The notes: generated from the letters alone by a model not told the origin. A DNA stretch of 64,000 nucleotides from Candidatus Iainarchaeum sp. (GCA_021158055.1 JAGGVJ010000019.1:1-64000), one strand, 5' to 3'. Positions 1-64,000 are shown, numbered from the stretch's first letter. Program-made: numbers and translations.

Positions 1-126
1 AAGATATGAAGTTAGTTTCACTGAAAGATATGAAGTTAGTTTCACTGAAAGATATGAAGTTAGTTTCACTGAAAGATATGAAGTTAGTTTCACTGAAAGA
101 TATGAAGTTAGTTTCACTGAAAGATA
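1..126. repeat. 24-bp perfect tandem repeat at window edge
   Basis: Five perfect copies of a 24-bp unit (AAGATATGAAGTTAGTTTCA + CTGA) run from the first base, followed by six bases of a sixth copy. The array is cut by the window edge, so its full length is unknown. The unit is a multiple of three and four of the six frames stay open through it, so it could be the end of a repetitive coding region (for example repeated RYEVSFTE or MKLVSLKD) or a non-coding minisatellite just downstream of the minus-strand trm5 gene. No unique spacers, so not CRISPR. Confidence 0.95.
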
Positions 127-140
127 CAGGAACGGGTTGT

Positions 141-1217
141 TTAATTTTTCGGCGATAGCTGTGCATCTATCACTATCTGGAAAACATGCGGTGCGTAGGG
201 GCGTACTTTTTGCCTGAAAATGATTGTTGCCTTGAAACCGTTTCTTTGTGCGGCGTCTGTTATGATTTGTTCTGCTTCGCTGAAAAGGTCGTTTTCGTGG
301 GCAAAGTGATAAAAATGGATCATGCCGCCGTTTTTTTTCAGGCACTCGATTGCTTCATCCAGAAACATGTATGCTCCTTTTGGAAGCGGCATCAGGACTC
401 TGTCAAATTTTTTGCTTAAGCCGAGTTCTTTTGGTTTTTTCGCGTCTCCGAGCACAGGCGTTATTTTTGATTCAAAGTTGTTTTTTTTGATGTTTTGTTC
501 CATGTACTTGACTGCTTCTTTGTTTAGTTCCACTGCAACGATTTTGTTGACTTTGGGCTGGTGCCTGCAGATTGCAAGCGCAAACGGTCCGACTCCGGCA
601 AAAAGCACTGCAACGTCTTCGCCTTCTTTGACTTGTTTGCTTATTCGTTTTCTTTCGTTTGAAAGCCTTGGTGAAAAATACATTTTTGAAAGGTCAACGT
701 CCATGACTGAGCCGTGTTCTTTGTAACTGGAAATTGTTGTGTTTTCTCCTGCGATGACTTTTATCGGGCGCACGCGGAACTCGCCTGAAAATATCCCTGT
801 TCGCATTGCAACTGTTTTCACTCCTTTCTGGACCGAGAGCACTGCTTCTGCGATTGTCTTTTTTTTGTCAAGCAGTGTTTTTGGGATGTCAACGACTGCA
901 ATGTCGCCGACAATGTCAAATGAAGTGGTAAGATTTGACAGTTCTTCTTTTGAGAGTTTTGTTGAAAGCGCTTCTTTCAGGCTTTTCGGCTTTCTCTGGA
1001 TTTTTTCTGCTTCAAGTTCTGTTATTTCAAATTCAGCAATTTTTTTCAAAGAATTTGTTTTTCCTTTGTTTTCACACACTTCTTTTTTTACAGGGAAAAA
1101 AACGTGTTTTTCAGTGATTTTTACAGGAAACCCGTGTTCTTTTAAGTTGTTGTCAATTAAGTGCTTTCGGATTTTTTCCGCTTTTTTCTTTTCAACTTTT
1201 ATGTATTTCGCTTTCAT
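141..1217 (-). CDS. trm5: tRNA (guanine37-N1)-methyltransferase Trm5-type
   Basis: 358 aa, the usual length for archaeal Trm5. It transfers a methyl group from SAM to N1 of G37 next to the anticodon, preventing frameshifting. The N-terminal part (about 1-165) is the tRNA-recognition region; the Rossmann methyltransferase domain follows. A YFSPRL...ER segment is at 180-189, the SAM-binding motif FAGVGPF at 206-212, an acidic ribose-binding VAVELN at 227-232, and the catalytic-loop motif MPLPKG at 276-281. The ATG start gives a full-length family match. It stands alone; the 24-bp tandem repeat lies immediately after its stop. A TYW2-like role in wyosine synthesis is an alternative because the families are related, but the overall pattern fits Trm5 better. 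Confidence 0.9.
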   Translation of the reverse strand: MKAKYIKVEKKKAEKIRKHLIDNNLKEHGFPVKITEKHVFFPVKKEVCENKGKTNSLKKIAEFEITELEAEKIQRKPKSLKEALSTKLSKEELSNLTTSFDIVGDIAVVDIPKTLLDKKKTIAEAVLSVQKGVKTVAMRTGIFSGEFRVRPIKVIAGENTTISSYKEHGSVMDVDLSKMYFSPRLSNERKRISKQVKEGEDVAVLFAGVGPFALAICRHQPKVNKIVAVELNKEAVKYMEQNIKKNNFESKITPVLGDAKKPKELGLSKKFDRVLMPLPKGAYMFLDEAIECLKKNGGMIHFYHFAHENDLFSEAEQIITDAAQRNGFKATIIFRQKVRPYAPHVFQIVIDAQLSPKN

Positions 1218-1421
1218 TTAACCATCTTTGAATAATTTGCTTTCTTTAACCGTTCTTAAAATAAGTCAGTGTTTATATTTTTTGAATGAGTTTGTTTATT
1301 TAGGGGTTTGAGTAAAACTAATAATCTATTAATGTGTTTGTTTTAAAATTTATTTGCTTTTATTGTCAATTAATGATTTTTAATGATTCATTGGTTTTTT
1401 AAGTATTCAAAGGGTTTTTTA

Positions 1422-2282
1422 ATGGTTGATGTAATAGACGAGTTTTTCATAAAACCGATTTTTCACGGCGGCGGTTACAATCTGGTTAACACGCTTTTTT
1501 TTGCAGCGGTGTTGATTGCAGCTGTTTTTGTGCTGTTCCGGGTCTTTTCAAGGTTTAATGTAAAAATTGACGAAAAATTTTTTTATTACCTGTTGCCGTT
1601 TATCTTCTTTGGCTCTGTCATGCGGTCTCTTGTTGATGTTTCCGAGAAGGCGTTGAGGCATGGGGAGGTTCCAATTATCCCTGTTGATGTTGCATGGGTT
1701 GTGTTGTTGCTTAAGACGCCGGGAATTTACTTTTTTGTGTTTTTGATTGTTGCGTTTTTGCTTGTGCTTCCCAGAATTCTTTCTTTTTTTGGCGTGGCAA
1801 AAAATTTGGGTTACAGGGAATTGTTGTTTTACCCTGGATTGGCTCTTGCAGCGGTCCCGGTTATTCTTGCGCTTTCAGAATTTGTTGCGCCCCTGTATTT
1901 TGCAGCTATTTTCGCAGCGGGTTTTGCTTTGGTTTTTGTCTTGAAAAAACTGGCGGTTTTGTTTAATTCAAAAATTCTTGACAAGAAAAACTCGTGGGTT
2001 CTTGGCGCGCACGTTTTGGACGGGACCGCAACGTTTGTGGGTGTGGGGCTTTTGGGTTGTTATGAACAGCACGTGGTGTCTTCAGCCGTGATCGGCTTGT
2101 TTTCGCCTCTTGCGTTTCCTGTCGCAAAAGTTTTATTGGTTCTTGTCGTGCTGCATTTTTTTGACAAAGACATTGAGTCTGAAGACGAGCGGAATTTCTA
2201 CAAGCTTGTTGTGTTCATACTTGGAGCAGCGCCCGGGTTGAGGGATGTGTTTTCAATCGGGCTTGGCATATGTGGTATTTGA
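1422..2282 (+). CDS. DUF63 family integral membrane protein
   Basis: About 286 aa with seven or eight hydrophobic segments. It carries the pattern of the archaeal DUF63 family: an early GGGYNLVNTL segment, a FGSVMRSLVD segment in the first third, and a C-terminal HVLDGTATFVGV...YEQHV segment. The function of the family is unknown. An in-frame ATG exists at 1383, but the ATG at 1422 matches where family members begin, so I use it. The gene is followed after about 30 bp by dph5 in the same direction and may be co-transcribed. Confidence 0.8.
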   Translation: MVDVIDEFFIKPIFHGGGYNLVNTLFFAAVLIAAVFVLFRVFSRFNVKIDEKFFYYLLPFIFFGSVMRSLVDVSEKALRHGEVPIIPVDVAWVVLLLKTPGIYFFVFLIVAFLLVLPRILSFFGVAKNLGYRELLFYPGLALAAVPVILALSEFVAPLYFAAIFAAGFALVFVLKKLAVLFNSKILDKKNSWVLGAHVLDGTATFVGVGLLGCYEQHVVSSAVIGLFSPLAFPVAKVLLVLVVLHFFDKDIESEDERNFYKLVVFILGAAPGLRDVFSIGLGICGI

Positions 2283-2315
2283 ATGGATTGTTTTTAATAA
2301 AAAAAAGGTGATTTT

Positions 2316-3089
2316 TTGCTTAGTTTTGTTGGTTTGGGTGTAAATGACTGGCTTGATGTTTCGTTGAAGGGGCTTAAGGCATTAAAGGAAGCAGACATGA
2401 TTTTTGCTGAGTTTTACACGAGTTGCACTGAACTTGGTTTAAAAGATCTTGAAGTGGAAATCGGCAGGAAAATAAGTTTGCTGAAAAGAGAAGATGTTGA
2501 AATAAATGCAGGCATTGTTCTTGAGGCAGCTGAAAAAAACAATGTTGTGTTTCTGGTCGGCGGGGATGCAATGAGTGCAACCACCCATATTGACCTGCGC
2601 TTGAGGGCGGCTGAGAAAGGAATCAAGACAAGGTTGGTTCACGCGTCGTCTATTTTCACTGCGGCCATCGGTTCCTGTGGCCTGCAGCTTTACAAGTTCG
2701 GGAAAAGCGCCACGGTAGTTTTTCACGAGAAAAATTTTGCTCCAACTTCGTTTTACGATGTTGTTTGTGAAAACTCAAAACTTGGCTTGCATACTTTTCT
2801 TTTTCTGGATTTGCGTGCAGAGGAAAACAAGTATATGACGGCAAACGAGGCCATTTCAGTTTTAAGAAAAATAGAATCAGAGAAAAACAAAGGCGTTTTT
2901 TTGGGTGATTCGCTTGCAGTGGTTTGCGCGCGTGTTGGTTCAGCCACGGAACTTGTCAGGTTTGGGAAAGTAAGCGAGCTTGCAGAAGAAGATTTTGGAA
3001 AACCCCTTCACGTACTAATTGTTCCCGGAAAGCTTCACGATGTTGAAAGGGAGTCTCTTGAAGTCCTCGGCAAAAAAGAGCAGGAATAA
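2316..3089 (+). CDS. dph5: diphthine synthase (Dph5)
   Basis: 257 aa tetrapyrrole-methylase-fold enzyme. Dph5 uses SAM to trimethylate the modified histidine of elongation factor 2 during diphthamide synthesis in the cytoplasm. The N-terminus (LSFVGLGVNDWLDVSLKGL) and the segments VGGDAMSATTH and HASSIFTAAIGSCGLQLYKF are typical of the family. The start is a TTG five bases after GGTGA, a pattern repeated in this window. The last enzyme of the pathway, Dph6, is encoded at 22228-22959. Downstream lies a convergent gene, separated by a short tandem repeat. Confidence 0.93.
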   Translation: MLSFVGLGVNDWLDVSLKGLKALKEADMIFAEFYTSCTELGLKDLEVEIGRKISLLKREDVEINAGIVLEAAEKNNVVFLVGGDAMSATTHIDLRLRAAEKGIKTRLVHASSIFTAAIGSCGLQLYKFGKSATVVFHEKNFAPTSFYDVVCENSKLGLHTFLFLDLRAEENKYMTANEAISVLRKIESEKNKGVFLGDSLAVVCARVGSATELVRFGKVSELAEEDFGKPLHVLIVPGKLHDVERESLEVLGKKEQE

Positions 3090-3110
3090 CTGCTGTGTGG
3101 GGTATGGGTA

Positions 3111-3168
3111 ACTGCTTGTATGACTGTCTGCTTGTATGACTGTCTGCTTGTATGACTGTCTGCTTGTA
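3111..3168. repeat. 16-bp tandem repeat between convergent genes
   Basis: Three perfect copies of TGACTGTCTGCTTGTA (3121-3136, 3137-3152, 3153-3168) preceded by a partial copy (ACTGCTTGTA). It fills the gap between the stop codons of dph5 and the convergent DUF357 gene. The unit length is not a multiple of three, which fits a non-coding repeat. Confidence 0.95.
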
Positions 3169-3172
3169 TGAT

Positions 3173-3475
3173 CTAGTCCTTTAAAGTGAACAGTTGGTGG
3201 TCTTCTCCGACGTCAAACAAACCAAGTCTTGCGCCACAGTCAAGCCACGCATGAGCGTAAGAAGCAGCGCATAGGGCAGTGAGTTTGTCGTTGTTTTTGA
3301 AGAAGTGCTGGGAGTCGTCGCAGTAGCACTTGGCCATTTCCCTGAAGTTTTTTGCTGCATCGTACAGGTGAGAGTTTTTCGGAACAGCTATTTTTGATTT
3401 TTCAAGCGCCTTGGTTGTAAGGGAAAGGTAGTGCCGGTATTTTTTGTCTATTTCAGCAGGTTTTGCTTCTTCCAT
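3173..3475 (-). CDS. DUF357 domain protein
   Basis: About 100 aa, mostly helical. The C-terminal pattern AASYAHAWLDCGARLGLFDV is characteristic of the archaeal DUF357 family, small helical-bundle proteins of unknown function. A longer reading frame begins at 3502 but the ATG at 3475 lies one base after the stop of the upstream gene (3477-4445) and is the natural start for a tight two-gene operon. The gene ends beside a 16-bp tandem repeat. Confidence 0.8.
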   Translation of the reverse strand: MEEAKPAEIDKKYRHYLSLTTKALEKSKIAVPKNSHLYDAAKNFREMAKCYCDDSQHFFKNNDKLTALCAASYAHAWLDCGARLGLFDVGEDHQLFTLKD

Positions 3476-3476
3476 T

Positions 3477-4445
3477 TTATTCCTCTTCTGGTCTCGGTTC
3501 ATCCGAAAGCTGTGTTTCCCCTACTTCAAGCAGTGTTGTTTCTGTTATCCTTCCGTTTTCGTCAAACACCACTTCTACTTTTTCAATGCGGAATTTCCTG
3601 TCTGTTTCCCAGACTGTCCGGTTTCCGACAACGGTCCATTGCACCACACTCATTGAATCTATTTTGTATAAAATCTGAAGTATTTCGCTGATGTCTTCTG
3701 CGAATTTTGCAGCTGAAACCGCCTTTGATTTATTGAAAGCAATTGTTTTTTCAGATATTGTTATGGTTTTTCCTGTTTTTTCACCTGTTTCTGCATCTAT
3801 GTTCATTATGAGGGTAAGCACTGTGGATGTGTTTTCAGTGAGTTCGCGGTACTGATACGCTTTTACTTCAAAGACCGGCTGGCCGAGGTAAAATTTTTCC
3901 GAAACCCTGTTTATGGCGTCGAAGTGAAGGTCTTCCAACACTATTTTTTCAACTTCTTCTGCTGTCAAAAGCACGGGTTCTTCAATTGTTTCCGGCTCTT
4001 CTTCCGGTTCGCCTGCGTCGATTATAATAGATTCGTCAGTTTTTTCATCTTCAAACCTTGTTTGTTCAAGTGCCTGCAATACATGGTTCCTGCATTCCGC
4101 CCTGACTGACTGGTTTTTTATTTCGTTGCAGTACATTGACTTCAACTGCGTCCTTCCCAAGGTGTCAAAGCAGGTGTCTTTCCATTTCAAACCGAATTCA
4201 TTGCATTTTTCAGCTGTAAGCTCGTCTTTTACTGCATCGAAAACTTTTGAGTAACAGGCGTCAACAGATGATGCTATCGCAAGTGTTGAGCAAAGGGTAG
4301 GGTTTTTGTTTTCCACTGCTTTTAAAGTCACTTCCGCGTCGTTCTGAAGCGAAATGCACCCGAAAAATAGCAGTATTGCAAAAAAACCGGCACCGGCAAG
4401 GATTGCTATTTTTTGTTGTTTAGTAAGCGAATTGAAATCTACCAT
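3477..4445 (-). CDS. membrane-anchored or lipoprotein-like secreted protein
   Basis: 322 aa, not recognised as a named family. Residues 13-30 form a hydrophobic segment ending in FFGC, which could be a signal anchor or a lipobox. Residues 45-125 contain eight or so evenly spread cysteines, suggesting disulfides outside the cell. An acidic, proline-rich linker (about 140-165) follows. The C-terminal half (about 165-320) has the look of a PepSY-like alpha/beta fold (VFEVKAYQYRE ... NIDAETGEKTGK), but this is only a resemblance. It lies upstream of, and one base from, the DUF357 gene. Confidence 0.7.
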   Translation of the reverse strand: MVDFNSLTKQQKIAILAGAGFFAILLFFGCISLQNDAEVTLKAVENKNPTLCSTLAIASSVDACYSKVFDAVKDELTAEKCNEFGLKWKDTCFDTLGRTQLKSMYCNEIKNQSVRAECRNHVLQALEQTRFEDEKTDESIIIDAGEPEEEPETIEEPVLLTAEEVEKIVLEDLHFDAINRVSEKFYLGQPVFEVKAYQYRELTENTSTVLTLIMNIDAETGEKTGKTITISEKTIAFNKSKAVSAAKFAEDISEILQILYKIDSMSVVQWTVVGNRTVWETDRKFRIEKVEVVFDENGRITETTLLEVGETQLSDEPRPEEE

Positions 4446-4699
4446 GATAGTATTGTTTGTTTATGTTACTAAAGAACTTTTCTTTATTAACTGTTAATTT
4501 TTGGTAATCGGTAATTGTTGTTTGTTTTGAAGATACTTGATGATGTGCTTTCGCATGGCGGGAAAGGTTTGCATTTTGCCTTTGATTGGTAATTGTTCTT
4601 TTTTGGCGTGTAATCGCAAATGATTAAAATCAGCAGGTATATTAATTGTTTATCAGCAATATATTAGTTGTTTGATTCTTTGGTTATGGTGGTGGTTGT
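4446..4699. other. divergent intergenic region, promoters only
   Basis: A 254-bp AT-rich divergent gap. It holds likely TATA-like stretches (for example TTATTAACTG near 4483 and AATATATTAG near 4660) for the genes on either side. I see no convincing gene; a 21-codon TTG frame near 4530 has no support. Confidence 0.5.
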
Positions 4700-5137
4700 T
4701 TGAATTTTATAGAGCTTAAATCTGACAGGAACAAAAAGATAGTCTCGGCAGTCGGGGTTGTTTTGCTTGTGGTTGTGCTGGCTTTTGCAGTTTACTCAAT
4801 GTATTCTTTTTTCAAGTTAAAGCCTCTTAAACTTTCTTTAAGCGATTCGCAGATTGCACCCGGTGAGGAAACAACCCTTATGGTGCATGTTCGAAACACA
4901 GGTCCGAAAGTTTTGGAGGATCTGTTGGTGGAAGTGGAACCGACTGACTTCAGCACAGTTACAGTTGAACCTCCAAACGGAAGACAGATTAGCATTTTGG
5001 GTTCAGGTGAATTCCGCGAAGTCACTTTTTCGATTAAGGTCAGTGAAAGCGCCCTTCCCGGAAGTTACGGTGTAAACGTTGCGTTTGACAACGGAGACAG
5101 GAAAGTAAATGAAAAAATTTACTTTAGGGTCAGTTAG
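4700..5137 (+). CDS. membrane-anchored protein with one Ig-like/CARDB-type domain
   Basis: 145 aa. Residues 12-38 form a transmembrane segment, followed by an extracellular beta-sandwich-like domain with the hallmark SQIAPGEETTLMVHVRNTGP, typical of CARDB/NEW3-like archaeal surface domains. It starts with TTG preceded by GGTGGT. It is the first of three closely spaced plus-strand genes (4700, 5146, 5817). Its role is unknown; small anchored Ig-like proteins may interact with the large surface proteins encoded at 6.9-15.7 kb. Confidence 0.7.
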   Translation: MNFIELKSDRNKKIVSAVGVVLLVVVLAFAVYSMYSFFKLKPLKLSLSDSQIAPGEETTLMVHVRNTGPKVLEDLLVEVEPTDFSTVTVEPPNGRQISILGSGEFREVTFSIKVSESALPGSYGVNVAFDNGDRKVNEKIYFRVS

Positions 5138-5145
5138 GTGATTTT

Positions 5146-5820
5146 TTGCCAAGGGTTTTTTTGCTTGGCAAAAAACTGGCAGTAGAGATACCTTCAGATA
5201 TTGCAAGGCATCATGGTATTTCAGAGGGGCAGGAATTGACTTTTTCTTCTAAAGACGCGGGTTCTGTAATTGTTTCTGTGGAAAAACGCGGGGCTTTTTC
5301 AAGAAATTCTGTTTTGAACGAACTCCTTGAAATTCCTTTTGAGAAACGCAGTGTAAAAGCAGTTCTTGAAAAATTCTCCAGGGAAAAAAGAAAAATTTTT
5401 GCAGAGCTTGTGAAGGAAGACAAAGTAATCCTTTCTAATAAAACTTACCGCGTGCCTTTGAGTGTTGTTAAATCCGCGGGAGCGCGGGCAATGCATGGCA
5501 ATTTAGGGGATTCTTTCAGGTATCTGGTTATAAAAGAGGAAGCGGAAGCCCGCAAAGTTTCGGACGGATTAAGTGAAGAGATCTTGTCCGGAAAGATAAT
5601 TGGCGTGCGTGGCTTTGACTCGAATTTTTATGTGGTCGGCCTGGATGTTTTTAAAGAAGTTTCTTCAAAAATTTCCGGTGCCATAAACGAGGGTATTGCT
5701 GATTTTGACAGTCTGTCAAAAAAAGTGGGTGACCGGAATCTTTTGAAGGCAGTGATTGAAGTGATGAAAGACAAAGGCATGGTTGTTGAAAAACGGAACG
5801 GTTTGTTTGTGGTTGTTTGA
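5146..5820 (+). CDS. SpoVT/AbrB-like regulator with C-terminal helical domain
   Basis: 224 aa, TTG start after GGTGAT eight bases past the previous stop. Residues 1-45 (PRVFLLGKKLAVEIPSDIARHHGISEGQEL) resemble a swapped-hairpin AbrB DNA-binding domain, where a conserved beta strand is followed by an IP-helix and GxxxGQxL. The rest is helical, ending in a winged-helix-like segment (about 185-224). Likely a transcription regulator; target unknown. It overlaps the next gene by four bases (TTGA), so the two are translated together. Confidence 0.65.
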   Translation: MPRVFLLGKKLAVEIPSDIARHHGISEGQELTFSSKDAGSVIVSVEKRGAFSRNSVLNELLEIPFEKRSVKAVLEKFSREKRKIFAELVKEDKVILSNKTYRVPLSVVKSAGARAMHGNLGDSFRYLVIKEEAEARKVSDGLSEEILSGKIIGVRGFDSNFYVVGLDVFKEVSSKISGAINEGIADFDSLSKKVGDRNLLKAVIEVMKDKGMVVEKRNGLFVVV

Positions 5821-6242
5821 GGATGAAGAATATGTCGAAAAAGCTGAAGGACAGGGGCATGTCAAAAAATTTGCTTGTGCTGGTTTTAAGTGAAGACAGT
5901 GTTGATAAAGATGCCTTGAAAGACCACTTGAAAAGTTTTGAAAAAGTCTATCTTTTGCACGTGATTGATGTTGATTCAATGGAAAACAAAGCGTTTTTCC
6001 AGGAGTGCGGGAAAGTCAGGGGTGCTGAAAAATTGCTTGAATCAATCAAGTCTTTTATCGCTGAAGCGGGGCTGGATGCAGAGTATTTTGTTGAGTGGGG
6101 GCGTTTGATGGAGAAATTGAAGATGTTTTGCACCATCTACAATATTGATGAAGTAATCACAGGCACAGGGGAGGAAAATATTTTGTCTGAACTGGAATCG
6201 GTCTGTTTGAAGGATTTGAATATTTCTTTCACTCGCCTGTGA
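5817..6242 (+). CDS. universal stress protein-like (UspA fold) protein
   Basis: About 141 aa. The core (from MSKNLLVLVLSED, residue 15) has the alternating beta/alpha pattern of UspA-like nucleotide-binding proteins: strand LVLVLSED, strand VYLLHVID, then an EWGRLMEKL helix and a VITGTGEENILSEL segment that resembles the end-of-fold GxxG loop, though without the full G-2x-G-9x-G-S/T motif. The TTG at 5817 overlaps the preceding stop; an ATG at 5823 or 5859 is also possible. Function unknown. Confidence 0.6.
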   Translation: MRMKNMSKKLKDRGMSKNLLVLVLSEDSVDKDALKDHLKSFEKVYLLHVIDVDSMENKAFFQECGKVRGAEKLLESIKSFIAEAGLDAEYFVEWGRLMEKLKMFCTIYNIDEVITGTGEENILSELESVCLKDLNISFTRL

Positions 6243-6327
6243 TTTTTGGGTTTTTTTCGCAGAAAAACGGTCATGACAAGCATAAATAGGTGTATTGAGC
6301 ATAATAAGTATAAGATACGGTGATTGT

Positions 6328-6855
6328 TTGAGTTCAAAAAAAATGTTTGAGTGCAAGCTTGTTGAAGAAAAAGTGATTGTTGAAGACAATGATTTCATGT
6401 CCGAGCTTGTTGAAAAAGGATTTGGTGAAAAGAAGGGCAAAAAGTTGTTGCTTTCCCTGGTTGAAGCTGTGCATCTTGCTTCTCAGGAACGCTTGTGTGT
6501 GTTGAAAAGCGGGAAGAAGCTGTCGAAAGAGAAATTTGAGGATGCAGCGTCTGACCTTGACACCCAGCTGCACAAGAAACTGGTCGTGTATTCTGATTTG
6601 AGAAAACGCGGTTTCGTGGTTAAAACAGGTTTCAAGTTCGGCGGGCATTTTCGTGTCTATCCGAGAGGGGCAAAAGCAGGCGAAATGCACACCAAGTACG
6701 TTGTGCATATTTACCCGGAAGAATATGAGTGTTCGTTTACTGAGATTTCCAGGGCAGTCAGGCTTGCCCACAATATACGGACAAGGTATATAATGGCTGT
6801 CATTGACTCTGAAAACGATGTCACTTACTACAAGATTGAACGGGTGAAGCTTTAG
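6328..6855 (+). CDS. endA: tRNA-splicing endonuclease EndA, catalytic Lys replaced
   Basis: 175 aa, the size of an archaeal alpha4-type subunit. EndA cuts bulge-helix-bulge motifs to remove introns from pre-tRNA. The C-terminal nuclease domain is clear: YSDLRKRGFVVKTGFKFG, FRVYPRG, HTKYVVH and SRAVRLAHNIR. Counting along the M. jannaschii spacing (Tyr, +10 His, +31 Lys), Tyr111 and His121 are present but the Lys position is Thr152 (codon ACA at 6781-6783). The start is TTG after GGTGATT; a longer in-frame ATG at 6295 lies upstream of that ribosome site. Possibly it pairs with a second subunit elsewhere. Confidence 0.88.
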   Translation: MSSKKMFECKLVEEKVIVEDNDFMSELVEKGFGEKKGKKLLLSLVEAVHLASQERLCVLKSGKKLSKEKFEDAASDLDTQLHKKLVVYSDLRKRGFVVKTGFKFGGHFRVYPRGAKAGEMHTKYVVHIYPEEYECSFTEISRAVRLAHNIRTRYIMAVIDSENDVTYYKIERVKL

Positions 6856-6880
6856 CTTTCAACCCTCCCTTCCCCATCGC

Positions 6881-8512
6881 TCAGATTTGTGTTTTTTTCA
6901 GGATGTTTCGCATCTGATCAATTTCTTCTTTCTGGCTTTTCTGCTGCATGTGCATGTAAACCCTTATTCCGATAATGCTTATGGCGAGAATCGCCATAAA
7001 ACCGATTACTGGAGGCACTTCCATTCCGATAAGGTTTCCGGTAATCGGAATTGTTCCAGGGATTTCTTTCTTGTTTGAGAGCAGTATTTTTTCTGTTGCA
7101 AGAGTGGTTTCTTCAATGCCGCCACTGATTTTTGTTTCAAGGTAAAATTTTTCTTTGGTTTCTTTCGGGAGTATGACAACGCTGAACTCTTTTGTTTCCC
7201 CTGGTTCGATTGAAATTTTGTCTTTTGACACAAGCGTTTCCCAGTTTTCAGGCACTCCGCTTATTTCAACTGAAATGTCTTTTGCAGGGTTTGAGGATTT
7301 GTTTGTCACTTCAAACAAGACCAGTATCTGGTTTACTTCGCCGTCTATTGTGTTTTTTTTCACGGTGTAATTCAGGTCAAGTTCGGGAAGCTCTTCCGCA
7401 CCGTTGTCAGTTTCTTCAACGTCGTTGTCTGCAGGGCTTTCAGCTGACTCTTTAATGGTTACGGTTGCGGAAATCGTTTTTGTGACCGTTCCGCCTTTTA
7501 CAGTCAAAGTCACTTGTTTTTCCCCTGTTGCTTCGGTTTCGCCTGCTTTGACAGTTACATCTACAAATTTGTCTTCCCCTGCGTTGAGCGTGAATTGTGA
7601 GTCGTCCACTTGCACGAATTCGTCTTTTGGAAGTATTACAAAGTAAGTGCTTGAATTTTCATTGTTTTTTATGTACAGGCTGGTTTTGTTGCTTGAGCCC
7701 TGTTCCACTGAAAATGTTTGGGGGGTGAATTGCACGAAGTATTCATTGCTTGGTTTCACGGTCATGCAAAGCGTGTCCCTTGCAACTACCACGTTTGATT
7801 TTTCATTTCTTAAGGCCACGGAAACCATGTATGTTCCTGCTTCAATTTTCTTTTCAGGCGTGAGTATCAGTGTTATTGTTTTTTTCTCCCCTGTGTTAAA
7901 TGAGTATAAATCGTCTGAATCCGCGTCAATCCTGACTGAAATCGGTTGGTCGTGGCTTGTGATTATTTCAAAGTCGCCGCCAGCGCCGTTATTGACATAG
8001 GTTAACTGGTATGTGCGTGAGAATCCGGGAAGCGTTGTTCTGCATGATGTGTCTTTGATGGTTGAGATTATTCCTGTTGTGCCGGTTGATTCCGTTTCGT
8101 CTGAATCAGTGTAGTAATCTGTGTCGCTTTCTGTTTTTTCACGGATTTGCGCTGTTCGGGTGTCGCTTTGGCTGCAGTATCCGTTAAATAAAGATGTGAA
8201 TGTGAGTGTTTTTTCACCGGGTCGCATGTCTTCGTCAATGTCTACCCTGACTGTCACTGTTTTTGATGACAGCGCGCTTAAGCTGAAGTTGTTTATTTCA
8301 AAGACTGTTTCAAGACCGTCGCTTGCTTGCGCGTTTAGTGAAACTGTTCCCGGGAAAGAGTAATTGTTTGTGATTTCAAGGGTGTAGTAAAGTGATTCTC
8401 CTTGTTCTGCAATTGAATTTATGGAATATGCCTGCAGGTTTCCGCAGTCAGATGCAAGCGCAGCTGAGATGAGGATTATGATTCCTATCACGATTGATAT
8501 GTGTTTTTTCAT
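6881..8512 (-). CDS. surface protein with NEW3/Ig-like repeats and C-terminal anchor
   Basis: About 543 aa. An N-terminal signal peptide (MKKHISIVIGIIILISAALAS) is followed by four or so Ig/NEW3-like beta domains of about 100 residues, recognised by LEITNNYSFPG, LTYVNNGAGG, LYIKNNENSS and FEVTNKSSNPA. Two Thr/Ser/Asp-rich linkers (about 135-150, 360-375) look like glycosylation-rich stalks. A transmembrane helix (IGFMAILAISIIGIRVYM) near the C-terminus leaves a short cytoplasmic coiled tail. I start at the ATG at 8512, four bases after GGTGAT. The gene is divergent from the TrmB regulator and shares promoter elements with the gene ending at 12567. Confidence 0.82.
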   Translation of the reverse strand: MKKHISIVIGIIILISAALASDCGNLQAYSINSIAEQGESLYYTLEITNNYSFPGTVSLNAQASDGLETVFEINNFSLSALSSKTVTVRVDIDEDMRPGEKTLTFTSLFNGYCSQSDTRTAQIREKTESDTDYYTDSDETESTGTTGIISTIKDTSCRTTLPGFSRTYQLTYVNNGAGGDFEIITSHDQPISVRIDADSDDLYSFNTGEKKTITLILTPEKKIEAGTYMVSVALRNEKSNVVVARDTLCMTVKPSNEYFVQFTPQTFSVEQGSSNKTSLYIKNNENSSTYFVILPKDEFVQVDDSQFTLNAGEDKFVDVTVKAGETEATGEKQVTLTVKGGTVTKTISATVTIKESAESPADNDVEETDNGAEELPELDLNYTVKKNTIDGEVNQILVLFEVTNKSSNPAKDISVEISGVPENWETLVSKDKISIEPGETKEFSVVILPKETKEKFYLETKISGGIEETTLATEKILLSNKKEIPGTIPITGNLIGMEVPPVIGFMAILAISIIGIRVYMHMQQKSQKEEIDQMRNILKKTQI

Positions 8513-8590
8513 TGGTATCACCAAACGCTTTTATTTTTTGGTTTAATCTGGCATAATGCCGATAATGCTAATCACACTTGTGTAATATTA

Positions 8591-8630
8591 TTGCAAAAAG
8601 AGTATATAAACTTTTGCAATTTTATTGCAA
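8591..8630 (-). promoter_or_regulatory. TATA box and paired TTGCAA boxes for the 8512 gene
   Basis: On the minus strand a TATA box (TTTATATACT, 8601-8610) lies about 90 bp before the start codon. It is flanked by TTGCAA hexamers at 8591-8596, 8614-8619 and 8625-8630. The last two are spaced 11 bp, one helical turn, in the string TTGCAATTTTATTGCAA. The same pair with the same spacing is found at 15692-15708 upstream of another surface-protein gene. Confidence 0.65.
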
Positions 8631-8667
8631 ACCTGATTTAAGTTGGGATTGTGTGTTTTAGAATGTA

Positions 8668-8719
8668 ACCACTAAAAAGTGGTGTTAAATTGGGTTGCTA
8701 GACACTACTTTTTAGTAGT
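8668..8719. promoter_or_regulatory. two palindromic operator candidates by the TrmB gene
   Basis: Two 16-bp perfect inverted repeats: ACCACTAAAAAGTGGT (8668-8683) and ACTACTTTTTAGTAGT (8704-8719), centres 36 bp apart. The second abuts a plus-strand TATA box (CTTTATAAAG, about 8723-8732), so binding there would block or assist TBP/TFB at the TrmB promoter. A related site (CACTAAAAAGTGG) recurs at 15762-15774. These are the best candidates for autoregulation by the TrmB-family protein. Confidence 0.65.
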
Positions 8720-8821
8720 AATCTTTATAAAGGAGATTTAATTTGTTTAGTTTACATAGTTTAAAGTTTTGATGTGTGTCTGTTGAAGTCTTAAACATAT
8801 ATTTGACTGTGTGATGGTATT

Positions 8822-9604
8822 ATGATTGAATTGAATCAGCTTATTTCTACGCTTTCCAGACTGGGGTTGAACCAGTATGAAGCAAAGGCGTATATTTCTC
8901 TTTTTGCAATCGGTTTGCCGACTGCGGGTGAACTGGCAGAGGATGCTAAGATACCCCGTTCGCGTGTTTATGATGTTCTCGCAAGCCTTGAGAATAAAGG
9001 CTTTGTGGTTTCAAGAGCCGGTAGGCCTACGAAGTACAAGGCAACTGATCCTTCGGAGCTGATTGGTGTTGTAAAAAAGCACAGGCAGGAGGATTTTGAG
9101 AAATCAATAGGTGAGCTTGACAGGCTTTCAACTGTGATTGTCAGTCAGTTTAAAGGGGTTTCTTCAAAGGACTCCCACAACACGCAGGCAAGTGACATGG
9201 CTTGGACTATTCAGGGCAATGCGAATATTTACAGCAAAATAAACGCGCTTATACAAAAAGCAGACAAATATGTGAATATTTCTACTTCAGCAAAGGGTCT
9301 GGAAAAGAAAGTTTCGGAAATAAAGGATGAGTTAAAGGAGGCAGTAGGCAGGGGTGCTCAGGTGAAAGTAATCACTGCAACTAACGAGAAAACAGAGGGC
9401 GTTGCAAGCAGGATAAGGGAGTTTGCGGACATTAAAGAGGATGATTCAAACATTCACAAGTATATGCTGTTTGATGACAGTGATGCCTTGGTTTTCCTCA
9501 CTGACTCCGAGCATTCAGGCGAAAACCTGGCCATGTGGGTAAGCAGCCCGCATTTTTGCCGTTCCTACAAGTCGCTTTTTGACAAGCATTTCGATTCTCT
9601 TTAA
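8822..9604 (+). CDS. TrmB-family transcription regulator
   Basis: 260 aa. The N-terminal winged helix (about 8-75; LGLNQYEAKAYISLF, PRSRVYDVLASLENKGFV, RPTKYKA) is the diagnostic TrmB DNA-binding domain. A coiled segment follows, then an alpha/beta effector domain (about 120-260) of the phospholipase-D-like type common in TrmB proteins; the classical sugar-binding residues cannot be judged. It lies between two large surface-protein loci and next to palindromic sites, so control of the surface layer rather than sugar uptake is my inference. It converges with the gene ending at 9635. Confidence 0.88.
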   Translation: MIELNQLISTLSRLGLNQYEAKAYISLFAIGLPTAGELAEDAKIPRSRVYDVLASLENKGFVVSRAGRPTKYKATDPSELIGVVKKHRQEDFEKSIGELDRLSTVIVSQFKGVSSKDSHNTQASDMAWTIQGNANIYSKINALIQKADKYVNISTSAKGLEKKVSEIKDELKEAVGRGAQVKVITATNEKTEGVASRIREFADIKEDDSNIHKYMLFDDSDALVFLTDSEHSGENLAMWVSSPHFCRSYKSLFDKHFDSL

Positions 9605-9634
9605 TGCCTTTGTTGCAGGTGCTTCTTTTCAGCA

Positions 9635-12466
9635 TCAGTTCGGGGTTTCTTCTTTACCTTTGTCTTTTTCATCCTCGGACGTGTCTGTTGCCTGTTCTTC
9701 AGGGTTTTCTTTGGTTTCCCTGATTTGCCTTGCGCTTATTTTTGCTGGTTTTGCTTTTGGCTTTTGCTTCCCGTTGGTGAGGAAAATGGCTATTAAAAAC
9801 GACACGATAAGCACGATTGCAACAATTATTGCGGCGTAAACCGGTGATTCCATAAAGCCGAACAATCCGGTGGGTTGGGTTTCGGTTTCCTGGAACTCAA
9901 CAGTGTCTTTGAAAAAGTATTGTTTTTCATCCAAAGTCGCTGTTATTATCAATTCAAAGCTTGCGTTCAGGTCACTTGGCAGTTCAGTCAGCACGTTTAA
10001 TGTTTTGATTGTGTTTGCGCTGATTGTCAGGGGCATGTTTTTTAAAGATGTATAGATTATTCTGTCTGATCCGATTGTTATGCTTTCAATGGTCTGTTTT
10101 TCGTTTGAAGTGTTTTCTATTTCAAACTCAAGCATTATCGTGTTTTTTCCGTCTGTTTGTTCAAGTTGTCCTGAAACGTTTTTTATCCTGATTGTCGGTT
10201 CCAGCATTGAGTAATCAAAGTATTTTATCAGGACCTGTTCGTCTGAAACCACCATTGCTTTTCCTTCAAACTCCCCTGTTTCGGTTGTTTTCGGTGTTAC
10301 TGTAACAAAAAGTGTTTTTTCTTCGTTTGGATCAAGGACGCTTATTTTTGTGGAGTTGAAATCAAATTCGTCGCTGAATTCTGCCTTCAGGTTATAAAGT
10401 TGTTTCAGGCCGATGTTTTTGACTGCTATTTTAATGGTCTGGGTTGCGTTGACCTCAAACAGTGTTTGGGTTTCGTTTACGTCAAATTCAAGTTTTCCAA
10501 AAAGCGCCCCGTGTTCCCTGACTGCAACAATAGATTTTTTGGTTGTCTCAGAGCAATCAGAACTTGCTGTAATGCAAAGTGCAAATTCTTTTTGCGGCGT
10601 GTCAAGAGGCGGCGCAACATATATCCATATCTCTGCTTTCTGTTTGCTTGGGATTGCCACAGAAGACGCATTCATGTAAGCCCATGCTGGTCCTGACAGT
10701 TCCAGGTCAAAAATGTTGTGTCTCAAGCCCGTGTTTTTGATTTCGACAAGTATTTTTTCACCTTTTCCCCCTTCTTCCACAAAGAGATTTAGCGGTGTTA
10801 TTTTAATTTCTGAGTTGCAGCATTCCGTATTTGTGCGGACGGTCAGGTGAAAATCTTTTTCTGATGTTTCATTTTCTGATTCTGCCTTTATCTGCAGTGA
10901 AAATACCTTGTTTTCATCTTTCATTGGCGGGGAAACCGTAAGAATGATGTCTTCGGAAGCGCCGCTTTCAAGCGCGATGGTTTTTTTGTCAAGAGTTATC
11001 CAGTCATCCCCTGTTATTGTAAGAGAGTAACTGTCTGGGTTTGTGCCGAGGTTTGTGATTTTCCCCTTGACAATATTTTCAAAACCGGGGCAGACAATCG
11101 GATCATAAACTGCGATGTCAAGCCCGTGGCATTCTTCTATTTCAAGTATCACAGCCAATGTCTTTGATACATTTTTTGAAGTTGCCTCGAAAATGAAGAT
11201 GTTTTTTCCGGATTCAAGGTCTGAAGTGTCAATTTCCATGTTTATTTCAGTGGTTTCATCCGGCAGGAGTGTGCTTTTTTCCTGCGAAATTACAGCGTTT
11301 GCATTTGCAATCAGGAATTCATACGTGTCCTCTTTTTTACCTGTGTTTTTGACTTCAAAAGTGTATTGTGCGGTTGTTTTGCGGCAGGTTTTGCCTGCGG
11401 ATTTGATTATCTCAATTTTTGCGTCAAAACATTTTGCGGTGTTGACTAAAAGAGGCATGATGATTGTTTTTCCTTCAAATATCTGTGATTTTGCATAAAG
11501 AATTATATTTGTTTCTCCCGTGAATCCTTTCGGGGGTGATATGTTGAATGGTATTTCTTTTGTTTCACCTGATTTCAGGATCAATTCGTCGCTTTCAAAA
11601 GCTGCCCAGTCAGCGCCGGTTGAGTAAATGTTTATCCTGTCTGAGTGGGTGCCAAGGTTTGTGACGGTCACTGTCTTTGACGCGGTTTCAATGTCGCACA
11701 CGCTTATCCGGTTTGAGCCGTCCGAGGGTTCAAGTGAGATGCTGTGGATGTTTATGAGTGTGAAATCCAGGGTTGCTTTTTTGATTTCTGTTTTTGAAGC
11801 GGCCTCAATGTTTAAACTGTATTCTTTTTCGTCTGCATAGCAGTCGCTTTTCACAATCAGGTCAAGTGTTTTTGTTTCGCCTGGCTCTACTTTGATTCTT
11901 GTTTCAGGCAATGTGATCCACTCATCGGGCACTCCGTGGGCGGATATGTTAAGTATTTCGCTGAATTCTCCGTTATTGATTATTTCAAGGTCGAATTGTT
12001 TTTCTTCGCACAAAGGGATTGTGGCGCTTTCCGGGTTAACGGACAGGCCTGTCCTGTGGCATTGCTCGACTTCAAAGTCCAGGTTCATGTAGTCTTGCGT
12101 TCCTGAATCAGTTGTTGCGTTGAGTGTGTAAGTGTAGTTTCCTGGGGTTGCGTAGCAGTCCGGTGTCAGGTAAAGGTAGATAGAAGATTCTTTTTGAGGT
12201 TGCAAGGTGATGTTTTCCGGTGCAAGTGTTACCCATTGGCTTTTTTCTCCGGAACCGGTAAAGTGAATGGTTTCTTCAAATTCGCCGCTGTTTGAGATGA
12301 TTACTGAATAAACGGTTGTCTCGCATTGGCATGTTTTTCCAAGGCCGACGCTTTGAGAATCCCAGAGGTTTATTTCGTGGCCGGTGCTGGCAAAAACAGT
12401 TCCTGTTAAAAGAACTGCGCTGATTAAGCAGGTTATGGCTGCTATCGATATTTTTTTGAAAAACAT
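9635..12466 (-). CDS. large surface protein with about eight Ig/NEW3-like repeats
   Basis: 943 aa. A signal peptide (about 1-26, ending VFAST) precedes a tandem series of about 100-residue beta domains, each with a motif like SNSGEFEETIHF, NNGEFSEILNI, NLGTHSDRINI, NTGKKEDTYEF, NLGTNPDSYSL or NTGLRHNIFDL and a downstream PGETK-type turn; conserved Cys pairs (CQC, CDIE, CRKT, CCNS) occur in most repeats. A C-terminal transmembrane helix (about 873-895) is followed by a charged Lys/Glu tail. It lies downstream of the gene at 12567-15638 in the same direction, 100 bp apart, so may share its promoter. Likely an S-layer or adhesion stalk protein. Confidence 0.82.
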   Translation of the reverse strand: MFFKKISIAAITCLISAVLLTGTVFASTGHEINLWDSQSVGLGKTCQCETTVYSVIISNSGEFEETIHFTGSGEKSQWVTLAPENITLQPQKESSIYLYLTPDCYATPGNYTYTLNATTDSGTQDYMNLDFEVEQCHRTGLSVNPESATIPLCEEKQFDLEIINNGEFSEILNISAHGVPDEWITLPETRIKVEPGETKTLDLIVKSDCYADEKEYSLNIEAASKTEIKKATLDFTLINIHSISLEPSDGSNRISVCDIETASKTVTVTNLGTHSDRINIYSTGADWAAFESDELILKSGETKEIPFNISPPKGFTGETNIILYAKSQIFEGKTIIMPLLVNTAKCFDAKIEIIKSAGKTCRKTTAQYTFEVKNTGKKEDTYEFLIANANAVISQEKSTLLPDETTEINMEIDTSDLESGKNIFIFEATSKNVSKTLAVILEIEECHGLDIAVYDPIVCPGFENIVKGKITNLGTNPDSYSLTITGDDWITLDKKTIALESGASEDIILTVSPPMKDENKVFSLQIKAESENETSEKDFHLTVRTNTECCNSEIKITPLNLFVEEGGKGEKILVEIKNTGLRHNIFDLELSGPAWAYMNASSVAIPSKQKAEIWIYVAPPLDTPQKEFALCITASSDCSETTKKSIVAVREHGALFGKLEFDVNETQTLFEVNATQTIKIAVKNIGLKQLYNLKAEFSDEFDFNSTKISVLDPNEEKTLFVTVTPKTTETGEFEGKAMVVSDEQVLIKYFDYSMLEPTIRIKNVSGQLEQTDGKNTIMLEFEIENTSNEKQTIESITIGSDRIIYTSLKNMPLTISANTIKTLNVLTELPSDLNASFELIITATLDEKQYFFKDTVEFQETETQPTGLFGFMESPVYAAIIVAIVLIVSFLIAIFLTNGKQKPKAKPAKISARQIRETKENPEEQATDTSEDEKDKGKEETPN

Positions 12467-12566
12467 TTTTCACACTTTCCCGTAGACAATATTAATCTTT
12501 TTATTTGCATTACTCTTTTTTTGGACAGTTTCTTCACTGTTTTTTGATTTGGCAGAAACTTTGCGC

Positions 12567-15500
12567 TTACCTTGCTCTTTGGCTCCACCGCTGGATTTTT
12601 TTGTTATTTGGATCTGCCGGAACTTCTTCAGGCACTTTTTCTTTTAGCCCGCCGTCGTAAGAAGTCATTTTTCGTACTTTGTTGATCTGCCTTTTTGAAT
12701 GTGAACTCCTGAAAAAGTATATTGCGCTTGCAAGGAGCACGATGAATGCAACTGCAAGGAACGGCAAAAGTCCACCTGTGCTTGCTGCTGTAATAAATCC
12801 GGTTATCAGGTCGGATTCTCCTTCTTTGGTTATCCTCAATTTTTCTTCTTCAGTGAGCACGTTTGAGCCGCGGAACCTGATGCCTCCGTCGTAGTCGTGT
12901 TCAAGTACGTTTTTCGGCGCAAGCATGATTGTGATATTTTTTGTTTCGCTTGGCTGCAATGTTACTTGTTCTGGGCTTGAGGTCACTATGAAGTCCCCTG
13001 CAAGGCCGGTCATTTCTGGTGAGATGTTGTGTGCTGTTTGTGTTGAGTTGTTTGTTATCGCGGCAGTTATTTTTATTGCTTTCAACAATCCTGCCTCGCG
13101 TATTTCTTCTGACTCAGTGGTTATGTCAAGCGCGGTTGCCGGAATGATTGAGTCAGTGGTTTTTACAAACACTTCTTTGATGTCAATGTGGTCTTCTGCA
13201 GTGATTGTCAGGTCAATGAACGCGTCTGTAACGTTGTCTGTTGAGGGTGTCAGTGTTATCTCCATTTCACGTTTTTCACCGTCAAGCAGGGTTTTCACCT
13301 TTTTTTTGTATGTCCAGTTGTCGGGAAGGTTTTGGGCGCGCATTGTGAAGTCCATTATGTGGTCAGAGTTGTTTTTAACAATCGCGCTTATTGTGACCGG
13401 TTGTCCGGGCACTGCAGTTATGCTTTCTGTTGTGCTGAGTATTTTAATTATTTGCTTTGGTTTTGTGTCAGGGGGTGTGACTGGAGGTGTCGGGGGCAAT
13501 ATTGTTGTTCCTGTTATGTCTGTTATTTTTATTTCGTGCGTGGTTGTGTCCTCAGCGCGTTCTTCGACTATCACGCAGATTTCGTCGTCTGCAACGATTT
13601 CATTGTCTACTTCTGCTTCCATTGTGAGGTAATACCTGCCTGCTTCAAGGTCTGTTGACCTGAATCTTACAAGCACTTTTTTGTCGCTGTCTTTTTTCAG
13701 TGTTATGGTGCTGGTCTGCAGGCTTGCGTTGAGTTCATAAACGTCCCCGTAAAGGTGAAGGTATACTTTGTGGGTTGTATTGTCCCTGTTTCTTATGGTC
13801 ACTCTTGTTTCTTCCTGTTCGTTTTGACCCATTACTATGCACCCGCTTAATGCGCGGACGTCAATGTCTGCTTCTTTGCCGTTTTCATCGTCTTCGTCTT
13901 CCTCTATTTTAAGGTCTGCAAGGATGCTTTCAACAAGTTCGCCGTCAACGTATGCTTTCGCCCGCACGTCGTAGTGGCCGTCTTTGTTGGTTTTGGAGGT
14001 GGGTGCATATAGGGTTACTATAATGCTTTCGCTTTCGTCAAGTGAGATAAAGTCTTTGCTGAAGTAAGGTGTTCTGCCGGTTTCGCTTGTGGCGTCGAGT
14101 TCTATGTCGTCTTTGTCACAGCCGGTGTTGGTTATTTTTATGTCAAATTGGCCTGTTTGGCCGGGTTCGACTGTGTCGTCGTTTAAGAACCTCATTGTTA
14201 TTCTTGAGTCTCGGTCGTCGTCTTCGCCGGTTACCTCATATTTAAGGACGATTGCATCGCTGCAGGTGTCTGCCTGTCCTTTTACAGTCAACAGATAGTC
14301 GCCTGTGTCATCGCTTTGCGATGTGGATACCTGCACTGTTGAAACGTATGACTGGCCTTCGTTGAGGTTCACGTGCGAGGGAATGATATTTGCATTTGCT
14401 ATGTTTGCAGTGTAGTCGATTCTTTTTGATGCGTCGCTGTTGTTTTTTGTAAGTATTGTGAATTCGGCAATTTGCCCTGCTTCAACTTTTTGCGTGCCGC
14501 TGGTGTCTGTCAGTGAAATTAAGCAGGTTTCGTATTCGTAGTCGCCATCGCCTTCGCCGACTCTTATTGTGACTGTTTCCCTATCTGTGTCGCTGTCACC
14601 GTCAAGCCATGCTTTTGCCTTGATTTCTATTTCGTAGGTTGTGTTTTCAGGGCTTGATGGGATGCGTCCTGAAAGGGTCACTTCCTCGTCTTCGTAGACA
14701 TCCTCGTCTGAAAATTCCACGTCTCTGAGGTCGTCGTCTTCGTCAACCCAGATTTCTGCATCGTCAAACTCTCCTCTTACTTCAAAGTCAATGTTAAAGC
14801 GATCTCCTGGGTTATAGGTTTTGTCGTCGTCAAGCTGTTTGAAGTAAACGTTTGCGTCGTAATCTCTGTAGTAATCTCTGTCGTAGTCTCCGTAGTAGTC
14901 TCCGTAGTAGTCTCCGTAGTAGTCTCCGTAGTAGTCTCCGTAATAGTCTCCGTAGTAGTCTCCGTAGTAATCTCTGTCGTAATCTCTGTCGTAATCGTAA
15001 TGGTATCCGTCAACAACGTTGATTCTTATAACGTCAATACTCTCGCAGTAATATTCGTCTGACTCAGCGATTATTTCAACATACAATAAATAAGTTTCGT
15101 CGTTTGCGTATCTGTCTATTTCGGCAGTCCATCTGAAGTGGTCGTCATAAGCATGCACTCTGATATCTTCAAATTCCCACGCAGCATCCCATTCTAATTC
15201 GGAATAGAAATGTATGTCATAGTCATAGTAGTAGCCGTCAAAATCGTAGTAAATCGACAGATCTACATAATCTCCGGGTTCGTAATTGCGTTTTAGGTTG
15301 CGTATCCTTTCAATCTCTATGTCGCAACCGTAATCTCTGTTGTAATTTCTGTTGTAATATCTGTTGTAATCTCTGTTGTAATATCTGTTGTAATCTCCGT
15401 AGTAATCTCCGTAGGTTCCGTAATAGTGTGTTTCGTCGCTGTCTGCGTAGTATCCGGTGTGGTATGTTGTTGGGTTGGTTGTGTATTCTCCGGTGTGGTA

Positions 15501-15638
15501 TGTTGGTGTGGTTTCAGTTGTGGCATACTGATCTGTAGCTTGCGCTTGCGGGGTTAAAAACAGGGAAATTGAAAGAATTGCCATTAAGGTAATGGAATAA
15601 AAGATTATTTTTGCAATATTTTTTTTAATTTGCTTCAT
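12567..15638 (-). CDS. giant surface protein with Tyr/Asp/Gly-rich repeats
   Basis: About 1023 aa. Signal peptide (MKQIKKNIAKIIFYSITLMAIL...), then a Thr/Tyr-rich head and two Tyr/Asp/Asn-rich low-complexity blocks: DYNRYYNR-type near residues 75-100 and a DYYG-unit array near 220-260, encoded by a 12-bp repeat. Ig-like domains follow (FEVRGEFDDA, ILTKNNSDAS, IKITNTGCDK, IRNRDNTTHK, VKNNSDHIMD, ITNNSTQTAH), and a C-terminal transmembrane helix (PFLAVAFIVLLASAIYFF) with a basic tail. I choose the ATG at 15638 because GAGGCGG lies just before it; the frame continues to 15677. Likely the main surface protein of this locus. Confidence 0.82.
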   Translation of the reverse strand: MKQIKKNIAKIIFYSITLMAILSISLFLTPQAQATDQYATTETTPTYHTGEYTTNPTTYHTGYYADSDETHYYGTYGDYYGDYNRYYNRDYNRYYNRNYNRDYGCDIEIERIRNLKRNYEPGDYVDLSIYYDFDGYYYDYDIHFYSELEWDAAWEFEDIRVHAYDDHFRWTAEIDRYANDETYLLYVEIIAESDEYYCESIDVIRINVVDGYHYDYDRDYDRDYYGDYYGDYYGDYYGDYYGDYYGDYYGDYDRDYYRDYDANVYFKQLDDDKTYNPGDRFNIDFEVRGEFDDAEIWVDEDDDLRDVEFSDEDVYEDEEVTLSGRIPSSPENTTYEIEIKAKAWLDGDSDTDRETVTIRVGEGDGDYEYETCLISLTDTSGTQKVEAGQIAEFTILTKNNSDASKRIDYTANIANANIIPSHVNLNEGQSYVSTVQVSTSQSDDTGDYLLTVKGQADTCSDAIVLKYEVTGEDDDRDSRITMRFLNDDTVEPGQTGQFDIKITNTGCDKDDIELDATSETGRTPYFSKDFISLDESESIIVTLYAPTSKTNKDGHYDVRAKAYVDGELVESILADLKIEEDEDDENGKEADIDVRALSGCIVMGQNEQEETRVTIRNRDNTTHKVYLHLYGDVYELNASLQTSTITLKKDSDKKVLVRFRSTDLEAGRYYLTMEAEVDNEIVADDEICVIVEERAEDTTTHEIKITDITGTTILPPTPPVTPPDTKPKQIIKILSTTESITAVPGQPVTISAIVKNNSDHIMDFTMRAQNLPDNWTYKKKVKTLLDGEKREMEITLTPSTDNVTDAFIDLTITAEDHIDIKEVFVKTTDSIIPATALDITTESEEIREAGLLKAIKITAAITNNSTQTAHNISPEMTGLAGDFIVTSSPEQVTLQPSETKNITIMLAPKNVLEHDYDGGIRFRGSNVLTEEEKLRITKEGESDLITGFITAASTGGLLPFLAVAFIVLLASAIYFFRSSHSKRQINKVRKMTSYDGGLKEKVPEEVPADPNNKKIQRWSQRAR
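14883..14966 (-). repeat. 12-bp coding tandem repeat (Tyr-Gly-Asp-Tyr)
   Basis: Seven copies of GTAGTCTCCGTA on the plus strand, six identical and one with a single change, encoding alternating Asp-Tyr-Tyr-Gly on the minus strand. Less regular related repeats flank it and occur again at about 15330-15415. The copy number is likely variable between strains. Confidence 0.9.
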
Positions 15639-15691
15639 TTTGACCGCCTCACAATGAATATGGTTTTTCATGTACACATTATGATTCTTTT

Positions 15692-15775
15692 TTGCAATTT
15701 GTTTGCAATTTTCTCATTATAACAATAAAACTTTATTGCAAAACTACTATTTAAATGTATTCACTAAAAAGTGGT
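15692..15775 (-). promoter_or_regulatory. TTGCAA pair and CACTAAAAAGTGG site before surface gene
   Basis: Upstream of the 12567-15638 gene. TTGCAATTTGTTTGCAA (15692-15708) has two TTGCAA boxes 11 bp apart; a third TTGCAA is at 15736-15741. CACTAAAAAGTGG (15762-15774) matches the palindrome next to the TrmB gene, with a complete right half and a shortened left half. Minus-strand TATA candidates are TTATAATG (about 15716-15723) and ATTTAAATAG (about 15747-15756). Confidence 0.6.
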
Positions 15776-16135
15776 ATTATGTCGCATGTACTTGAAAAGC
15801 AGCTGTGTAAGCATATCTATTATATACTTCCATATACTCAATATTATATTGTAAAATATTGTAAGGCATAAATTGTAAAATTGTAATGCTTGGTAATATT
15901 ATTGAAAAGTAAATTTCATAAATTGTTTTAACCATAGATTATTTTAATTCTTTTAGTCTTGATTTTTACTTTAACATATGCAGTGTGGCGTAAATGCATG
16001 GAATAAGCGTGTTTGTTAACAGGTTTCAAATATTGTGTTTATATATTTTTAAACAGCATGTGATTTCAGATATTGTATTATTGTTTCAGGTATTATATTA
16101 TTGTATCATGAAAGTAATCAGGGGGATGTTGTCTT
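15776..16135. other. AT-rich divergent gap with short direct repeats
   Basis: This part of the roughly 500-bp divergent gap holds a run of ATTGTAA boxes (15848-15887) and a 20-bp imperfect tandem repeat (16064-16083 and 16084-16103, unit TTTCAGATATTGTATTATTG). A TATA-like TTTATATATTTTT sits near 16038. A 30-codon frame starting at 15779 has no family look or ribosome site, and I do not call it a gene. Confidence 0.5.
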
Positions 16136-16522
16136 TTGAGTGATGCTATGTGTGCTATTGGTTTGACTGAAGAGGTTGTTCTTAAAAGTCAGAAAAAATC
16201 AGTCAAAACCATTGCAAAAGTGGATACCGGCGCTACAAGGTCGTCGATTGACAAGAGTATTCTTGCTGCGCTTGAAGCAGAAAGCGAGCCGAGAAAAAGG
16301 GTGAGGGTAAAAAGTGCTCTCGGTGAAGAAAAACGGCGTCTTGTATATCTTGAGATAGAGGTGTGCGGGAAGAGCATTTTGAACAGGTTTAATATCAGCG
16401 ACAGGTTAAACCACACCCATCACGTGCTTATCGGGCGCGATATTTTGTTTGGGAATTTTGTGGTTGATGTTTCAAAAAAGCATTTGTCTTTTCGACTTGC
16501 TGACTTAAAGGTGAAAAAATGA
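16136..16522 (+). CDS. RimK-associated retropepsin-like aspartyl protease
   Basis: 128 aa, matching the COG4067 / PF05618 family, labelled ATP-dependent zinc protease in databases but with a retropepsin-like fold. The active-site signature is VDTGATRSS at 29-37, and the family LIGRDIL segment is near 97-103. Start is TTG after GGGGGATG; an ATG four codons later is possible. The stop overlaps the next gene (ATGA), so the pair is translationally coupled with a RimK-type ATP-grasp ligase. The family is thought to act on peptide tails made by the ligase. Confidence 0.85.
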   Translation: MSDAMCAIGLTEEVVLKSQKKSVKTIAKVDTGATRSSIDKSILAALEAESEPRKRVRVKSALGEEKRRLVYLEIEVCGKSILNRFNISDRLNHTHHVLIGRDILFGNFVVDVSKKHLSFRLADLKVKK

Positions 16523-17382
16523 ATCTTTTGATTGCGGCACCGTCAAAGCCGTCTCCTTCAACAAAGCAGTTGATTGAAGAGGCAGAAAAGGACTTTAAAG
16601 TGGATTTTTTGAATTTCAGCGAGCTTTCAATAGAAGTTTCCACCGGAAACATTGACACAATAGGCCTTGATTTGAATTCCTATGATTTTGTGCTTCCAAG
16701 AATAGACAGGCCAAGATTCCAGCCGGGTTTTCATTTCATGCGGCTGGTTGAGTCTTTCGGGGTAAAATCTGTTTATCCTGCTGAAACTGTTTTGATTGCC
16801 CACAACAAGTTTCTCACATTGGAATGCCTTGCAAAAAAAGGCGTGCCTGTTCCAAGAACTATTTTGACTTTCAATAAGAAATTTACAAAGAATGCGCTTC
16901 AGAAGTTTGAATTTCCCCTTGTGCTTAAGGTGGTTGATGGCTCCGGCGGCCTTGGGGTTTTCTTTTTGGAAAACGAGGTGTCGGCTGATTCAGTTATCAA
17001 TTCCATGGATTCGGCTCACAGGGAGCTTTTGGTAGAAGAGTTTCTTCCAAACGACGGGGAAGACATCAGGCTGTTGGTTGTCGGGGACAAGGTTGTCACG
17101 GCAATGAAACGCACGGCAAACAAGTCAGGGGAGTTCAGGGCAAATCTTACGGCAGGCGGTACTGGAAAAAAGTTTGAAGCACCGGATGAATTAAACCAGA
17201 TTGCTCTGGATTCGGCACGCGCAATAAATGCCAAAATTTGCGGCGTGGACGTGATTGAATCTGAAGGGGAGTTCAAGGTAATTGAGGTCAATTTAAACCC
17301 CGGAATTTATAAGACAGGTCTTGCGACAGATGTAAATATCTCAAAGCACATATGTGAGTATATAAAAGGTGAACTTAAGTGA
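16519..17382 (+). CDS. RimK-type ATP-grasp peptide ligase
   Basis: 287 aa. RimK family enzymes join amino acids, often glutamate, to a protein or small-molecule carboxylate with ATP. Visible parts: N-terminal preATP-grasp domain, then the flexible ATP loop VLKVVDGSGGLGVFF (about 135-149), LLVEEFLPNDGEDIRLLVVG (about 172-191), and the metal-binding VIEVNLNPG (about 255-263). Overlaps neighbours on both sides by four bases, in an operon of protease, ligase and a second ATP-grasp-like protein. The substrate is unknown; ribosomal protein tail, LysW-like carrier or coenzyme F420/pterin ligation are possibilities. Confidence 0.88.
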   Translation: MNLLIAAPSKPSPSTKQLIEEAEKDFKVDFLNFSELSIEVSTGNIDTIGLDLNSYDFVLPRIDRPRFQPGFHFMRLVESFGVKSVYPAETVLIAHNKFLTLECLAKKGVPVPRTILTFNKKFTKNALQKFEFPLVLKVVDGSGGLGVFFLENEVSADSVINSMDSAHRELLVEEFLPNDGEDIRLLVVGDKVVTAMKRTANKSGEFRANLTAGGTGKKFEAPDELNQIALDSARAINAKICGVDVIESEGEFKVIEVNLNPGIYKTGLATDVNISKHICEYIKGELK

Positions 17383-18239
17383 ACATTTGCATACTTGGAA
17401 CTGAAAAAAAGACCGATACGGAAGTTGAGCTCATTAACATTGCTCAAAAAGTTTTTGACAGTGTGTTTTACCTTCCGATAGAGGGAGTCAGGATCGTTAA
17501 GTGCGATGGTGATTTTGCAGTCCAGTACCGAAAAGAGGTTCTCGAGCATTTTGATGTTATTTTGCCGTGGCTTCCGAAATCAAAGTATGATCTTGCCAAC
17601 GTTGTCCTTCCGATCATGACTTCAAAAACTTACTGCCCTTTTTCAGTTGAAAACTTTTTTTTGGCTTCAAACCGTTTTCTTTTTCTCAGGCACCTGATAA
17701 CCCAGGGGTATGACAAGCGAAATATCTATTTGGCTGACGCTAAATCTTCTTCGATTGAACACATTGAGTCAATGGGCTTTCCCGTGGTGCTCAGTTCAGT
17801 CGGAAGCGTGAAAAAAAGGATGGTTGCATACAGCACTTCAGAGCTGAAAGGAATGATTGACATGGTAAAAGGTTCTGATAGCCCGGTGCTTGTTGAAGAA
17901 TATCCTGGTGAAAAGGATTCTTATTGTTTTGTTGTGGGAAAAAACATTTATTTAACGGATCTGAAGTACAAATTGAGTGTTCCTTCACCGGAATTAAGCA
18001 GTGAAATTCTGGACATTGCATCTGCTTTGAAGTTTCCGTTCGCAATGTTCAATTTGACCAATAAGGGCCTTGTTGACGACATAAAACTAAAGTTTTATCT
18101 TTCAAATGCCCCTGAAAAAATTTGTTCAAGAATTTTACAGGTATTGCTTGAAACGCTTAAGGACGAGGCAACGCTTTACCACACAAGCAAAGTGGCTTTT
18201 AGTATTACCCAGACAATCAGGCGTTTTTTTAAGAAGTAA
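17379..18239 (+). CDS. degenerate ATP-grasp-like protein, third gene of RimK operon
   Basis: 286 aa, same length and layout as the preceding RimK-type ligase (preATP-grasp half, VILPWLPKSKYD, a segment NRFLFLRHLITQG, LVEEYPGEKDSYCFVVG), so probably an inactive or divergent paralogue. The ATP loop Gly-Ser-Gly-Gly is replaced by SSVGSVKKR, and the metal-binding Glu-x-Asn motif near the C-terminus is not seen. It may be a pseudoenzyme partner or a substrate-binding subunit. Starts at the overlapping ATG... a GTG at 17379, four bases into the previous stop. Confidence 0.7.
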   Translation: MNICILGTEKKTDTEVELINIAQKVFDSVFYLPIEGVRIVKCDGDFAVQYRKEVLEHFDVILPWLPKSKYDLANVVLPIMTSKTYCPFSVENFFLASNRFLFLRHLITQGYDKRNIYLADAKSSSIEHIESMGFPVVLSSVGSVKKRMVAYSTSELKGMIDMVKGSDSPVLVEEYPGEKDSYCFVVGKNIYLTDLKYKLSVPSPELSSEILDIASALKFPFAMFNLTNKGLVDDIKLKFYLSNAPEKICSRILQVLLETLKDEATLYHTSKVAFSITQTIRRFFKK

Positions 18240-18305
18240 AAAAAGTGTCTTGTCAAGTGATTCAGGCGCAGTTCTTGCCTGGCGCGTGGCACATGCAGCT
18301 TATGG

Positions 18306-18986
18306 TTAAGTTTGGGTTTTTATTGAGCGCAGGGTTATTTCAAATTTAAGTGTTTTTCCAATCAGCGCGTGGTTAAAATCCACTCTTGCATTGTCTTTTT
18401 TTATTTCTACGATTATCCCGTGGCCGATGTTTGTTGAAAGCACCACGTTTTTTTCAGGTTTTATGCCCTGGTGGACAAGTGCGGAAACAGGAATTGTCAT
18501 TATTTTTTTCGGATCTTTTTTCCCGTATGCGTCTTCTGGCGGGATGGTTACTGTTTTTGTTTCGTTTAGTTTCATTCCGATGACTGCCTGGTCGAATCCT
18601 TTTATCATTTGGCCGCTTCCGGCTGTGAATGTCATGGGGGTGTATTCCGGTCTTGGGGGCAGGTTTGCTTCGGTTGCTTTTGATTCGATTGATGTGTCAA
18701 ACACTGTCCCGTCTTCAAGCGACGCGATATAATCCACGCTTATTGTGTCCCCGGATTCAACTTGTCGTGTTTTGCCTGCTTTTGCAGTTTTTTTTGTTTT
18801 TGCCGTTAAAGTGCTTATTGTTTCTTTTTCTGAAATGCGTTCAATAAGCGCTGGTTTTGCAATTTTTTTTGCAGTGCTTTTTGGTTTTTTTGAAACCTTT
18901 TTGTTCTCTTTTTGTTTTTTTGAAACTTTTGGAGATTTTTTCCGTGTCGCTTTGCTTTTTGCCACTGTTGCTTTGCTTTTTGCCAT
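18306..18986 (-). CDS. FKBP-type peptidyl-prolyl isomerase with Lys-rich N-terminus
   Basis: 226 aa. Residues 1-80 are a Lys/Ser/Ala-rich low-complexity tail with repeated AKSKAT/KKVSKK units, suggesting nucleic-acid or ribosome binding. The FKBP domain with an inserted flap follows (ESGDTISVDYIASLEDGTVFDTS at about 78-100, FTAGSGQMIKGFDQAVIGMKLNE, PPEDAYG). SlyD-like flap region ends the protein. No signal peptide, so cytoplasmic. It starts one base after the stop of the upstream paralogue. A 197-bp stretch (18522-18718) differs from the paralogue at only three positions. Confidence 0.88.
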   Translation of the reverse strand: MAKSKATVAKSKATRKKSPKVSKKQKENKKVSKKPKSTAKKIAKPALIERISEKETISTLTAKTKKTAKAGKTRQVESGDTISVDYIASLEDGTVFDTSIESKATEANLPPRPEYTPMTFTAGSGQMIKGFDQAVIGMKLNETKTVTIPPEDAYGKKDPKKIMTIPVSALVHQGIKPEKNVVLSTNIGHGIIVEIKKDNARVDFNHALIGKTLKFEITLRSIKTQT

Positions 18987-18987
18987 G

Positions 18988-19749
18988 TTAATCCTCTAAA
19001 TCGGCCGTTTTTTCAATGTCTTTCACAGTTATTTCAAACACGAGTGTTTCTCCAAGCAAAGCGTTCAGGTTGATTGTCATGTGTGTGCTGTTAGCGTCTT
19101 CAATTCTCATGAGTCCGTATGGGCTTGGCACAAGTGTTCCTTTCTGGAAGGGAGTGAGTTTGAGCGTGACGTTTGAATCGTTTATTGCAATGATGTCAAT
19201 TAATCCAAACGGGCTTTCAAGCACGTCCCCTTCAGCGATTTCTTTCCCGTAGCCGGTTTCAAGGTCGTCAAGGTCTGCGTAGTCAGTAAGCAAAGTAGTT
19301 TGCAATGCAAGAGGGTCCATTTCCCCGTATGCGTCTTCCGGCGGGATGGTCACTGTTTTTGTTTCGTTTAGTTTCATTCCGATGACTGCCTGGTCGAATC
19401 CTTTTATCATTTGGCCGCTTCCGGCTGTGAATGTCATGGGGGTGTATTCTGGTCTTGGGGGCAGGTTTGCTTCGGTTGCTTTTGATTCGATTGATGTGTC
19501 AAACACTGTCCCGTCTTCAAACGAGCCGACATAGTCAACGCTTACACTGTCCCCGGATTCAACTTCGTCGCTTTTTGCGTTTGTATTGTCAGTTATGTTG
19601 TTGTCGGTTGGTTCATTTGAATCATCCGGCGCAATAATAGTATCGTCGGTTGGTTCAAAAGTAATGTTGTTATCTGTCGGCGGGCTTGTGCACCCTGCAA
19701 AGAATGAGATTAAAAGTAATGAGAAAATCAGTAAAGTTGTATTTTTCAT
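18988..19749 (-). CDS. FKBP-type peptidyl-prolyl isomerase lipoprotein
   Basis: 253 aa. A signal sequence with a lipobox (LLISFFAGC, Cys20) predicts a membrane-anchored extracellular protein, followed by an Asp/Thr/Asn-rich linker to about residue 62. The FKBP domain with a SlyD-like flap follows, nearly identical to the adjacent paralogue over VFDTSIES to PEDAYG, and a diverged C-terminal flap (LLTDYADLDDLETGYGKE...). It probably helps fold exported proteins, such as the surface proteins nearby. First gene of the two-gene minus operon, SD GGTGAA just before the ATG. Confidence 0.87.
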   Translation of the reverse strand: MKNTTLLIFSLLLISFFAGCTSPPTDNNITFEPTDDTIIAPDDSNEPTDNNITDNTNAKSDEVESGDSVSVDYVGSFEDGTVFDTSIESKATEANLPPRPEYTPMTFTAGSGQMIKGFDQAVIGMKLNETKTVTIPPEDAYGEMDPLALQTTLLTDYADLDDLETGYGKEIAEGDVLESPFGLIDIIAINDSNVTLKLTPFQKGTLVPSPYGLMRIEDANSTHMTINLNALLGETLVFEITVKDIEKTADLED

Positions 19750-19953
19750 GGGTTCACCTTTTCAATAGTTTTTGTTTTTAAGATTATTGTGCTGTTGTTT
19801 TGTTATAATGACGTTATTGCTGGTTATACATTAGTTAACCGGTTGTAAATGAAATTATCACTGTTTGTGTGCATTATTTCACGCTGTTGCTGTTTATGCA
19901 TATGATTTCACGCGGTTTTTGCATGCTTGTTGTGAATTTTTGTGTTATCTGAA

Positions 19954-19977
19954 GTGGGGGTTTGCTGTCCCCCGCAC
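19954..19977 (-). terminator. hairpin after the DUF5679 gene
   Basis: GTGGGGG ... CCCCCGCAC forms a stem with one bulged base about 20 bp after the stop codon of the minus-strand gene at 19998-20135. No T-tract follows on the minus strand, so it may be a processing or end-stabilising hairpin rather than an intrinsic terminator. Confidence 0.5.
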
Positions 19978-19997
19978 CAGATTGATTGGTAAAGCGT

Positions 19998-20135
19998 TTA
20001 ACCGCCGATTCTAAACACGCTTGTTCCGCAGTTTGGACAAGTGCCTTTTGTTGCTTTTCTTCCGTTTTTCATTGTGACTTGTGTCGGGTTTTGTATTTCG
20101 GTTTTTTTCTTGCATTTTACACAATATGCTTCCAT
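19998..20135 (-). CDS. small zinc-ribbon protein (DUF5679-like)
   Basis: 45 aa, begins MEAYCVKCKKKTE and has a second knuckle GTCPNCGTSVFRIGG. The CxxC ... CxxC layout with a TMKNGRKATKG linker is that of the widespread archaeal DUF5679 small zinc-ribbon family, for which no function is known. The ATG at 20135 follows GAGGTGGACTAA on the minus strand, a good ribosome site. It stands alone and is followed by a strong hairpin. Confidence 0.82.
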   Translation of the reverse strand: MEAYCVKCKKKTEIQNPTQVTMKNGRKATKGTCPNCGTSVFRIGG

Positions 20136-20266
20136 TTAGTCCACCTCGTGATTTTTAATAATCATTTTTACTTTTAAAAGTTTAATGGTTAATTGATGCC
20201 AAAAGTAAAGAAGATTACTTACTAGTGAAAGAACAACATTTTATTTATATGTTAGTGTTGAAGCGG

Positions 20267-21157
20267 TCAGCCGGCAAGTATCAGATAACTTCCGAGAAGC
20301 ATCACTATACACGCAACTGCCTTGTGAAAAATGTTTTTTTCATGAAATATCTCCCCGCCAATTATTGTCGTGAAGAGCACGCTGAGTCGTTTTATGGGGA
20401 TGACAAGGCTTACAAAAACAATTGCCACTGCCATTGCCTGCATTAGCCTGTATCCTGTTACAAGTATTGCGGTTAAAAGAAACAGTTTCCATTGGCTTGA
20501 AAAAGCCGTTTTTATTTCTTTAAGGCTGTTCCTGTGCTTGGCAAGAGTCATGGCTGCAAAATTGAATGAAATAAATGCCTGAACAATGAATATGTATGCG
20601 AACGGACTGACTGCAAGGCCGTCCACGTTGAGCACCTGCCTGTCCATGAGTGAAGAAAACCCGTAGAGAATCGCGCTTATCAGTATTAACGGCGAGTACT
20701 TGGATTTTACGAGTTCCTGGATCGGTGCTATGAAACTTGAGTGGTATTTTGCCCATTCCAGCAGGTAAGCCCCTGTTGCGATAAGAACTATCCCGCTTAT
20801 TTGTGTTGATGTAATTCTTTCCCCCAGAAATGTAAAGGCAAACAATGATAAGACCATCGGGTTGATGTTTGTCATTGGTGACACGATGGATATTTCAAGG
20901 TGCCTCATTGCTTTTGTTATGAAAAGGAATGCAAAGCTTCCGAATACTGAAGCGCTGAACATGAATACCCATGCTTGCATCGGTATTGATGAAAGATCAA
21001 CGAAAAGCAGGAGCGGGATTGAAACGAAAACATTTGTAATTGCAAGGCTGAGTGAAAATTGCAGGGCATGTGCGTTTTTGAGTATTTTTTTCTCTATGAT
21101 TATTGCTGCAGAACCCAGTACAGCCGACGCGAAAGCATACAGAAACCAGATTTCCAT
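20267..21157 (-). CDS. EamA/DMT-type membrane transporter
   Basis: 296 aa with ten hydrophobic helices in two repeats, as in EamA (drug/metabolite transporter) proteins. The second helix has IIIEKKIL, helix 3 ends in AFLFITKAMRHLEIS with the family's IVSPMTNINPMVLSLFAFTFLGE segment, and the second repeat ends SLVIPIKRLSVLFTTIIGGEIFHEK. Substrate unknown; family members export amino acids or other metabolites. It is monocistronic as far as can be seen. Confidence 0.85.
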   Translation of the reverse strand: MEIWFLYAFASAVLGSAAIIIEKKILKNAHALQFSLSLAITNVFVSIPLLLFVDLSSIPMQAWVFMFSASVFGSFAFLFITKAMRHLEISIVSPMTNINPMVLSLFAFTFLGERITSTQISGIVLIATGAYLLEWAKYHSSFIAPIQELVKSKYSPLILISAILYGFSSLMDRQVLNVDGLAVSPFAYIFIVQAFISFNFAAMTLAKHRNSLKEIKTAFSSQWKLFLLTAILVTGYRLMQAMAVAIVFVSLVIPIKRLSVLFTTIIGGEIFHEKNIFHKAVACIVMLLGSYLILAG

Positions 21158-21260
21158 CCATGCACCTTTTTAAATGAGTCAATAAGTTAATGATTCAAAA
21201 ATTATCTTACTTTTTTCAGGGAAGGTATCTTTGACTGAAAAAGTCAAAAAAAATAAAAAA

Positions 21261-21284
21261 AAGAACGAGCGGTCACTCGTTCTT
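21261..21284 (-). terminator. intrinsic-type terminator after the SPFH gene
   Basis: A perfect 9-bp stem (AAGAACGAG / CTCGTTCTT) with a six-base loop straddles the stop codon of the minus-strand SPFH gene. On the minus strand it is followed by T-rich DNA (about 18 T in 25 bases), the form of a factor-independent terminator. Confidence 0.75.
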
Positions 21285-22067
21285 TTTCTTGGTGTTTCCA
21301 AAGTTTTTGAATGCTTCAAGCACTTCAACCGGCGTCAGGAAGATAATGGTGTTGCTTTGGTCGCTTGAAATGTCGTTGATGGTCTGAAGCGTCCTGAGGT
21401 GCAGGGCTCCTGTCGAAGAGCTGAGTTTTTTCGCGGCATCTGCAAGGTTTGTCGAGGCAATGAGTTCTCCCTCGGCCTTTATGATTGTTGACCTTTTTTC
21501 CCTTTCCGCTTCTGCCTGTTTTGCCATCACTCTTTTCATTTCAGTGGGGAGCTCTATGTGCTTCATTTCAACGCTTTCTACTTTTATTCCCCATGGGTCG
21601 GTCGCTTTGTCAACGATTTCCTTTATTTTTCTGGAAATTGCGTCTCTTTTCGTAAGCAACTCGTCCATTTCAACTTCCCCGACAACGTCTCTCATTGTGG
21701 TCTGTGCAAGCTGTGACACAGCATAAGCGAAGTGTTCGACTTTTATGATCGCTGCCGCAGAGTCAATCACGCGAAAGTAAAGCACGGCGTTGACGTTGAG
21801 TGAAATGTTGTCTTTTGTCATTGCGTCCTGGTCAGGGACATCAATAACTTTTACCCTCATGTCCACGCGGTTCCACGTTTCAAGAAAGGGGACAACAATT
21901 CTCAGGCCGGGTTCAAGTATCCCCTGGTATTTTCCAAGCCGGAATTTGACTCCACGCTCGTATTCATTCACTATTTTTATTCCGCTTACGACAAACAAAC
22001 CCAGTATTACCATCAATGGAAAGAATAGCCCTTCCAAAAACAATGCCGGGTATAACAAATTAATCAT
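21273..22067 (-). CDS. SPFH/band-7 protein (slipin/stomatin-like)
   Basis: 264 aa. One N-terminal membrane segment (about 8-30) is followed by the band-7 domain, including NEYERGVKFRLGKYQGILEPGLRIVVPF and DVPDQDAMTKDNISLNVNAVLYFRV, and a C-terminal helical oligomerisation region (AKQAEAEREKRSTIIKAEGE). Such proteins form ring-shaped membrane microdomain scaffolds and often pair with an NfeD protease; no nfeD gene is adjacent here. Upstream DNA at 22157-22212 holds a 28-bp imperfect direct repeat in the presumed promoter zone. Confidence 0.92.
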   Translation of the reverse strand: MINLLYPALFLEGLFFPLMVILGLFVVSGIKIVNEYERGVKFRLGKYQGILEPGLRIVVPFLETWNRVDMRVKVIDVPDQDAMTKDNISLNVNAVLYFRVIDSAAAIIKVEHFAYAVSQLAQTTMRDVVGEVEMDELLTKRDAISRKIKEIVDKATDPWGIKVESVEMKHIELPTEMKRVMAKQAEAEREKRSTIIKAEGELIASTNLADAAKKLSSSTGALHLRTLQTINDISSDQSNTIIFLTPVEVLEAFKNFGNTKKKNE

Positions 22068-22156
22068 CTGACATTCCTCCTTGATTTTTATGTTTTTCAG
22101 TTTGTGTTTCTGATTTGGTTTCTATTGAGATTATTGTAACCAACAAAGTGGGTAGG

Positions 22157-22212
22157 TAATAAAATATGTTTTGGTGCGGATAGTTAATAAAATACATTTT
22201 GGTTGCGTGTGT
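22157..22212. repeat. 28-bp imperfect direct repeat
   Basis: Two adjacent units beginning TAATAAAATAYRTTTTGGT (Y/R mark the variable bases), 22157-22184 and 22185-22212. The first 19 bases differ at two positions and the rest is more diverged. Lies between dph6 and the SPFH gene. Confidence 0.65.
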
Positions 22213-22227
22213 TCTGCCCACCGGCAG

Positions 22228-22959
22228 TCATCCGGATTTTTTTCCAACAAGCCTTGCTTTTGTTATTTCAAGGGTTCCTTGTTGGCCTGTCCATTTTGTT
22301 TTGCTTTCAAGTATTTCAATTTTTTTTGAAAAAAAAGGGCAGTCAAGAACAAGGGTTTCGAATTCGCCGCCTTCGCCTGCAACGTGGATTTTTGTTTTTT
22401 CATTGAGTTTCAAAAGGTCGTTTACGCATTTTTCATCTATTTTTCTTCCCAGCCATGGTTTGTCAAGGCCTTCAGCTGCCACGCCGACTATGCGCACGTC
22501 CCATTCTTTTTTTGTGAATTCCAGCATGTAATCCGCTGGATTTTCCCCCCACAACGGTGAAATGCATTCTATGTTGAGTTCTTTGCATATGTTTTCAAGG
22601 CGGGAGTGTTGATATTTTGATGCAAGTGCACCGGTTACCAGGCAGTCGATGTCAAGGTATTGAAGAATTTCTTTTATGTCAGAGAGCTCTTCTTCTTTTT
22701 TTCCTTCTGTTTGTTTGATGATGTGTGTTATTCCCATGCTTTGAGCCGCGAGTTCTGTCAGCTCAATGTTCGGGTAGTGAAACATGTACGACTCCGGGTT
22801 TTCAGAGTAAAACGAAACAAGATATGCTATTTCTATGTTGTTTTTTGTGGCGGTGTAGGCGGCAAAAACAGAGTCTTTTCCCCCGGAAAACATTACTGCG
22901 GCTCTTTTTTTCCTGTTTTCTCCCTTGTTTTTGTTTTTTGCAGTGTCAGTGTTGTTCAT
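22228..22959 (-). CDS. dph6: diphthine-ammonia ligase (Dph6)
   Basis: 243 aa ATP-pyrophosphatase. Dph6 amidates diphthine on elongation factor 2, the last step of diphthamide synthesis. The PP-loop motif SGGKDS is at 25-30, preceded by a basic N-terminal tail. The C-terminal family signature EGLDKPWLGRKID and HVAGEGGEFETLVLDCPFF are clear. dph5 of the same pathway is 19 kb away at 2316-3089. The NTPase gene at 22990 is upstream, 30 bp away, possibly co-transcribed. Confidence 0.9.
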   Translation of the reverse strand: MNNTDTAKNKNKGENRKKRAAVMFSGGKDSVFAAYTATKNNIEIAYLVSFYSENPESYMFHYPNIELTELAAQSMGITHIIKQTEGKKEEELSDIKEILQYLDIDCLVTGALASKYQHSRLENICKELNIECISPLWGENPADYMLEFTKKEWDVRIVGVAAEGLDKPWLGRKIDEKCVNDLLKLNEKTKIHVAGEGGEFETLVLDCPFFSKKIEILESKTKWTGQQGTLEITKARLVGKKSG

Positions 22960-22989
22960 GTGCTTGTCATCTCTTGCGGCCTGTTTTGT

Positions 22990-23544
22990 TCAGCTGTCGT
23001 CAAAATAAATGTTTTTGTTTATGAACGGGATCAATGCGACCACCAGGCCGTACGTGTATGATTTTTTCCGTGTCATTACGTTTTTAGTGAAAAACCCTAT
23101 TGCGCCGGTTTTTTGTTTGCTGTTTTTTTCTTTGATCAGGCAATCGATAACGTCTCCGAGTTCGTTTCCTTCAAGAATTTTACTGATTGTCTTTTTTGGC
23201 AGTTCAAAGAGAGGGGATGTTCCAAAGCCTGTTTTTCCGTTTTCGTCCATGATGCAGATTCCACCGAAAGCAAACCATTTTGAGTAATAATTTGTTATTC
23301 CCCCTTCTATTCCCACAAAATAGGTTGCGCCCATGTTTTGTTCCCGGTTGATTTTCCTGAGTTCAGTTGCCCTGTTTTCTGCGCCTTCAAAGATTTCCCG
23401 GTCTATGGGTTGAGCGGAAACCATTGAGTCCACTTCAATTTCCAGAACCTCAAAGTCGTTGAAGTAATTTGAAAAAGCGTCTTTTACGGCGTTTGCTTTC
23501 ACAGGGTTTTTGGACCCGATTAAGATTTTCATGTTATTTTTCAT
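22990..23544 (-). CDS. yjjX: inosine/xanthosine triphosphatase (YjjX family)
   Basis: About 184 aa. The family hydrolyses ITP/XTP, keeping deaminated purines out of nucleic acids. The motif MKILIGSKNPVKANAVKDAF at the start, VEIDSMVSAQPIDREIFEGAENRA-like segment, and YFVGIEGGI are diagnostic. A second house-cleaning pyrophosphatase of another family (Ham1) is encoded at 57675-58319. The start may be M1 or the nearby M5; both have little between them. Confidence 0.87.
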   Translation of the reverse strand: MKNNMKILIGSKNPVKANAVKDAFSNYFNDFEVLEIEVDSMVSAQPIDREIFEGAENRATELRKINREQNMGATYFVGIEGGITNYYSKWFAFGGICIMDENGKTGFGTSPLFELPKKTISKILEGNELGDVIDCLIKEKNSKQKTGAIGFFTKNVMTRKKSYTYGLVVALIPFINKNIYFDDS

Positions 23545-23631
23545 GTTATGTATTATTGGTTATTTTGTGTTATATATTGTTGGTTGGTTTGCCTGTTGTT
23601 GTTTGATTTTTTGTCCTGAATCTGTAAAGCC

Positions 23632-23674
23632 GCATATCCAGCAGAAATGAAATATTTATATACCTGCATATCCA
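23632..23674 (+). promoter_or_regulatory. thermosome promoter flanked by GCATATCCA direct repeats
   Basis: A TATA box (about 23651-23662, AATATTTATATA) is bracketed by two exact GCATATCCA copies (23632-23640 and 23666-23674), 34 bp apart. Sites flanking a TATA box are a common archaeal repressor arrangement. The predicted transcript has about 135 nt of leader before the thermosome start at 23822. Binding by a heat-shock regulator is inferred, not shown. Confidence 0.5.
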
Positions 23675-23821
23675 TCAATAATGTACAATTTTGTAGTGCG
23701 TATGCAGTGATTGCGTGTGCAAAACAGGTTGTATGGGTGCGGTTTCAAATTTTTTGTTTTTTAACTGTTTTTTTGAAACGCATGTATTTTACTTTTTGTT
23801 TTAAACAAAGGGGGAATGTAA

Positions 23822-25468
23822 ATGAATCAGCAAGGACAACCAATCATATTTTTACCTGAAGGGGCGCAAAGGCTTCTTGGGCGCGATGCACAGCGAAACA
23901 ACATTCAGGTTGCAAAAGCTGTTGCAGGGGCAGTGAGGACAACTCTTGGCCCGAAAGGAATGGACAAGATGCTTGTCGACGAGCTCGGAGACATCATAAT
24001 AACAAATGATGGCGCAACAATTCTTGACGAGATGAATGTCGAGCACCCGGCGGCAAAAATGCTTGTCGAAGTTGCAAAAACACAGGACGACGAAGTCGGT
24101 GACGGCACAACTTCAGCAGTTGTTTTGGCAGGGGAGCTTCTCAAGCAGTCAGAAGATCTGCTTGACATGGGCGTTCACTCAAGCGTGATTGTAAAGGGGT
24201 ACAGGCTTGCTGCAGAAAAAGCGCTTTCAACGCTTTCGACTCTTTCCGAGGATGTCACTATTTCTGACGAGGACGTCCTCAACAAGATTTCAGTTACTGC
24301 AATGACCGGAAAAGGACCTGAAAAAGCAAGATTTGAACTTTCCCAGCTCGTGGTCACTGCAATAAAGCAGGTTGCTGAAAAAGAAGACGGTGAATATGTC
24401 ATTGATACGGATCACATAAAGCTTGAAAAAAAGGTTGGTGGGGACATTCTTGACACTGAGCTTATCCAGGGGATTGTTGTTGACAAGGAAAGAGTTCACA
24501 CAAACATGCCGAAAAAAGTGGAATCTGCAAAAATCGCTCTTGTTGACAGTGCTCTTGAAGTCAAGGAAACAGAAACCGACGCCGAGATAAGAATCACTTC
24601 TCCTGACCAGCTTGAAGCGTACCTTGAACAGGAAGAAAAAATGCTCCGCACAATGGTTGAAAATATCAAGGAAAGCGGCGCAAACGTTGTGTTTTGCCAG
24701 AAGGGAATTGATGACATGGCGCAGCATTTCCTTGCAAAAGAAGGTATTTTTGCAGCAAGGAGAGTCAAAAAGTCAGACATGGAAAAACTTTCAAAGGCAA
24801 CCGGTGCTTTGATTGTCTCCAACTTGAAGGATATTTCTTCAACTGACCTTGGAGACGCAGACGTTGTCGAGGAAAGAAAAATCGCAGGCGAGGCAATGAC
24901 TTTTGTTGAGGGTTGTTCTGACCCAAAAGCAGTTACGATTCTTGTTCGCGGAGGAACCGAGCACGTTGTCGCAGAAGTCGAAAGGGCTCTTAATGACGCG
25001 GTCGGTGTTGTTGCGGCTTCCATTGAAGACGGCAAGATAGTTTCAGGCGGCGGTTCAACTGAAATTGAACTTGCTCTTTCGCTCAGGGACTACTCGAAAA
25101 GCATAGGCGGACGGGAACAGCTGGCAATCGAGGCATTTGCAAACGCGCTTGATATTATTCCAAAGACACTGGCTGAAAGCGCGGGAATGGATTCGATTGA
25201 CACCCTTGTTGATTTGAGGTCAAAGCACGAGGGTTCTCCTGACGGAAAATACTTTGGGGTTGAAGTTCTCAAGTCACAGACTGCGAACATGTTTGACCTT
25301 GATGTCATTGAGCCGCTCCGCGTGAAAAAGCAGGCAATTTCAAGTGCCGCCGAATCTGCCCAAATGATTTTGAGAATCGATGACGTAATCAGCGGTTCAG
25401 GAAAAGGCAAGGGAATGCCCCCTGAAGCGATGGGTGGAATGGGCGGCATGCCGCCCGGCATGATGTAA
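23822..25468 (+). CDS. thsA: thermosome (group II chaperonin) subunit
   Basis: 548 aa, full length for a group II chaperonin subunit. It forms a double-ring ATP-driven folding chamber in the cytoplasm. Conserved elements: [13 protein letters not shown] (39-51), [18 protein letters not shown] (93-101), and the C-terminal GGM-rich tail typical of chaperonins. The ATG at 23822 lies after a purine-rich GGGGGAATGTAA. A 21-bp imperfect tandem duplication carries a second copy of the stop codon just after the gene, followed by a strong terminator hairpin. Confidence 0.97.
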
Positions 25469-25533
25469 TCTAGTACAATCATGATGTAACCCGGTACGAT
25501 ATCTGAAAAAGGCGCGGGATTTTCTTCCGCGCC
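25459..25533 (+). terminator. thermosome stop duplication and GC-rich terminator
   Basis: 25459-25479 and 25480-25500 are a 21-bp tandem duplication (unit starts CATGATGTAA) that repeats the stop region. Then GGCGCGG (25511-25517) pairs with CCGCGCC (25527-25533), followed by a T-rich run, the form of an intrinsic terminator. Confidence 0.75.
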
Positions 25534-25631
25534 GTCTTATTTTTTTTGAGTTTAGTGTTTTAGTTTTTTATTTCTTTTTTGAATTTGGAAGAATTTTTTT
25601 AAAGAAGTTGTTGGTTTTTTTATAGGTGAGT

Positions 25632-25778
25632 GTGCTTATTTGGATTCTTTTAATGACTGTGCCTAGCGGCTTGATTTCACTTGTTGGTGTGGTTTACTTT
25701 TTGGTCAACGAAAAAATTCTTGACAAGCTTATTTTTTTCATGGTTTCTTTTGCAGCCAAACGGTCTTTTGATTTGTGA
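25632..25778 (+). pseudogene. ZIP metal transporter N-terminal remnant
   Basis: 48 codons from a GTG after GGTGA. The peptide (SGLISLVGVVYFLVNEKILD and FFMVSFAAKRSF) resembles the first two membrane segments of ZIP-family Zn/Fe transporters, where SLVG and SFAAG motifs are expected, but it stops at TGA right after SFAA. No downstream frame continues the transporter. A remnant is likely, though a functional small membrane protein cannot be excluded. Two-line resemblance only, so modest confidence. Confidence 0.45.
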
Positions 25779-25969
25779 TGTGGTTTTTTAATTTGCTATG
25801 CCATATTAATTTGTTATATTTGTTATTCTTTTAATATTACTTTTGTTTAATTATTACAGGTAATGTTTGTGCGTTAAACTGTTATTTTGCAGGCAGAAGC
25901 ATTGCATGGTGAGGTATATTGCATTTTTGAGTTTGTTATTCTCTTGAAAATTTTTTAAGGTGGGTGTGT

Positions 25970-27418
25970 ATGAAAAAAAGGTTTGTTTTTGTGTTGAGCG
26001 CTGTTTTTGTGTTGATGTTTTTGTCTTTTGCTTTAAGTGAAAGTGTGCGGGAGTGGAGTGCTTCCGAAGAAGAGTATCGCTTTAGAAGTGAAGGCAAGAC
26101 TTTTGAAGCGGAGTTTCTTTTTGAAGACATTTCAGACCACATTCAGATAGATGCGCTGGTAACTGATGTTTACCTTGAAAGAATCACGGAAACAGAAGGG
26201 GCGTTGATTGAATTCAACCAGACGATATGTTACGCGCCTATAGGTGAAAAGTACAGTGATTGCCTTGGACTTGACATTGAAACGGATGTGCTTCGGGGAA
26301 CTATCCACGAGGAGTTTTACCCGCTGCAGTCAAAGTCTTATTCTTACAACAAGGGAATCACGGGTGAACGAGGGACGTTTTTTGTGGATGCTTCAGAGGG
26401 TTTGAAAGTGAAAGTTATTCTTACTTCTTTGACAGACGATGATTTCAAGTTGATTGAGCAAAACGAGATTTACCCTGACAATAACGATGACCCTGAAGAC
26501 GATGTGCTTTATACTATCATACTTTGGGTTCGCGGGGAAACAATTCACGAGCCTGAAACAGATTTGTATTTTCAGGAGTATGATTTTGACGGAAATGTGT
26601 CAACAGAGTTTACGGTTCCGATCAGGGTGGTAAATGATGACCCTGAAGATGACATAAAAGACGTTGAAATTTCTTTTGACAAAACCGGTTGCGTGATTCT
26701 GGACACGGACGACCTTTTCATATTTGACAAGGTAAGCGCGAACAACTACAGGAAAGTTGATGTGCAGATGCGCTGTGACGAGCCCGGAACGTATTTTTTG
26801 AACAACCTTAAAATGTCTTTTTTGAGTTCTGAGGACAATTTGTTTGAAAAACAGGCAGGCAAGGACAAAAACGTAACCATTGTCATTCCTGAGCCCCCGA
26901 AGCCGGTGATTTTAACAAAAATAACAAAGGTTTCAGTGGAAAACGAGTATCCGATCAGGCTTGACTTCAGTTTTAAAAACGAAGGCGATGCGGCTGCGAA
27001 ATCAATAGCGGTTGTTGAAAACTCTGACCTGATTGATTTTGAGGAAATAAGTGTTACCACGCATTCAGTTAGCCCGGGCGAAACCGTGACTTTTTCAGTG
27101 AAAGTGGTTCCTTTGAAAGACAAGGTTGAATTGGTTGATTCAATATCAGTTGAATTCGAGGACTTGTCCGGAAACAAGTACAGTTTAGGTTTGCCTCCTC
27201 TCATAGTCAACTATGAAAAAATTGAGGAAATCAAGGCAGGGCAGATAGAAAATCCCGAGGAAGAGCAGCAGTACATTCCGCCTCTTCAGACGTTCCTGGT
27301 AAAAAACGAGTCAAACATACCTTTGTTTTTGATTGCTGTGCTTTTGGCTTTTGTTGTTTACGCCGCATACGAAAAGAAGAAAAAGCAAAATCCAACAGGC
27401 CTTAATGTTTTCAGGTGA
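25970..27418 (+). CDS. surface protein with Ig-like domains and C-terminal anchor
   Basis: About 482 aa. Signal peptide (MKKRFVFVLSAVFVLMFLSFALS), an acidic N-terminal domain (about 25-190) with a Cys pair, middle region containing repeated NDDPEDD acidic motifs (about 170-225), a CARDB-like domain near 310-405 (FKNEGDAAAKSIAVV, SPGETVTFSV), then a membrane helix (IPLFLIAVLLAFVVYAAY) and a basic tail. Start ATG 25970 follows AAGGTGGG; a GTG two codons earlier is possible. Alone on the plus strand; does not share the TTGCAA or CACTAAAAAGTG promoter elements seen earlier. Confidence 0.78.
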   Translation: MKKRFVFVLSAVFVLMFLSFALSESVREWSASEEEYRFRSEGKTFEAEFLFEDISDHIQIDALVTDVYLERITETEGALIEFNQTICYAPIGEKYSDCLGLDIETDVLRGTIHEEFYPLQSKSYSYNKGITGERGTFFVDASEGLKVKVILTSLTDDDFKLIEQNEIYPDNNDDPEDDVLYTIILWVRGETIHEPETDLYFQEYDFDGNVSTEFTVPIRVVNDDPEDDIKDVEISFDKTGCVILDTDDLFIFDKVSANNYRKVDVQMRCDEPGTYFLNNLKMSFLSSEDNLFEKQAGKDKNVTIVIPEPPKPVILTKITKVSVENEYPIRLDFSFKNEGDAAAKSIAVVENSDLIDFEEISVTTHSVSPGETVTFSVKVVPLKDKVELVDSISVEFEDLSGNKYSLGLPPLIVNYEKIEEIKAGQIENPEEEQQYIPPLQTFLVKNESNIPLFLIAVLLAFVVYAAYEKKKKQNPTGLNVFR

Positions 27419-27533
27419 GTTGCGATAGTGCACTGATAAGGGTCGAGTCACTGGCTTAGCGGATGATGCACAAGGTCAGTGGCGCAGTAGACAGCGCGAC
27501 AGGTTAATGTTGAAGCAGCAGTGCAATAAGTTG
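27419..27533. other. GC-richer convergent gap with hairpins
   Basis: Between the convergent surface-protein and Sec61-beta genes. It is more GC-rich than other gaps here. GCGC-AGTAGACA-GCGC can form a hairpin, and TGCAATAA ... TTATTGCA (27522-27541, four-base loop) straddles the Sec61-beta stop. No box C/D or other known RNA pattern was convincing. Confidence 0.45.
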
Positions 27534-27701
27534 TTATTGCAGCGGGATCGTGTGGAGAATCAGCACTACGCCAATGAGAATTCCGGCCGCGACAATAACA
27601 ATTTCAGGGCTTATCTGAGGCCCTGCGGCATCTCCGTCAAAAAATCTCATTATCCCGATTGAAGTGTTCGGCTGCTGGACGCTTGTTTTTTTTATTTTCA
27701 T
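27534..27701 (-). CDS. Sec61-beta subunit of the archaeal translocon
   Basis: About 55 aa. The pattern GIMRFFDGDAAGPQISPEIVIV followed by one membrane helix (AAGILIGVVLILHTI) matches the archaeal SecBeta/Sec61-beta family, the small non-essential partner of SecY and SecE in the protein-export channel. The ATG at 27701 follows AAGGTGCA; an upstream in-frame ATG at 27728 has no ribosome site. It supports the export of the surface proteins in this region, and is monocistronic here. Confidence 0.85.
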   Translation of the reverse strand: MKIKKTSVQQPNTSIGIMRFFDGDAAGPQISPEIVIVAAGILIGVVLILHTIPLQ

Positions 27702-27825
27702 TTTATTGCACCTTAAAATTTTTTGCAATTGTTAGTGTTGTTTATTTTTTTATTTATTTGATAACTCGTTAATTTTTCATTTGTTACCATTATTAATATA
27801 AATCAATGGATTAATATTATTTACT

Positions 27826-28755
27826 ATGAAATTGTCTGGCGCGATAAACAAGAATTTTTCAAGAATACTTATTCTTGGTTTATTGATCTTTGTCCTTGTG
27901 CTGATTCTTGTAAGCACTCACATCGTGTCGTGCAGGGCAATTCCCGGATTTTGCGGGGTTTATGAGTCTTTTTTTGGAAAGCCTGATGTTCTGATTGTCT
28001 ACGGCGACGATGGGATGGGTGACGAAAGGGTTTTGTATGATACTTTTGTCAAGAGGCTGAATGTGTTTCCCGAATCAATGCATGTGAAGATAATCAGTCC
28101 GGGTTATCTTGAAAAATACGAGCTTGTTATCGTGACCCATGCAAAGACCATGAGTGTCCAGCAGATAAAGTCACTGATGGATTATGCTCTGAAGGGAGGG
28201 CGGCTTGTTTGGATAGGGGATGCAGGAACGGGTTTTCCGCAGGGTGAATCTCCGGTTTATCTCGATGACATCGAGCAGTGCGTGCAGGAACCCTCAAAAC
28301 CATTGGACTGCCCTGAACACGAACTGCTTAACCCGTGGGTCAGAAAAGATTCAAACAGGGTTTACAGGCTTGATTATCTTTTGAATTCCGAGGTAATCGG
28401 TTATTTCTCGCAGGATCCGAATTATTTTTCAGGCAAGATGCAGATACCGGACAGGTCAGACCCGCTTGTAAAAGGCATTTCTTCAGACCTTTCGCTTAAA
28501 ACAAACTTTCTGGTAGTCAAACTGACTGACGTCGGCCAGTTTGAGGCAGGGCGCAAAATAGTCGCCACAGTTACAACGAACGCTTCTTTTGAAAAAGACG
28601 GTTTAAAGTACTCTGACCCTTTCCCTGTGATTATTTCAAGCGGGGTCGGGGGCGGAAAAAGAGTTGTCTATTATGCCTTTTCACCTGAAGAACTTGTAAA
28701 ATCGCAGAAATGGTACTCGTTTATAGAAAGCATTTACTATGCAATGGTTTACTAG
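27826..28755 (+). CDS. membrane-anchored GATase-like-fold protein
   Basis: 309 aa. One membrane anchor at about 14-37, then an extracellular alpha/beta domain with strands DVLIVYGDD (63-71) and YELVIVTHAKTMS (about 98-110) and GGRLVWIGDAGTG (about 126-138), resembling DUF4350 / class I glutamine amidotransferase-like folds that lack a catalytic Cys. The C-terminus ends GGGKRVVYYAFSPEELVKS. A similar but diverged paralogue follows at 28936 with the same direction. Function unknown. Confidence 0.7.
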   Translation: MKLSGAINKNFSRILILGLLIFVLVLILVSTHIVSCRAIPGFCGVYESFFGKPDVLIVYGDDGMGDERVLYDTFVKRLNVFPESMHVKIISPGYLEKYELVIVTHAKTMSVQQIKSLMDYALKGGRLVWIGDAGTGFPQGESPVYLDDIEQCVQEPSKPLDCPEHELLNPWVRKDSNRVYRLDYLLNSEVIGYFSQDPNYFSGKMQIPDRSDPLVKGISSDLSLKTNFLVVKLTDVGQFEAGRKIVATVTTNASFEKDGLKYSDPFPVIISSGVGGGKRVVYYAFSPEELVKSQKWYSFIESIYYAMVY

Positions 28756-28935
28756 TAGCAGTTGCACCGTATTTTTGGCACTAACAGGACTTTTTTTAGG
28801 AAAGTATTTAAATATACCGTCGCTATTCTATATTCTATAATCAGTATTTATGCAATAATTTTATATTTTGTATTGACCTTATTAGAAAGTTGATTTTATT
28901 ATAAATGGGGATAAATAAAAAAACGGTGTGTAAAA

Positions 28936-29769
28936 ATGGATCAAAATGAACGTCAGGATAACGGAAGAAGTGGACTTTCATACCACATGGAAGGTTTTAT
29001 ACCATTGCTGATTGTATTGGTTTTGGTTGTGTTGATTTTGTCAAGCCAGGGAATGATAAACCTTGGCGGCATTCCTGTTTTGGGTGCTTTTTTCCCGTCA
29101 GCCGGCGGGATGAATGTTCTTGTTCTGGGCGAGTCAAACGCTAGCATGATGGATATACTTAATTCCAGTGACGCAAAAGCAATGGGGATACAGGTAACTC
29201 CTTTTTCAGACCCTAACTCACTTTTCCCGAATTATCTTGACGGTTTCGATGTTGTAATGCTGCACCAGACAGGCGCAGACAAAACGGTTGACAGGAAGTC
29301 AAGGGAAGAAATTGCAAGAAGGGTGAAAAACGGGGGAAAGTTGATTGTGATACAAAACGCCGGAACAAAGGTTACAGACGATGCATCTGTGCTTGGATGG
29401 GGACTTGGCTACGGTGAAGTAATTCCTGTCGAGTGCGTCAACGTCCTGAACCCGGGTGAAGCATCCTGCGACACACCGATCAGTATTTCAGGTGTTTTTC
29501 AGCCTGCAAAACCAAACCACAAGGTGCTTGAAGGGATTGTTAAGTATCCTGCACAAGGCACAAGGCACTTCAACATTTATGGCGTGAGGCCAAAAGGAGA
29601 GGTTTTGGCGTATATTTCCGAGACATCAACAGGAACACCTTACCCGGCAGTTGTTGTTGGAAGCGTAGGGTTTGGCGGCGCGACAGTTTACTTTAACTTT
29701 GACCCGTCAACTGACCAGAGAATGCCCCAGCTTTTGCTGAACTCAATTTCCTACCTGACAGGGTACTAG
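28936..29769 (+). CDS. membrane-anchored GATase-like-fold protein, paralogue
   Basis: 277 aa, same architecture as the preceding gene: a membrane anchor (about 18-38) followed by an extracellular alpha/beta domain with MNVLVLGESN, FDVVMLHQTGADK, GGKLIVIQNAGTKV and a C-terminal GFGGATVYFNFDPSTDQR. The two proteins align over the whole length but with low identity, so this is an old duplication. The ATG at 28936 follows a promoter-like AT tract. A strong hairpin terminator follows the stop. Confidence 0.7.
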   Translation: MDQNERQDNGRSGLSYHMEGFIPLLIVLVLVVLILSSQGMINLGGIPVLGAFFPSAGGMNVLVLGESNASMMDILNSSDAKAMGIQVTPFSDPNSLFPNYLDGFDVVMLHQTGADKTVDRKSREEIARRVKNGGKLIVIQNAGTKVTDDASVLGWGLGYGEVIPVECVNVLNPGEASCDTPISISGVFQPAKPNHKVLEGIVKYPAQGTRHFNIYGVRPKGEVLAYISETSTGTPYPAVVVGSVGFGGATVYFNFDPSTDQRMPQLLLNSISYLTGY

Positions 29770-29810
29770 GTGCCCTGGCCGGTTTTAGGAAAAATGTTTT
29801 GATCCACCAG

Positions 29811-29848
29811 GCCTGCAGGGAATTTTCCCATGCAGGCACACCGTTTTT
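29811..29848 (+). terminator. hairpin terminator
   Basis: GCCTGCA-GGGAA / TTCCC-A-TGCAGGC forms a 12-bp stem with one bulged A and a two-base loop, followed by a short T-tract (GTTTTTG). It lies 40 bp after the stop codon of the 28936 gene. Confidence 0.65.
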
Positions 29849-29969
29849 GTCCCGTTTAACTTTTTTTCAAGCGTGGTTTATATATTTCATTTGGTTAATT
29901 GTTATTTTAAGTGTTTTTGCCGACAAACTTAAACGCTTGTTTTGAAATATATTTAGCGGGGCAGGCAGT

Positions 29970-30467
29970 GTGAAAGCAGTAATTTGTGAAGAGTGTGCAA
30001 GAAGCGGAAATTTCTGCGACAAGTGCATGGAAAAGATTGAAAAAAATGAGGTTTCAGACATTGATATTAGTGTTACCCGTGCACTTTACAAGGCATCGGA
30101 AAGGTTTTTTTTAAAAGATGTCGAGTTTGTCAAGGCATTTGAATTCCCTGATTTTGTAGTGGTGATGGTTGGCGGAAACGTGGGTTCGCTTATTGGGAAA
30201 AGCGGCAGGGTTGTTCATTTGCTTTCCTTGGAGTTTGGCAAGACTGTCCGGGTAATAGAAAAAACCGGTGACTTCAAAAAGATGGTTCAGGACATTTCAG
30301 GCCGCGCGAGGGTTGTTTCTGTTAATGTGCTGTTTAGTGCCGGTGAAGAACTCATTGAAGTCGTGGTTCCTGAAAAAGACAAAAAAAAGCTTTTTGCAGA
30401 CCACGTTCTTCTTGAACAGATGATTGAAGAAATAAGCGGGAAAAAAGTGAGGTTTGTATTTGTTTAA
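29970..30467 (+). CDS. NusA-like KH-domain protein with zinc finger
   Basis: 165 aa. An N-terminal four-cysteine cluster (CEECARSGNFCDKC, residues 6-19) is followed by a helical segment and a KH domain with the RNA-binding GKSGRVVHLL loop (about 76-85), then a second partial KH-like region. This arrangement matches the archaeal NusA-like RNA-binding factor family (COG0195-related), linked to transcription elongation and termination. Start is a GTG at 29970 (an overlapping GTG at 29968 is out of frame). Monocistronic; aspS is next after 118 bp. Confidence 0.8.
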   Translation: MKAVICEECARSGNFCDKCMEKIEKNEVSDIDISVTRALYKASERFFLKDVEFVKAFEFPDFVVVMVGGNVGSLIGKSGRVVHLLSLEFGKTVRVIEKTGDFKKMVQDISGRARVVSVNVLFSAGEELIEVVVPEKDKKKLFADHVLLEQMIEEISGKKVRFVFV

Positions 30468-30585
30468 ATACTGAAAAGTTATTTATGTTGTGCCTGGTAT
30501 TTATATTGTTTAACAGGTCTTTTTGTTGATTTAATTTATTTTTGGCGTTGTGATTGATTTTTTATAATATTTTGAAGGTGATTTG

Positions 30586-31896
30586 ATGTTTATCAGACAG
30601 GATTATGCAGTGGAAGTGACATCCGAAAGGGATGGTCAGGAAGTTGTCGTTGCAGGGTGGGCTCATGAAATCCGTGACCTTGGCGGGATAAAGTTCATTC
30701 TTGTCCGGGACAAGACAGGTATTGTTCAGCTTGCACTGCCAAAGAAAAAAGTTTCTGAAAGCATCTGGAACGTGCAGATATCAAAGGAAGACGTTTTGCA
30801 GGTGAAAGGCGTTGTCAAAAACTCGCCGAATGCCCCGAACGGAGTCGAAGTGATTCCGTCAGAAATCAATGTTTTAAGCAAGGCCGTTTCCCCTCTTCCT
30901 CTTGAAGTCACCGGAAAGGTGGAGTCAGAGTTTGACACGCGTATAAAATCCAGGTTCATGGACCTTAGAAAACCGGACATAGCCGCAATATTCAAGGTCA
31001 GGGATGCTGTTTTGACCGGTGTGCGTGACTTTTTTGAGTCGGAAAAATTCATTGAAATCAACTCGCCGAGAATCATCGGTGCCGGCTCTGAAGGAGGGTC
31101 TGAACTTTTTCCCCTTCCTTATTACGGAAAGGAAGCGTTTCTTGCGCAGTCCCCGCAGCTTTACAAGCAGATAATAATGGCGTCGGGTTTTGACAGGATT
31201 TATGAAATCGGCCCTGTTTTCAGGGCGGAAAAGTTTGACACTACAAGGCACATAAGTGAAATAATCATGGTTGACTCGGAAATGTCTTTTATTGAAGATG
31301 AGTCAGCTGTCATGGATGTTTTAGGCAAGATGCTTGTGTCGGTTCTCCGACACGTGAAGAAGGTCTGCTCAGAAGAACTTGAGCTTCTTGGAATTGAGCT
31401 GGGAATACCCAACTTGCCTCTGCGCCAGGTAACTTATGATGAAGTAATCGCGCTTTTGCAGGAGAACGATGAAAAAATAAGCTGGGGGGAGGACTTGAGT
31501 GATCCCCAGGAAAGAAAGCTTGGCGAGCTCATGGCAAAAGAGGGCTTTGAAGCGTATTTCATAACCAGGTATCCGAGTGACATAAAAGCTTTTTATATCA
31601 TGGAAGATGATTCAAATCCAAAGTATTCAAAGGCCTTTGACCTTGATTACATGGGAATTGAACTTGCTTCCGGGGGCCAGCGTGAACACCGCGTTGACAG
31701 GCTTGTTGAGCGCATAAAGAAAAAAGGCATGAGTCCTGAACAGCTTGGTTTTTACATTGAAGCATTCAAATACGGGATGCCTCCGCACGGCGGGTTCGGA
31801 CTTGGGCTTGACCGCATGGTGCAGCTGATTTTGAGGCTTCCAAACGTAAAAGAGTCTGTTCTTTTCCCAAGGGATATCAAGCGCCTTATCCCTTAA
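30586..31896 (+). CDS. aspS: aspartyl-tRNA synthetase (archaeal, non-discriminating type possible)
   Basis: About 436 aa, the compact archaeal class IIb AspRS. It charges tRNA-Asp with aspartate in the cytoplasm. The N-terminal OB-fold anticodon domain (1-105) and the catalytic core with FMDLRKPD, GSEGGSELF, AQSPQLYKQ, GPVFRAE, and the C-terminal motif 3 GLGLDRMV are all seen. The ATG at 30586 follows GGTGAT; an in-frame TTG one codon upstream is equally plausible. Whether it also charges tRNA-Asn depends on key loop residues that cannot be called by eye. Confidence 0.95.
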   Translation: MFIRQDYAVEVTSERDGQEVVVAGWAHEIRDLGGIKFILVRDKTGIVQLALPKKKVSESIWNVQISKEDVLQVKGVVKNSPNAPNGVEVIPSEINVLSKAVSPLPLEVTGKVESEFDTRIKSRFMDLRKPDIAAIFKVRDAVLTGVRDFFESEKFIEINSPRIIGAGSEGGSELFPLPYYGKEAFLAQSPQLYKQIIMASGFDRIYEIGPVFRAEKFDTTRHISEIIMVDSEMSFIEDESAVMDVLGKMLVSVLRHVKKVCSEELELLGIELGIPNLPLRQVTYDEVIALLQENDEKISWGEDLSDPQERKLGELMAKEGFEAYFITRYPSDIKAFYIMEDDSNPKYSKAFDLDYMGIELASGGQREHRVDRLVERIKKKGMSPEQLGFYIEAFKYGMPPHGGFGLGLDRMVQLILRLPNVKESVLFPRDIKRLIP

Positions 31897-31931
31897 ACGG
31901 CAAGGCATTTTTTGTTTTTTGCAGAAACATT

Positions 31932-32498
31932 TTAAAGCTTGAATTCCATGTCCACTGCGTTGTGGCTGAAGTAAGCCGTAAAGCTCACCAGAAAAATCAT
32001 TGTGCTAAGCAGCACCATGACTGATTCGTCTGGAGTTGTGCCTGAGTATTCAGCTATTTTTTCAAATGAAAAGTAATAGATTGTAACCGCAACCAGGCTG
32101 TAAATAATTGCCGCGCGTATTGTGTGGGTGAAGCCCCTATGCCTTGGCTTGAACAGCGTGATTGCGACAAAGGTTATCACAAACCCTGCCACAGCAGCAA
32201 CAGCCGCAGTTGCCAGGTCGTCGGTGTGCATTAAGGCTGCTGAAAACAAGGCGATTGCAATCAATACGCACAAAAAGTTTCTTGTCTGCTTGTAGATGTT
32301 TGATCTCCTGTGGTCAATGTCCGGAAGAATGCTTCCGAGAACGGAAAATACAAGGGCAAAAAGTCCTGTTGCGGTGATGAGGGTTGACTCAAAGATGTTT
32401 TCTGTAAGTCCGAGGTCTGACGCAAACATGAAAAGAACCAGTGCAAACATGAAGAAGATCATTATTCCTATGAGTGCATGAACTTTTCCGGACGCCAT
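31932..32498 (-). CDS. membrane-bound metal-dependent hydrolase (YdjM family)
   Basis: 188 aa with five hydrophobic helices. Three conserved motifs of the LexA-binding/YdjM-like family PF04307 are seen: an early His (GKVHALIG), SILPDIDHRRS at about 57-67, and HRGFTHTI at about 119-126, which together form a metal site in the membrane. The biological substrate is unknown. It converges with aspS and lies downstream of the Nudix gene in the same direction. Confidence 0.82.
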   Translation of the reverse strand: MASGKVHALIGIMIFFMFALVLFMFASDLGLTENIFESTLITATGLFALVFSVLGSILPDIDHRRSNIYKQTRNFLCVLIAIALFSAALMHTDDLATAAVAAVAGFVITFVAITLFKPRHRGFTHTIRAAIIYSLVAVTIYYFSFEKIAEYSGTTPDESVMVLLSTMIFLVSFTAYFSHNAVDMEFKL

Positions 32499-32537
32499 TT
32501 AAAAACAACCCTGTTGTTACTTTGTTTGTTTTTGTTT

Positions 32538-32981
32538 TTAATTGTTTTCGAGTTTTTTGAGGCACTCAAGGAGTGCCGGGTGAACGGATGTCGTGAAGTG
32601 GTCAGTCACTTTTGTTGGTTTCACCCACTTTGTCTCTTTGAATTTCTCCCCGGCTTTTTCAGTCCCGCTTGTTGGTTCGCACAAGAAGTAAATTGAAAGA
32701 AACTCCCGTTTTTCAGGGTATGTTTTTGCAAAAACGACATTGTTTATTTGTATCTCAAGGCCTGTTTTCTTTTTTACTTCGCGCTTTAAGTAAAACTCAA
32801 GTCCTTTTTCATATCCTGGTCTTCCGCCCGGAAATGTCCAGGAAAGCTCTTTTATGAACGGGTCGTTTTCGCGTTTTCCAATGAGTATTTTTTTGGTTTT
32901 TTTGTCAAATATTATTGCAAGCACGTTTACAAGAAATGCTCCCCTGTCAAACTGCGCGAAATCAACGTTTGTTTTGTCCAT
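32538..32981 (-). CDS. Nudix-fold protein with altered Nudix box
   Basis: 147 aa. The fold is clear from LVNVLAIIFDKKTKKILIGKR, WTFPGGRPGYE and SIYFLCE strands. In the Nudix box (G53 to L75) the metal-binding positions Glu-59, Glu-71 and Glu-72 are all Lys, while Arg67 and Glu68 remain. Several Glu residues nearby could compensate. It may bind rather than hydrolyse its nucleotide, or represent a family that uses another metal site. Followed downstream by the YdjM-type gene. Confidence 0.8.
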   Translation of the reverse strand: MDKTNVDFAQFDRGAFLVNVLAIIFDKKTKKILIGKRENDPFIKELSWTFPGGRPGYEKGLEFYLKREVKKKTGLEIQINNVVFAKTYPEKREFLSIYFLCEPTSGTEKAGEKFKETKWVKPTKVTDHFTTSVHPALLECLKKLENN

Positions 32982-33198
32982 GGATTAATTGTGATTTAAG
33001 CCACATAAATTCTTTTTCAAAAATCAGGGGAAAAATTCCCAAAGATTAACCGGGTTTTATTCCTTTTTTTGGCCAAATAATACCGGAAGTGTGGGGGGTG
33101 GTATTTTTGGATTTCAACCGGGTTTAATATTTGATTTCAGAAGAATTTAGACAGCTAAAGCTGATAATAAGTGGAATTAAAAGAATTTAATTTTTTAA

Positions 33199-33247
33199 GC
33201 GAAGAAGTGCAGAATCGGGGGGCGATTCTGCGGGGGGATTTCTTCGC
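33199..33247. ncRNA. strong composite hairpin with G-runs, possible structured RNA
   Basis: GCGAAGAA (33199-33206) pairs with TTCTTCGC (33240-33247) and encloses a perfect nine-base stem GCAGAATCG / CGATTCTGC with a five-G loop and a G6 internal run. It lies in the 280-bp gap between the Nudix gene and the minus-strand regulator ending at 33265. A 3' end structure, terminator, or small RNA are all possible; no T-tract follows on either strand. Confidence 0.5.
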
Positions 33248-33264
33248 CTTGGTCATTTGACCGG

Positions 33265-33777
33265 TCACCGAACGCCTTTTTGGGGGGATGGAATAAAATA
33301 GAATACTTTTTTTCCAAACCGTTCTTTGGTGAGTAGGAATTGGGCGGAAAGCTTGTTCAGTCGTGCGCAGGCGGCGTTTGTTCCTTTATAGCCAAGCGCC
33401 ATCTGAACTTCCTTTGCTTCTACACGCCCTTTTTTCCTTGCTATGGCAAGGATTGCCTTGTCCTGTTCGGGCAAAAGTTCAACAAGCAATGTGTTGTCCC
33501 TTGCTTCTTCTGCTTTTTTTGAGTATTCACTCGTGTTGGTTTTTGAATTCTGCGTCACGGTGTTGATTTGTGCTTCGAGTTCGTGTATCCTTTCTTCAAG
33601 CAACATCAACTGATCTATTTTTGCATTGAGTTCTTTCAAGATCAGGTTTGTTGACGCTCGTTCCTCTGCCAATCTAAAGAGAAGCGACCCGATATAGACA
33701 GGGTTTTCAAATTTTTCCATATCAGACCTAACATCACTTGTAAGGTCCTCATATTTTTTTTCGTGATGATTTTTCAT
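33265..33777 (-). CDS. coiled-coil winged-helix protein, regulator-like
   Basis: 170 aa. An N-terminal segment (ENPVYIGSLLFRLAEERASTN) and a coiled coil (about 40-72) precede a winged-helix region (about 100-165; LPEQDKAILAIARKKGRVEAKEVQMALGYKGTNAACARLNKLS). The pattern recalls conserved small archaeal DNA-binding proteins of unknown role. Upstream DNA carries four TCATGA sites, so self-regulation is plausible. The DNA around it is unusually structured (hairpins, G6 runs). Confidence 0.65.
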   Translation of the reverse strand: MKNHHEKKYEDLTSDVRSDMEKFENPVYIGSLLFRLAEERASTNLILKELNAKIDQLMLLEERIHELEAQINTVTQNSKTNTSEYSKKAEEARDNTLLVELLPEQDKAILAIARKKGRVEAKEVQMALGYKGTNAACARLNKLSAQFLLTKERFGKKVFYFIPSPQKGVR

Positions 33778-33876
33778 TCATTCACCGAAACGTTTATGAA
33801 TGGCATTTCACTTTGTTGTATTCAGTTTTGTGCATTCACGACCTAAAATTGTAAGGCATTTGACTGCAACTGACCA

Positions 33877-33957
33877 TCATGATTAACACGGGTTGAGCCC
33901 GTGATTGTGTCATGACCGTTCACAAACATATCATGATAGTATCATGACATATAAAAA
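33877..33957 (-). promoter_or_regulatory. four TCATGA sites and an inverted repeat before the regulator
   Basis: TCATGA occurs at 33877-33882, 33910-33915, 33931-33936 and 33942-33947; the last two are 11 bp apart. CACGGG-TTGAG-CCCGTG (33887-33903) is a further inverted repeat. A minus-strand TATA box (TTTTTATATG) lies at about 33949-33957. Confidence 0.55.
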
Positions 33958-34028
33958 GGTTTCTGTCTTTTAAATTCTGATTTTTTTTGTGGCTTATTTG
34001 CTGAAAGGTTGAAAAACCGGCGGGTAAG

Positions 34029-34488
34029 CTAGATTTTTTTCAGGGATGTTTCACTGATAACATTAAAACCCATTTTTTCGTAAAACTGTCTGGCGTTTTT
34101 GTTTGCTTTATAGTAGTTTACTGAAATTGATCTGCGGTTTTTTTCTTTGAACTGTTTTGTAAGTTCTGTCATTAATTTTTTGCCAACGCCTTTTTTATGG
34201 TATTCTTTTTTTATGTAGATGTCAAAATTGCCTTTTTTCTGGTTGACTCCTTTTTGACTTTCGCCTACTGCAAAACCCACTAAGTTTTCATTTGTTTTTG
34301 CAACCAGCACAGTGATGTTGTCTGAGTGCAGATACCGGGTAATTTCTGCGGTGGTTTTCTTTTTTTTCATAATCTGCCAAAATATCCCTGATTTTTTTGC
34401 CATGCAGGGAAATTTCAAACTCTCTTAAATCATCATACATTTTTTTAATGGATTTTACATCAGACCTTTTTGCTTTTCGTATTTTCAT
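34029..34488 (-). pseudogene. GNAT acetyltransferase with a frameshift at an A8 run
   Basis: Two reading frames together encode a GNAT-type N-acetyltransferase. The first (34488 down to 34345) has MKIRKAKRSDVKSIKKMYDDL; the second (to 34029) has TVLVAKTNENLVGFAVGE, KKGVGKKLMTEL and ARQFYEKMGFNV, including the acetyl-CoA motif KKGVGK. They join across a run of eight A on the minus strand (34353-34360); removing one A restores a single frame of about 150 aa. It may be a true pseudogene, a sequencing/homopolymer artefact, or a transcript-slippage gene. Confidence 0.7.
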
Positions 34489-34554
34489 AAGGGCCAGCTT
34501 TTAAATATCTTTATAACTGCAACATTTTTATAAGTTGTCTTCCATTCACCTGTT

Positions 34555-34839
34555 ATGGAACAAAAATCACTTACTGTAGTTTTGGTTTTCCTGGCGGTAT
34601 TGATTGTCGGTTCGGCTGCGTGTTATCTCGGATATCTTGATGCCGGCACACCAAAAGAAAGTCCGGCTTCGGGTGGGGCTTCGGAAGAAGAATGCGGCCG
34701 GTATTCTGAACTTGAATGCCCGTCAGCTTGTGCTGTGTGCCCGCCGTGCAAGGCATGCAGTTCTATATCCTGCCATTCAGTTGACTTCTGCGAAGAGATC
34801 GGATTTTCAAAGGACTGGTATCAAAGCCTTGCCGATTAG
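34555..34839 (+). CDS. small membrane-anchored Cys-rich protein
   Basis: 94 aa, not recognised. An N-terminal membrane segment (about 7-28) is followed by a loop with ten Cys in residues 47-79 (ECGRYSELECPSACAVCPPCKACSSISCHSVDFCEE), suggesting disulfides or metal binding outside the membrane. A TATA-like TTTTTATAAGT (about 34525-34534) lies 25 bp before the ATG, so it is probably a leaderless transcript, supporting that the gene is real. Confidence 0.6.
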   Translation: MEQKSLTVVLVFLAVLIVGSAACYLGYLDAGTPKESPASGGASEEECGRYSELECPSACAVCPPCKACSSISCHSVDFCEEIGFSKDWYQSLAD

Positions 34840-34987
34840 CTAATTTTAGAACAGTGGCGGGTCTAAGAAAAATTTTATGATTCCGGGGTGTTTGTTTATT
34901 GCGCGGAAAAATAAGGCAAAGTGATTCGCGTCAGGGCAAGACAATAGTTTGGGGACGTTTTTTAAAGCCGGCTTCTTTAATTAAAGC

Positions 34988-35713
34988 ATGGGAAATGAGT
35001 TGTTGTACACGGATCTTGCAAACTATTACAATTTGATCTATTCGCACAAGGACTACAAAAAAGAAGCAGTCAAGGTAAAAAAGTTGATTTTAAAGTACAA
35101 AAAGTCAGGCGGGTCTGACTTGCTTGAAGTCGGGTGCGGTGCAGGAAAACACCTGGATTTTTTTAAGGACAGTTTTTGTTGCACTGGAATTGACTTGAAC
35201 AAGGGGATTCTTTCCGTTGCAAAGAAAAATGTAGAGGGAGTTGTCTTTAAACAAGGCAACATGATTGATTTTGATCTGAAGAAAAACTTTGATGCAATCA
35301 CCTGCCTGTTTAGTGGGATTGGTTACGTGAAAACGTATTCAAACCTGAAAAAAACAATTAAAAACTTCTCAAGGCACTTGAAACCGGGTGGAGTGATGAT
35401 AATTGAGCCGTGGTTTTCCAGGTCGGCGTTTAAGCAGGGTTCGGTTCACCTGACTGTTTGTGACAGGGAAGAAAACATAAAAATAGCCAGGTTAAGTGTT
35501 TCAAAGGTAAAGGGAAACATTTCAGTTGTTGACATGCATTATCTTGTTGGCGAAAAAGGAAAGGGAGTAAGGCATTTCGTGGACCGGCACGAACTTGGAT
35601 TGTTTGAGGTTGACAAGATTTTGGATTGCATGGAAAAAGCAGGGTTGAAGGCAAAGTTCCTGAAAAACGGTTTAACGAAAGACAGGGGTCTTTTCATTGG
35701 AGTAAAAAAGTGA
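34988..35713 (+). CDS. SAM-dependent methyltransferase (class I)
   Basis: 241 aa. The Rossmann motif LLEVGCGAGKHLDFF (about 45-59), TGIDLNKGIL, and a post-motif HLKPGGVMIIEPW are typical of class I SAM methyltransferases such as DhbM-like N- or C-methylases of small molecules. The C-terminal part has a GVRHFVDRHELGLF beta region shared by sugar N-methyltransferases. Substrate unknown. Monocistronic with the next gene 77 bp away. Confidence 0.85.
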   Translation: MGNELLYTDLANYYNLIYSHKDYKKEAVKVKKLILKYKKSGGSDLLEVGCGAGKHLDFFKDSFCCTGIDLNKGILSVAKKNVEGVVFKQGNMIDFDLKKNFDAITCLFSGIGYVKTYSNLKKTIKNFSRHLKPGGVMIIEPWFSRSAFKQGSVHLTVCDREENIKIARLSVSKVKGNISVVDMHYLVGEKGKGVRHFVDRHELGLFEVDKILDCMEKAGLKAKFLKNGLTKDRGLFIGVKK

Positions 35714-35789
35714 GATGTTTAAAGGTTTCTGTTGAGTCATGATTGTTCTTTTTGAATAGTTATTTAACCTATTTTCACTTATACGTATC

Positions 35790-36944
35790 ATGGCAAATTA
35801 TTCGCATTCGCGGCTTTCCACGTTTGAGCAGTGCAGGTACAGGTACAAGCTTCAGTACATTGACAGGGTAAAAGTGGATGTCCCGACGACAGTCGAGGCT
35901 TTTTTGGGCGATCTGGTTCACAGGGCGCTTGAAAAGCTTTACGTTGACCTTGGCTTTCAAAAGATGAATTCGGAAAAAGAGATTCTTTCTTTTTACGACA
36001 ATCTTTGGGATCGGGAGTGGACAGACAGTATCCTCATAGTGAAAAATGAGTACAGGGCTGAAAACTACAAAAAGATGGGCCAAAACTATATTTCTGATTA
36101 CTACACTCACTATCACCCGTTTGACCAGATGACTGTTATCGGCATTGAAACCCAGGACATGCTCACTCTCCCTGACGGGAACAAGTACCATGTGAGGATT
36201 GACCGGCTCGGGTGCAGGGGGAGCACTTATTTTGTCTGCGACTACAAAACCAACTCGCGCATGAAAAACAAGGCAGAATTAGATGAGGACAGGCAGCTTG
36301 CGATGTACTCTCTCTGGGTTAAAAACATGTTTCCTGATGCAAAAAAAGTGGTTCTCTTGTGGCACATGCTTGCCTTTGACAAGGAAGCAGTTTCTGAAAG
36401 GACGGAAGAGCAGCTTGAAAAACTCCAGCAGGACACAATGAAGATCATAAGCGAACTTGAATCATGCACGGAATTTCCAACCAGCGTAAGCGGGCTTTGC
36501 AAATACTGCTCTTACAAAAAAATTTGCCCTTCTTTCAGCCACAAGGTTGAGCTTGAAGAGAAAATGCTCAAAAAATTCAAGGAAGACGACGGCGTAAAAC
36601 TAGTCGACGAATACTCAAAGCTTTTGGCTGAAAAAAACATGATTGAAAACAAGGCAGGAGAAGTCAAAGCAGATCTTGTTGAATTTGCAAGGCAAAAAGA
36701 GATTGATATGGTTTACGGGAGCAACGAAAAAGCTTCAGTCAAAGAATACAAAAAAATTGTGTACCCGCAGGACAAGGAAAAGATCACAAGAGTGCTGAAG
36801 GAAAAAGGTTTGTATGACGAAAACTCAATGGTTTGCTATTCAAAGCTGAATTCAAAAATACTCAAAAACGATATTGACAAGCAGATAATCGGCATGGTTG
36901 AAGAAGAAAAGGACTACAGGGTTTCACTCTCGAAAAAACCGTGA
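35790..36944 (+). CDS. PD-(D/E)XK nuclease with Fe-S cluster (RecB/Cas4-like)
   Basis: 384 aa. The N-terminal RLSTFEQCRYRYKLQYIDRV (C15) and a Cys cluster near 237-246 (CKYCSYKKIC) are the four-cysteine Fe-S signature of AddB/Cas4-type nucleases. The nuclease motif IDRLG (D138) and FVCDYKT (D151, K153) is intact. The last 130 residues are a coiled region. Leaderless start after a TATA box (about 35759-35767). A repair role with a helicase such as the 47346 UvrD-like protein is possible, but they are not adjacent; no cas genes or array lie near. Confidence 0.85.
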   Translation: MANYSHSRLSTFEQCRYRYKLQYIDRVKVDVPTTVEAFLGDLVHRALEKLYVDLGFQKMNSEKEILSFYDNLWDREWTDSILIVKNEYRAENYKKMGQNYISDYYTHYHPFDQMTVIGIETQDMLTLPDGNKYHVRIDRLGCRGSTYFVCDYKTNSRMKNKAELDEDRQLAMYSLWVKNMFPDAKKVVLLWHMLAFDKEAVSERTEEQLEKLQQDTMKIISELESCTEFPTSVSGLCKYCSYKKICPSFSHKVELEEKMLKKFKEDDGVKLVDEYSKLLAEKNMIENKAGEVKADLVEFARQKEIDMVYGSNEKASVKEYKKIVYPQDKEKITRVLKEKGLYDENSMVCYSKLNSKILKNDIDKQIIGMVEEEKDYRVSLSKKP

Positions 36945-36962
36945 TTTTTCTGCTTTTAACAG

Positions 36963-37268
36963 TTATATTTTTGATATATAAAATTCCAAAACTTTTTTTG
37001 CAGCTTCAAGTTCTTCTTTTCCTTGCGCGGTTATGGTGTAGTAGACAAATTTTCCTTTTTTTTGCGGTTTTACGTAACCGCTTCTTTTCAGCAGGTAAAG
37101 GACTTTGTATGCGGTTACGTTTCCGTACACAAACCCAAACCTTTCAGTTATCAGTGACCTGAGCTCGCTTCCTGATTTTTTTCCTTTGTGTTGAAGCAGG
37201 CTTAATATGAAGAGCCACAGGTTTTCCTTTTCAATCTTTTTTTTCAGCCTTTCAGACGGTTTTTGCAT
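36963..37268 (-). CDS. PadR-like transcription regulator
   Basis: 101 aa winged-helix protein (FILSLLQHKGKKSGSELRSLI ... YGNVTAYKVLYLLKRSGYVKPQKKGKFVYYTIT), close to the PadR pattern. It is divergently transcribed from inositol-1-phosphate synthase across a 36-bp near-perfect palindrome (37318-37353), so likely represses or controls that gene and itself. Effector unknown. Confidence 0.75.
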   Translation of the reverse strand: MQKPSERLKKKIEKENLWLFILSLLQHKGKKSGSELRSLITERFGFVYGNVTAYKVLYLLKRSGYVKPQKKGKFVYYTITAQGKEELEAAKKVLEFYISKI

Positions 37269-37317
37269 ACAATCACGTAAGGTATGTATATCCGATAACT
37301 ATAAATAAAGATAGGTT

Positions 37318-37353
37318 GTTTTACAATATAGTAAATTTACTATACTGTAAAAC
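37318..37353. promoter_or_regulatory. 36-bp palindrome between PadR and inositol synthase
   Basis: GTTTTACA (37318-37325) ... TGTAAAAC (37346-37353) around a perfect inner palindrome TATAGTAAATTTACTATA (37327-37344). Only one base pair out of eighteen mismatches. It is the strongest operator candidate in the window, lying in the divergent promoter region of the regulator and the synthase. Confidence 0.8.
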
Positions 37354-37374
37354 ATAATTTTGCTGGTGATTTTT

Positions 37375-38478
37375 TTGGAAAAGATAAGAATAGCAATTGC
37401 AGGAATTGGAAACTGTGCGAGTTCTTTGATTCAGGGAATTTATTATTACAAAGACAAGAATGAAAAAGATGCAATTGGCCTCATGCACTGGGATATTGGA
37501 GGTTTCACGCCTTGTGATATTGAGGTTGTTGCTGCTTTTGACATTGACAAAAGAAAAGTGGGAAAGGAAGTTAACGAGGCGGTGTTTGAGTTTCCAAACA
37601 ACACAACGGTTTTCTGCAAAGACCTGCCCAGGACAGGGGTCATGGTCAAAATGGGAAAACTGCTGGATGGTTTTTCAAGCCACATGCAGGACTTTGATGA
37701 AAAGTACAGGTTTGTTTTGTCAGGTGAAAAAGAATCCACAAAAGAAGAAGTTGTGCGCGGGTTAAAGGACTCAAAAGCAGAGGTTTTTTTGAATTATCTT
37801 CCAGTGGGCTCTGAAGAGGCTGTAAAGTTTTACGCCGAGTGTGCCCTTGAAGCGGGGGTTGGTTTCATAAATAATATGCCTGTTTTCATTGCAAGCAAGG
37901 GTGATTGGGCGCAGAGATTCAAGGAAAAAGGAATTCCGATTATCGGCGATGACATCAAGGCGCAGCTTGGGGCCACGATTACTCACAGGACTTTGACTGA
38001 CCTTTTCAGGAAAAGAGGTGTGAAGCTTGAGCGCACTTACCAGTTAAACACCGGCGGGAACACTGATTTTTTGAACATGCTTAACAGGTCAAGGCTTGAA
38101 TCAAAAAAAGAGTCAAAGACAGAGGCAGTGCAGGCTGTTATTGGCGAGAGGCTTGACCCTGAAAATATTCACATCGGCCCAAGCGATTACGTGCCATGGC
38201 AAAAAGACAACAAGCTTTGTTTTATCCGTATGGAAGGGAAACTTTTTGGAGATGTGCCGATGAATATTGAATTAAGGCTTTCTGTTGAGGACTCGCCGAA
38301 TTCAGCAGGCGTTGTAATAGATGCAATAAGGTGCTGCAAGCTTGCGCTTTTAAGAGAGGCTGGTGGTGTTTTGGAGTCTCCTTCGTCGTATTTCATGAAA
38401 CACCCGCCAAAGCAGTTTTCTGACGATGAAGCCTGCAAAAGGACAAACGAGTTTATTGAAGGAAAAAGGGAAATCTGA
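37375..38478 (+). CDS. ino1: inositol-1-phosphate synthase
   Basis: About 367 aa, family of myo-inositol-1-phosphate synthases, making the head group of archaeal inositol phospholipids or di-inositol phosphate from glucose 6-phosphate with NAD. The NAD-binding GIGNCASSLIQGIYYYKD, FDIDKRKVGKE, and GDDIKAQLGATITHRTLTDLF and RTYQLNTGGNTDFLNML segments are diagnostic. The start is a TTG after GGTGAT. A CDP-alcohol phosphotransferase able to use the product lies at 58367-58999. Confidence 0.93.
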   Translation: MEKIRIAIAGIGNCASSLIQGIYYYKDKNEKDAIGLMHWDIGGFTPCDIEVVAAFDIDKRKVGKEVNEAVFEFPNNTTVFCKDLPRTGVMVKMGKLLDGFSSHMQDFDEKYRFVLSGEKESTKEEVVRGLKDSKAEVFLNYLPVGSEEAVKFYAECALEAGVGFINNMPVFIASKGDWAQRFKEKGIPIIGDDIKAQLGATITHRTLTDLFRKRGVKLERTYQLNTGGNTDFLNMLNRSRLESKKESKTEAVQAVIGERLDPENIHIGPSDYVPWQKDNKLCFIRMEGKLFGDVPMNIELRLSVEDSPNSAGVVIDAIRCCKLALLREAGGVLESPSSYFMKHPPKQFSDDEACKRTNEFIEGKREI

Positions 38479-38729
38479 CGAAAAACAGATTTTGCATAGG
38501 CAAAGTTTTATATGTGAAAGTTGGCATAGGTGCTTATGGGTTTTCGTTTTATTGTGTTGACTTTGCCATTGGTTTTAGTTGCATTTAGGTTGAGATAAAC
38601 TGGAGATGCACGGTGTGTTATAGCTGGTTTCTGGAAAAAATAGCTGTGGCTGTTGTTATTGTTTTATTTGCAGGTTATCAGAATGATTAATTTGTGGGTT
38701 TGCGGTATTTGCGGGTTTGCGGTATTGTG

Positions 38730-39245
38730 ATGGATTTTCAGGAATTGGCCGAGGTATTAAGTGTTTTGGAAGAGATGAAAGTTCCGTATTATATTCACGC
38801 GGGTATCGCTTTATCGCTTCACGGCATGGACGGTGAGTTGGATGACTGTGATATATGGATTTTTCATCATGACATAAGGCAGTTTTACAAAACATTTAAA
38901 GATTATTTCCCGGGAAAAGTGCGGTTAAGAAGTCCTGTTGCGTATTCCCGGGGAATTTATAACAATTATTGCGTGTTGTTTTCAGGCGACATGAAAATAG
39001 ATATTTGTGCGGAGATGGTGGCTGATTGTGACATTGGCATGTTTGAATTCCCGCTTGATGAATCTGCTTTTAAGGATGCTGATTTTTTTGACTGCGGGTC
39101 GTTGAACCTGCCTGTCGCTTCAATAGAAAATCTTTTTCTTTACTATCTTGTGTTGAGGCGGACAAAGTATCATGACGAAAAAAAAGATGAGTTTCACGTG
39201 AAAGAAATGTTGGGCAGTGGAAAGTTTGATGAAAAAAATTCATGA
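38730..39245 (+). CDS. nucleotidyltransferase-fold protein
   Basis: About 171 aa. The segment IHAGIALSLHGMDGELDDCDIWI is like the first catalytic region of small nucleotidyltransferase-fold proteins (GG...S...G...D.D.), but the glycine pair is altered, so activity is doubtful. No toxin or antitoxin partner was recognised next to it. The reading frame extends upstream to 38694, but a 17-bp duplication (38697-38730) covers that stretch, and ATG 38730 is the better start. Confidence 0.6.
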   Translation: MDFQELAEVLSVLEEMKVPYYIHAGIALSLHGMDGELDDCDIWIFHHDIRQFYKTFKDYFPGKVRLRSPVAYSRGIYNNYCVLFSGDMKIDICAEMVADCDIGMFEFPLDESAFKDADFFDCGSLNLPVASIENLFLYYLVLRRTKYHDEKKDEFHVKEMLGSGKFDEKNS

Positions 39246-39419
39246 ACATAGTTGAAGCTCATTGTTTGGCTGATAATGTGCTGGCTCTTTACAGGGACCG
39301 GATTCAGAAATGATAAAAATTAGCTGTATTTTTAAATGGAGTGAAATATATTATTGATGTATAACGTGGTTTTTTATATTTTTCAAGGCAAAAGCAGTTG
39401 ATTGTGATATTGTGATATT

Positions 39420-40652
39420 ATGATAGAAACCCAGATATTGATTTTGATTGTGCTGATTTTATTCTCGGCGTTTTTTTCCGGGGTGGAAACGGCTTTGATT
39501 TCCCTTAACCGTGTTAAAGTCAAGTCACTTTTGAAACAAAAAAAGAGGGGTTCAGAAGCATTGTATCGTTTGAAAGAGAATCACCACAAGCTGTTGATCA
39601 CCATACTTATAGGGAATAACATTGTGAACATAGGGGCTGCTTCTTTTGCAACTGTAATATTCATTGATTTGTTTGGCTCAAGCGGTGTTGGTATTGCAAC
39701 GGGAGTAATGACTTTTTTGATCCTGGTGTTTGGAGAGATTACTCCAAAGACATTTGCAGCGCAAAACGCCGAGAGAATTTCTTTGTTTGTGGCAAGGCCG
39801 ATTGAATTGTTGTCTTTTGTCTTGAGCCCGTTTGTAGCTGTTTTTGAGGTCATATCAAAATTCGCGGTAAAATTAACAGGTTTAAAGCATGAAAATGAAG
39901 TTTCGGAAGAAGAGTTGAAGACAATTGTCACAATGGGGAGGGACGAGGGCATTCTCAGCAGGGAGTCTGCTGAAATAATGCATAACGTGCTTGAGTTTGA
40001 AGGAACTAACGTGGTTGAGATAATGACTCCGAAAGTTGACGTGGAAATGATTGACGGTAACTTGAAGCTTAAAAAAGTGATTGATTTTCTTATAAAAACC
40101 CCTTATTCAAAATACCCTGTTTACTCGAAAACCCCTGATAAAATAATTGGTATATTGGATGTGGATGATGTTCTTAAGTATGTGAAAGATGCCAATCTGG
40201 ATGTGCGGGTAAAAGAACTTGTAAATCCGGTGTATTTTGTTCCGGAGTCAAAGGAAATAGATGATTTGCTTACTGAATTTGAGGGAAAAAAGATTCCAAT
40301 GGCTGTTGTTGTTAGTGAGTACGGTTTTGTTTCGGGCCTTGTTACTGTTGAAGATATTTTGGAGGAGATTGTGGGGGACATTTTCGACAAGAGCAGGCGA
40401 AACAGCGTTTACATCAGGAAAATAAATGACAAATTAGCCAAGGTTGATGCAAAAGTTTCAATTGAAGAAATAAACAAAGTGCTTAATCTGGGCCTTAAAG
40501 AAGGCCACTTTGACACTATTGCAGGTTTTATCGAACACAAGCTTCAGAAAATCCCGAAGAAAGGAGAGAAAATTATTTTAAAGAAGTTTACGATTGAAGT
40601 GGATGAGGTTACTGACCAGGGAATAGCAATAGTCAACATCATTAAAACCTGA
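39420..40652 (+). CDS. CNNM/CorC-like protein (DUF21, CBS pair, CorC_HlyC)
   Basis: 410 aa. A DUF21 membrane region with four helices (SAFFSGVETALISLNRVKV; ILVFGEITPKTFAAQNAERI), followed by two CBS domains (VVEIMTPKVDVEMID; KTPYSKYPVYSK; SGLVTVEDILEEIVGDIFDK) and a C-terminal CorC_HlyC domain. Related proteins transport Mg or protect cells from metals, with CBS domains binding ATP-Mg. A hairpin (ACAGG..CCTGT, about 40690-40707) follows the gene. Confidence 0.9.
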   Translation: MIETQILILIVLILFSAFFSGVETALISLNRVKVKSLLKQKKRGSEALYRLKENHHKLLITILIGNNIVNIGAASFATVIFIDLFGSSGVGIATGVMTFLILVFGEITPKTFAAQNAERISLFVARPIELLSFVLSPFVAVFEVISKFAVKLTGLKHENEVSEEELKTIVTMGRDEGILSRESAEIMHNVLEFEGTNVVEIMTPKVDVEMIDGNLKLKKVIDFLIKTPYSKYPVYSKTPDKIIGILDVDDVLKYVKDANLDVRVKELVNPVYFVPESKEIDDLLTEFEGKKIPMAVVVSEYGFVSGLVTVEDILEEIVGDIFDKSRRNSVYIRKINDKLAKVDAKVSIEEINKVLNLGLKEGHFDTIAGFIEHKLQKIPKKGEKIILKKFTIEVDEVTDQGIAIVNIIKT

Positions 40653-40925
40653 TTTTCTGCATGGTTTCAGTTTTATTTTCAGTTATTAAAACAGGTTTGT
40701 CCGCCTGTAAAAATGCATTGTGTTTAAGCACGTTGTATTTAAATGCATTGTATTTATATACTTTGGCTGTCTATTTAGATAGTTTGTTGTATTGTTTCAA
40801 TACTGCAAAAAGGCACTAGTCTGTTTTTAAGAACGATATCTTAGATAGTTATTGTTTTGGACGTGGTGTTAGTTAATAACATAAGAACTTTGGTTTTTTG
40901 TGTTGTTTTAAGGAGTTGAAAGTAT

Positions 40926-41111
40926 ATGAGTGAAGAATCAAACGAAGGTGGCTTCAAAAGGGATTTTGGACCACGCGAAATGCACAAAGCGATTTGTTCT
41001 GAATGTGGAAACGAATGCGAAGTCCCGTTCAAGCCAGTTGATGGCAGACCTGTTTATTGCAGAGACTGCTACCAGAAAAGAAGGAATAACTTCAAAAGAG
41101 ACAGGTATTAA
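40926..41111 (+). CDS. small CxxC-x17-CxxC zinc-binding protein
   Basis: 61 aa. Two CxxC knuckles (CSECG and CRDCYQKRR) are separated by 17 residues (NECEVPFKPVDGRPVYC), the signature of the small CxxC-x17-CxxC protein family, followed by an Arg/Lys-rich tail that suits RNA binding. Ribosome site AAGGAGTTG. Followed by a perfect terminator hairpin. Function in the family is unknown; a ribosomal or RNA-related role has been proposed by annotation only. Confidence 0.82.
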   Translation: MSEESNEGGFKRDFGPREMHKAICSECGNECEVPFKPVDGRPVYCRDCYQKRRNNFKRDRY

Positions 41112-41130
41112 TTCTTTTTACTTGCAAAAA

Positions 41131-41165
41131 GCGGCTGTGTTTGCAGCCGCACAGTTTTTTATTTT
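41131..41165 (+). terminator. GC-rich terminator hairpin
   Basis: Perfect seven-base stem GCGGCTG / CAGCCGC with a six-base loop (41131-41150), followed by a T-rich run (ACAGTTTTTTATTTTTT). The strongest intrinsic-type terminator in the window. Confidence 0.85.
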
Positions 41166-41360
41166 TTATTTTTTATTTTTTTCTTTTTATTTCTTATTTT
41201 TTAAATTTTCTATTTTTTAAGGTCCTCTTAACTTGTTGTTGATGAGTTAACGATTAAAATCTTTATTTCATTTGCCTTTTTTATGCTGGTAGGTTCATAA
41301 AACTTTAGGCAAAACTGGTCTCCGATATCAGAGATTAGAAAGAGCATAAGTTGATTGTGA

Positions 41361-41606
41361 CGCCAAGGGTTAATATTATCAAACGCAGGTGGTTGTCTTT
41401 TTTTGGATGATCATTCCCGATTTCTTGTTGGAACGGATTTGTTCAGGAAGTTATCACTGACCACGGTTCATAATATTATTCTGTTCGCAAAGCCACTTTT
41501 TTGTTTGTTCAATGACCTGAACAAATTCAAAGAATACTGCAACTTCAATGAACTACACGGGGGAATATGTTATAAAAACCCCGGAGGACTATCTTACAGC
41601 AAGTGA
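41361..41606 (+). pseudogene. transposase/integrase (rve) remnant, internally deleted
   Basis: An open frame around LDDHSRFLVGTDLF matches the strand holding the second half of the rve integrase core as found in IS481-like transposases (LDDHSRFI.G..LF). The C-terminal CNFNELHGGICYKNPGGLSY resembles the end of the same proteins (YN..R.H.gL.ykTP..a). The first and last catalytic acids between these are missing, so this is a decayed, internally deleted copy. Not functional. No terminal repeats were seen. Confidence 0.5.
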
Positions 41607-41681
41607 GGCCTGAGTGGTGGGAATTACATTCCCTATTCATTAATATATAATGCTAAATATTCATTTATAGGGGTAAAATAT

Positions 41682-43058
41682 ATGAATGCAAAAAGAGGAT
41701 TAAAAACAAAATATAGTGTAATTGTAATTGGCGGCGGTCCGGCGGGCGTTATCAGTGCAGTGACTGCAAGAAAGTATTATCCCGGCAAGAGAATTTTGTT
41801 GATAAAAAGCGTTGGCTCGGGAGTGATCCCTTGCGGGATTCCATATATGTTTACTTCATTGAAGAAACCAGAGGATAATGCTCTTGGAAATGCCCCGCTT
41901 AAGAAAAATAATGTTGATGTGGAAGTTGATGAAGTTATCAGCATAAATGCCGGCGATAAAAAGATTCAAACAAAGTCCGGCGAAGCATTTGAATATGAAA
42001 AGCTTATCCTTGCTACAGGTTCAGAGCCGGTTATGCCTGTTATAGAAGGAAATGACAAAAAAGGTATATATTATATCCTCAAAGAAATGGATTACTTGAA
42101 AAATTTAAAGCAAGACATTCTTAAAGCCAAAAATATTGTCATTATCGGAGGCGGATTTATAGGTGTTGAATTTGCGGATGAGCTTTCCGGGCTTAAAGGC
42201 GCGAATGTTTCTCTTGTAGAGATGATGCCTGAAATTCTGGTGAATTCATTTGATGAAGAGTTTTCAAAGTTAGCAAGAGAAAAACTGACCGAGAAAGGAG
42301 TCAATATAATTACCGGGAAAAAGGTTGTTCGATTTACCGGGAGCGAAAGAATAAAATCAGTTAAGCTTTCTGACAACAGCGAACTTGCTGCTGAAATAGT
42401 TATTTTGGGTGTAGGTGCAATCCCTAATTCTTCAATAGCCAAAAAAGAGGGTTTGGAGATAGGGAATGGCGGCGGGATATTGGTGGATGAATATTTGAGA
42501 ACATCACAACCGGATATATTTGCAGTAGGGGATTGCGCTGAGAAAAAAGATTTTTTTACAAGGAAAAGGATTAATATTATGCTTGCCTCCACTGCGACAG
42601 CAGAAGCAAGAATTGCAGGGGCAAATTTGTATAAAATAAATCTTCTGAGAGAAAATAAAGGAACCCTTGCTCTTTGTTCAACACAGGTGGGCGATTTGAG
42701 TTTGGGTTCAGCTGGCCTGACAGAAAAAACTGCTTTGGAAGAAGGGTTTGAAATCGTTGTCGGCAATGCAGAATGCCCGGATAGGCATCCCGATGCAATG
42801 CCTGGTGCAAAAAAACTTAAAGTCAAGTTGATTTTTTCCAAGCAATCAGGGATTCTCCTTGGCGGCCAGGTTGCTGGTGGAAGTTCCGCAGGCGGGGTAG
42901 TGAATATAATTGGTCTTGCGCTTCAAAAAACAACTTCAATGACAGAGCTGGAAACTTTGCAGGTAGCGACCCACCCGAAACTTACACCTTCCCCGACAGT
43001 TTACCCGCTTATTACGGCAGCGCAGGACGCCTTAAGCAAATGCGGATTAGGAAAATGA
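41682..43058 (+). CDS. CoA-disulfide reductase / NADH oxidase family flavoprotein
   Basis: 458 aa. FAD-binding GGGPAG (17-22), a conserved single Cys (C51 in GVIPCGIPYMF) typical of CoA-disulfide reductase and related Nox/peroxidase enzymes, a NAD-binding GGGFIGVEFADEL segment near 154-166, and the AVGDCAE motif. They use NADH to reduce CoA-disulfide or O2 in oxygen defence. C-terminal dimer region ends LQVATHPKLTPSPTVYPLITAAQDA. The IS-like remnant lies just upstream and could mark a transferred segment, but this is speculation. Confidence 0.88.
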   Translation: MNAKRGLKTKYSVIVIGGGPAGVISAVTARKYYPGKRILLIKSVGSGVIPCGIPYMFTSLKKPEDNALGNAPLKKNNVDVEVDEVISINAGDKKIQTKSGEAFEYEKLILATGSEPVMPVIEGNDKKGIYYILKEMDYLKNLKQDILKAKNIVIIGGGFIGVEFADELSGLKGANVSLVEMMPEILVNSFDEEFSKLAREKLTEKGVNIITGKKVVRFTGSERIKSVKLSDNSELAAEIVILGVGAIPNSSIAKKEGLEIGNGGGILVDEYLRTSQPDIFAVGDCAEKKDFFTRKRINIMLASTATAEARIAGANLYKINLLRENKGTLALCSTQVGDLSLGSAGLTEKTALEEGFEIVVGNAECPDRHPDAMPGAKKLKVKLIFSKQSGILLGGQVAGGSSAGGVVNIIGLALQKTTSMTELETLQVATHPKLTPSPTVYPLITAAQDALSKCGLGK

Positions 43059-43171
43059 TATGGAAACAACTGATGATTGAGATAAAAAAATAATGCCTTA
43101 GGTAGTGGTTTATTGTATTTTATGTCTAAACTGATTTTCTATTTTTGCGGTTTTGTTTATTTTAGGCAGTT

Positions 43172-44311
43172 TTAATTGTTTTTGCGTCGCATTTGCTCCA
43201 TGTTTTTTGTTTTGTCTTTTTTGACTCGTTCTTCAAGTTTTGATAACGAGTCGCACAATGCAATTATTAAATCCCGGTCTTCTGCAGTGCTTTTGTAAAA
43301 CCCTGATTTTGTGTCAAGATGTGTTTTGACAATGTATATGCGGTCGTTGTGGATGTTGTGTTGTCTTTTTACGTGAATGCTGAAATCAATGATTTTTGTA
43401 AGGATCTCCAGTTTTTCTTCCCGGTTTTCTGCAGTTGATATCACTTTATTGATGATAAAAGGGTCTTCGTTTTTTATTCCCGAGATCTTGACTCTTATTT
43501 CGTTTCGTGTGGATTTTCTTACAAGGTAGCGAAGAATGTCTTTTGTGGTCACTATTCCGACAAGGTTTTCCTTGTCAAGTACGACGCTGCTTGATACAGT
43601 TTTTTCTATGAATTTTTTTGCAACGTCTTGGACAGTGTCTTGCGGTGAGCAGTGACTGACAAGTTTGCTCATGAAATCACTGACAGGCAGGGAACCGAAG
43701 TCTTCCTGTTCACCTTTTACTTCTCCGATTGTCATTTTTTCGGTTTTGAATTCCTTGTTTTTGATTATGTCAAACGCGGAAACCAGCCCTTCAACTGTTT
43801 CGTTGTTTTTTAAAACAGGAAGGTGGTGGATTGATTCTTTTTTCATTATACTGATTGCTTTTTTTATTGCGTCTGTCTGGTTCACTGTAAGCACGGGGCT
43901 GACCATTAATTCAGCAACGCTTGAATTGTCTCTTATTTCTGACACGGTTTTTACAAGGTCATATTCGGAGATTATGCTTACAAGTTCGTTTTCCCTGACC
44001 ACGGGCAGACCGCGTGTATCTGAAGAAATCAACAGGGCTGCAGCGTCAATGATTCCTTTGTCAGGTGAAATTGTCGGCGAGTGCTTGACAAACCCGGTAA
44101 TTTTAGTGGTGGAAGTGTCTCTTATGCTTGAATACAAAAGGTCTTTGTGGGAAATCGTGCCTTTTATTTTGTTGTCTTCAGTCACTATCAACTGGTGGAT
44201 ATTGTTTTTTTTCATTTCAGAAAGTGCATCTGACACGGTTTTGTCGTTTTCGATAGTTATGGGGCTTTTCCCTGACATTGATTCTCCGACTTTTAAATCA
44301 TTGAAATTCAT
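43172..44311 (-). CDS. four-CBS protein with HPF/RaiA-like C-terminus
   Basis: 379 aa. Four CBS motifs in two pairs (about 5-120 and 125-275; repeated MSP/MVSP-like starts and DAIKKAISIMKKESIHHLPVL, DILRYLVRKSTR). The last 85 residues (IIDFSIHVKRQHNIHNDRIYIVKTHLDTKSGFYKSTAEDRDLIIALCDSLSKLEERVKK) match the HPF/RaiA ribosome-hibernation fold (strand, helix, ending DLI.AL...SKLE). So a nucleotide-sensing CBS region may control a ribosome-binding tail. Stand-alone gene. Confidence 0.75.
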   Translation of the reverse strand: MNFNDLKVGESMSGKSPITIENDKTVSDALSEMKKNNIHQLIVTEDNKIKGTISHKDLLYSSIRDTSTTKITGFVKHSPTISPDKGIIDAAALLISSDTRGLPVVRENELVSIISEYDLVKTVSEIRDNSSVAELMVSPVLTVNQTDAIKKAISIMKKESIHHLPVLKNNETVEGLVSAFDIIKNKEFKTEKMTIGEVKGEQEDFGSLPVSDFMSKLVSHCSPQDTVQDVAKKFIEKTVSSSVVLDKENLVGIVTTKDILRYLVRKSTRNEIRVKISGIKNEDPFIINKVISTAENREEKLEILTKIIDFSIHVKRQHNIHNDRIYIVKTHLDTKSGFYKSTAEDRDLIIALCDSLSKLEERVKKDKTKNMEQMRRKNN

Positions 44312-44579
44312 TTTCAGTTCACCTCAATAGTGCAAAATTATTATGTCCTTTGACAGCGTGTTGATTTCAAGAGTTTTTTGTTTGTTTAATAATTTTTATT
44401 TGTTTATTAATAAAGTGTCAACTCTTTAATTAACTTTGTCAAATAAGCAATGGGTTTGTCACGGGCTAAGTGATGTAAACAAGTAACTTATTTAATGCTG
44501 AAAGAGTTTATTTTATTGTTTTTACCTTCCCCGGTTAAAGAAGAAATATGCATGTATCTTTTGTGTTTCAGGTGAAATT

Positions 44580-47270
44580 ATGGTCAATGATTATGAAATA
44601 AAAGAAAAGCTTGAATTGCTTGAGTCCCCTGGCCAGGATGGCTTTTTTATAGGCATGAAAAAAAGCGCGGTTTCTCAAGGTGCCACGCAAACTTCTCTTT
44701 TTGTCGGAAAAACAACGGAAAGTTCGCAGGACATGGAAAAAATCAGTCTTGATTCGTCTTCCCCGCACGTTGTTTTTATCTGCGGTATGAGGGGTTCTGG
44801 AAAGTCTTATTCTCTGGGAGTGATTGCCGAAGAACTTGCGCTAAAGAACAAGAACATAGGGATAATTTTAATTGACCCCATAGGGGTTTTCTGGAGCATG
44901 AAATACCCGAACAGCGAGGAAAAAGAGATAAAGCGGCTTGCTTCCTGGGAGCTGATGCCGAAAGGTGTTGACGGGGTAAAGGTGTTTGTTCCGCTCGGGG
45001 CTTCAAAAAAAGTTCCGAAAGAAACAATCGACAGGACTTTTTCGGTTTCCCCCGCAGAGCTCACGGTTGACGAATGGTGCCTTACTTTTGGCATGGACCG
45101 GTTTTCTCCGGGCGGTTTGTTGATTGAAAAAGTGCTTGAGCGGGTAAGGGAAGGCTACAAAACAAAGACAGGCACGGCTCCTGCAAAAGGAAATTCTTAC
45201 GGCATTGAAGATATGCTTTCGTGCATTGATGAAAGCGATGACATTACAAGCGCAAGAAGGGGTTATAAGCAGGAAACCAGGCGTTCGGTTATGTCAAGGC
45301 TTGAAGCGGCCAAGTCATGGGGGATTTTTTCAAGTTCCGGAACCCCTCTTAGCGAGCTTTCAAGGGAAGGCCAAATCTCGGTTGTTGACACGAGTTTTCT
45401 TGAAGAAAACGTGGCTGCTCTTCTCATAGGGATACTTGCAAAAAAAATTCTTGCTTCAAGGAAGCTTGCTGCAAGGTCAAGTGCCATGAGCCGGCTTAGC
45501 TCACTGGAAGTGAACGAGTTAATGGAGTCAGATATTCCCCCGACATGGCTTTTTTTGGACGAAGCCCATACTTTGATTCCGAGCGGCACAGGGAAAACTG
45601 CCGCGACAGATGCATTGATTGAGTATGTCAAGCAGGGCAGGCGCCCGGGCTGTTCTCTTGTGTTTGCTACCCAGCAGCCGTCGGCAATTGACATGCATGT
45701 GCTTTCCCAGGTGGACATAATGATGGTTCACAAGTTGATTTTTGACGATGACATAAAGGCAGTTTACAAGAGGATGCCGTGCGTTATGCCTAAAGAAATC
45801 ACAAAACAAAACATCATAAAGTCGCTTCCGGTTGGCATTTCGATAATCGGTGACAGGAGAGAGGAGACTTCACGTGCGTTTTTGCTTGAGATTCGCCCCA
45901 GGCTTAGCCAGCACGAGGGCCGGGACATGCAGACAGGTGAATCAACGCAGGTTCTTGGGACAGAGGGGGTCAAAGACCTTGTTGAGACCATGCTTTTGAA
46001 AAAGCTTGAACAGTCACGGATAAGCGAGGCAAAGCTGAAAGAGTTGATTTCCACTTTGAACAAGCGTTACAATGTGTCTTTGACTGAAAAAAAGATCATA
46101 AAAAGCCTTGTTGATTCAAAACAAGCTGTTTTTGAAGGCGGTTTCCTGATGCTTCCCGGAAAACAGCGTTTTGCATTGTCGTCTTCCGCGAAGAAAGGGG
46201 CTGTTGATGAAAATCCTTCCGGTGTTGAAAGTGAAGCTGAAGTGGACACAAAGCTAAAATTGATTTCAAAAAAAATCAGGAAAAAAGGTTTAAGCGGAGA
46301 GCCGGATGAAAAAAATGATGGGGGTTTGGATTCAGGAAAAAATGTTGATTCTGTAAAAACAATACTGGAAAAAGAAAACAAAAAACCGGCTTCTTTAGAA
46401 AAGAGTCTTTCTTCAGCGCTTGAAACCGTGAATTCTGCTTCAGGCAATGAATTTGATGTGGTTTCTGAAAACACTGAAATGGTATCGTTTGTAATAGGCA
46501 TCTCAAAGGAAAAGGTGCGCAGGATAATTGAAAAGGTGCGCAGGAAAAAAACTTTTGGGGTTTTTGGCGATGAAGAAGAGATCGAGGAAATCGACCAGGT
46601 GTTTTTGCCTGTCTGGAAAATCCAGTTCAATCATTTCAGGGAACCGAAAAAGTTCAGGAAACTTGAGTGTTTTGTTGACGCCTTAAACGGAGAGTTCTTG
46701 TTTTACGGGGGCCCTCAAAAAGGGTTTTTTCATTCAAGCGGTTTTGCCGTGATGGCTTCCCTTAATTATAACAAGCAAAGGGTGCTTTGGCTTTTAAGCG
46801 AGAACTTAAACGGTTTATCATTCAGTCAGGGGAAAGTTGATTTGGCTGCATTGTCAGAAAAAATAGACATGAAGGAAGAGTCGTTGAAATCCGTATTGAA
46901 CCAGCTCATTGAAAACGGGCTTGTGGAAAAAAACGAGGAAAAAGACGCTTATTTCCTTTCGCATGAAATATCTGTTCCGAAAGACCCTGATTCAAAAATT
47001 GTTTCAAGCCCGCAAGACATTATTTTTATGGAGACGGAGCCGGAGGGTTCTTTTGTGAAGCATCCGGAAACAAGGTCAAAGGACATCGCGCTGCACTTGA
47101 GGCAGATCTGGCCGAATGTTTCCGTGAAAAAAGTCGAGACGGTTTTCAGGCCCATGTGGAGGGTCACCCTTGACCTTCTCGGAAGGAAACGCGAGGTTTA
47201 CGTGGACGCGGTCACAGGCAAAACTTACCTTGAGAAAAAGAACGTGGGGCTCAGGAAAAGAATTGAGTGA
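44580..47270 (+). CDS. HerA-like ATPase with DNA-translocase and HTH tail
   Basis: 896 aa. HerA/DUF87-type ATPase: Walker A GMRGSGKS (69-76), Walker B WLFLDEAHTLIP (about 325-336), and VKQGRRPGCSLVFATQQPSAI downstream. After a charged linker (about 530-610) lie two related domains with RVRRKKTFGVFGDEEE and a winged-helix segment RVLWLLSENLNGLSFSQGKVDLAALSEKIDMKEE. HerA proteins translocate DNA with NurA in repair; this longer form has no NurA beside it but a UvrD-like helicase gene 75 bp downstream. Confidence 0.85.
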   Translation: MVNDYEIKEKLELLESPGQDGFFIGMKKSAVSQGATQTSLFVGKTTESSQDMEKISLDSSSPHVVFICGMRGSGKSYSLGVIAEELALKNKNIGIILIDPIGVFWSMKYPNSEEKEIKRLASWELMPKGVDGVKVFVPLGASKKVPKETIDRTFSVSPAELTVDEWCLTFGMDRFSPGGLLIEKVLERVREGYKTKTGTAPAKGNSYGIEDMLSCIDESDDITSARRGYKQETRRSVMSRLEAAKSWGIFSSSGTPLSELSREGQISVVDTSFLEENVAALLIGILAKKILASRKLAARSSAMSRLSSLEVNELMESDIPPTWLFLDEAHTLIPSGTGKTAATDALIEYVKQGRRPGCSLVFATQQPSAIDMHVLSQVDIMMVHKLIFDDDIKAVYKRMPCVMPKEITKQNIIKSLPVGISIIGDRREETSRAFLLEIRPRLSQHEGRDMQTGESTQVLGTEGVKDLVETMLLKKLEQSRISEAKLKELISTLNKRYNVSLTEKKIIKSLVDSKQAVFEGGFLMLPGKQRFALSSSAKKGAVDENPSGVESEAEVDTKLKLISKKIRKKGLSGEPDEKNDGGLDSGKNVDSVKTILEKENKKPASLEKSLSSALETVNSASGNEFDVVSENTEMVSFVIGISKEKVRRIIEKVRRKKTFGVFGDEEEIEEIDQVFLPVWKIQFNHFREPKKFRKLECFVDALNGEFLFYGGPQKGFFHSSGFAVMASLNYNKQRVLWLLSENLNGLSFSQGKVDLAALSEKIDMKEESLKSVLNQLIENGLVEKNEEKDAYFLSHEISVPKDPDSKIVSSPQDIIFMETEPEGSFVKHPETRSKDIALHLRQIWPNVSVKKVETVFRPMWRVTLDLLGRKREVYVDAVTGKTYLEKKNVGLRKRIE

Positions 47271-47319
47271 TTTTTCCTGTGTTGTTTCGAAGACCGGCTT
47301 GCAGTTTTAAGTAAATGAC

Positions 47320-47359
47320 GGTTGAATGGATTATTTGATGGTTGAATGGATTATTTGAT
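47320..47359 (+). repeat. 20-bp tandem duplication over the helicase start codon
   Basis: GGTTGAATGGATTATTTGAT occurs twice in tandem (47320-47339, 47340-47359). It contains the start-codon region of the next gene, so the duplication made a second ATG at 47326 which opens a 10-codon frame ending inside the real gene. The real start is 47346. Confidence 0.9.
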
Positions 47360-49547
47360 TGTTTTAAATGCGTTGAAAGAGATTCCTTTTGGTGTCGGAA
47401 AAAATCTTTTGATAGATTTTTTGACTGGGAACAAAACCAATGCTTCAGTTGTGAAAAACAGGCTGCACCTGAAAAAAACTTTCGGTTCCATGAGTTATGG
47501 CAAAGACGAGTTGAATGCAGTCATAGACAGCCTTATCCTGAACGGCATGATTCGGGTTGTTTCTCTTCCGGGCAACAGGTTTTGGAGAGTGCTTGAGTTG
47601 AGTTCAAGGGGAAGAAAAGAAATCCTTGAGCCGACAATGCATAAGAGGAAACTTTCCTTTAATTTTAAGGAGACAAAAACAGAAATCACTGAAAATGACA
47701 GAAAATTGTTTGAAAAATTCAGGGGATTTCTTTCCGGCTTCAACGACGAACAAAAAAAATCCATAACATGCGGTAAAAAGCAGGTTTTGTGCATTGCGGG
47801 GCCCGGTTCCGGCAAAACCACGGTTCTTACAAAAAGAATCGAGTTTTTTGTAAAGCACTGTTGCGTGGACCCGAAACGCATTCTTGCAATCACTTTCACA
47901 AGGAAAGCAAGACAGGAGATGGAATCAAGGATTAAAGAACTGTCCGGGGATAAGGGTCTTGATTTGGCGCGTGTTGAAACGTTCAATTCTTTTTGCGAGA
48001 AGATCTTAAGGCACCACAACAATATTGTCTACAGCAGGCCTGTCAAGGTGCTCAATTACAGGGACAGGATATCCCTTGTCAACAGGGCTCTTTCAGGCAA
48101 CGGGCTGAACATGCATCAGGCCGTAAGCAATTATTTCAGCCCCGCGCAGAGAAGGGGGAAAACACAGGACCAGTTGGCAAACATATTTGTGAATGACTGT
48201 TTTTTCATAAGGGATTTTTTCAAATTCAAAAACAAGCCGATTACCGGGTCTTTTTTTGACGTGCTGAACGCAGATCACAAGAAAACCGTGAAGATAGTTT
48301 TGACTGTCTGTCATTTTATTGAGAAAGCAATGCAAAAACAGGGCCTTCGGGATTTTGCAGACCAGCTTGTTGACACGATAGGCCTTTTTGAAAAGCACAG
48401 GGAATTGATCCCAAGCTTTGACCATGTGCTGATTGACGAGTACCACGATGTAAATTCAACCCAGATAAAACTTGTTGATTTGTTGTCCCCCAAAAACCTG
48501 TTTTGCGTGGGGGACCCGAGGCAGTCGATTTACGGGTGGCGCGGTTCAGACATCAAGTACATATTGAATTTTGAGGAAAAGTACCCTGACTGCGAAATAA
48601 TCACCCTTAAAAAGAACTATAGGTCAACAAAACACATTGTGGATTTTATAAACACGTCAATCAAGGGCATGGGTTTGCCTGATTTGGAATCCGTGCTCAC
48701 GGGAAAAAAGGACATTTTTCTTTTGAAATGCGGTTCTGCGGAGTCAGAGTTTGATTTTGTGGCGAAAAGAATAATTGCCTCACGTGTTCCAAGAGAGGAA
48801 ATATTTGTGCTTGCAAGGACAAATAAGCAACTGAACGAATTGTCCCAGGCAATGAATGTATATGGAGTAAGTCACATTGTCAGAAGCGACGAATTAAGAA
48901 AAACCACTTATTTAAGAGAAGGGAACGTGACGCTTGCAACAATTCATGCGATAAAAGGGCTTGAAGCGGAAATGGTTTTTGTCATGGGCTGCAACGGCGC
49001 AAATTTTCCCTGCAAGGGAAGTGAGCACCCGGTAATTGAAATTTTGAACCTGAACGATTATGACAAGGAAGAAGAGGAAAAGCGTCTTTTTTACGTTGCA
49101 TTGAGCAGGGCGAAAAAGTCCATTTGTCTGACGTATTCAGGTAAAAAGCCGACGAATTTTATCACAAAAGACATGCTTGAATTGATTGGGAAAGATTCAG
49201 TTGAAAAAAATTTGGTTTCGCGCGCTAAAAAGCAAAGCGGCAAAGCAGGCAATGCGATTGCGTCGAAAGTTGTGAGAGCCGGCGGCGGAGCAGTTTCAGG
49301 TTTATATGGAAAAAAAGGCGGTGAAACAGGCCATGTTGCAAGCTTGATGAAAAGGCTTAAGGATTGGAGGCTTGCGTTAAGCAAAGAACAGGGGGTCCCT
49401 GCATTTATGGTGATGCATGACCGCACTTTGTTAAACATTGTGCAAATGAACCCGGCAACACTTGTTGACCTGAAAAACGTGCATGGTCTTGGCCCTGCAA
49501 AAATAGAAAAATACGGCCAGAAGATTTTAGATATTGTTAACGGTTGA
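47346..49547 (+). CDS. UvrD/Rep-type SF1 helicase with HRDC domain
   Basis: 733 aa. SF1A helicase: Walker A AGPGSGKTTVLTKRIEFF (151-168), TFTRKARQEM, motif II IDEYHDVN (His replaces the usual Gln), GDPRQSIYGWRG, TIHAIKGLEAEMVF and FYVALSRAKK. The first 95 residues are a winged-helix-like region, and the last 70 (LKDWRLALSKEQGVPAFMVMHDRTLLNIVQ...GLGPAKIEKYG) form an HRDC domain. It may work in DNA repair with the HerA-like ATPase encoded just before it. The upstream 20-bp duplication is a curiosity at the start. Confidence 0.9.
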   Translation: MDYLIVLNALKEIPFGVGKNLLIDFLTGNKTNASVVKNRLHLKKTFGSMSYGKDELNAVIDSLILNGMIRVVSLPGNRFWRVLELSSRGRKEILEPTMHKRKLSFNFKETKTEITENDRKLFEKFRGFLSGFNDEQKKSITCGKKQVLCIAGPGSGKTTVLTKRIEFFVKHCCVDPKRILAITFTRKARQEMESRIKELSGDKGLDLARVETFNSFCEKILRHHNNIVYSRPVKVLNYRDRISLVNRALSGNGLNMHQAVSNYFSPAQRRGKTQDQLANIFVNDCFFIRDFFKFKNKPITGSFFDVLNADHKKTVKIVLTVCHFIEKAMQKQGLRDFADQLVDTIGLFEKHRELIPSFDHVLIDEYHDVNSTQIKLVDLLSPKNLFCVGDPRQSIYGWRGSDIKYILNFEEKYPDCEIITLKKNYRSTKHIVDFINTSIKGMGLPDLESVLTGKKDIFLLKCGSAESEFDFVAKRIIASRVPREEIFVLARTNKQLNELSQAMNVYGVSHIVRSDELRKTTYLREGNVTLATIHAIKGLEAEMVFVMGCNGANFPCKGSEHPVIEILNLNDYDKEEEEKRLFYVALSRAKKSICLTYSGKKPTNFITKDMLELIGKDSVEKNLVSRAKKQSGKAGNAIASKVVRAGGGAVSGLYGKKGGETGHVASLMKRLKDWRLALSKEQGVPAFMVMHDRTLLNIVQMNPATLVDLKNVHGLGPAKIEKYGQKILDIVNG

Positions 49548-49633
49548 GGGAGAGAACTTTTGGAAAAGATAAATCAAATTTTTTCAAGGCGTCTCTAATC
49601 TGTAATTGTAATCTTTGATTTCTTTAATTTAGT

Positions 49634-50152
49634 TCACCATTTTTCAAAGTGAATGATTTCCTCAATTTCAGTCAGTTTTTTTGAGGTTGGTTTTGAAGCT
49701 GGGTAGCCGACAGGAATCATGCACAATGCATTAATGTGTTCCGGGATGCTTAATGTGTTTTTTACTTTTTGTTCAATTTCCGGTTCGTTGTAATCTTTTA
49801 TGTAAACCCAGCATGTCCCGAGCCCGAGCGAGTTTGCGGCAAGCAATATATTTTCAGCTGCAACTGAAGTTGTTGCAATGTTTGAGGGTGAGAGATTGAG
49901 TTTGTTTGAATCAAAACAAACAACGATTACAACAGGAGCATCTTTGATAAAACTGCACCAACGGTGTGCTTCGGATAGTTTTTCTTTTGTTTCTTTGTTT
50001 CTTATTATGATAAATTCCCATGGTTGTGTATTGCAGGATGAAGGGGCGTGTATCGCACAGTCGATCAGTTCTGTGATCAATTTGTCAGGAACGTCCTTTT
50101 CCAAATAGGTGCGTATTGACCGTCTTGATTTTAAGCACTTTATTGTGTCCAT
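49634..50152 (-). CDS. nitroreductase family protein (FMN)
   Basis: 172 aa. CLKSRRSIRTYLEKDVPDKLITELIDCAIHAPSSCNTQPWEFIII is the classic nitroreductase start, with SRRSxR and the APSxxNxQPW flavin segment; GLGTCWVY and PVGYP follow. Such FMN enzymes reduce quinones, nitro compounds or flavins with NAD(P)H. Specific substrate unknown. The small zinc-knuckle gene is directly upstream in the same direction. Confidence 0.9.
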   Translation of the reverse strand: MDTIKCLKSRRSIRTYLEKDVPDKLITELIDCAIHAPSSCNTQPWEFIIIRNKETKEKLSEAHRWCSFIKDAPVVIVVCFDSNKLNLSPSNIATTSVAAENILLAANSLGLGTCWVYIKDYNEPEIEQKVKNTLSIPEHINALCMIPVGYPASKPTSKKLTEIEEIIHFEKW

Positions 50153-50167
50153 GTAATCAATTGTTAA

Positions 50168-50308
50168 TTATTGTTTTCCGATTCTTGACATGCATCTGCT
50201 GCACAACCGCGTTTTAGGGTCAAAGCATTTTAGGCAAACTTGTGTGCCGCATGCCTGGCATACATTCAGTTCTGCTACTGCACCGCATATTCCGCAAATC
50301 CCTTCCAT
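50168..50308 (-). CDS. tiny zinc-knuckle protein
   Basis: 46 aa with eight cysteines in four CxxC pairs (CGIC, CQAC, CLKC, CSRC), so likely two zinc sites in a B-box/HIT-like small domain. ATG follows GGGAGTGATT on the minus strand, a good ribosome site. It lies between the nitroreductase and the site-2 protease. No function is known. It is short but the cysteine pattern and ribosome site make it credible. Confidence 0.75.
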   Translation of the reverse strand: MEGICGICGAVAELNVCQACGTQVCLKCFDPKTRLCSRCMSRIGKQ

Positions 50309-50462
50309 AAAAAATCACTCCCAATGTTATTAATTAAAGTTCGTGTTTAAAAAACAATTGTTTAATAAATTCACTTAGATTAGTAATAGGTAATAGTTTA
50401 CTGATAGATGGCAATGTATTTATGTGTATAAATTGTGGTTTATCTGACAAGAGAGTGGTTGT

Positions 50463-51530
50463 TTGAAGACATCATTTCGGTTATTTACGCTTTTTGGAAT
50501 AGAGGTCCAGTTGCACTTCACTTTTTTGTTTTTATTGTTTCTCATGGCTCTTTTGGGGCTGACTCCTCTTATTTTTTTTATTGTGTTGTTTGCGTCAGTT
50601 ATTGCCCACGAGTTTTCCCATTCTATTGTTGCAAAATACAGGGGCCTTGAAGTAAGCAGGATCATTTTGACTCCCATCGGGGGAATCGCATTCACGGAAG
50701 ACATTACAACAGATGCGAAAACCGAGCTGATGGTCTCTTTTGCAGGACCTGGCTTCAATTTTCTTGTTGTGGCAGTGGTTTGGATGTGGGGGGTTTTTTC
50801 CGGAAACACGCAGTTGTTGATTTCAAGCCTTACGGCCGGGGAAATACCTGAAAGCATTTTCGGGATGATTTTCTACTCAAACTTTGTGCTTGGGGTGTTT
50901 AACTTCTTCATGCCTGCTCTTCCTCTTGACGGCGGGCGTTTTTGGCGCTCGCTTTTGGCATTGAAGATAGGTTATCTGCGTGCAACAAGAGTTTTGATAA
51001 ACGTAAGCATGATGGTTGCTTTTCTCATGTTTTTGGCAGGGGTCTTGTTGCCGAGCTTTTGGCTGATGTTAATTGCTGTGTTTATTTACTTTTTTGCTTC
51101 AATTGAATACCAGACAATTCTTTTGCAGAATTGCCTCAGCAGTTCAACTGTCAAAGATGTCATGCAGGAGCATTTTTTGGAGTTTGATGAAGATGTGTTG
51201 TTTGAGAGGGCAGTCAATGAACTTCACGAAAAACGCATGTATTTTGCAGTGATAAAAAAAGGCAGTGAGTTTTTTGTTTTTGATGTGAATAATTTTGAAG
51301 TTCTAGACGATACCGTTGAGCTGTGGCAGGCAAAAATAATTGACTTTTCAGTTCCGGTTGAGCCGTTGTCGCCTGATGAAAGCGCGATGGATGTTTTCAA
51401 GAAAATGGCGAAACAAGGATTGAATGTTGTTCCTGTCCAGTCAAGAGGAAAAGTTTTGGGGATTGTAACGCGCGAAAGTCTCAGCCTTGAGCTCAAGTTC
51501 AAAAGGATTTTGAACGCGGAAAACGAGTGA
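50463..51530 (+). CDS. site-2 protease (M50) with CBS domains
   Basis: 355 aa intramembrane zinc metalloprotease. HEFSH (H49, E50, H53) and LPLDGGR (154-160; D156) are the zinc ligands in two membrane helices; there are five or six helices in total. The C-terminal 130 residues are two CBS motifs (TVKDVMQEHFLEFDED, SAMDVFKKMAKQGLNVVPVQSRGKVLG). Such proteases cut membrane-bound regulators; CBS domains sense nucleotides. TTG start, ribosome site GAGTGGT. Alone in its operon. Confidence 0.9.
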   Translation: MKTSFRLFTLFGIEVQLHFTFLFLLFLMALLGLTPLIFFIVLFASVIAHEFSHSIVAKYRGLEVSRIILTPIGGIAFTEDITTDAKTELMVSFAGPGFNFLVVAVVWMWGVFSGNTQLLISSLTAGEIPESIFGMIFYSNFVLGVFNFFMPALPLDGGRFWRSLLALKIGYLRATRVLINVSMMVAFLMFLAGVLLPSFWLMLIAVFIYFFASIEYQTILLQNCLSSSTVKDVMQEHFLEFDEDVLFERAVNELHEKRMYFAVIKKGSEFFVFDVNNFEVLDDTVELWQAKIIDFSVPVEPLSPDESAMDVFKKMAKQGLNVVPVQSRGKVLGIVTRESLSLELKFKRILNAENE

Positions 51531-51606
51531 TCTAATCCTGCTGTTGCAGGAGCCCCACTGAACCCATGTCTTGTGTGATTCCCGCGATGCAGTCAAATGC
51601 ATGCTT

Positions 51607-51988
51607 TTACTGGTATTCAGTGTATTTTTTGCACGAACCCCTTGATTTTTCAACAGGGTATTTCTGGTTGTTTTCAATCATTTTTTTGTCAAATTCAGTT
51701 ACAAGGTCAATGTTGTATTTTTGAGCCATCCTCAAGATGCAGTAAAGGATGTCTGCGAGTTCCTTGCAGATCTCGTTTCTTGCAGATCTCGTTTCTTGTT
51801 TTCGGGGAGTCAAACAGTTCTTCGCATTCTTTTTCTGTTTTGTATCGAAAGTGTTCCAAAAGTTCTGCGCATTCAATGATTGTTGTTATTGCAAGCTCTT
51901 TTCCGCTGTGAAACTGGTCCCAGTCCCGTTCTTCACAAAATTCCCTGACTCTTTCCTTCAGTTCTTGCACGTTTGTTTTTGAGTCCAT
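51607..51988 (-). pseudogene. MazG/DCTPP1-like pyrophosphohydrolase frameshifted by duplication
   Basis: N-terminal part (ERVREFCEERDWDQFHSGKELAITTIIECAELLEHFRYK) and C-terminal part (ELADILYCILRMAQKYNIDLVTEF, NQKYPVEKSRGSCKKYTEYQ) match the nucleotide pyrophosphohydrolases that remove dCTP/dUTP-like damaged nucleotides. They sit in different frames because a 16-bp segment is present twice in tandem (51766-51781 and 51782-51797). Removing one copy rebuilds a normal gene of about 120 aa with the EExxE...ELAD motif. Pseudogene or reversible slippage allele. Confidence 0.85.
51766..51797. repeat. 16-bp tandem duplication inside the MazG gene
   Basis: Two exact copies of GCAGATCTCGTTTCTT (51766-51781, 51782-51797). 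The unit is 16 bp, not a multiple of three, so the duplication shifts frame. Confidence 0.95.
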
Positions 51989-52154
51989 CAAAGACACCTT
52001 TTTCAATGGTTTTTGATTTTTTTAAGAGGCGGTTTGATTGCTTTGCCTTCAGGTTGGCAACCGGCATTTTTACTACTTTGTCATTTGAAGTTTTAGTACT
52101 TTTTGATTGCTTTTGATTGGCGGGTCTCATTTGAACTTTCAGCTTCGGCACCGG

Positions 52155-52243
52155 CACTGTTGCGAATGCAAAGGGAGCACCGTTGCAAATATACGGGGGC
52201 ACCGTTGCAAATATACGGGGGCACCGTTGCGAATATAAAGGAT
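52155..52243. repeat. 22-bp tandem repeats with TATA-like cores before TIM-barrel gene
   Basis: Four units of about 22 bp (GCACCGTTGCAAATATACGG + GG). The middle two are identical (52178-52199, 52200-52221), the outer ones (52155-52177, 52222-52243) diverged; the last contains AATATAAAGG which could be the true TATA box for the next gene. Each repeat carries a TATA-like ATATA. Confidence 0.85.
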
Positions 52244-52269
52244 TGCACCCTTATATGTTGTGTGAAAAT

Positions 52270-53103
52270 ATGTTTCGGATGGGCGTGAACAATGCAGTAA
52301 AGTTTGAAAATCCGGTTGAAGAGTTCCTGGATTTTATAAAGACAGATTTTAGCGCAGCTGAACTTGTTTGCGATTCCCCTGGAAATCTTCCTTCTGATTT
52401 TGATTCCGAAAGAATAAAGATTATTCGCGACTTAAGCGAGTCCCGTGATATCAGGATTTCTTTGCATGCCATTTATCTGGACATAAATCCTGTGAGCGTG
52501 GTTCCCCAGGTGCGCGAGTTTGCTGTTGATGAGTTGAAAAAATCAATTGAGCTTGCATCAGACTTGGGTGCGGGTGTTGTTACAATGCACGCCGGGTATT
52601 GTTTTCACTGGTGGAGAATTGACCCGGCCAAAAAGCGCATCTTTGACGAGCACGCAGCAGATGTTTTTTGCATGTTAGGGGATTTTGCGCAGGACTGCGG
52701 TGTTGTGATCGGGATTGAAAACGGTTCCTGGTTTCTTGGAACCCCGAAAAAAAACCAGTTGGGTGATGGCTTGACCCCCATGCATTTTTGCATAGATGCC
52801 AGGGAGCATTTTGACTTTATAAAAAAAATAGACCATTCTTGTGTCGGCGTCACCTTTGATATCACAAAAAGTTTTTGCTCCGGAAACGATGTCATAAAAC
52901 ATTTTAAACTGCTGTCAAAAAACATTGTAAACGTGCATTTGGCAGACCTTTCAGCCATGGAATTTGACAAAAAAGCATTGTTTGCATATCTTGCAAAAAA
53001 CTATTCCGGAAACATTATCTCCGAAATATGCAATTATGATATTGCCCTTTCAAACAAGCTGCAGGTTGAATCCTTTATTGCCACCGGCGCTGATTTTACT
53101 TAA
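52270..53103 (+). CDS. TIM-barrel sugar isomerase/AP endonuclease-like protein
   Basis: About 277 aa. Fold pattern of xylose-isomerase-like TIM barrels: MGVNNAVKFENPVEEFLDFI, RISLHAIYLD, GAGVVTMHAGYCFH, GVVIGIENGSW, VGVTFDITKSF, NIVNVHLADLS and ISEICNYD. Metal-binding His/Glu residues are where expected. Could be a sugar-phosphate isomerase or epimerase; reaction unknown. I use ATG 52270 because upstream DNA is a tandem repeat. Its stop overlaps the convergent transporter by four bases. Confidence 0.75.
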   Translation: MFRMGVNNAVKFENPVEEFLDFIKTDFSAAELVCDSPGNLPSDFDSERIKIIRDLSESRDIRISLHAIYLDINPVSVVPQVREFAVDELKKSIELASDLGAGVVTMHAGYCFHWWRIDPAKKRIFDEHAADVFCMLGDFAQDCGVVIGIENGSWFLGTPKKNQLGDGLTPMHFCIDAREHFDFIKKIDHSCVGVTFDITKSFCSGNDVIKHFKLLSKNIVNVHLADLSAMEFDKKALFAYLAKNYSGNIISEICNYDIALSNKLQVESFIATGADFT

Positions 53104-54179
53104 TGAAGCAGGAAAATAACTATCAAGGGCAGGATGAAAAACGCAAAGATAACAAATGACACCGGGTATATTCTGGATCTGAACGACAAGTGAGCAAGGG
53201 ATTTAGACAGGCCGATTGGTATTTTTCTGATCGGATAAATCATAACAGAGCCAAAGGTGTTGAGCAGCACGTGGGCAAGTGCAAGTGTAACCCCTGCCGG
53301 TGACCCTGTTACCATGGCTGCCATCAATGCCGTGAACGTGGTGCCGATGTTTGCGCCGAGAATATACGGGAATATGCTTTCGATAGTCAGGATTCCGACT
53401 CCCGCCAGTGGGACTATTAAAGACACGCAAACTGAACTGCTTTGGATTAAGGCAGTCAAAAACAAGCCGGTGAAAAAACTTCTCATAGGAGTCCTGAACA
53501 CGTGCTTGTTCAGCAGGTGATTGAACTCGGATTTAGCCAGTGGCTTTATTAGTTTTATAAAACATTTCAGTGAAAAAAACAGCATGGCCAGTGACAAAAC
53601 AAAAATGATCACCGGGTTGTTTGACAGAAGATTCTGGATGAAGTGGGTTGTGGGGTCAGTAAAGTAATTCAGCGGGCTTGAAAAAGAAATGTTCATATTT
53701 GAGCCCAGCAAAAATTGTGTCAGCAACAACGCGCTTTTTTCCAGGACATGGAAGTATATTTCCAATGGAAGCAGGACTATTACAATCATGATATTAAACA
53801 GATCGTGAACGGTCGCCACTTCAAATGCTTTCTTGAATTCTTCTTTTCGCGTGATGTGCCCTAAAGAGACGATTATGCCAGTGATGCCTGTTCCTATGTT
53901 GGCACCCATCAGTATTGGTATTGCTCCGGTGATTGTCAGGGCCCCGCTGGCAGTCAACCCGACCAGTATGGAACTGGTAACTGAAGAACTCTGGATAATG
54001 GACGTTGCAAGGATCCCTATAAAAAGCCCTGCAATGGGGTTTGTTGTGAATGAAATCAGCTGCTGCGCAAAATCGGTTCCAAGCAGTTTAAAAGAACCGG
54101 TCATTAGTTTAATGCTTAACAGGAAAAGAAACAGGACTGCTGCCAATAAAATAAGTCTGAAGATTATTTTTTTTTTCAT
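53100..54179 (-). CDS. Na/phosphate cotransporter family protein
   Basis: 359 aa, nine or so hydrophobic segments. Two copies of the family repeat with IIQSSSVTSSILVGL (near 62-76) and LIQSSSVCVSLIVPL (near 248-262) plus ANIGTGITG and ANIGTTFTA are the PF02690 NptA signature. These take up inorganic phosphate with Na, or transport other anions. The C-terminal PhoU-like domain of bacterial forms is missing, which is usual for short archaeal versions. Convergent with the TIM-barrel gene, stop codons overlapping. Confidence 0.88.
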   Translation of the reverse strand: MKKKIIFRLILLAAVLFLFLLSIKLMTGSFKLLGTDFAQQLISFTTNPIAGLFIGILATSIIQSSSVTSSILVGLTASGALTITGAIPILMGANIGTGITGIIVSLGHITRKEEFKKAFEVATVHDLFNIMIVIVLLPLEIYFHVLEKSALLLTQFLLGSNMNISFSSPLNYFTDPTTHFIQNLLSNNPVIIFVLSLAMLFFSLKCFIKLIKPLAKSEFNHLLNKHVFRTPMRSFFTGLFLTALIQSSSVCVSLIVPLAGVGILTIESIFPYILGANIGTTFTALMAAMVTGSPAGVTLALAHVLLNTFGSVMIYPIRKIPIGLSKSLAHLSFRSRIYPVSFVIFAFFILPLIVIFLLH

Positions 54180-54414
54180 TGAATATGCAAATAGTTATAT
54201 GCTGTTTAAAAAGTTATCCTGCGTAAAACATGCAGCGACAAAAAGTTTATAGATGCCAAAAAGTTCATGCAGGAAGTTTTGTGAAAGTTTTGCAAGGTTA
54301 TAAGGACAGGAAAAGTGCATGGAAAACAAAGAGTTTGAGGAAACTTTTTTTAATCTGTAAAGACGAATTTACTTTGTCGCAAACCTTGTTTTGCCGCGCT
54401 TAAAGAATTGTTTT

Positions 54415-54518
54415 GCGGGGATCGCATAGCCTGGTAGTGCGCTGGTCTCGAAATCGCCCGAAAGGGCCCAAGGCAGCCAGTGTCCCTGGACACGGGGGTT
54501 CGAATCCCTCTCCCCGCG
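54415..54518 (+). tRNA. tRNA-Ser(CGA) with a probable intron
   Basis: Acceptor stem GCGGGGA / TCCCCGC, D arm GCAT..GTGC, T arm GGGGG-TTCGAAT-CCCTC and a variable arm TGTCCCTGGACA give a class II tRNA. The anticodon loop reads CTCGAA, anticodon CGA, and the discriminator is G, both fitting Ser. The anticodon stem CTGG pairs with CCAG only across about 22 extra bases (ATCGCCC-GAAA-GGGC...), which form a GAAA-capped hairpin, so a 37/38 intron is likely. Total 104 bases; no CCA encoded. The exact splice sites are inferred. Confidence 0.8.
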
Positions 54519-54775
54519 TTTATGCGCAATGAGAATAAGATTTATTAAGCAAATCCAAGGGTTTTAGACAAAAGCATGGTGGGGAATCAGGAATTTGCAG
54601 TTGTTAGTTATTTTGCAAGGAAACTCCTAATTTGCTCTCAAAGCTATTCTGCTTTTGAATTGTGGCCTGGACCAGTTAATCTCACCTCTAAGGTTTTGAA
54701 TGCTTTTTTTGAGTTTGTCTTATTGTAGAACTTTTAATAATAAAATTTAAATATGTAGTCCCCTATTAATTATAT
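54519..54775. other. gap between tRNA-Ser and Fic gene
   Basis: About 257 bp after the tRNA. A 50-codon ATG frame (54576-54728) has no ribosome site or recognisable family. A TATA-like TTTAAATATG (about 54747-54756) lies 25 bp before the Fic start. No integrase gene or repeat of the tRNA 3' end was found, so there is no clear attachment site. Confidence 0.5.
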
Positions 54776-55717
54776 ATGTTTATAGAAGTACGTAAGGTAG
54801 GCAAGAACAAAAAGTATTACGTTGCGCATTCTTTTCGTCATGAGGGAAAGGTTAGGAAAATCCGCAGGTATCTTGGACAAAACCTGACAAAAGACCGGAT
54901 TGAAAAACTGAGACCGGTTGCAGAACAGCAGGTTCTTAACAGGGCCGACGTTTACAAGTCAATTTGTGATCCCTTTTTAACTGTTTTATCAAACGAAGAA
55001 CAGGAGATACTTAAGAACTTGGAGAAAAAAGCAGACTTCAAGTTTTTCCATTTGTCTGAGGAAGAATGGTGTAAATTCTCTGAAATATTCACTTACAATA
55101 CTAATGCAATAGAAGGCTCTGAGATAACGCAGAGTGAAGTTAAGCAAATAGTTGAAAAAGACAAATGGCCGACTGATAAAACAAAAGAGGACATATCTGA
55201 AATTTACGGCGTGATGGAAGCAGTCGATTACATAAGAAAAACAAAGGACGCTTTGGCGATTGGATTAATTAAAGAGCTGCATAAAATTGTTTTCAAAAAT
55301 TCAAAGTCTTTTGCAGGACAGCTGCGAAGAAAAGGAGTTGAAGTGGTTGTCAGAGATAGCCATGGCAACGTTGTACACCAGGGAGCCCCTGCTGAAAAAG
55401 TACTTAGTTTGTTAAAAGAGCTTATTTGTTGGTATAATAAGTACAAAAAGAAATATTCTCCACTGGTCTTAGCAGCGGTTGTCCATAACCAGTTTGAGAA
55501 TATCCACCCGTTTGCAGACGGCAATGGCAGAGTTGGAAGATTGTTGCTTAACAGTATTCTAATCAAGCACGGTTTGCCCCCTGTAAATATTGACTTCGAG
55601 AAACGGCGGGAATACTACTCTGCTTTGCAGGAGTATGAAAATAATCATAATTTAAGGCCAACAATAGAATTATTGCTGTCAGAGTACAAAATATTAAGAA
55701 GGTTGCTGAAGAGATAG
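54776..55717 (+). CDS. Fic-domain AMPylator with inhibitory helix
   Basis: 313 aa. Fic motif HPFADGNGRVGR starting at H244; inhibitory helix motif TNAIEGS at 109-115, so class II (inhibitor N-terminal in the same protein). An N-terminal basic region (FIEVRKVGKNKKYYVAHSFRHEG) may bind nucleic acid. The last 40 residues are helical. It likely AMPylates a host protein; the target is unknown. Leaderless start with the TATA box about 25 bp upstream. Neighbour to a tRNA gene. Confidence 0.88.
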   Translation: MFIEVRKVGKNKKYYVAHSFRHEGKVRKIRRYLGQNLTKDRIEKLRPVAEQQVLNRADVYKSICDPFLTVLSNEEQEILKNLEKKADFKFFHLSEEEWCKFSEIFTYNTNAIEGSEITQSEVKQIVEKDKWPTDKTKEDISEIYGVMEAVDYIRKTKDALAIGLIKELHKIVFKNSKSFAGQLRRKGVEVVVRDSHGNVVHQGAPAEKVLSLLKELICWYNKYKKKYSPLVLAAVVHNQFENIHPFADGNGRVGRLLLNSILIKHGLPPVNIDFEKRREYYSALQEYENNHNLRPTIELLLSEYKILRRLLKR

Positions 55718-55881
55718 GTGACCACAAACCATGCAAGTGTGGTCACCCGAAAATGCCTGTTAAGCAGGATCATGGATAACGGGTTATATGCCGTTTCAAA
55801 TATCCTGCACAGCATTGAAATTGATACTTTTATATTTCTTTGAGTTAAATATATTATTACGCTGAACTGTTTTTTGCAGGT

Positions 55882-57273
55882 TTGGCAAAATCGGATGCAA
55901 TGAGGTTAAATGGTATGACAGGCAGTAAAATCAATTATTACAGCACCAACCGCAACTCAGAGCCTGTTGATTTCAAGGAGGCGTTGATGCGCGGCCAGGC
56001 AGAAGACAAGGGCTTGTATTTGCCTGACAGGATACCGAAGATATCTTCTGAAATGATTGATTCAATGAAGGACATGTCTTACCCTGACATTGCGTTTACT
56101 GTTACCAGAGAGTTCCTGAAAGATGACATTGATGAAGCTGATTTGAAAAGCATAACCAGGTCGGCTTACAATTTTGACATTCCTTTGGAGAAAGTTTTTG
56201 GCAGCAATTACCTGTTGAGGATGGACAGGGGCCCTACGGCTTCTTTCAAGGATTTTGCGGCGAGGATGCTTGCACGGCTCATGCAGCATTATTCAAAAGA
56301 CAAGGAAAGCGAGCTTGTGGTATTGACAGCCACTTCCGGGGACACGGGAAGTGCTGTTGCCAATGCGTTTTTTGGCATGGATAATATCCGGGTTGTGGTC
56401 TTGTTCCCGAGAGACGAGGTAAGCGACCGGCAGAGGAAACAGATGACTACTCTTGGAAAAAACATTTCTGCCATTGCAGTTGACGGAAAGTTTGACGACT
56501 GCCAGGCAATGGTAAAAAAAGCTTTTTGTGACAAGGATCTGGAATCTATTGACATGACTTCTGCGAATTCCATTAATTTCGGACGCCTGGTTCCGCAGTC
56601 TGTCTATTACTTTTATTGTTATTCAAGGGTTGTGAAAAGCAACAATGAAAAAATGGTGTTTTCTGTCCCGTCAGGAAATTTCGGAAACCTTACAGGAGGA
56701 ATTCTGGCAAAAAAAATGGGCCTTCCGGTACACAAGTTTGTGGTTTCGGTCAATGAAAACGACGAGTTTCCAAAGTTTTTGGAGACGGGAAATTATTCCC
56801 CCATATTGCCTTCAAAAGCGTGTTTGTCAAGCGCCATGAATGTGGGTCACCCGAGCAATTTTGCAAGAATAATTGATTTTTACGGCGGCCAGATTGACGA
56901 GAAAGGAAGCATGGTAAAAGCGCCGGACATGAATTTAATGAAGCATGACCTGTATCCTGTAACTGTTTCAGACAACGAAACAGTGATGACGATTAACAAT
57001 GTTTACAACAATTACGGCGTTGTTCTTGAGCCTCACGGCGCGGTTTCGTGGGCCGGTTTGGAGCACTTTTTGTCAGAAACCAGTATGCCTGTTACTGCTG
57101 TTTCTTTTGAAACCGCTCACCCTGCAAAGTTCAACAGCAAGCTCAATGAAATTCTCGGCATTGAAGTTGATTTGCCTGAAAGCATGCGCGGTCTGGAAAA
57201 CAAAAACGAGTCTTTTGAAAGCATTCCTGCAGACTATGGGACGTTTAAGAAATTTTTGAAAACTTCTTTTTGA
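55882..57273 (+). CDS. thrC: threonine synthase
   Basis: 463 aa PLP enzyme that converts O-phosphohomoserine to threonine. N-terminal YYSTNRNSEPVDFKEALMRG, catalytic loop RGPTASFKDFAARM (K123 as PLP lysine), TATSGDTGSAVANAF, NSINFGRLVPQ, and VPSGNFGNLTGG are diagnostic of the class II ThrC. The first TTG is used; the ATG at 55915 (MTGSKINYYSTN) agrees better with the usual N-terminus of the family, so the true start may be there. Confidence 0.93.
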   Translation: MAKSDAMRLNGMTGSKINYYSTNRNSEPVDFKEALMRGQAEDKGLYLPDRIPKISSEMIDSMKDMSYPDIAFTVTREFLKDDIDEADLKSITRSAYNFDIPLEKVFGSNYLLRMDRGPTASFKDFAARMLARLMQHYSKDKESELVVLTATSGDTGSAVANAFFGMDNIRVVVLFPRDEVSDRQRKQMTTLGKNISAIAVDGKFDDCQAMVKKAFCDKDLESIDMTSANSINFGRLVPQSVYYFYCYSRVVKSNNEKMVFSVPSGNFGNLTGGILAKKMGLPVHKFVVSVNENDEFPKFLETGNYSPILPSKACLSSAMNVGHPSNFARIIDFYGGQIDEKGSMVKAPDMNLMKHDLYPVTVSDNETVMTINNVYNNYGVVLEPHGAVSWAGLEHFLSETSMPVTAVSFETAHPAKFNSKLNEILGIEVDLPESMRGLENKNESFESIPADYGTFKKFLKTSF

Positions 57274-57305
57274 AAAAGTTCATGCATTGAGTTTGTGAAC
57301 CGGTT

Positions 57306-57608
57306 TCATTTGAACTTGTGCAGATAGCGCGGCAGGTCTATTATTCTGTTGTTTTTGATCCGGAGTCCTTCTTTTTTGAGAAGAGTAGTTTTTTTTCTTT
57401 GCCTTGCTGAGTAGCCCCCTATTTTACCTGTTTTTTTCACCACGCGATGGCATGGAATTGTTATTGGCTGATTGTTTTTGTTGAGTGCGTTTCCTATTGC
57501 GCGGCAGGCCATTGGGTTGCCCAGGGCTTTTGCAAGTTCCTGATATGTTGTGATTTTTCCTTTTGGTATTTGTCTTGTAAGCTCCAGTACTTTTTCTGAA
57601 AATCTCAT
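57306..57608 (-). CDS. ogt: methylated-DNA-protein cysteine methyltransferase (MGMT/Ogt core)
   Basis: 100 aa, the C-terminal core without the N-terminal domain. Active-site IPCHRVVKKTGKIGGY (C53), RAIGNALNKN, and ITTYQELAKALG helix-turn-helix. Removes O6-alkylguanine from DNA or acts as an alkyltransferase-like protein. Short forms lacking the N-domain are known. Convergent with thrC. Confidence 0.9.
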   Translation of the reverse strand: MRFSEKVLELTRQIPKGKITTYQELAKALGNPMACRAIGNALNKNNQPITIPCHRVVKKTGKIGGYSARQRKKTTLLKKEGLRIKNNRIIDLPRYLHKFK

Positions 57609-57674
57609 GTGTTAACCTGATTGTTTTTATGAAATGCATTGTGTATAAATATAAGCTTATCGAATCATATAATT

Positions 57675-58319
57675 ATGAAAGAAGTGTTTTTTGCTTCCGG
57701 AAACAAAGCCAAGGTGAACCAGTTCCAGTTTGTGGCTGATTCAACGGATCTGCAGGATGAAGTGTGTGTTGTTTCTGTTTATGAACGGTTTCCGCAAATA
57801 AAAAAGTACAGCGAGGATTTCAAGACCCAAAGGGAAATTGCAGAAAACGGCGCAAGATTTATTTTTAATCAGGTGCAAAAGCCGGTTGTCACAGAAGATT
57901 CAGTGATTGAGATTCACGCTTTTGGAAACAAACCGGGCATAAGGTCAAATGCTTATCTAAAGGAAAAAGGCCTTGAGGGTCTTCTTGAAGACATGAAGAC
58001 AAAAACAGACAGGAAAGCTGAAATTGTTTCAGTTGTTGCGTTTTTTGACGGTGTGGACATGCTTGTTTTTGAAAACAGGGTTTCAGGTTCAATTGCGCAA
58101 AAGCTTTCTTTTTGTCAAGGGGAACCTGACTGGATAGGGCCGTTGTTTAACAAGTTTGGCGGCGGGTATAACGCGGTTTTTTTGCCTGATGCCGTGAATG
58201 AAACCGGCTCAAATGCAGGTGAAAAGGTAACTCTTGCTGATTTGACAGCAGGGGACGGGCTAAAATTTGGTTACAGGGAACTGAATTTCAGGAGATTGCT
58301 GAAAAAACTTTTTGGTTGA
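57675..58319 (+). CDS. Ham1-like XTP/dITP pyrophosphatase
   Basis: About 214 aa. VFFASGNKAKVNQFQFV and VTEDSVIEIHAFGNKPGIRSNAYL (the conserved DSGLxV-type and NGxPG segments modified) point to Ham1/RdgB-type house-cleaning pyrophosphatases, but several usual residues differ, so the substrate may differ. A TATA box (57644-57653) 25 bp before the ATG suggests a leaderless transcript; a reading frame further upstream is not used. Followed by a lipid synthase gene in the same direction. Confidence 0.8.
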   Translation: MKEVFFASGNKAKVNQFQFVADSTDLQDEVCVVSVYERFPQIKKYSEDFKTQREIAENGARFIFNQVQKPVVTEDSVIEIHAFGNKPGIRSNAYLKEKGLEGLLEDMKTKTDRKAEIVSVVAFFDGVDMLVFENRVSGSIAQKLSFCQGEPDWIGPLFNKFGGGYNAVFLPDAVNETGSNAGEKVTLADLTAGDGLKFGYRELNFRRLLKKLFG

Positions 58320-58366
58320 TCAGAACATAGAGCATGTAAAACACATGTAAAACGGGGTTAATTGTT

Positions 58367-58999
58367 ATGCTGGGTAAAAAATACAGGGATTTGGCGCAGG
58401 AAAAAGTACTTTTTCCGATAGGCAGGATTATCGCAAAAACAGGTGTTTCTCCAAACCAGATCACTCTCGCGTCTGTTCCGCTGGCGCTTGCAAGTGCGTG
58501 GTTTATCATAAACGGGAATTTGGTGCCTGCTCTTTTTTTCATGGTGCTTTCAATATTTTTTGACAATCTGGACGGCGCGGTTGCAAAATCAACAAACCAA
58601 ACGACTTTGTTTGGAAATTACCTTGATGCGATGATGGACAGGTATGTTGAACTGATTCTCATAAGCGCGTTTGCTTTCACAGGGCTTTGGTTTGAATCCA
58701 TTCTTGCACTGGGCGGGAGTTTGCTTCCAAGCTATGCAAAAGCAAGGGTTGGCTTGATAATCCCTTCAGACAACAGTGACTGGCCTGCAATAGGGGACCG
58801 CGCAGACCGGCTTTTGATTCTTATAACAGGCACTGCAGCTGCAGTGATCTATCCGGTTGTTTTTGGGTATTCAATGCTTGGCATCACCCTCTTGGCTATC
58901 GCGTTTGTTTCGCACGTTTCAACGCTTCAGCGTATGGCTTATGCCGCCGCGTTGATAAGTAAGCATGAAGAAACGCTTCAGCAAAAAAGTAAAAAATAA
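58367..58999 (+). CDS. CDP-alcohol phosphotransferase (archaetidylinositol-phosphate synthase-like)
   Basis: 210 aa, six membrane helices. The CDP-alcohol motif DNLDGAVAK ... G...D...D is intact (D66, D69, G70, A73, G83, D87, D91), with Lys74 in place of the usual Arg. It joins a CDP-activated lipid to an alcohol head group; with inositol-1-phosphate synthase in the same genome, archaetidylinositol phosphate is a likely product. A short 11-bp direct repeat lies just upstream (58333-58354). Confidence 0.85.
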   Translation: MLGKKYRDLAQEKVLFPIGRIIAKTGVSPNQITLASVPLALASAWFIINGNLVPALFFMVLSIFFDNLDGAVAKSTNQTTLFGNYLDAMMDRYVELILISAFAFTGLWFESILALGGSLLPSYAKARVGLIIPSDNSDWPAIGDRADRLLILITGTAAAVIYPVVFGYSMLGITLLAIAFVSHVSTLQRMAYAAALISKHEETLQQKSKK

Positions 59000-59093
59000 G
59001 TGGCTGAATAATTCAAGTTTGTTTTTGCAAAAAACGTTTACTTTTTGAATTTGTTTTTGTGCGTTTTGCACCTGGGATTTTGAAAAATAGTCA

Positions 59094-59993
59094 CTATTTT
59101 AGTGAGTGATGTCTTTCAAGAATGTTGCCTGCAAGCTTAAAGTTTCCGAAAGGCATTATGTGCGCGCCTGCAAAGCCCAGCTTTTTTGCCTTTTCCAGCA
59201 TTTCATTGGAAAATTTCAGGTTGCTTTGTGTGTCTTCTATTTCTGAAATGACTTCTTCGGGAATTGTTATTCCAGGCACATGTTCATTAAGGAACTTTGC
59301 TGTTTTTGCAGAGGTGAGCAAAAGGATTCCGGGAAGGATTTTGGTGTTGATGTCTTTTGTTGCTTTAAAGAATTCTTCAAGCAAAGTTAAGTCAAAAAAA
59401 GGCTGGGTCTGAATAAATTGCGCTCCAAAAAGTGCTTTTTGCCTGATTCTTTTTATTTCAGGGTTTTTTGCTGTTGCAAAAGATCCTCCGCCTATGAATG
59501 CATCAAACTTGTTTTCAAGGGGGTTTCCGGCAAAGTCAGCTGAATTTTCAATCATGGTGTTTACTTTTGAGATCAGTTCAATTGAGTTCATTTCAAAAAC
59601 TGCTTTGGCTTTGGGGTTGTCCCCGAGTTTCGGGGGGTCGCCTGTTAAAAGCAAAAAGTTGTCTATTCCTTTTGCTTTTGCGCCAAGCAAGTCGGATTGT
59701 ATTGCAATTGAGTTCCTGTCCCGGCATGTTATCTGCATAATCGGTTCAAACCCAAGCGAAACAAGTTCAATTGACGGCACAAGCGAGTTCATTATGACGT
59801 TTCCCATGGGACAGTCCACTACATTCACTGCGTCTGCAAGCACGCAGGCTTTCAGAGCACTGTTTGTGAACTGGAAGGAGGGGGACTTCATAGGGTCTAT
59901 TTCAATTGTGAGTGCAAACTGATTGTTTTCAAGTTTTTCCCGGAAAGTCTGGATTTCCTTAAGATCGTGGTTTTGAAAGTTGTTTTTTTTCAT
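59094..59993 (-). CDS. MetF-like methylenetetrahydropterin reductase
   Basis: 299 aa TIM-barrel flavoprotein of the MTHFR family. ALTIEIDPMKSPSF, PIMQITCRDRNSIAIQSDLLGAKAKGIDNFLLLTGDPPKLGDNP, GGSFATAKNPEIKRIRQKALFGAQFIQTQPFFD are signature segments. Would reduce methylene- to methyl-tetrahydropterin with FAD. It is last in a minus-strand operon after ThyA and a DUF4346-like gene, with MtrA and MtrH upstream, so it probably supplies the methyl group used by MtrH. Ribosome site AAGGAT before the ATG. Confidence 0.88.
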   Translation of the reverse strand: MKKNNFQNHDLKEIQTFREKLENNQFALTIEIDPMKSPSFQFTNSALKACVLADAVNVVDCPMGNVIMNSLVPSIELVSLGFEPIMQITCRDRNSIAIQSDLLGAKAKGIDNFLLLTGDPPKLGDNPKAKAVFEMNSIELISKVNTMIENSADFAGNPLENKFDAFIGGGSFATAKNPEIKRIRQKALFGAQFIQTQPFFDLTLLEEFFKATKDINTKILPGILLLTSAKTAKFLNEHVPGITIPEEVISEIEDTQSNLKFSNEMLEKAKKLGFAGAHIMPFGNFKLAGNILERHHSLK

Positions 59994-60049
59994 GTTATCC
60001 TTGGTTTGCTTTTGTTTTACGTTAAAGATTGTTTTCGTTTTTACTGAAA

Positions 60050-60457
60050 TTATTTTTGGCTTTTTGAAATTTCAATGGGTTTGTCCTGAGTATATTGCAG
60101 ACCGAATTTTAAAGACATTTCTGCCTTGTGCAATTCTTTTCCAAGGTATGCGTAGTGTTCGGGAAGAGACGCTTTTTCGTTTTCGATTATTGCCTGGTAT
60201 ACTGCAGTGGCGGTTTTTCCTACTATTGTGCTTGTCAGTTTTCCTGTAAGCATGGCACCGCCGTCAAGCACATTTTCGTAGTGTTCTGCTATAATTTGCT
60301 TTTTTTCCAGGTCATTGTGGATTACAAAAAACCCGTTCGGATCGTATTCAATTGATTTGCGTTCTTTTGCCTTGATTAATCTTACGTTATTGTCGTCGTT
60401 TTTGTTTTCTTCTGTTATTTTGAATTGTCTTTTGAGGAATTCTATTTGTTCACTCAA
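60050..60457 (-). CDS. DUF4346-like protein in the one-carbon operon
   Basis: 135 aa. YDPNGFFVIHND, EHYENVLDGGAMLTGK, AVYQAIIENEKASLPEHYAYLGKELHKAEMSLKFGLQYTQD recall the DUF4346 family, which occurs near pterin and Mtr-type genes. Starts with TTG overlapping the ThyA stop (eight bases). No catalytic residues are assigned. Its place between ThyA and MetF suggests a role with folate or methyl transfer. Name is by resemblance only. Confidence 0.6.
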   Translation of the reverse strand: MSEQIEFLKRQFKITEENKNDDNNVRLIKAKERKSIEYDPNGFFVIHNDLEKKQIIAEHYENVLDGGAMLTGKLTSTIVGKTATAVYQAIIENEKASLPEHYAYLGKELHKAEMSLKFGLQYTQDKPIEISKSQK

Positions 60458-61136
60458 TATTCAACACCTCTTTTACGTTTTCCCAGTTGTGGTCATAGAT
60501 GTGGGCTGAACCGGAAACACAAGTGATGCTGCCGGTTTCAAAACCGCTTCCGTCTGCGACTTTTTTCATAAGGTTGGCAAGGCCGTACATATTTGCGGGC
60601 CAGGCTCCAAAACAGTCGTGAGAGCGAAAGTAAAGGTGAAGATGCAGCTTGCTGTCTCTTACCTGGAAATGAGTGAATATGAGGCAAGGCGCTTCATCGG
60701 ATTCGGTGTCAATTGGAGGAATCCAAGTGTGGCATATTGCTCTTCTTGTGTTTGATGAAGCTTTCAGTTTTTTTATCACCCAGTCAATCTGGTTTAATTC
60801 ATTGTTCCATTTGTGCAGGCGGTTCCCGTAAGTGTATTTGAATTCTCCCGGGTCGCTTGAAAGAATCGTCTGGTTTGTGTACTGTTCAAGCCGTTCTTTT
60901 GACCAGGGAAACCCTTTTGGTGTCATTGGCTCTTCAAGCGGGTTTTCTATGTATGCCAAAAGCTGGAGTATTTCTTTTGTGTCGTTGTCGTACTCGCTGT
61001 GAAGAATGTGCCCCCGTTTCCATATTGCCTTGATTACTTTTGGCCAGGTTTCCCCGATTGTTTTTCCTTTGACAAAAGTTCCGATTTTTGTCGGCTTTCC
61101 TGGTTCATTGCTTTCAAAAGTCAAGTGTGTCCCCAT
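60450..61136 (-). CDS. thyA: thymidylate synthase, methanogen type
   Basis: 228 aa, length of the archaeal ThyA family. It turns dUMP into dTMP using methylene-tetrahydropterin. Catalytic Cys151 in EAPCLIFTHFQV, RRAICHTW (130-137), RSHDCFGAWPANMYGL (171-186) and HIYDHN are conserved. It lies in the same operon as MetF, MtrH and MtrA, linking dTMP synthesis with methyl transfer. The downstream gene overlaps its stop. Confidence 0.9.
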   Translation of the reverse strand: MGTHLTFESNEPGKPTKIGTFVKGKTIGETWPKVIKAIWKRGHILHSEYDNDTKEILQLLAYIENPLEEPMTPKGFPWSKERLEQYTNQTILSSDPGEFKYTYGNRLHKWNNELNQIDWVIKKLKASSNTRRAICHTWIPPIDTESDEAPCLIFTHFQVRDSKLHLHLYFRSHDCFGAWPANMYGLANLMKKVADGSGFETGSITCVSGSAHIYDHNWENVKEVLNIE

Positions 61137-61202
61137 CTATTCTTGTTTTTTTGTTCATTTATAGTTTGCGTAGGTTTCGTGAAGTTTGTGTTTTTTGTTT
61201 TT

Positions 61203-62099
61203 TTATTTATAGATATTTAACCCGAAATCGTTTTCCGCTTCTTTTTGCATCTCGTGCACGAATGCTGCTGCGGGAAACACGTTTTCTGCGAGTTCGATTG
61301 GTCCGAAAAGCAAAAAGTTTGAACCAAAAGCCATCTGCATTGAATTTGCAGCTACATTGCATTCGTTTTTGAATTTTTTGTGGTTTGAGTCTGAAAGCCA
61401 TTCCCACGACGATATCGCATTGTGTATTCCGTTTCCGGATGGAAGCCCGAACTTTGCTTTAACTGAAGAAACGGCGCGGACAGATGCCGCGGCACCATGG
61501 CCCAGCGGAGTGGTTGCCGTGTCAATCAAAAAATTCTGCACCCCTGCTTCTTTTGCAATATCAACAAGGCTTTTTTTAAGGAGATTGTCTTCGCAGAGCA
61601 GGTTTAGCTTCCCGGCAAGCGATGAATCCTTTGGATTGTATAAGAGGATTATCGCCGATTCAACGTCTGTGTTTTTGAGTTCGGTTATTTCTTTTTCAGT
61701 TACTGAAAAATTTATGGAGTTATAAATCATTTGGTCGCTTACGCCTGTTTCTGTTGCGTACTCGGCGCCGTAAAGGCGTGTTTCCGATTCTGTTGAGTCA
61801 ATTATAATTGGGCCTTCAAAGAGATTGCATGCAAAATCAATGCGTTCTTCCATTGACTGCGGGCTGTCTGCAAATATTTGTATTGCGCCGGGTATTCCTG
61901 TTGAATCTGATGCTTCAAGCTGTTTGTTTATGAGGTCTTCAGCGCGTTTTGAGTCAAATGAACCTGATTCGCCGGTGAGTATGTTGTGTTTTGAATAAAA
62001 AATTGTTCCGCAAAGCATGGTTGGTGTTTGCCCTGGCTGGCCACCGATTTTTGTTCCGGCAATGTCAAAAATTTTTTGTGGTTTTGAAAAAACAAACAT
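61203..62099 (-). CDS. MtrH-like methyltetrahydropterin:corrinoid methyltransferase
   Basis: 298 aa TIM-barrel of the MtrH family. Diagnostic: MFVFSKPQKIFDIAGTKIGGQPGQTPTMLCGTIFYSKHNI, YNSINFSV, FLIDTATTPLGHGAAASVRAV, FGLPSGNGIHNAISSWEWL, and FGPIELAENVFPAAAFV. In methanogens it moves methyl from methyl-H4MPT to the corrinoid of MtrA. Here it sits directly after an MtrA gene, but MtrB-G are not in the window. Ribosome site GGTGA before ATG. Confidence 0.9.
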   Translation of the reverse strand: MFVFSKPQKIFDIAGTKIGGQPGQTPTMLCGTIFYSKHNILTGESGSFDSKRAEDLINKQLEASDSTGIPGAIQIFADSPQSMEERIDFACNLFEGPIIIDSTESETRLYGAEYATETGVSDQMIYNSINFSVTEKEITELKNTDVESAIILLYNPKDSSLAGKLNLLCEDNLLKKSLVDIAKEAGVQNFLIDTATTPLGHGAAASVRAVSSVKAKFGLPSGNGIHNAISSWEWLSDSNHKKFKNECNVAANSMQMAFGSNFLLFGPIELAENVFPAAAFVHEMQKEAENDFGLNIYK

Positions 62100-62116
62100 T
62101 TACTTCACCGTTTTTA

Positions 62117-62728
62117 CTATGCTGTCTGGTTTGCCTCACTGGATTTTTCACCTATCACGCCTGTTTCGGGATCGAAAACTATTTTGTTTTCCGCGTCAAT
62201 AACTGCGATATTTTCGCCGAGATTTAGGTTTATTTTTTTTTCTTTTTCTTTTTTTGTCACAAAAAACGGTTCTCCAAAATACCCCTGGTTTTCAAGTGCG
62301 CATCGTTTGATTTCTTTTATGATTGTGTCTTTGTTTTGTGTTCCCGTTAAATCAATGACCTGGACCTGTTCCCTGAAACGGTTCACTGCTTCCTGCGGAA
62401 GGTTTTCAAGAAACGGGATGGCTCCCTTTGAATTTATGATGCGTTTGTTTTCGTCCAACCCAAACCTGCTAAGTGAAACAATTGATTGTCCTGTAAAGTG
62501 TCCTGTGACTTCTTCCCCGCACACAATTAAAAATCTTATGTTCGGGTTTGCAATCAGGTTGGTTACGACGCGCTCTATTCCAAGGTTTTCTGTGAGAGCG
62601 CGCCCGTACAAGGCAACTTCGTTCAAGTCAAGTTTTATGTCTGAAAAAAGAGTGAGTACTGAAATGCTTGCGTTTGGATTTACAACAGTATAGCTCCCCT
62701 GCAGCACAGGCCATTTTTGTTTTTCCAT
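62117..62728 (-). CDS. soluble MtrA-like corrinoid protein, no membrane anchor
   Basis: About 203 aa. W PVLQGSYTVVNPNASISVLTL and TENLGIERVVTNLIANPNIRFLIVCGEEVTGHFTG match MtrA; the His of VTGHFTG (H77) is where the corrinoid-binding histidine lies. The C-terminal membrane anchor of methanogen MtrA is missing; the protein ends in a polar tail. A minus-strand TATA box (CTATAAAAG, 62752-62760) 25 bp before the ATG gives a leaderless operon start. Alternative GTG start one codon earlier. Confidence 0.87.
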   Translation of the reverse strand: MEKQKWPVLQGSYTVVNPNASISVLTLFSDIKLDLNEVALYGRALTENLGIERVVTNLIANPNIRFLIVCGEEVTGHFTGQSIVSLSRFGLDENKRIINSKGAIPFLENLPQEAVNRFREQVQVIDLTGTQNKDTIIKEIKRCALENQGYFGEPFFVTKKEKEKKINLNLGENIAVIDAENKIVFDPETGVIGEKSSEANQTA

Positions 62729-62751
62729 CACTATGAATATGGCAACGGATT

Positions 62752-62760
62752 CTTTTATAG
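62752..62760 (-). promoter_or_regulatory. TATA box of the MtrA-MtrH-ThyA operon
   Basis: CTATAAAAG on the minus strand, about 25 bp before the MtrA start codon, which suggests transcription starts close to the start codon and a leaderless first gene. No other candidate lies nearby. Confidence 0.65.
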
Positions 62761-63141
62761 ATTTACTTTGCTTTGTTTGTTTGGTTTTATACCTGGTTTT
62801 TGTTTAGCTTTAATGCAAATTTTGTTCTCAAAAGGCTCCTTCAAGAAGCCCTTATTTTTTACAGGGATGCACTATTATTTGATGAAAATATAGTGGTTTA
62901 GAGGATTTATTTTTTTGAAAAAAACAAAAATGTATGTTTTTTCGACAATAAGTTTAAAAATAAGTTCTGTAAGTAAAATTAATTACAGTTTATGAGTTAT
63001 TTTGGCATGCATCAGAAAACCTTGTTTTTAGTTATTCTGATGCATAAGGGTTTTTTGTTACCGTGTGGTTATTATTTGCGGCGTGTATTTATTATTTGCA
63101 GTACTTTATTATTTGGTTTTGAAAATTTAAAATGTGATTAT
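62761..63141 (+). promoter_or_regulatory. A-type ATPase operon leader with hairpin
   Basis: The divergent gap has a perfect 11-bp inverted repeat ATGCATCAGAA / TTCTGATGCAT (63007-63017, 63035-63045) followed by GGGTTTTTTG, resembling an attenuator. TTATTATTTG occurs three times after it (about 63069, 63088, 63107). A weaker hairpin with T-tract lies at 62825-62855. A TATA-like AGTTTAAAAATA (about 62951-62962) precedes the leader. Confidence 0.5.
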
Positions 63142-63468
63142 ATGAAAACTCATGAAATCATCTTGGACATAAAAAAGGCAGAAGAAGAATCAGATAAAGT
63201 TTTGGCTGAAACAAGGGAAAAGAAAGAAAAGCTAATTTCGAAGACAAAAATTGAAGCAGAGGAAATAATTTCTTCTTCTGAAAAAACTTTTGAGAACAAA
63301 AAGTCGACAAATTTGAAGGCAGTGTCTAAAAAGATTGAAGCAATGAAAAAGGAGATCATTTCTGATGCCGGGTCTGAGATTAAGTCCATGGAAAAATCAG
63401 CATTAAAGAACATGGATAAAGCAGTTGATTTTTTGATTGTTCAGTTTAAAAAAAATGTGGGATTGTAA
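63142..63468 (+). CDS. ahaH: A/V-type ATPase subunit H (AhaH/NtpG-like)
   Basis: 108 aa coiled coil (HEIILDIKKAEEESDKVLAETREKKEKLISKTKIEAEEIISSSE...) of the peripheral stalk subunit H, first gene of archaeal ATP synthase operons, followed by subunit I. ATG 63142 follows AATGTGATT; the frame extends upstream through the structured leader, but not as protein. Sits ahead of subunit I at 63589. Confidence 0.8.
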   Translation: MKTHEIILDIKKAEEESDKVLAETREKKEKLISKTKIEAEEIISSSEKTFENKKSTNLKAVSKKIEAMKKEIISDAGSEIKSMEKSALKNMDKAVDFLIVQFKKNVGL

Positions 63469-63588
63469 AAATAACAATCTCTAAACTGTAAGATAATTAA
63501 CTTTGTAGTAATTATTGTTTGTTATGCTTGCGGGTAATTAGTATTTGTTAGATTCATAAATCAGTATTTGTCAGGTAAGTTGGATTGA

Positions 63589-64000
63589 ATGATTAAACCA
63601 AAAAAGATGAAACGCGTTACGATAGTGGGGTCAAGGAGACTTCTGAAACCGATTGTGGAAAACCTTTACAATCAAAAAGTGCTTCATATAAATGATTATT
63701 CAAAAATCATGTCAGATGAATATCTGGACATCGGTCACTCTCTTAAAAATGCCGATATCTATTCCGAGTCTCTTGTGAAAATAAAATCTGTGTGCAGTTA
63801 CCTGAACATTTCTTTTGATAAGGGATTGCAGGGTGTTGATTCAAAGCTTTTGAGCAGGGACCTGTCAAAAGAAAACTTACGCGATTTGCGCTCAAAAATC
63901 AATAATATAGAAAAAGAAGTTGTTGAAAAAGTAAATAAAAGAAAATCCCTTGAAGAGGAGCTTTCGGGATTGAGTTCAGTCAGGAAAGAACTTGAACCGT
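63589..64000 (+). CDS. atpI: A/V-type ATPase subunit I (partial)
   Basis: Starts MIKPKKMKRVTIVGSRRLLKPIVENLYNQKVLHINDY and continues with a long coiled region to the window edge, where it is cut (about 137 of perhaps 650 residues). The N-terminal pattern PxKMKxVxIxG...VVExLYxxxxLHIxDY is typical of the membrane-stator subunit I, adjacent to subunit H as expected. Confidence 0.85.
   Translation, partial: MIKPKKMKRVTIVGSRRLLKPIVENLYNQKVLHINDYSKIMSDEYLDIGHSLKNADIYSESLVKIKSVCSYLNISFDKGLQGVDSKLLSRDLSKENLRDLRSKINNIEKEVVEKVNKRKSLEEELSGLSSVRKELEP

What the first reader, a model, noticed from the sequence alone, without database searches (positions are those of the whole stretch)
59094..62760. Compact MtrA-MtrH-ThyA-DUF4346-MetF operon without the membrane Mtr complex
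A single leaderless minus-strand operon (TATA box at 62752-62760) encodes a soluble MtrA with its corrinoid histidine (H77) but no C-terminal anchor, MtrH, methanogen-type ThyA, a DUF4346-like protein and a MetF-like reductase. In methanogens MtrA-H form a membrane Na pump and Mer, not MetF, makes methyl-H4MPT. Here the parts read as: methylene-pterin is used for dTMP (ThyA) or reduced to methyl-pterin (MetF-like), and MtrH passes the methyl to cobalamin on MtrA. The final acceptor is unknown (a core methionine synthase is one option). This joins thymidylate and methyl metabolism in one operon and could be a stand-alone, non-methanogenic methyl route.
Basis: partly seen in the sequence, partly recalled or inferred. 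Interest (0 to 1): 0.85.

Follow-up and report, generated by a model that had tools for sequence, protein, structure and literature searches.

The report
Stand-alone MtrA-MtrH-ThyA-MetF methyl relay
A small, non-methane-making archaeon carries a soluble set of enzymes that probably loads a methyl group onto vitamin B12, and its operon has a DNA-building (thymidylate) enzyme in the place where related archaea have a methionine-making enzyme, which raises the testable question of whether B12-bound methyl groups can be used to make the T of DNA.

Summary
Five co-directional genes (62731 to 59094, minus strand) encode soluble MtrA, MtrH, methanogen-type ThyA, a DUF4346 protein and a MetF-family reductase. 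The MtrA cobalt dyad (H78/E48) and all four MtrH pterin residues are intact. The 95%-complete 1.15 Mb genome has no McrA, MtrD or MtrE. It also has no match to either homocysteine methyltransferase family tried (PF01717, PF02574), so the proposed core methionine synthase acceptor was not found. Among 87 genomes of the phylum, only this one has MtrH.

Comparative context is the main gain. In Thermoplasmata-type loci, 14 carry MtrA-MtrH-core methionine synthase (the one tested is MesA family), 12 with DUF4346 next and 6 with MetF in front. This supports a published prediction that MesA takes its methyl from MtrA. In the window, ThyA sits in the methionine synthase slot. MtrA(-like) domains are also fused to ThyA in relatives (corrinoid ligands lost) and in one Methanoperedens genome (cobalt His kept). 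mesA abuts thyA in two Methanobacteriaceae.

Best reading: an anabolic soluble methyl-pterin-to-corrinoid relay, final acceptor unresolved. The most novel open reading is a methyl-corrinoid-dependent thymidylate synthase.

The parts
62117..62731 (-). soluble MtrA (204 aa from GTG 62731; ATG at 62728), corrinoid protein with H78/E48 dyad, no C-terminal anchor
   Evidence: PF04208 E 2.1e-51; 47% and 43% identity to the two PDB MtrA chains aligned; H78 and E48 align with M. jannaschii His84 and Glu54 (PMC4915002)
61203..62099 (-). MtrH (298 aa), methyl-pterin:corrinoid methyltransferase, TIM barrel
   Evidence: PF02007 E 4.4e-97, TIGR01114 over cut-off; pterin ligands D101, N127, D193, N227 align with the conserved residues named in PMC10998594
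60450..61136 (-). ThyA, methanogen-type thymidylate synthase (228 aa), catalytic C151
   Evidence: TIGR03283 214.6 bits, cut-off 174.55; C151, R131, R132, R171, S172, D174, N182, H212, Y214 and E55 kept in alignment A4
60050..60457 (-). DUF4346 protein (135 aa), start overlapping the end of thyA by 8 bases
   Evidence: PF14251 E 3.2e-24; 37-45% identity to the DUF4346 genes of Thermoplasmata operons
59094..59993 (-). MetF-family methylene-tetrahydropterin reductase (299 aa)
   Evidence: PF02219 E 5e-25; best NCBIfam match is the C-terminal half of PRK08645, 219 bits, below its whole-protein cut-off
62754..62760 (-). TATA-box-like CTATAAA about 26 bases upstream of the mtrA start
   Evidence: sequence position; consistent with a leaderless transcript, not tested

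Best explanation
The operon encodes a soluble, anabolic one-carbon relay in a small non-methanogenic archaeon. Serine hydroxymethyltransferase (elsewhere in the genome) makes methylene-pterin; ThyA can use it for dTMP, and the MetF-like enzyme reduces it to methyl-pterin. MtrH moves the methyl to cob(I)amide on soluble MtrA, giving methyl-Co(III)-MtrA. This is a variant of a wider archaeal module whose output, in Thermoplasmata, is most likely methionine through a core methionine synthase encoded next to mtrH. Here that enzyme is missing and ThyA holds its place. Shown here: gene content, order, conserved ligands, and the absence of McrA, MtrD, MtrE, PF01717 and PF02574. Inferred from family knowledge: each reaction and its direction. 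Not settled: the final acceptor. My estimates are homocysteine through an undetected enzyme about 0.3, dUMP on ThyA about 0.2, another thiol or unknown acceptor about 0.3, net flow in reverse about 0.2.
For: Strong family assignments. MtrA H78/E48 match the cobalt-ligand dyad. MtrH D101/N127/D193/N227 match all four pterin contacts. SHMT present at C27. McrA, MtrE and MtrD absent with a positive control. Core MetE and PF02574 absent. The homologous operon MetF-MtrA-MtrH-core MetE-DUF4346 occurs in Thermoplasmata, with MtrA-MtrH-core MetE in 14 loci, and the one tested core MetE passes the NF002119 cut-off. Independent prediction that MesA draws on MtrA (PMC7857596).
Against: No acceptor enzyme is identified, so the relay has no proven outlet. 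The pterin used is unknown. MtrH groups with canonical Mtr-complex MtrH rather than with the Thermoplasmata module, so the two operons are alike in content but not shown to share recent ancestry.
Confidence: 0.6

Rival explanations
1. Methyl-Co(III)-MtrA hands its methyl straight to dUMP on ThyA, so this is a methyl-corrinoid-dependent thymidylate synthase. The C5 carbanion of the Cys151-dUMP adduct would attack CH3-Co(III); no dihydropterin is made and no DHFR is needed.
For: ThyA sits where the acceptor enzyme sits in the homologous operon. MtrA(-like) domains are fused to ThyA, with Pfam support for both domains in L002 and L138 and a sub-cut-off MtrA match in L004; the L138 fusion keeps the cobalt His. 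mesA is next to thyA in two Methanobacteriaceae. DHFR PF00186 is absent. The cofactor of the archaeal ThyA clusters discussed in PMC9012536 is stated to be hard to predict for lack of biochemistry.
Against: ThyA keeps the whole archaeal ThyA signature, including E55, the likely equivalent of E. coli Glu58. The fused MtrA-like domains in the phylum have lost both His and Glu, and the four genomes with them also lack DHFR without having MtrH, so DHFR loss is not specific. The L138 ThyA has lost the dUMP-site D and Y. No such activity is known to me.
Confidence: 0.18
2. The relay makes methionine through a methionine synthase that is missing from the assembly or of an unknown kind.
For: Thermoplasmata operons pair the same parts with a core methionine synthase; the genome is 94.9% complete.
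Against: Neither PF01717, nor a profile of the operon's own core-MetE relatives up to E = 10, nor PF02574 finds one. Only 7 of 87 genomes of the phylum have PF01717, so lack of these synthases is usual there.
Confidence: 0.3
3. The relay runs backwards: a methyl group reaching MtrA from outside is moved by MtrH to the pterin and oxidised by MetF to methylene-pterin for ThyA.
For: MetF and ThyA share methylene-pterin and one operon; MtrH relatives such as MtgA move methyl from corrinoid to H4F.
Against: No substrate:corrinoid methyltransferase gene lies in the operon; SHMT already supplies methylene-pterin; MetF normally runs towards methyl-pterin.
Confidence: 0.15
4. Only shared regulation: independent pterin enzymes kept in one transcript, with no transfer between MtrA and ThyA.
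For: ThyA, MetF and MtrH all act on C1-pterins; the operon is found in one genome only.
Against: The same pairing recurs as fusion proteins, and the MtrA-like part of one fusion pair is under purifying selection (dN 0.21, dS 1.5).
Confidence: 0.3

Closest known systems
MtrA and MtrH of the methanogen Mtr complex (methyl-H4MPT:coenzyme M methyltransferase)
   Same: same families, cobalt dyad and pterin residues
   Different: no MtrD or MtrE, no anchor on MtrA, no McrA; so no Na pump and no methane
Thermoplasmata MetF-MtrA-MtrH-core methionine synthase-DUF4346 operon (L013, L015, L029, L033, L041, L087)
   Same: four of five families and a very similar order
   Different: ThyA replaces the core methionine synthase; MetF is last instead of first; MtrH falls in another clade; these Thermoplasmata genomes have no TIGR03283 ThyA
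MtrA-like-ThyA-DUF4346 fusion proteins of the same phylum (G069, G075, G083; G070 cut by a contig end)
   Same: MtrA(-like), ThyA and DUF4346 in the same order
   Different: one chain, corrinoid ligands lost, no MtrH in those genomes
MtrA-ThyA fusion in a Methanoperedens genome (L138)
   Same: both domains, cobalt His kept
   Different: Glu of the dyad replaced by Ala, two dUMP-site residues changed; the genome has a second ThyA
Stand-alone MtrA/MtrH and MtrAH fusions of Asgard archaea (PMC11291895, PMC9635834)
   Same: MtrA/MtrH outside the Mtr complex, acceptor unknown
   Different: no linked ThyA or MetF in the passages read

Membership tests
MtrA (PF04208) | profile match over curated cut-off | tested here: met
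   174.4 bits, cut-off 25
MtrA (PF04208) | lower axial His and its Glu partner | tested here: met
   H78, E48
MtrA (PF04208) | binds cobamide | not testable with these tools
   needs protein
MtrH | equivalog TIGR01114 over cut-off and four pterin residues | tested here: met
   322 bits, cut-off 271; D101, N127, D193, N227
Mtr Na-pumping complex | membrane subunits MtrD and MtrE in the genome | tested here: not met
   absent; control genome positive
Methanogenesis | McrA | tested here: not met
   absent
ThyA methanogen type (TIGR03283) | score over cut-off and catalytic residues | tested here: met
   214.6 bits, cut-off 174.55; residues
MetF / MTHFR (PF02219) | profile over curated cut-off | tested here: met
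   88.8 bits, cut-off 24
MetF / MTHFR (PF02219) | equivalog-level score | tested here: not met
   best NF006396 219 bits, cut-off 453 for the whole two-domain protein; TIGR00676 56 bits, cut-off 294
MtrA-MtrH-core methionine synthase module | core methionine synthase (PF01717) in operon or genome | tested here: not met
MtrA-MtrH-core methionine synthase module | MtrA, MtrH and DUF4346 linked | tested here: met
Canonical ThyA-DHFR thymidylate cycle | DHFR (PF00186) in the genome | tested here: not met
   a divergent or RibD-like reductase is not excluded

The most novel reading that the evidence does not exclude
A corrinoid-dependent thymidylate synthase: MetF and MtrH load soluble MtrA with a methyl group, and ThyA takes that methyl from methyl-Co(III)-MtrA to turn dUMP into dTMP, without oxidising the pterin and without DHFR.
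Probability: 0.18. Interest if true: 0.93.

Novelty: new variant of a known kind. Interest (0 to 1): 0.62.

Why it matters
The role of MtrA/MtrH outside methanogenesis is called unclear in the literature (PMC9635834, PMC11291895), and the methyl donor of MesA methionine synthases was only a prediction (PMC7857596). The Thermoplasmata operon found here gives direct gene-neighbourhood support for MtrA as that donor in non-methanogens. The window operon and the MtrA-ThyA fusions raise a second, testable possibility: that methyl-corrinoid also serves DNA precursor synthesis in some archaea, where the cofactor of ThyA is poorly studied (PMC9012536, PMC9931769).

Tried and rejected
Methanogen locus: rejected, no McrA, MtrE or MtrD. 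Contamination or recent foreign island: no sign, operon G+C equals the window's. Transfer of the whole Thermoplasmata operon: not supported for MtrH, which groups with canonical Mtr-complex MtrH at 100/99; MtrA is unresolved. DUF4346 structure model (pLDDT 71) gave no convincing PDB match by Foldseek (best E 0.3) or VIA-align (best Z 5.4); nothing is concluded from it. DHFR absence as proof of the corrinoid route: rejected, relatives without MtrH lack it too. Viral contigs: no relative of MtrA or of the L138 fusion. The two classic papers on archaeal dTMP synthesis (Krone 1994, Nyce and White 1996) could not be read; PMC177745 is not held. Searches failed on a wrong ThyA coordinate and were repeated.

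Full report
WHAT IS THERE. The window is G000:C16 of a 1,147,527-base, 45-contig, 94.9% complete genome. On the minus strand five genes follow each other with gaps of 17, 66, -8 and 56 bases: mtrA (62731-62117), mtrH (62099-61203), thyA (61136-60450), a DUF4346 gene (60457-60050) and a metF-like gene (59993-59094). Family assignments are unambiguous. The genes on both sides, likely A-type ATPase subunits (my reading of the sequence) and a CDP-alcohol phosphatidyltransferase, run the other way. A CTATAAA at 62760-62754 fits a leaderless start. The operon's base composition equals that of the window.

ARE THE ACTIVE SITES INTACT. MtrA H78 and E48 match M. jannaschii His84 and Glu54, the cobalt ligand and its partner (PMC4915002). 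MtrH D101, N127, D193 and N227 match the four residues placed at the pterin in the published MtrH model (PMC10998594; mapping). ThyA keeps C151, the two arginines, R171/S172/D174, N182, H212/Y214 and E55. By eye the MetF-like protein keeps the Glu, GDPP and TQPFFD motifs of the family; this was not tested against a ligand-bound structure.

THE GENOME. Single copies of MtrA and MtrH. No McrA, MtrE or MtrD: one concatenated query found all three in a methanogen control and none in G000 (only a weak E 0.02 match). No core methionine synthase by PF01717 or by a profile of ten operon-linked relatives up to E = 10. No PF02574 enzyme. SHMT is present. DHFR is absent.

THE SAME MODULE WITH METHIONINE SYNTHASE. 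A scan of 84,980 species for MtrA relatives kept the best 80 loci. Of these, 14 have MtrA-MtrH directly followed by a core MetE gene (L013, L015, L017, L018, L019, L020, L022 partial, L029, L033, L041, L052, L054, L062, L087), nearly all labelled Thermoplasmata, Thermoplasmatota or Methanomassiliicoccales; 12 have DUF4346 next, and six (L013, L015, L029, L033, L041, L087) also have MetF in front. L016 has MetF-MtrA-MtrH without an adjacent core MetE. The L015 core MetE scores 261.5 bits against NF002119, cut-off 258; the Methanobacteriaceae mesA neighbour of thyA matches the same family at 401 bits. Price and colleagues found MesA only in methanogens and predicted that it takes its methyl from MtrA (PMC7857596). 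The operon above is gene-neighbourhood evidence for that, and extends it. I did not test each of these genomes for mcr; 'non-methanogenic' rests on their record names, and the Methanomassiliicoccales-labelled ones may be methanogens. These Thermoplasmata-type genomes have no TIGR03283-type ThyA.

THE LINK BETWEEN MTRA AND THYA. In the phylum, six genomes besides G000 have a methanogen-type ThyA match beyond the generic background, clear in five and weak in G072 (G069, G070, G072, G074, G075, G083). In G069 and G075 it is one chain with an N-terminal MtrA-like domain and a C-terminal DUF4346, with Pfam matches for all three (the MtrA part of G075 is just under the cut-off). G083 has ThyA and DUF4346 by Pfam and an MtrA-like region by alignment only. 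G070 is cut by its contig end, and G072 (802 aa) has no Pfam match and is uncertain. G074 is unfused. The MtrA-like parts have lost both corrinoid ligands but evolve under constraint between G069 and G070 (dN 0.21, dS 1.5). A Methanoperedens genome holds a 445-residue MtrA-ThyA fusion with the cobalt His retained, Glu changed to Ala, and two dUMP-site residues changed. In two Methanobacteriaceae, mesA and thyA are adjacent.

MECHANISM. From the families: serine to methylene-pterin (SHMT), reduction to methyl-pterin (MetF-like), methyl transfer to cob(I)amide on MtrA (MtrH). In Thermoplasmata the next step is very likely homocysteine to methionine. In G000 that enzyme is not found. The simplest statement is a soluble anabolic methyl-to-corrinoid relay with an unidentified acceptor; ThyA is an obvious candidate because it holds the acceptor slot and is fused to MtrA domains elsewhere. 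Chemically, the enzyme-bound dUMP carbanion could attack methyl-Co(III), but nothing here shows it, and ThyA looks like an ordinary archaeal ThyA.

HISTORY. MtrH of the window falls with the canonical Mtr-complex MtrH (100/99) and outside the Thermoplasmata clade; MtrA has a long branch and no supported place. So the operon is not a simple recent copy of the Thermoplasmata one.

LIMITS. ThyX, cobalamin uptake, RACE, CODH/ACS and substrate:corrinoid methyltransferases were not searched. The genome is draft. MtrA-ThyA fusions were found only through genomes I happened to search, so their frequency is unknown. The literature check is limited to an open-access library; DUF4346 is not mentioned in it.

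Noticed in passing
L013, L015, L017-L020, L022, L029, L033, L041, L052, L054, L062, L087: Operon MtrA-MtrH-core methionine synthase-DUF4346 (often with MetF in front), nearly all in Thermoplasmata records; gives stand-alone MtrA/MtrH a likely role in methionine synthesis.
   Followed up: partly
L138 1489-2823 (-): 445-residue MtrA-ThyA fusion in a Methanoperedens genome, cobalt His kept but dUMP-site D and Y changed; may methylate another nucleotide.
   Followed up: partly
L002, L003, L004/L116, L112/L122: MtrA-like-ThyA-DUF4346 chains (L003 cut by its contig end) whose MtrA part has lost the corrinoid ligands yet is conserved.
   Followed up: partly
L137 547-1803 (-): Tandem ThyA-ThyA protein (419 aa, two PF00303 stretches) in an Archaeoglobi genome; the N-terminal copy looks degenerate.
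   Followed up: no
L105, L108, L110, L113: DUF4346 fused to a ferredoxin-like domain (by eye) in several genomes of the phylum; hints at a redox or cofactor-handling role for DUF4346.
   Followed up: no
L101-L104, L106: DUF4346 gene next to a GTPase/ATPase-like gene (nickel or corrinoid insertion type by eye) and ferredoxins.
   Followed up: no
L125 223-2628 (+): 802-residue protein with a weak ThyA match and an MtrA-like N terminus by eye; no Pfam match.
   Followed up: no
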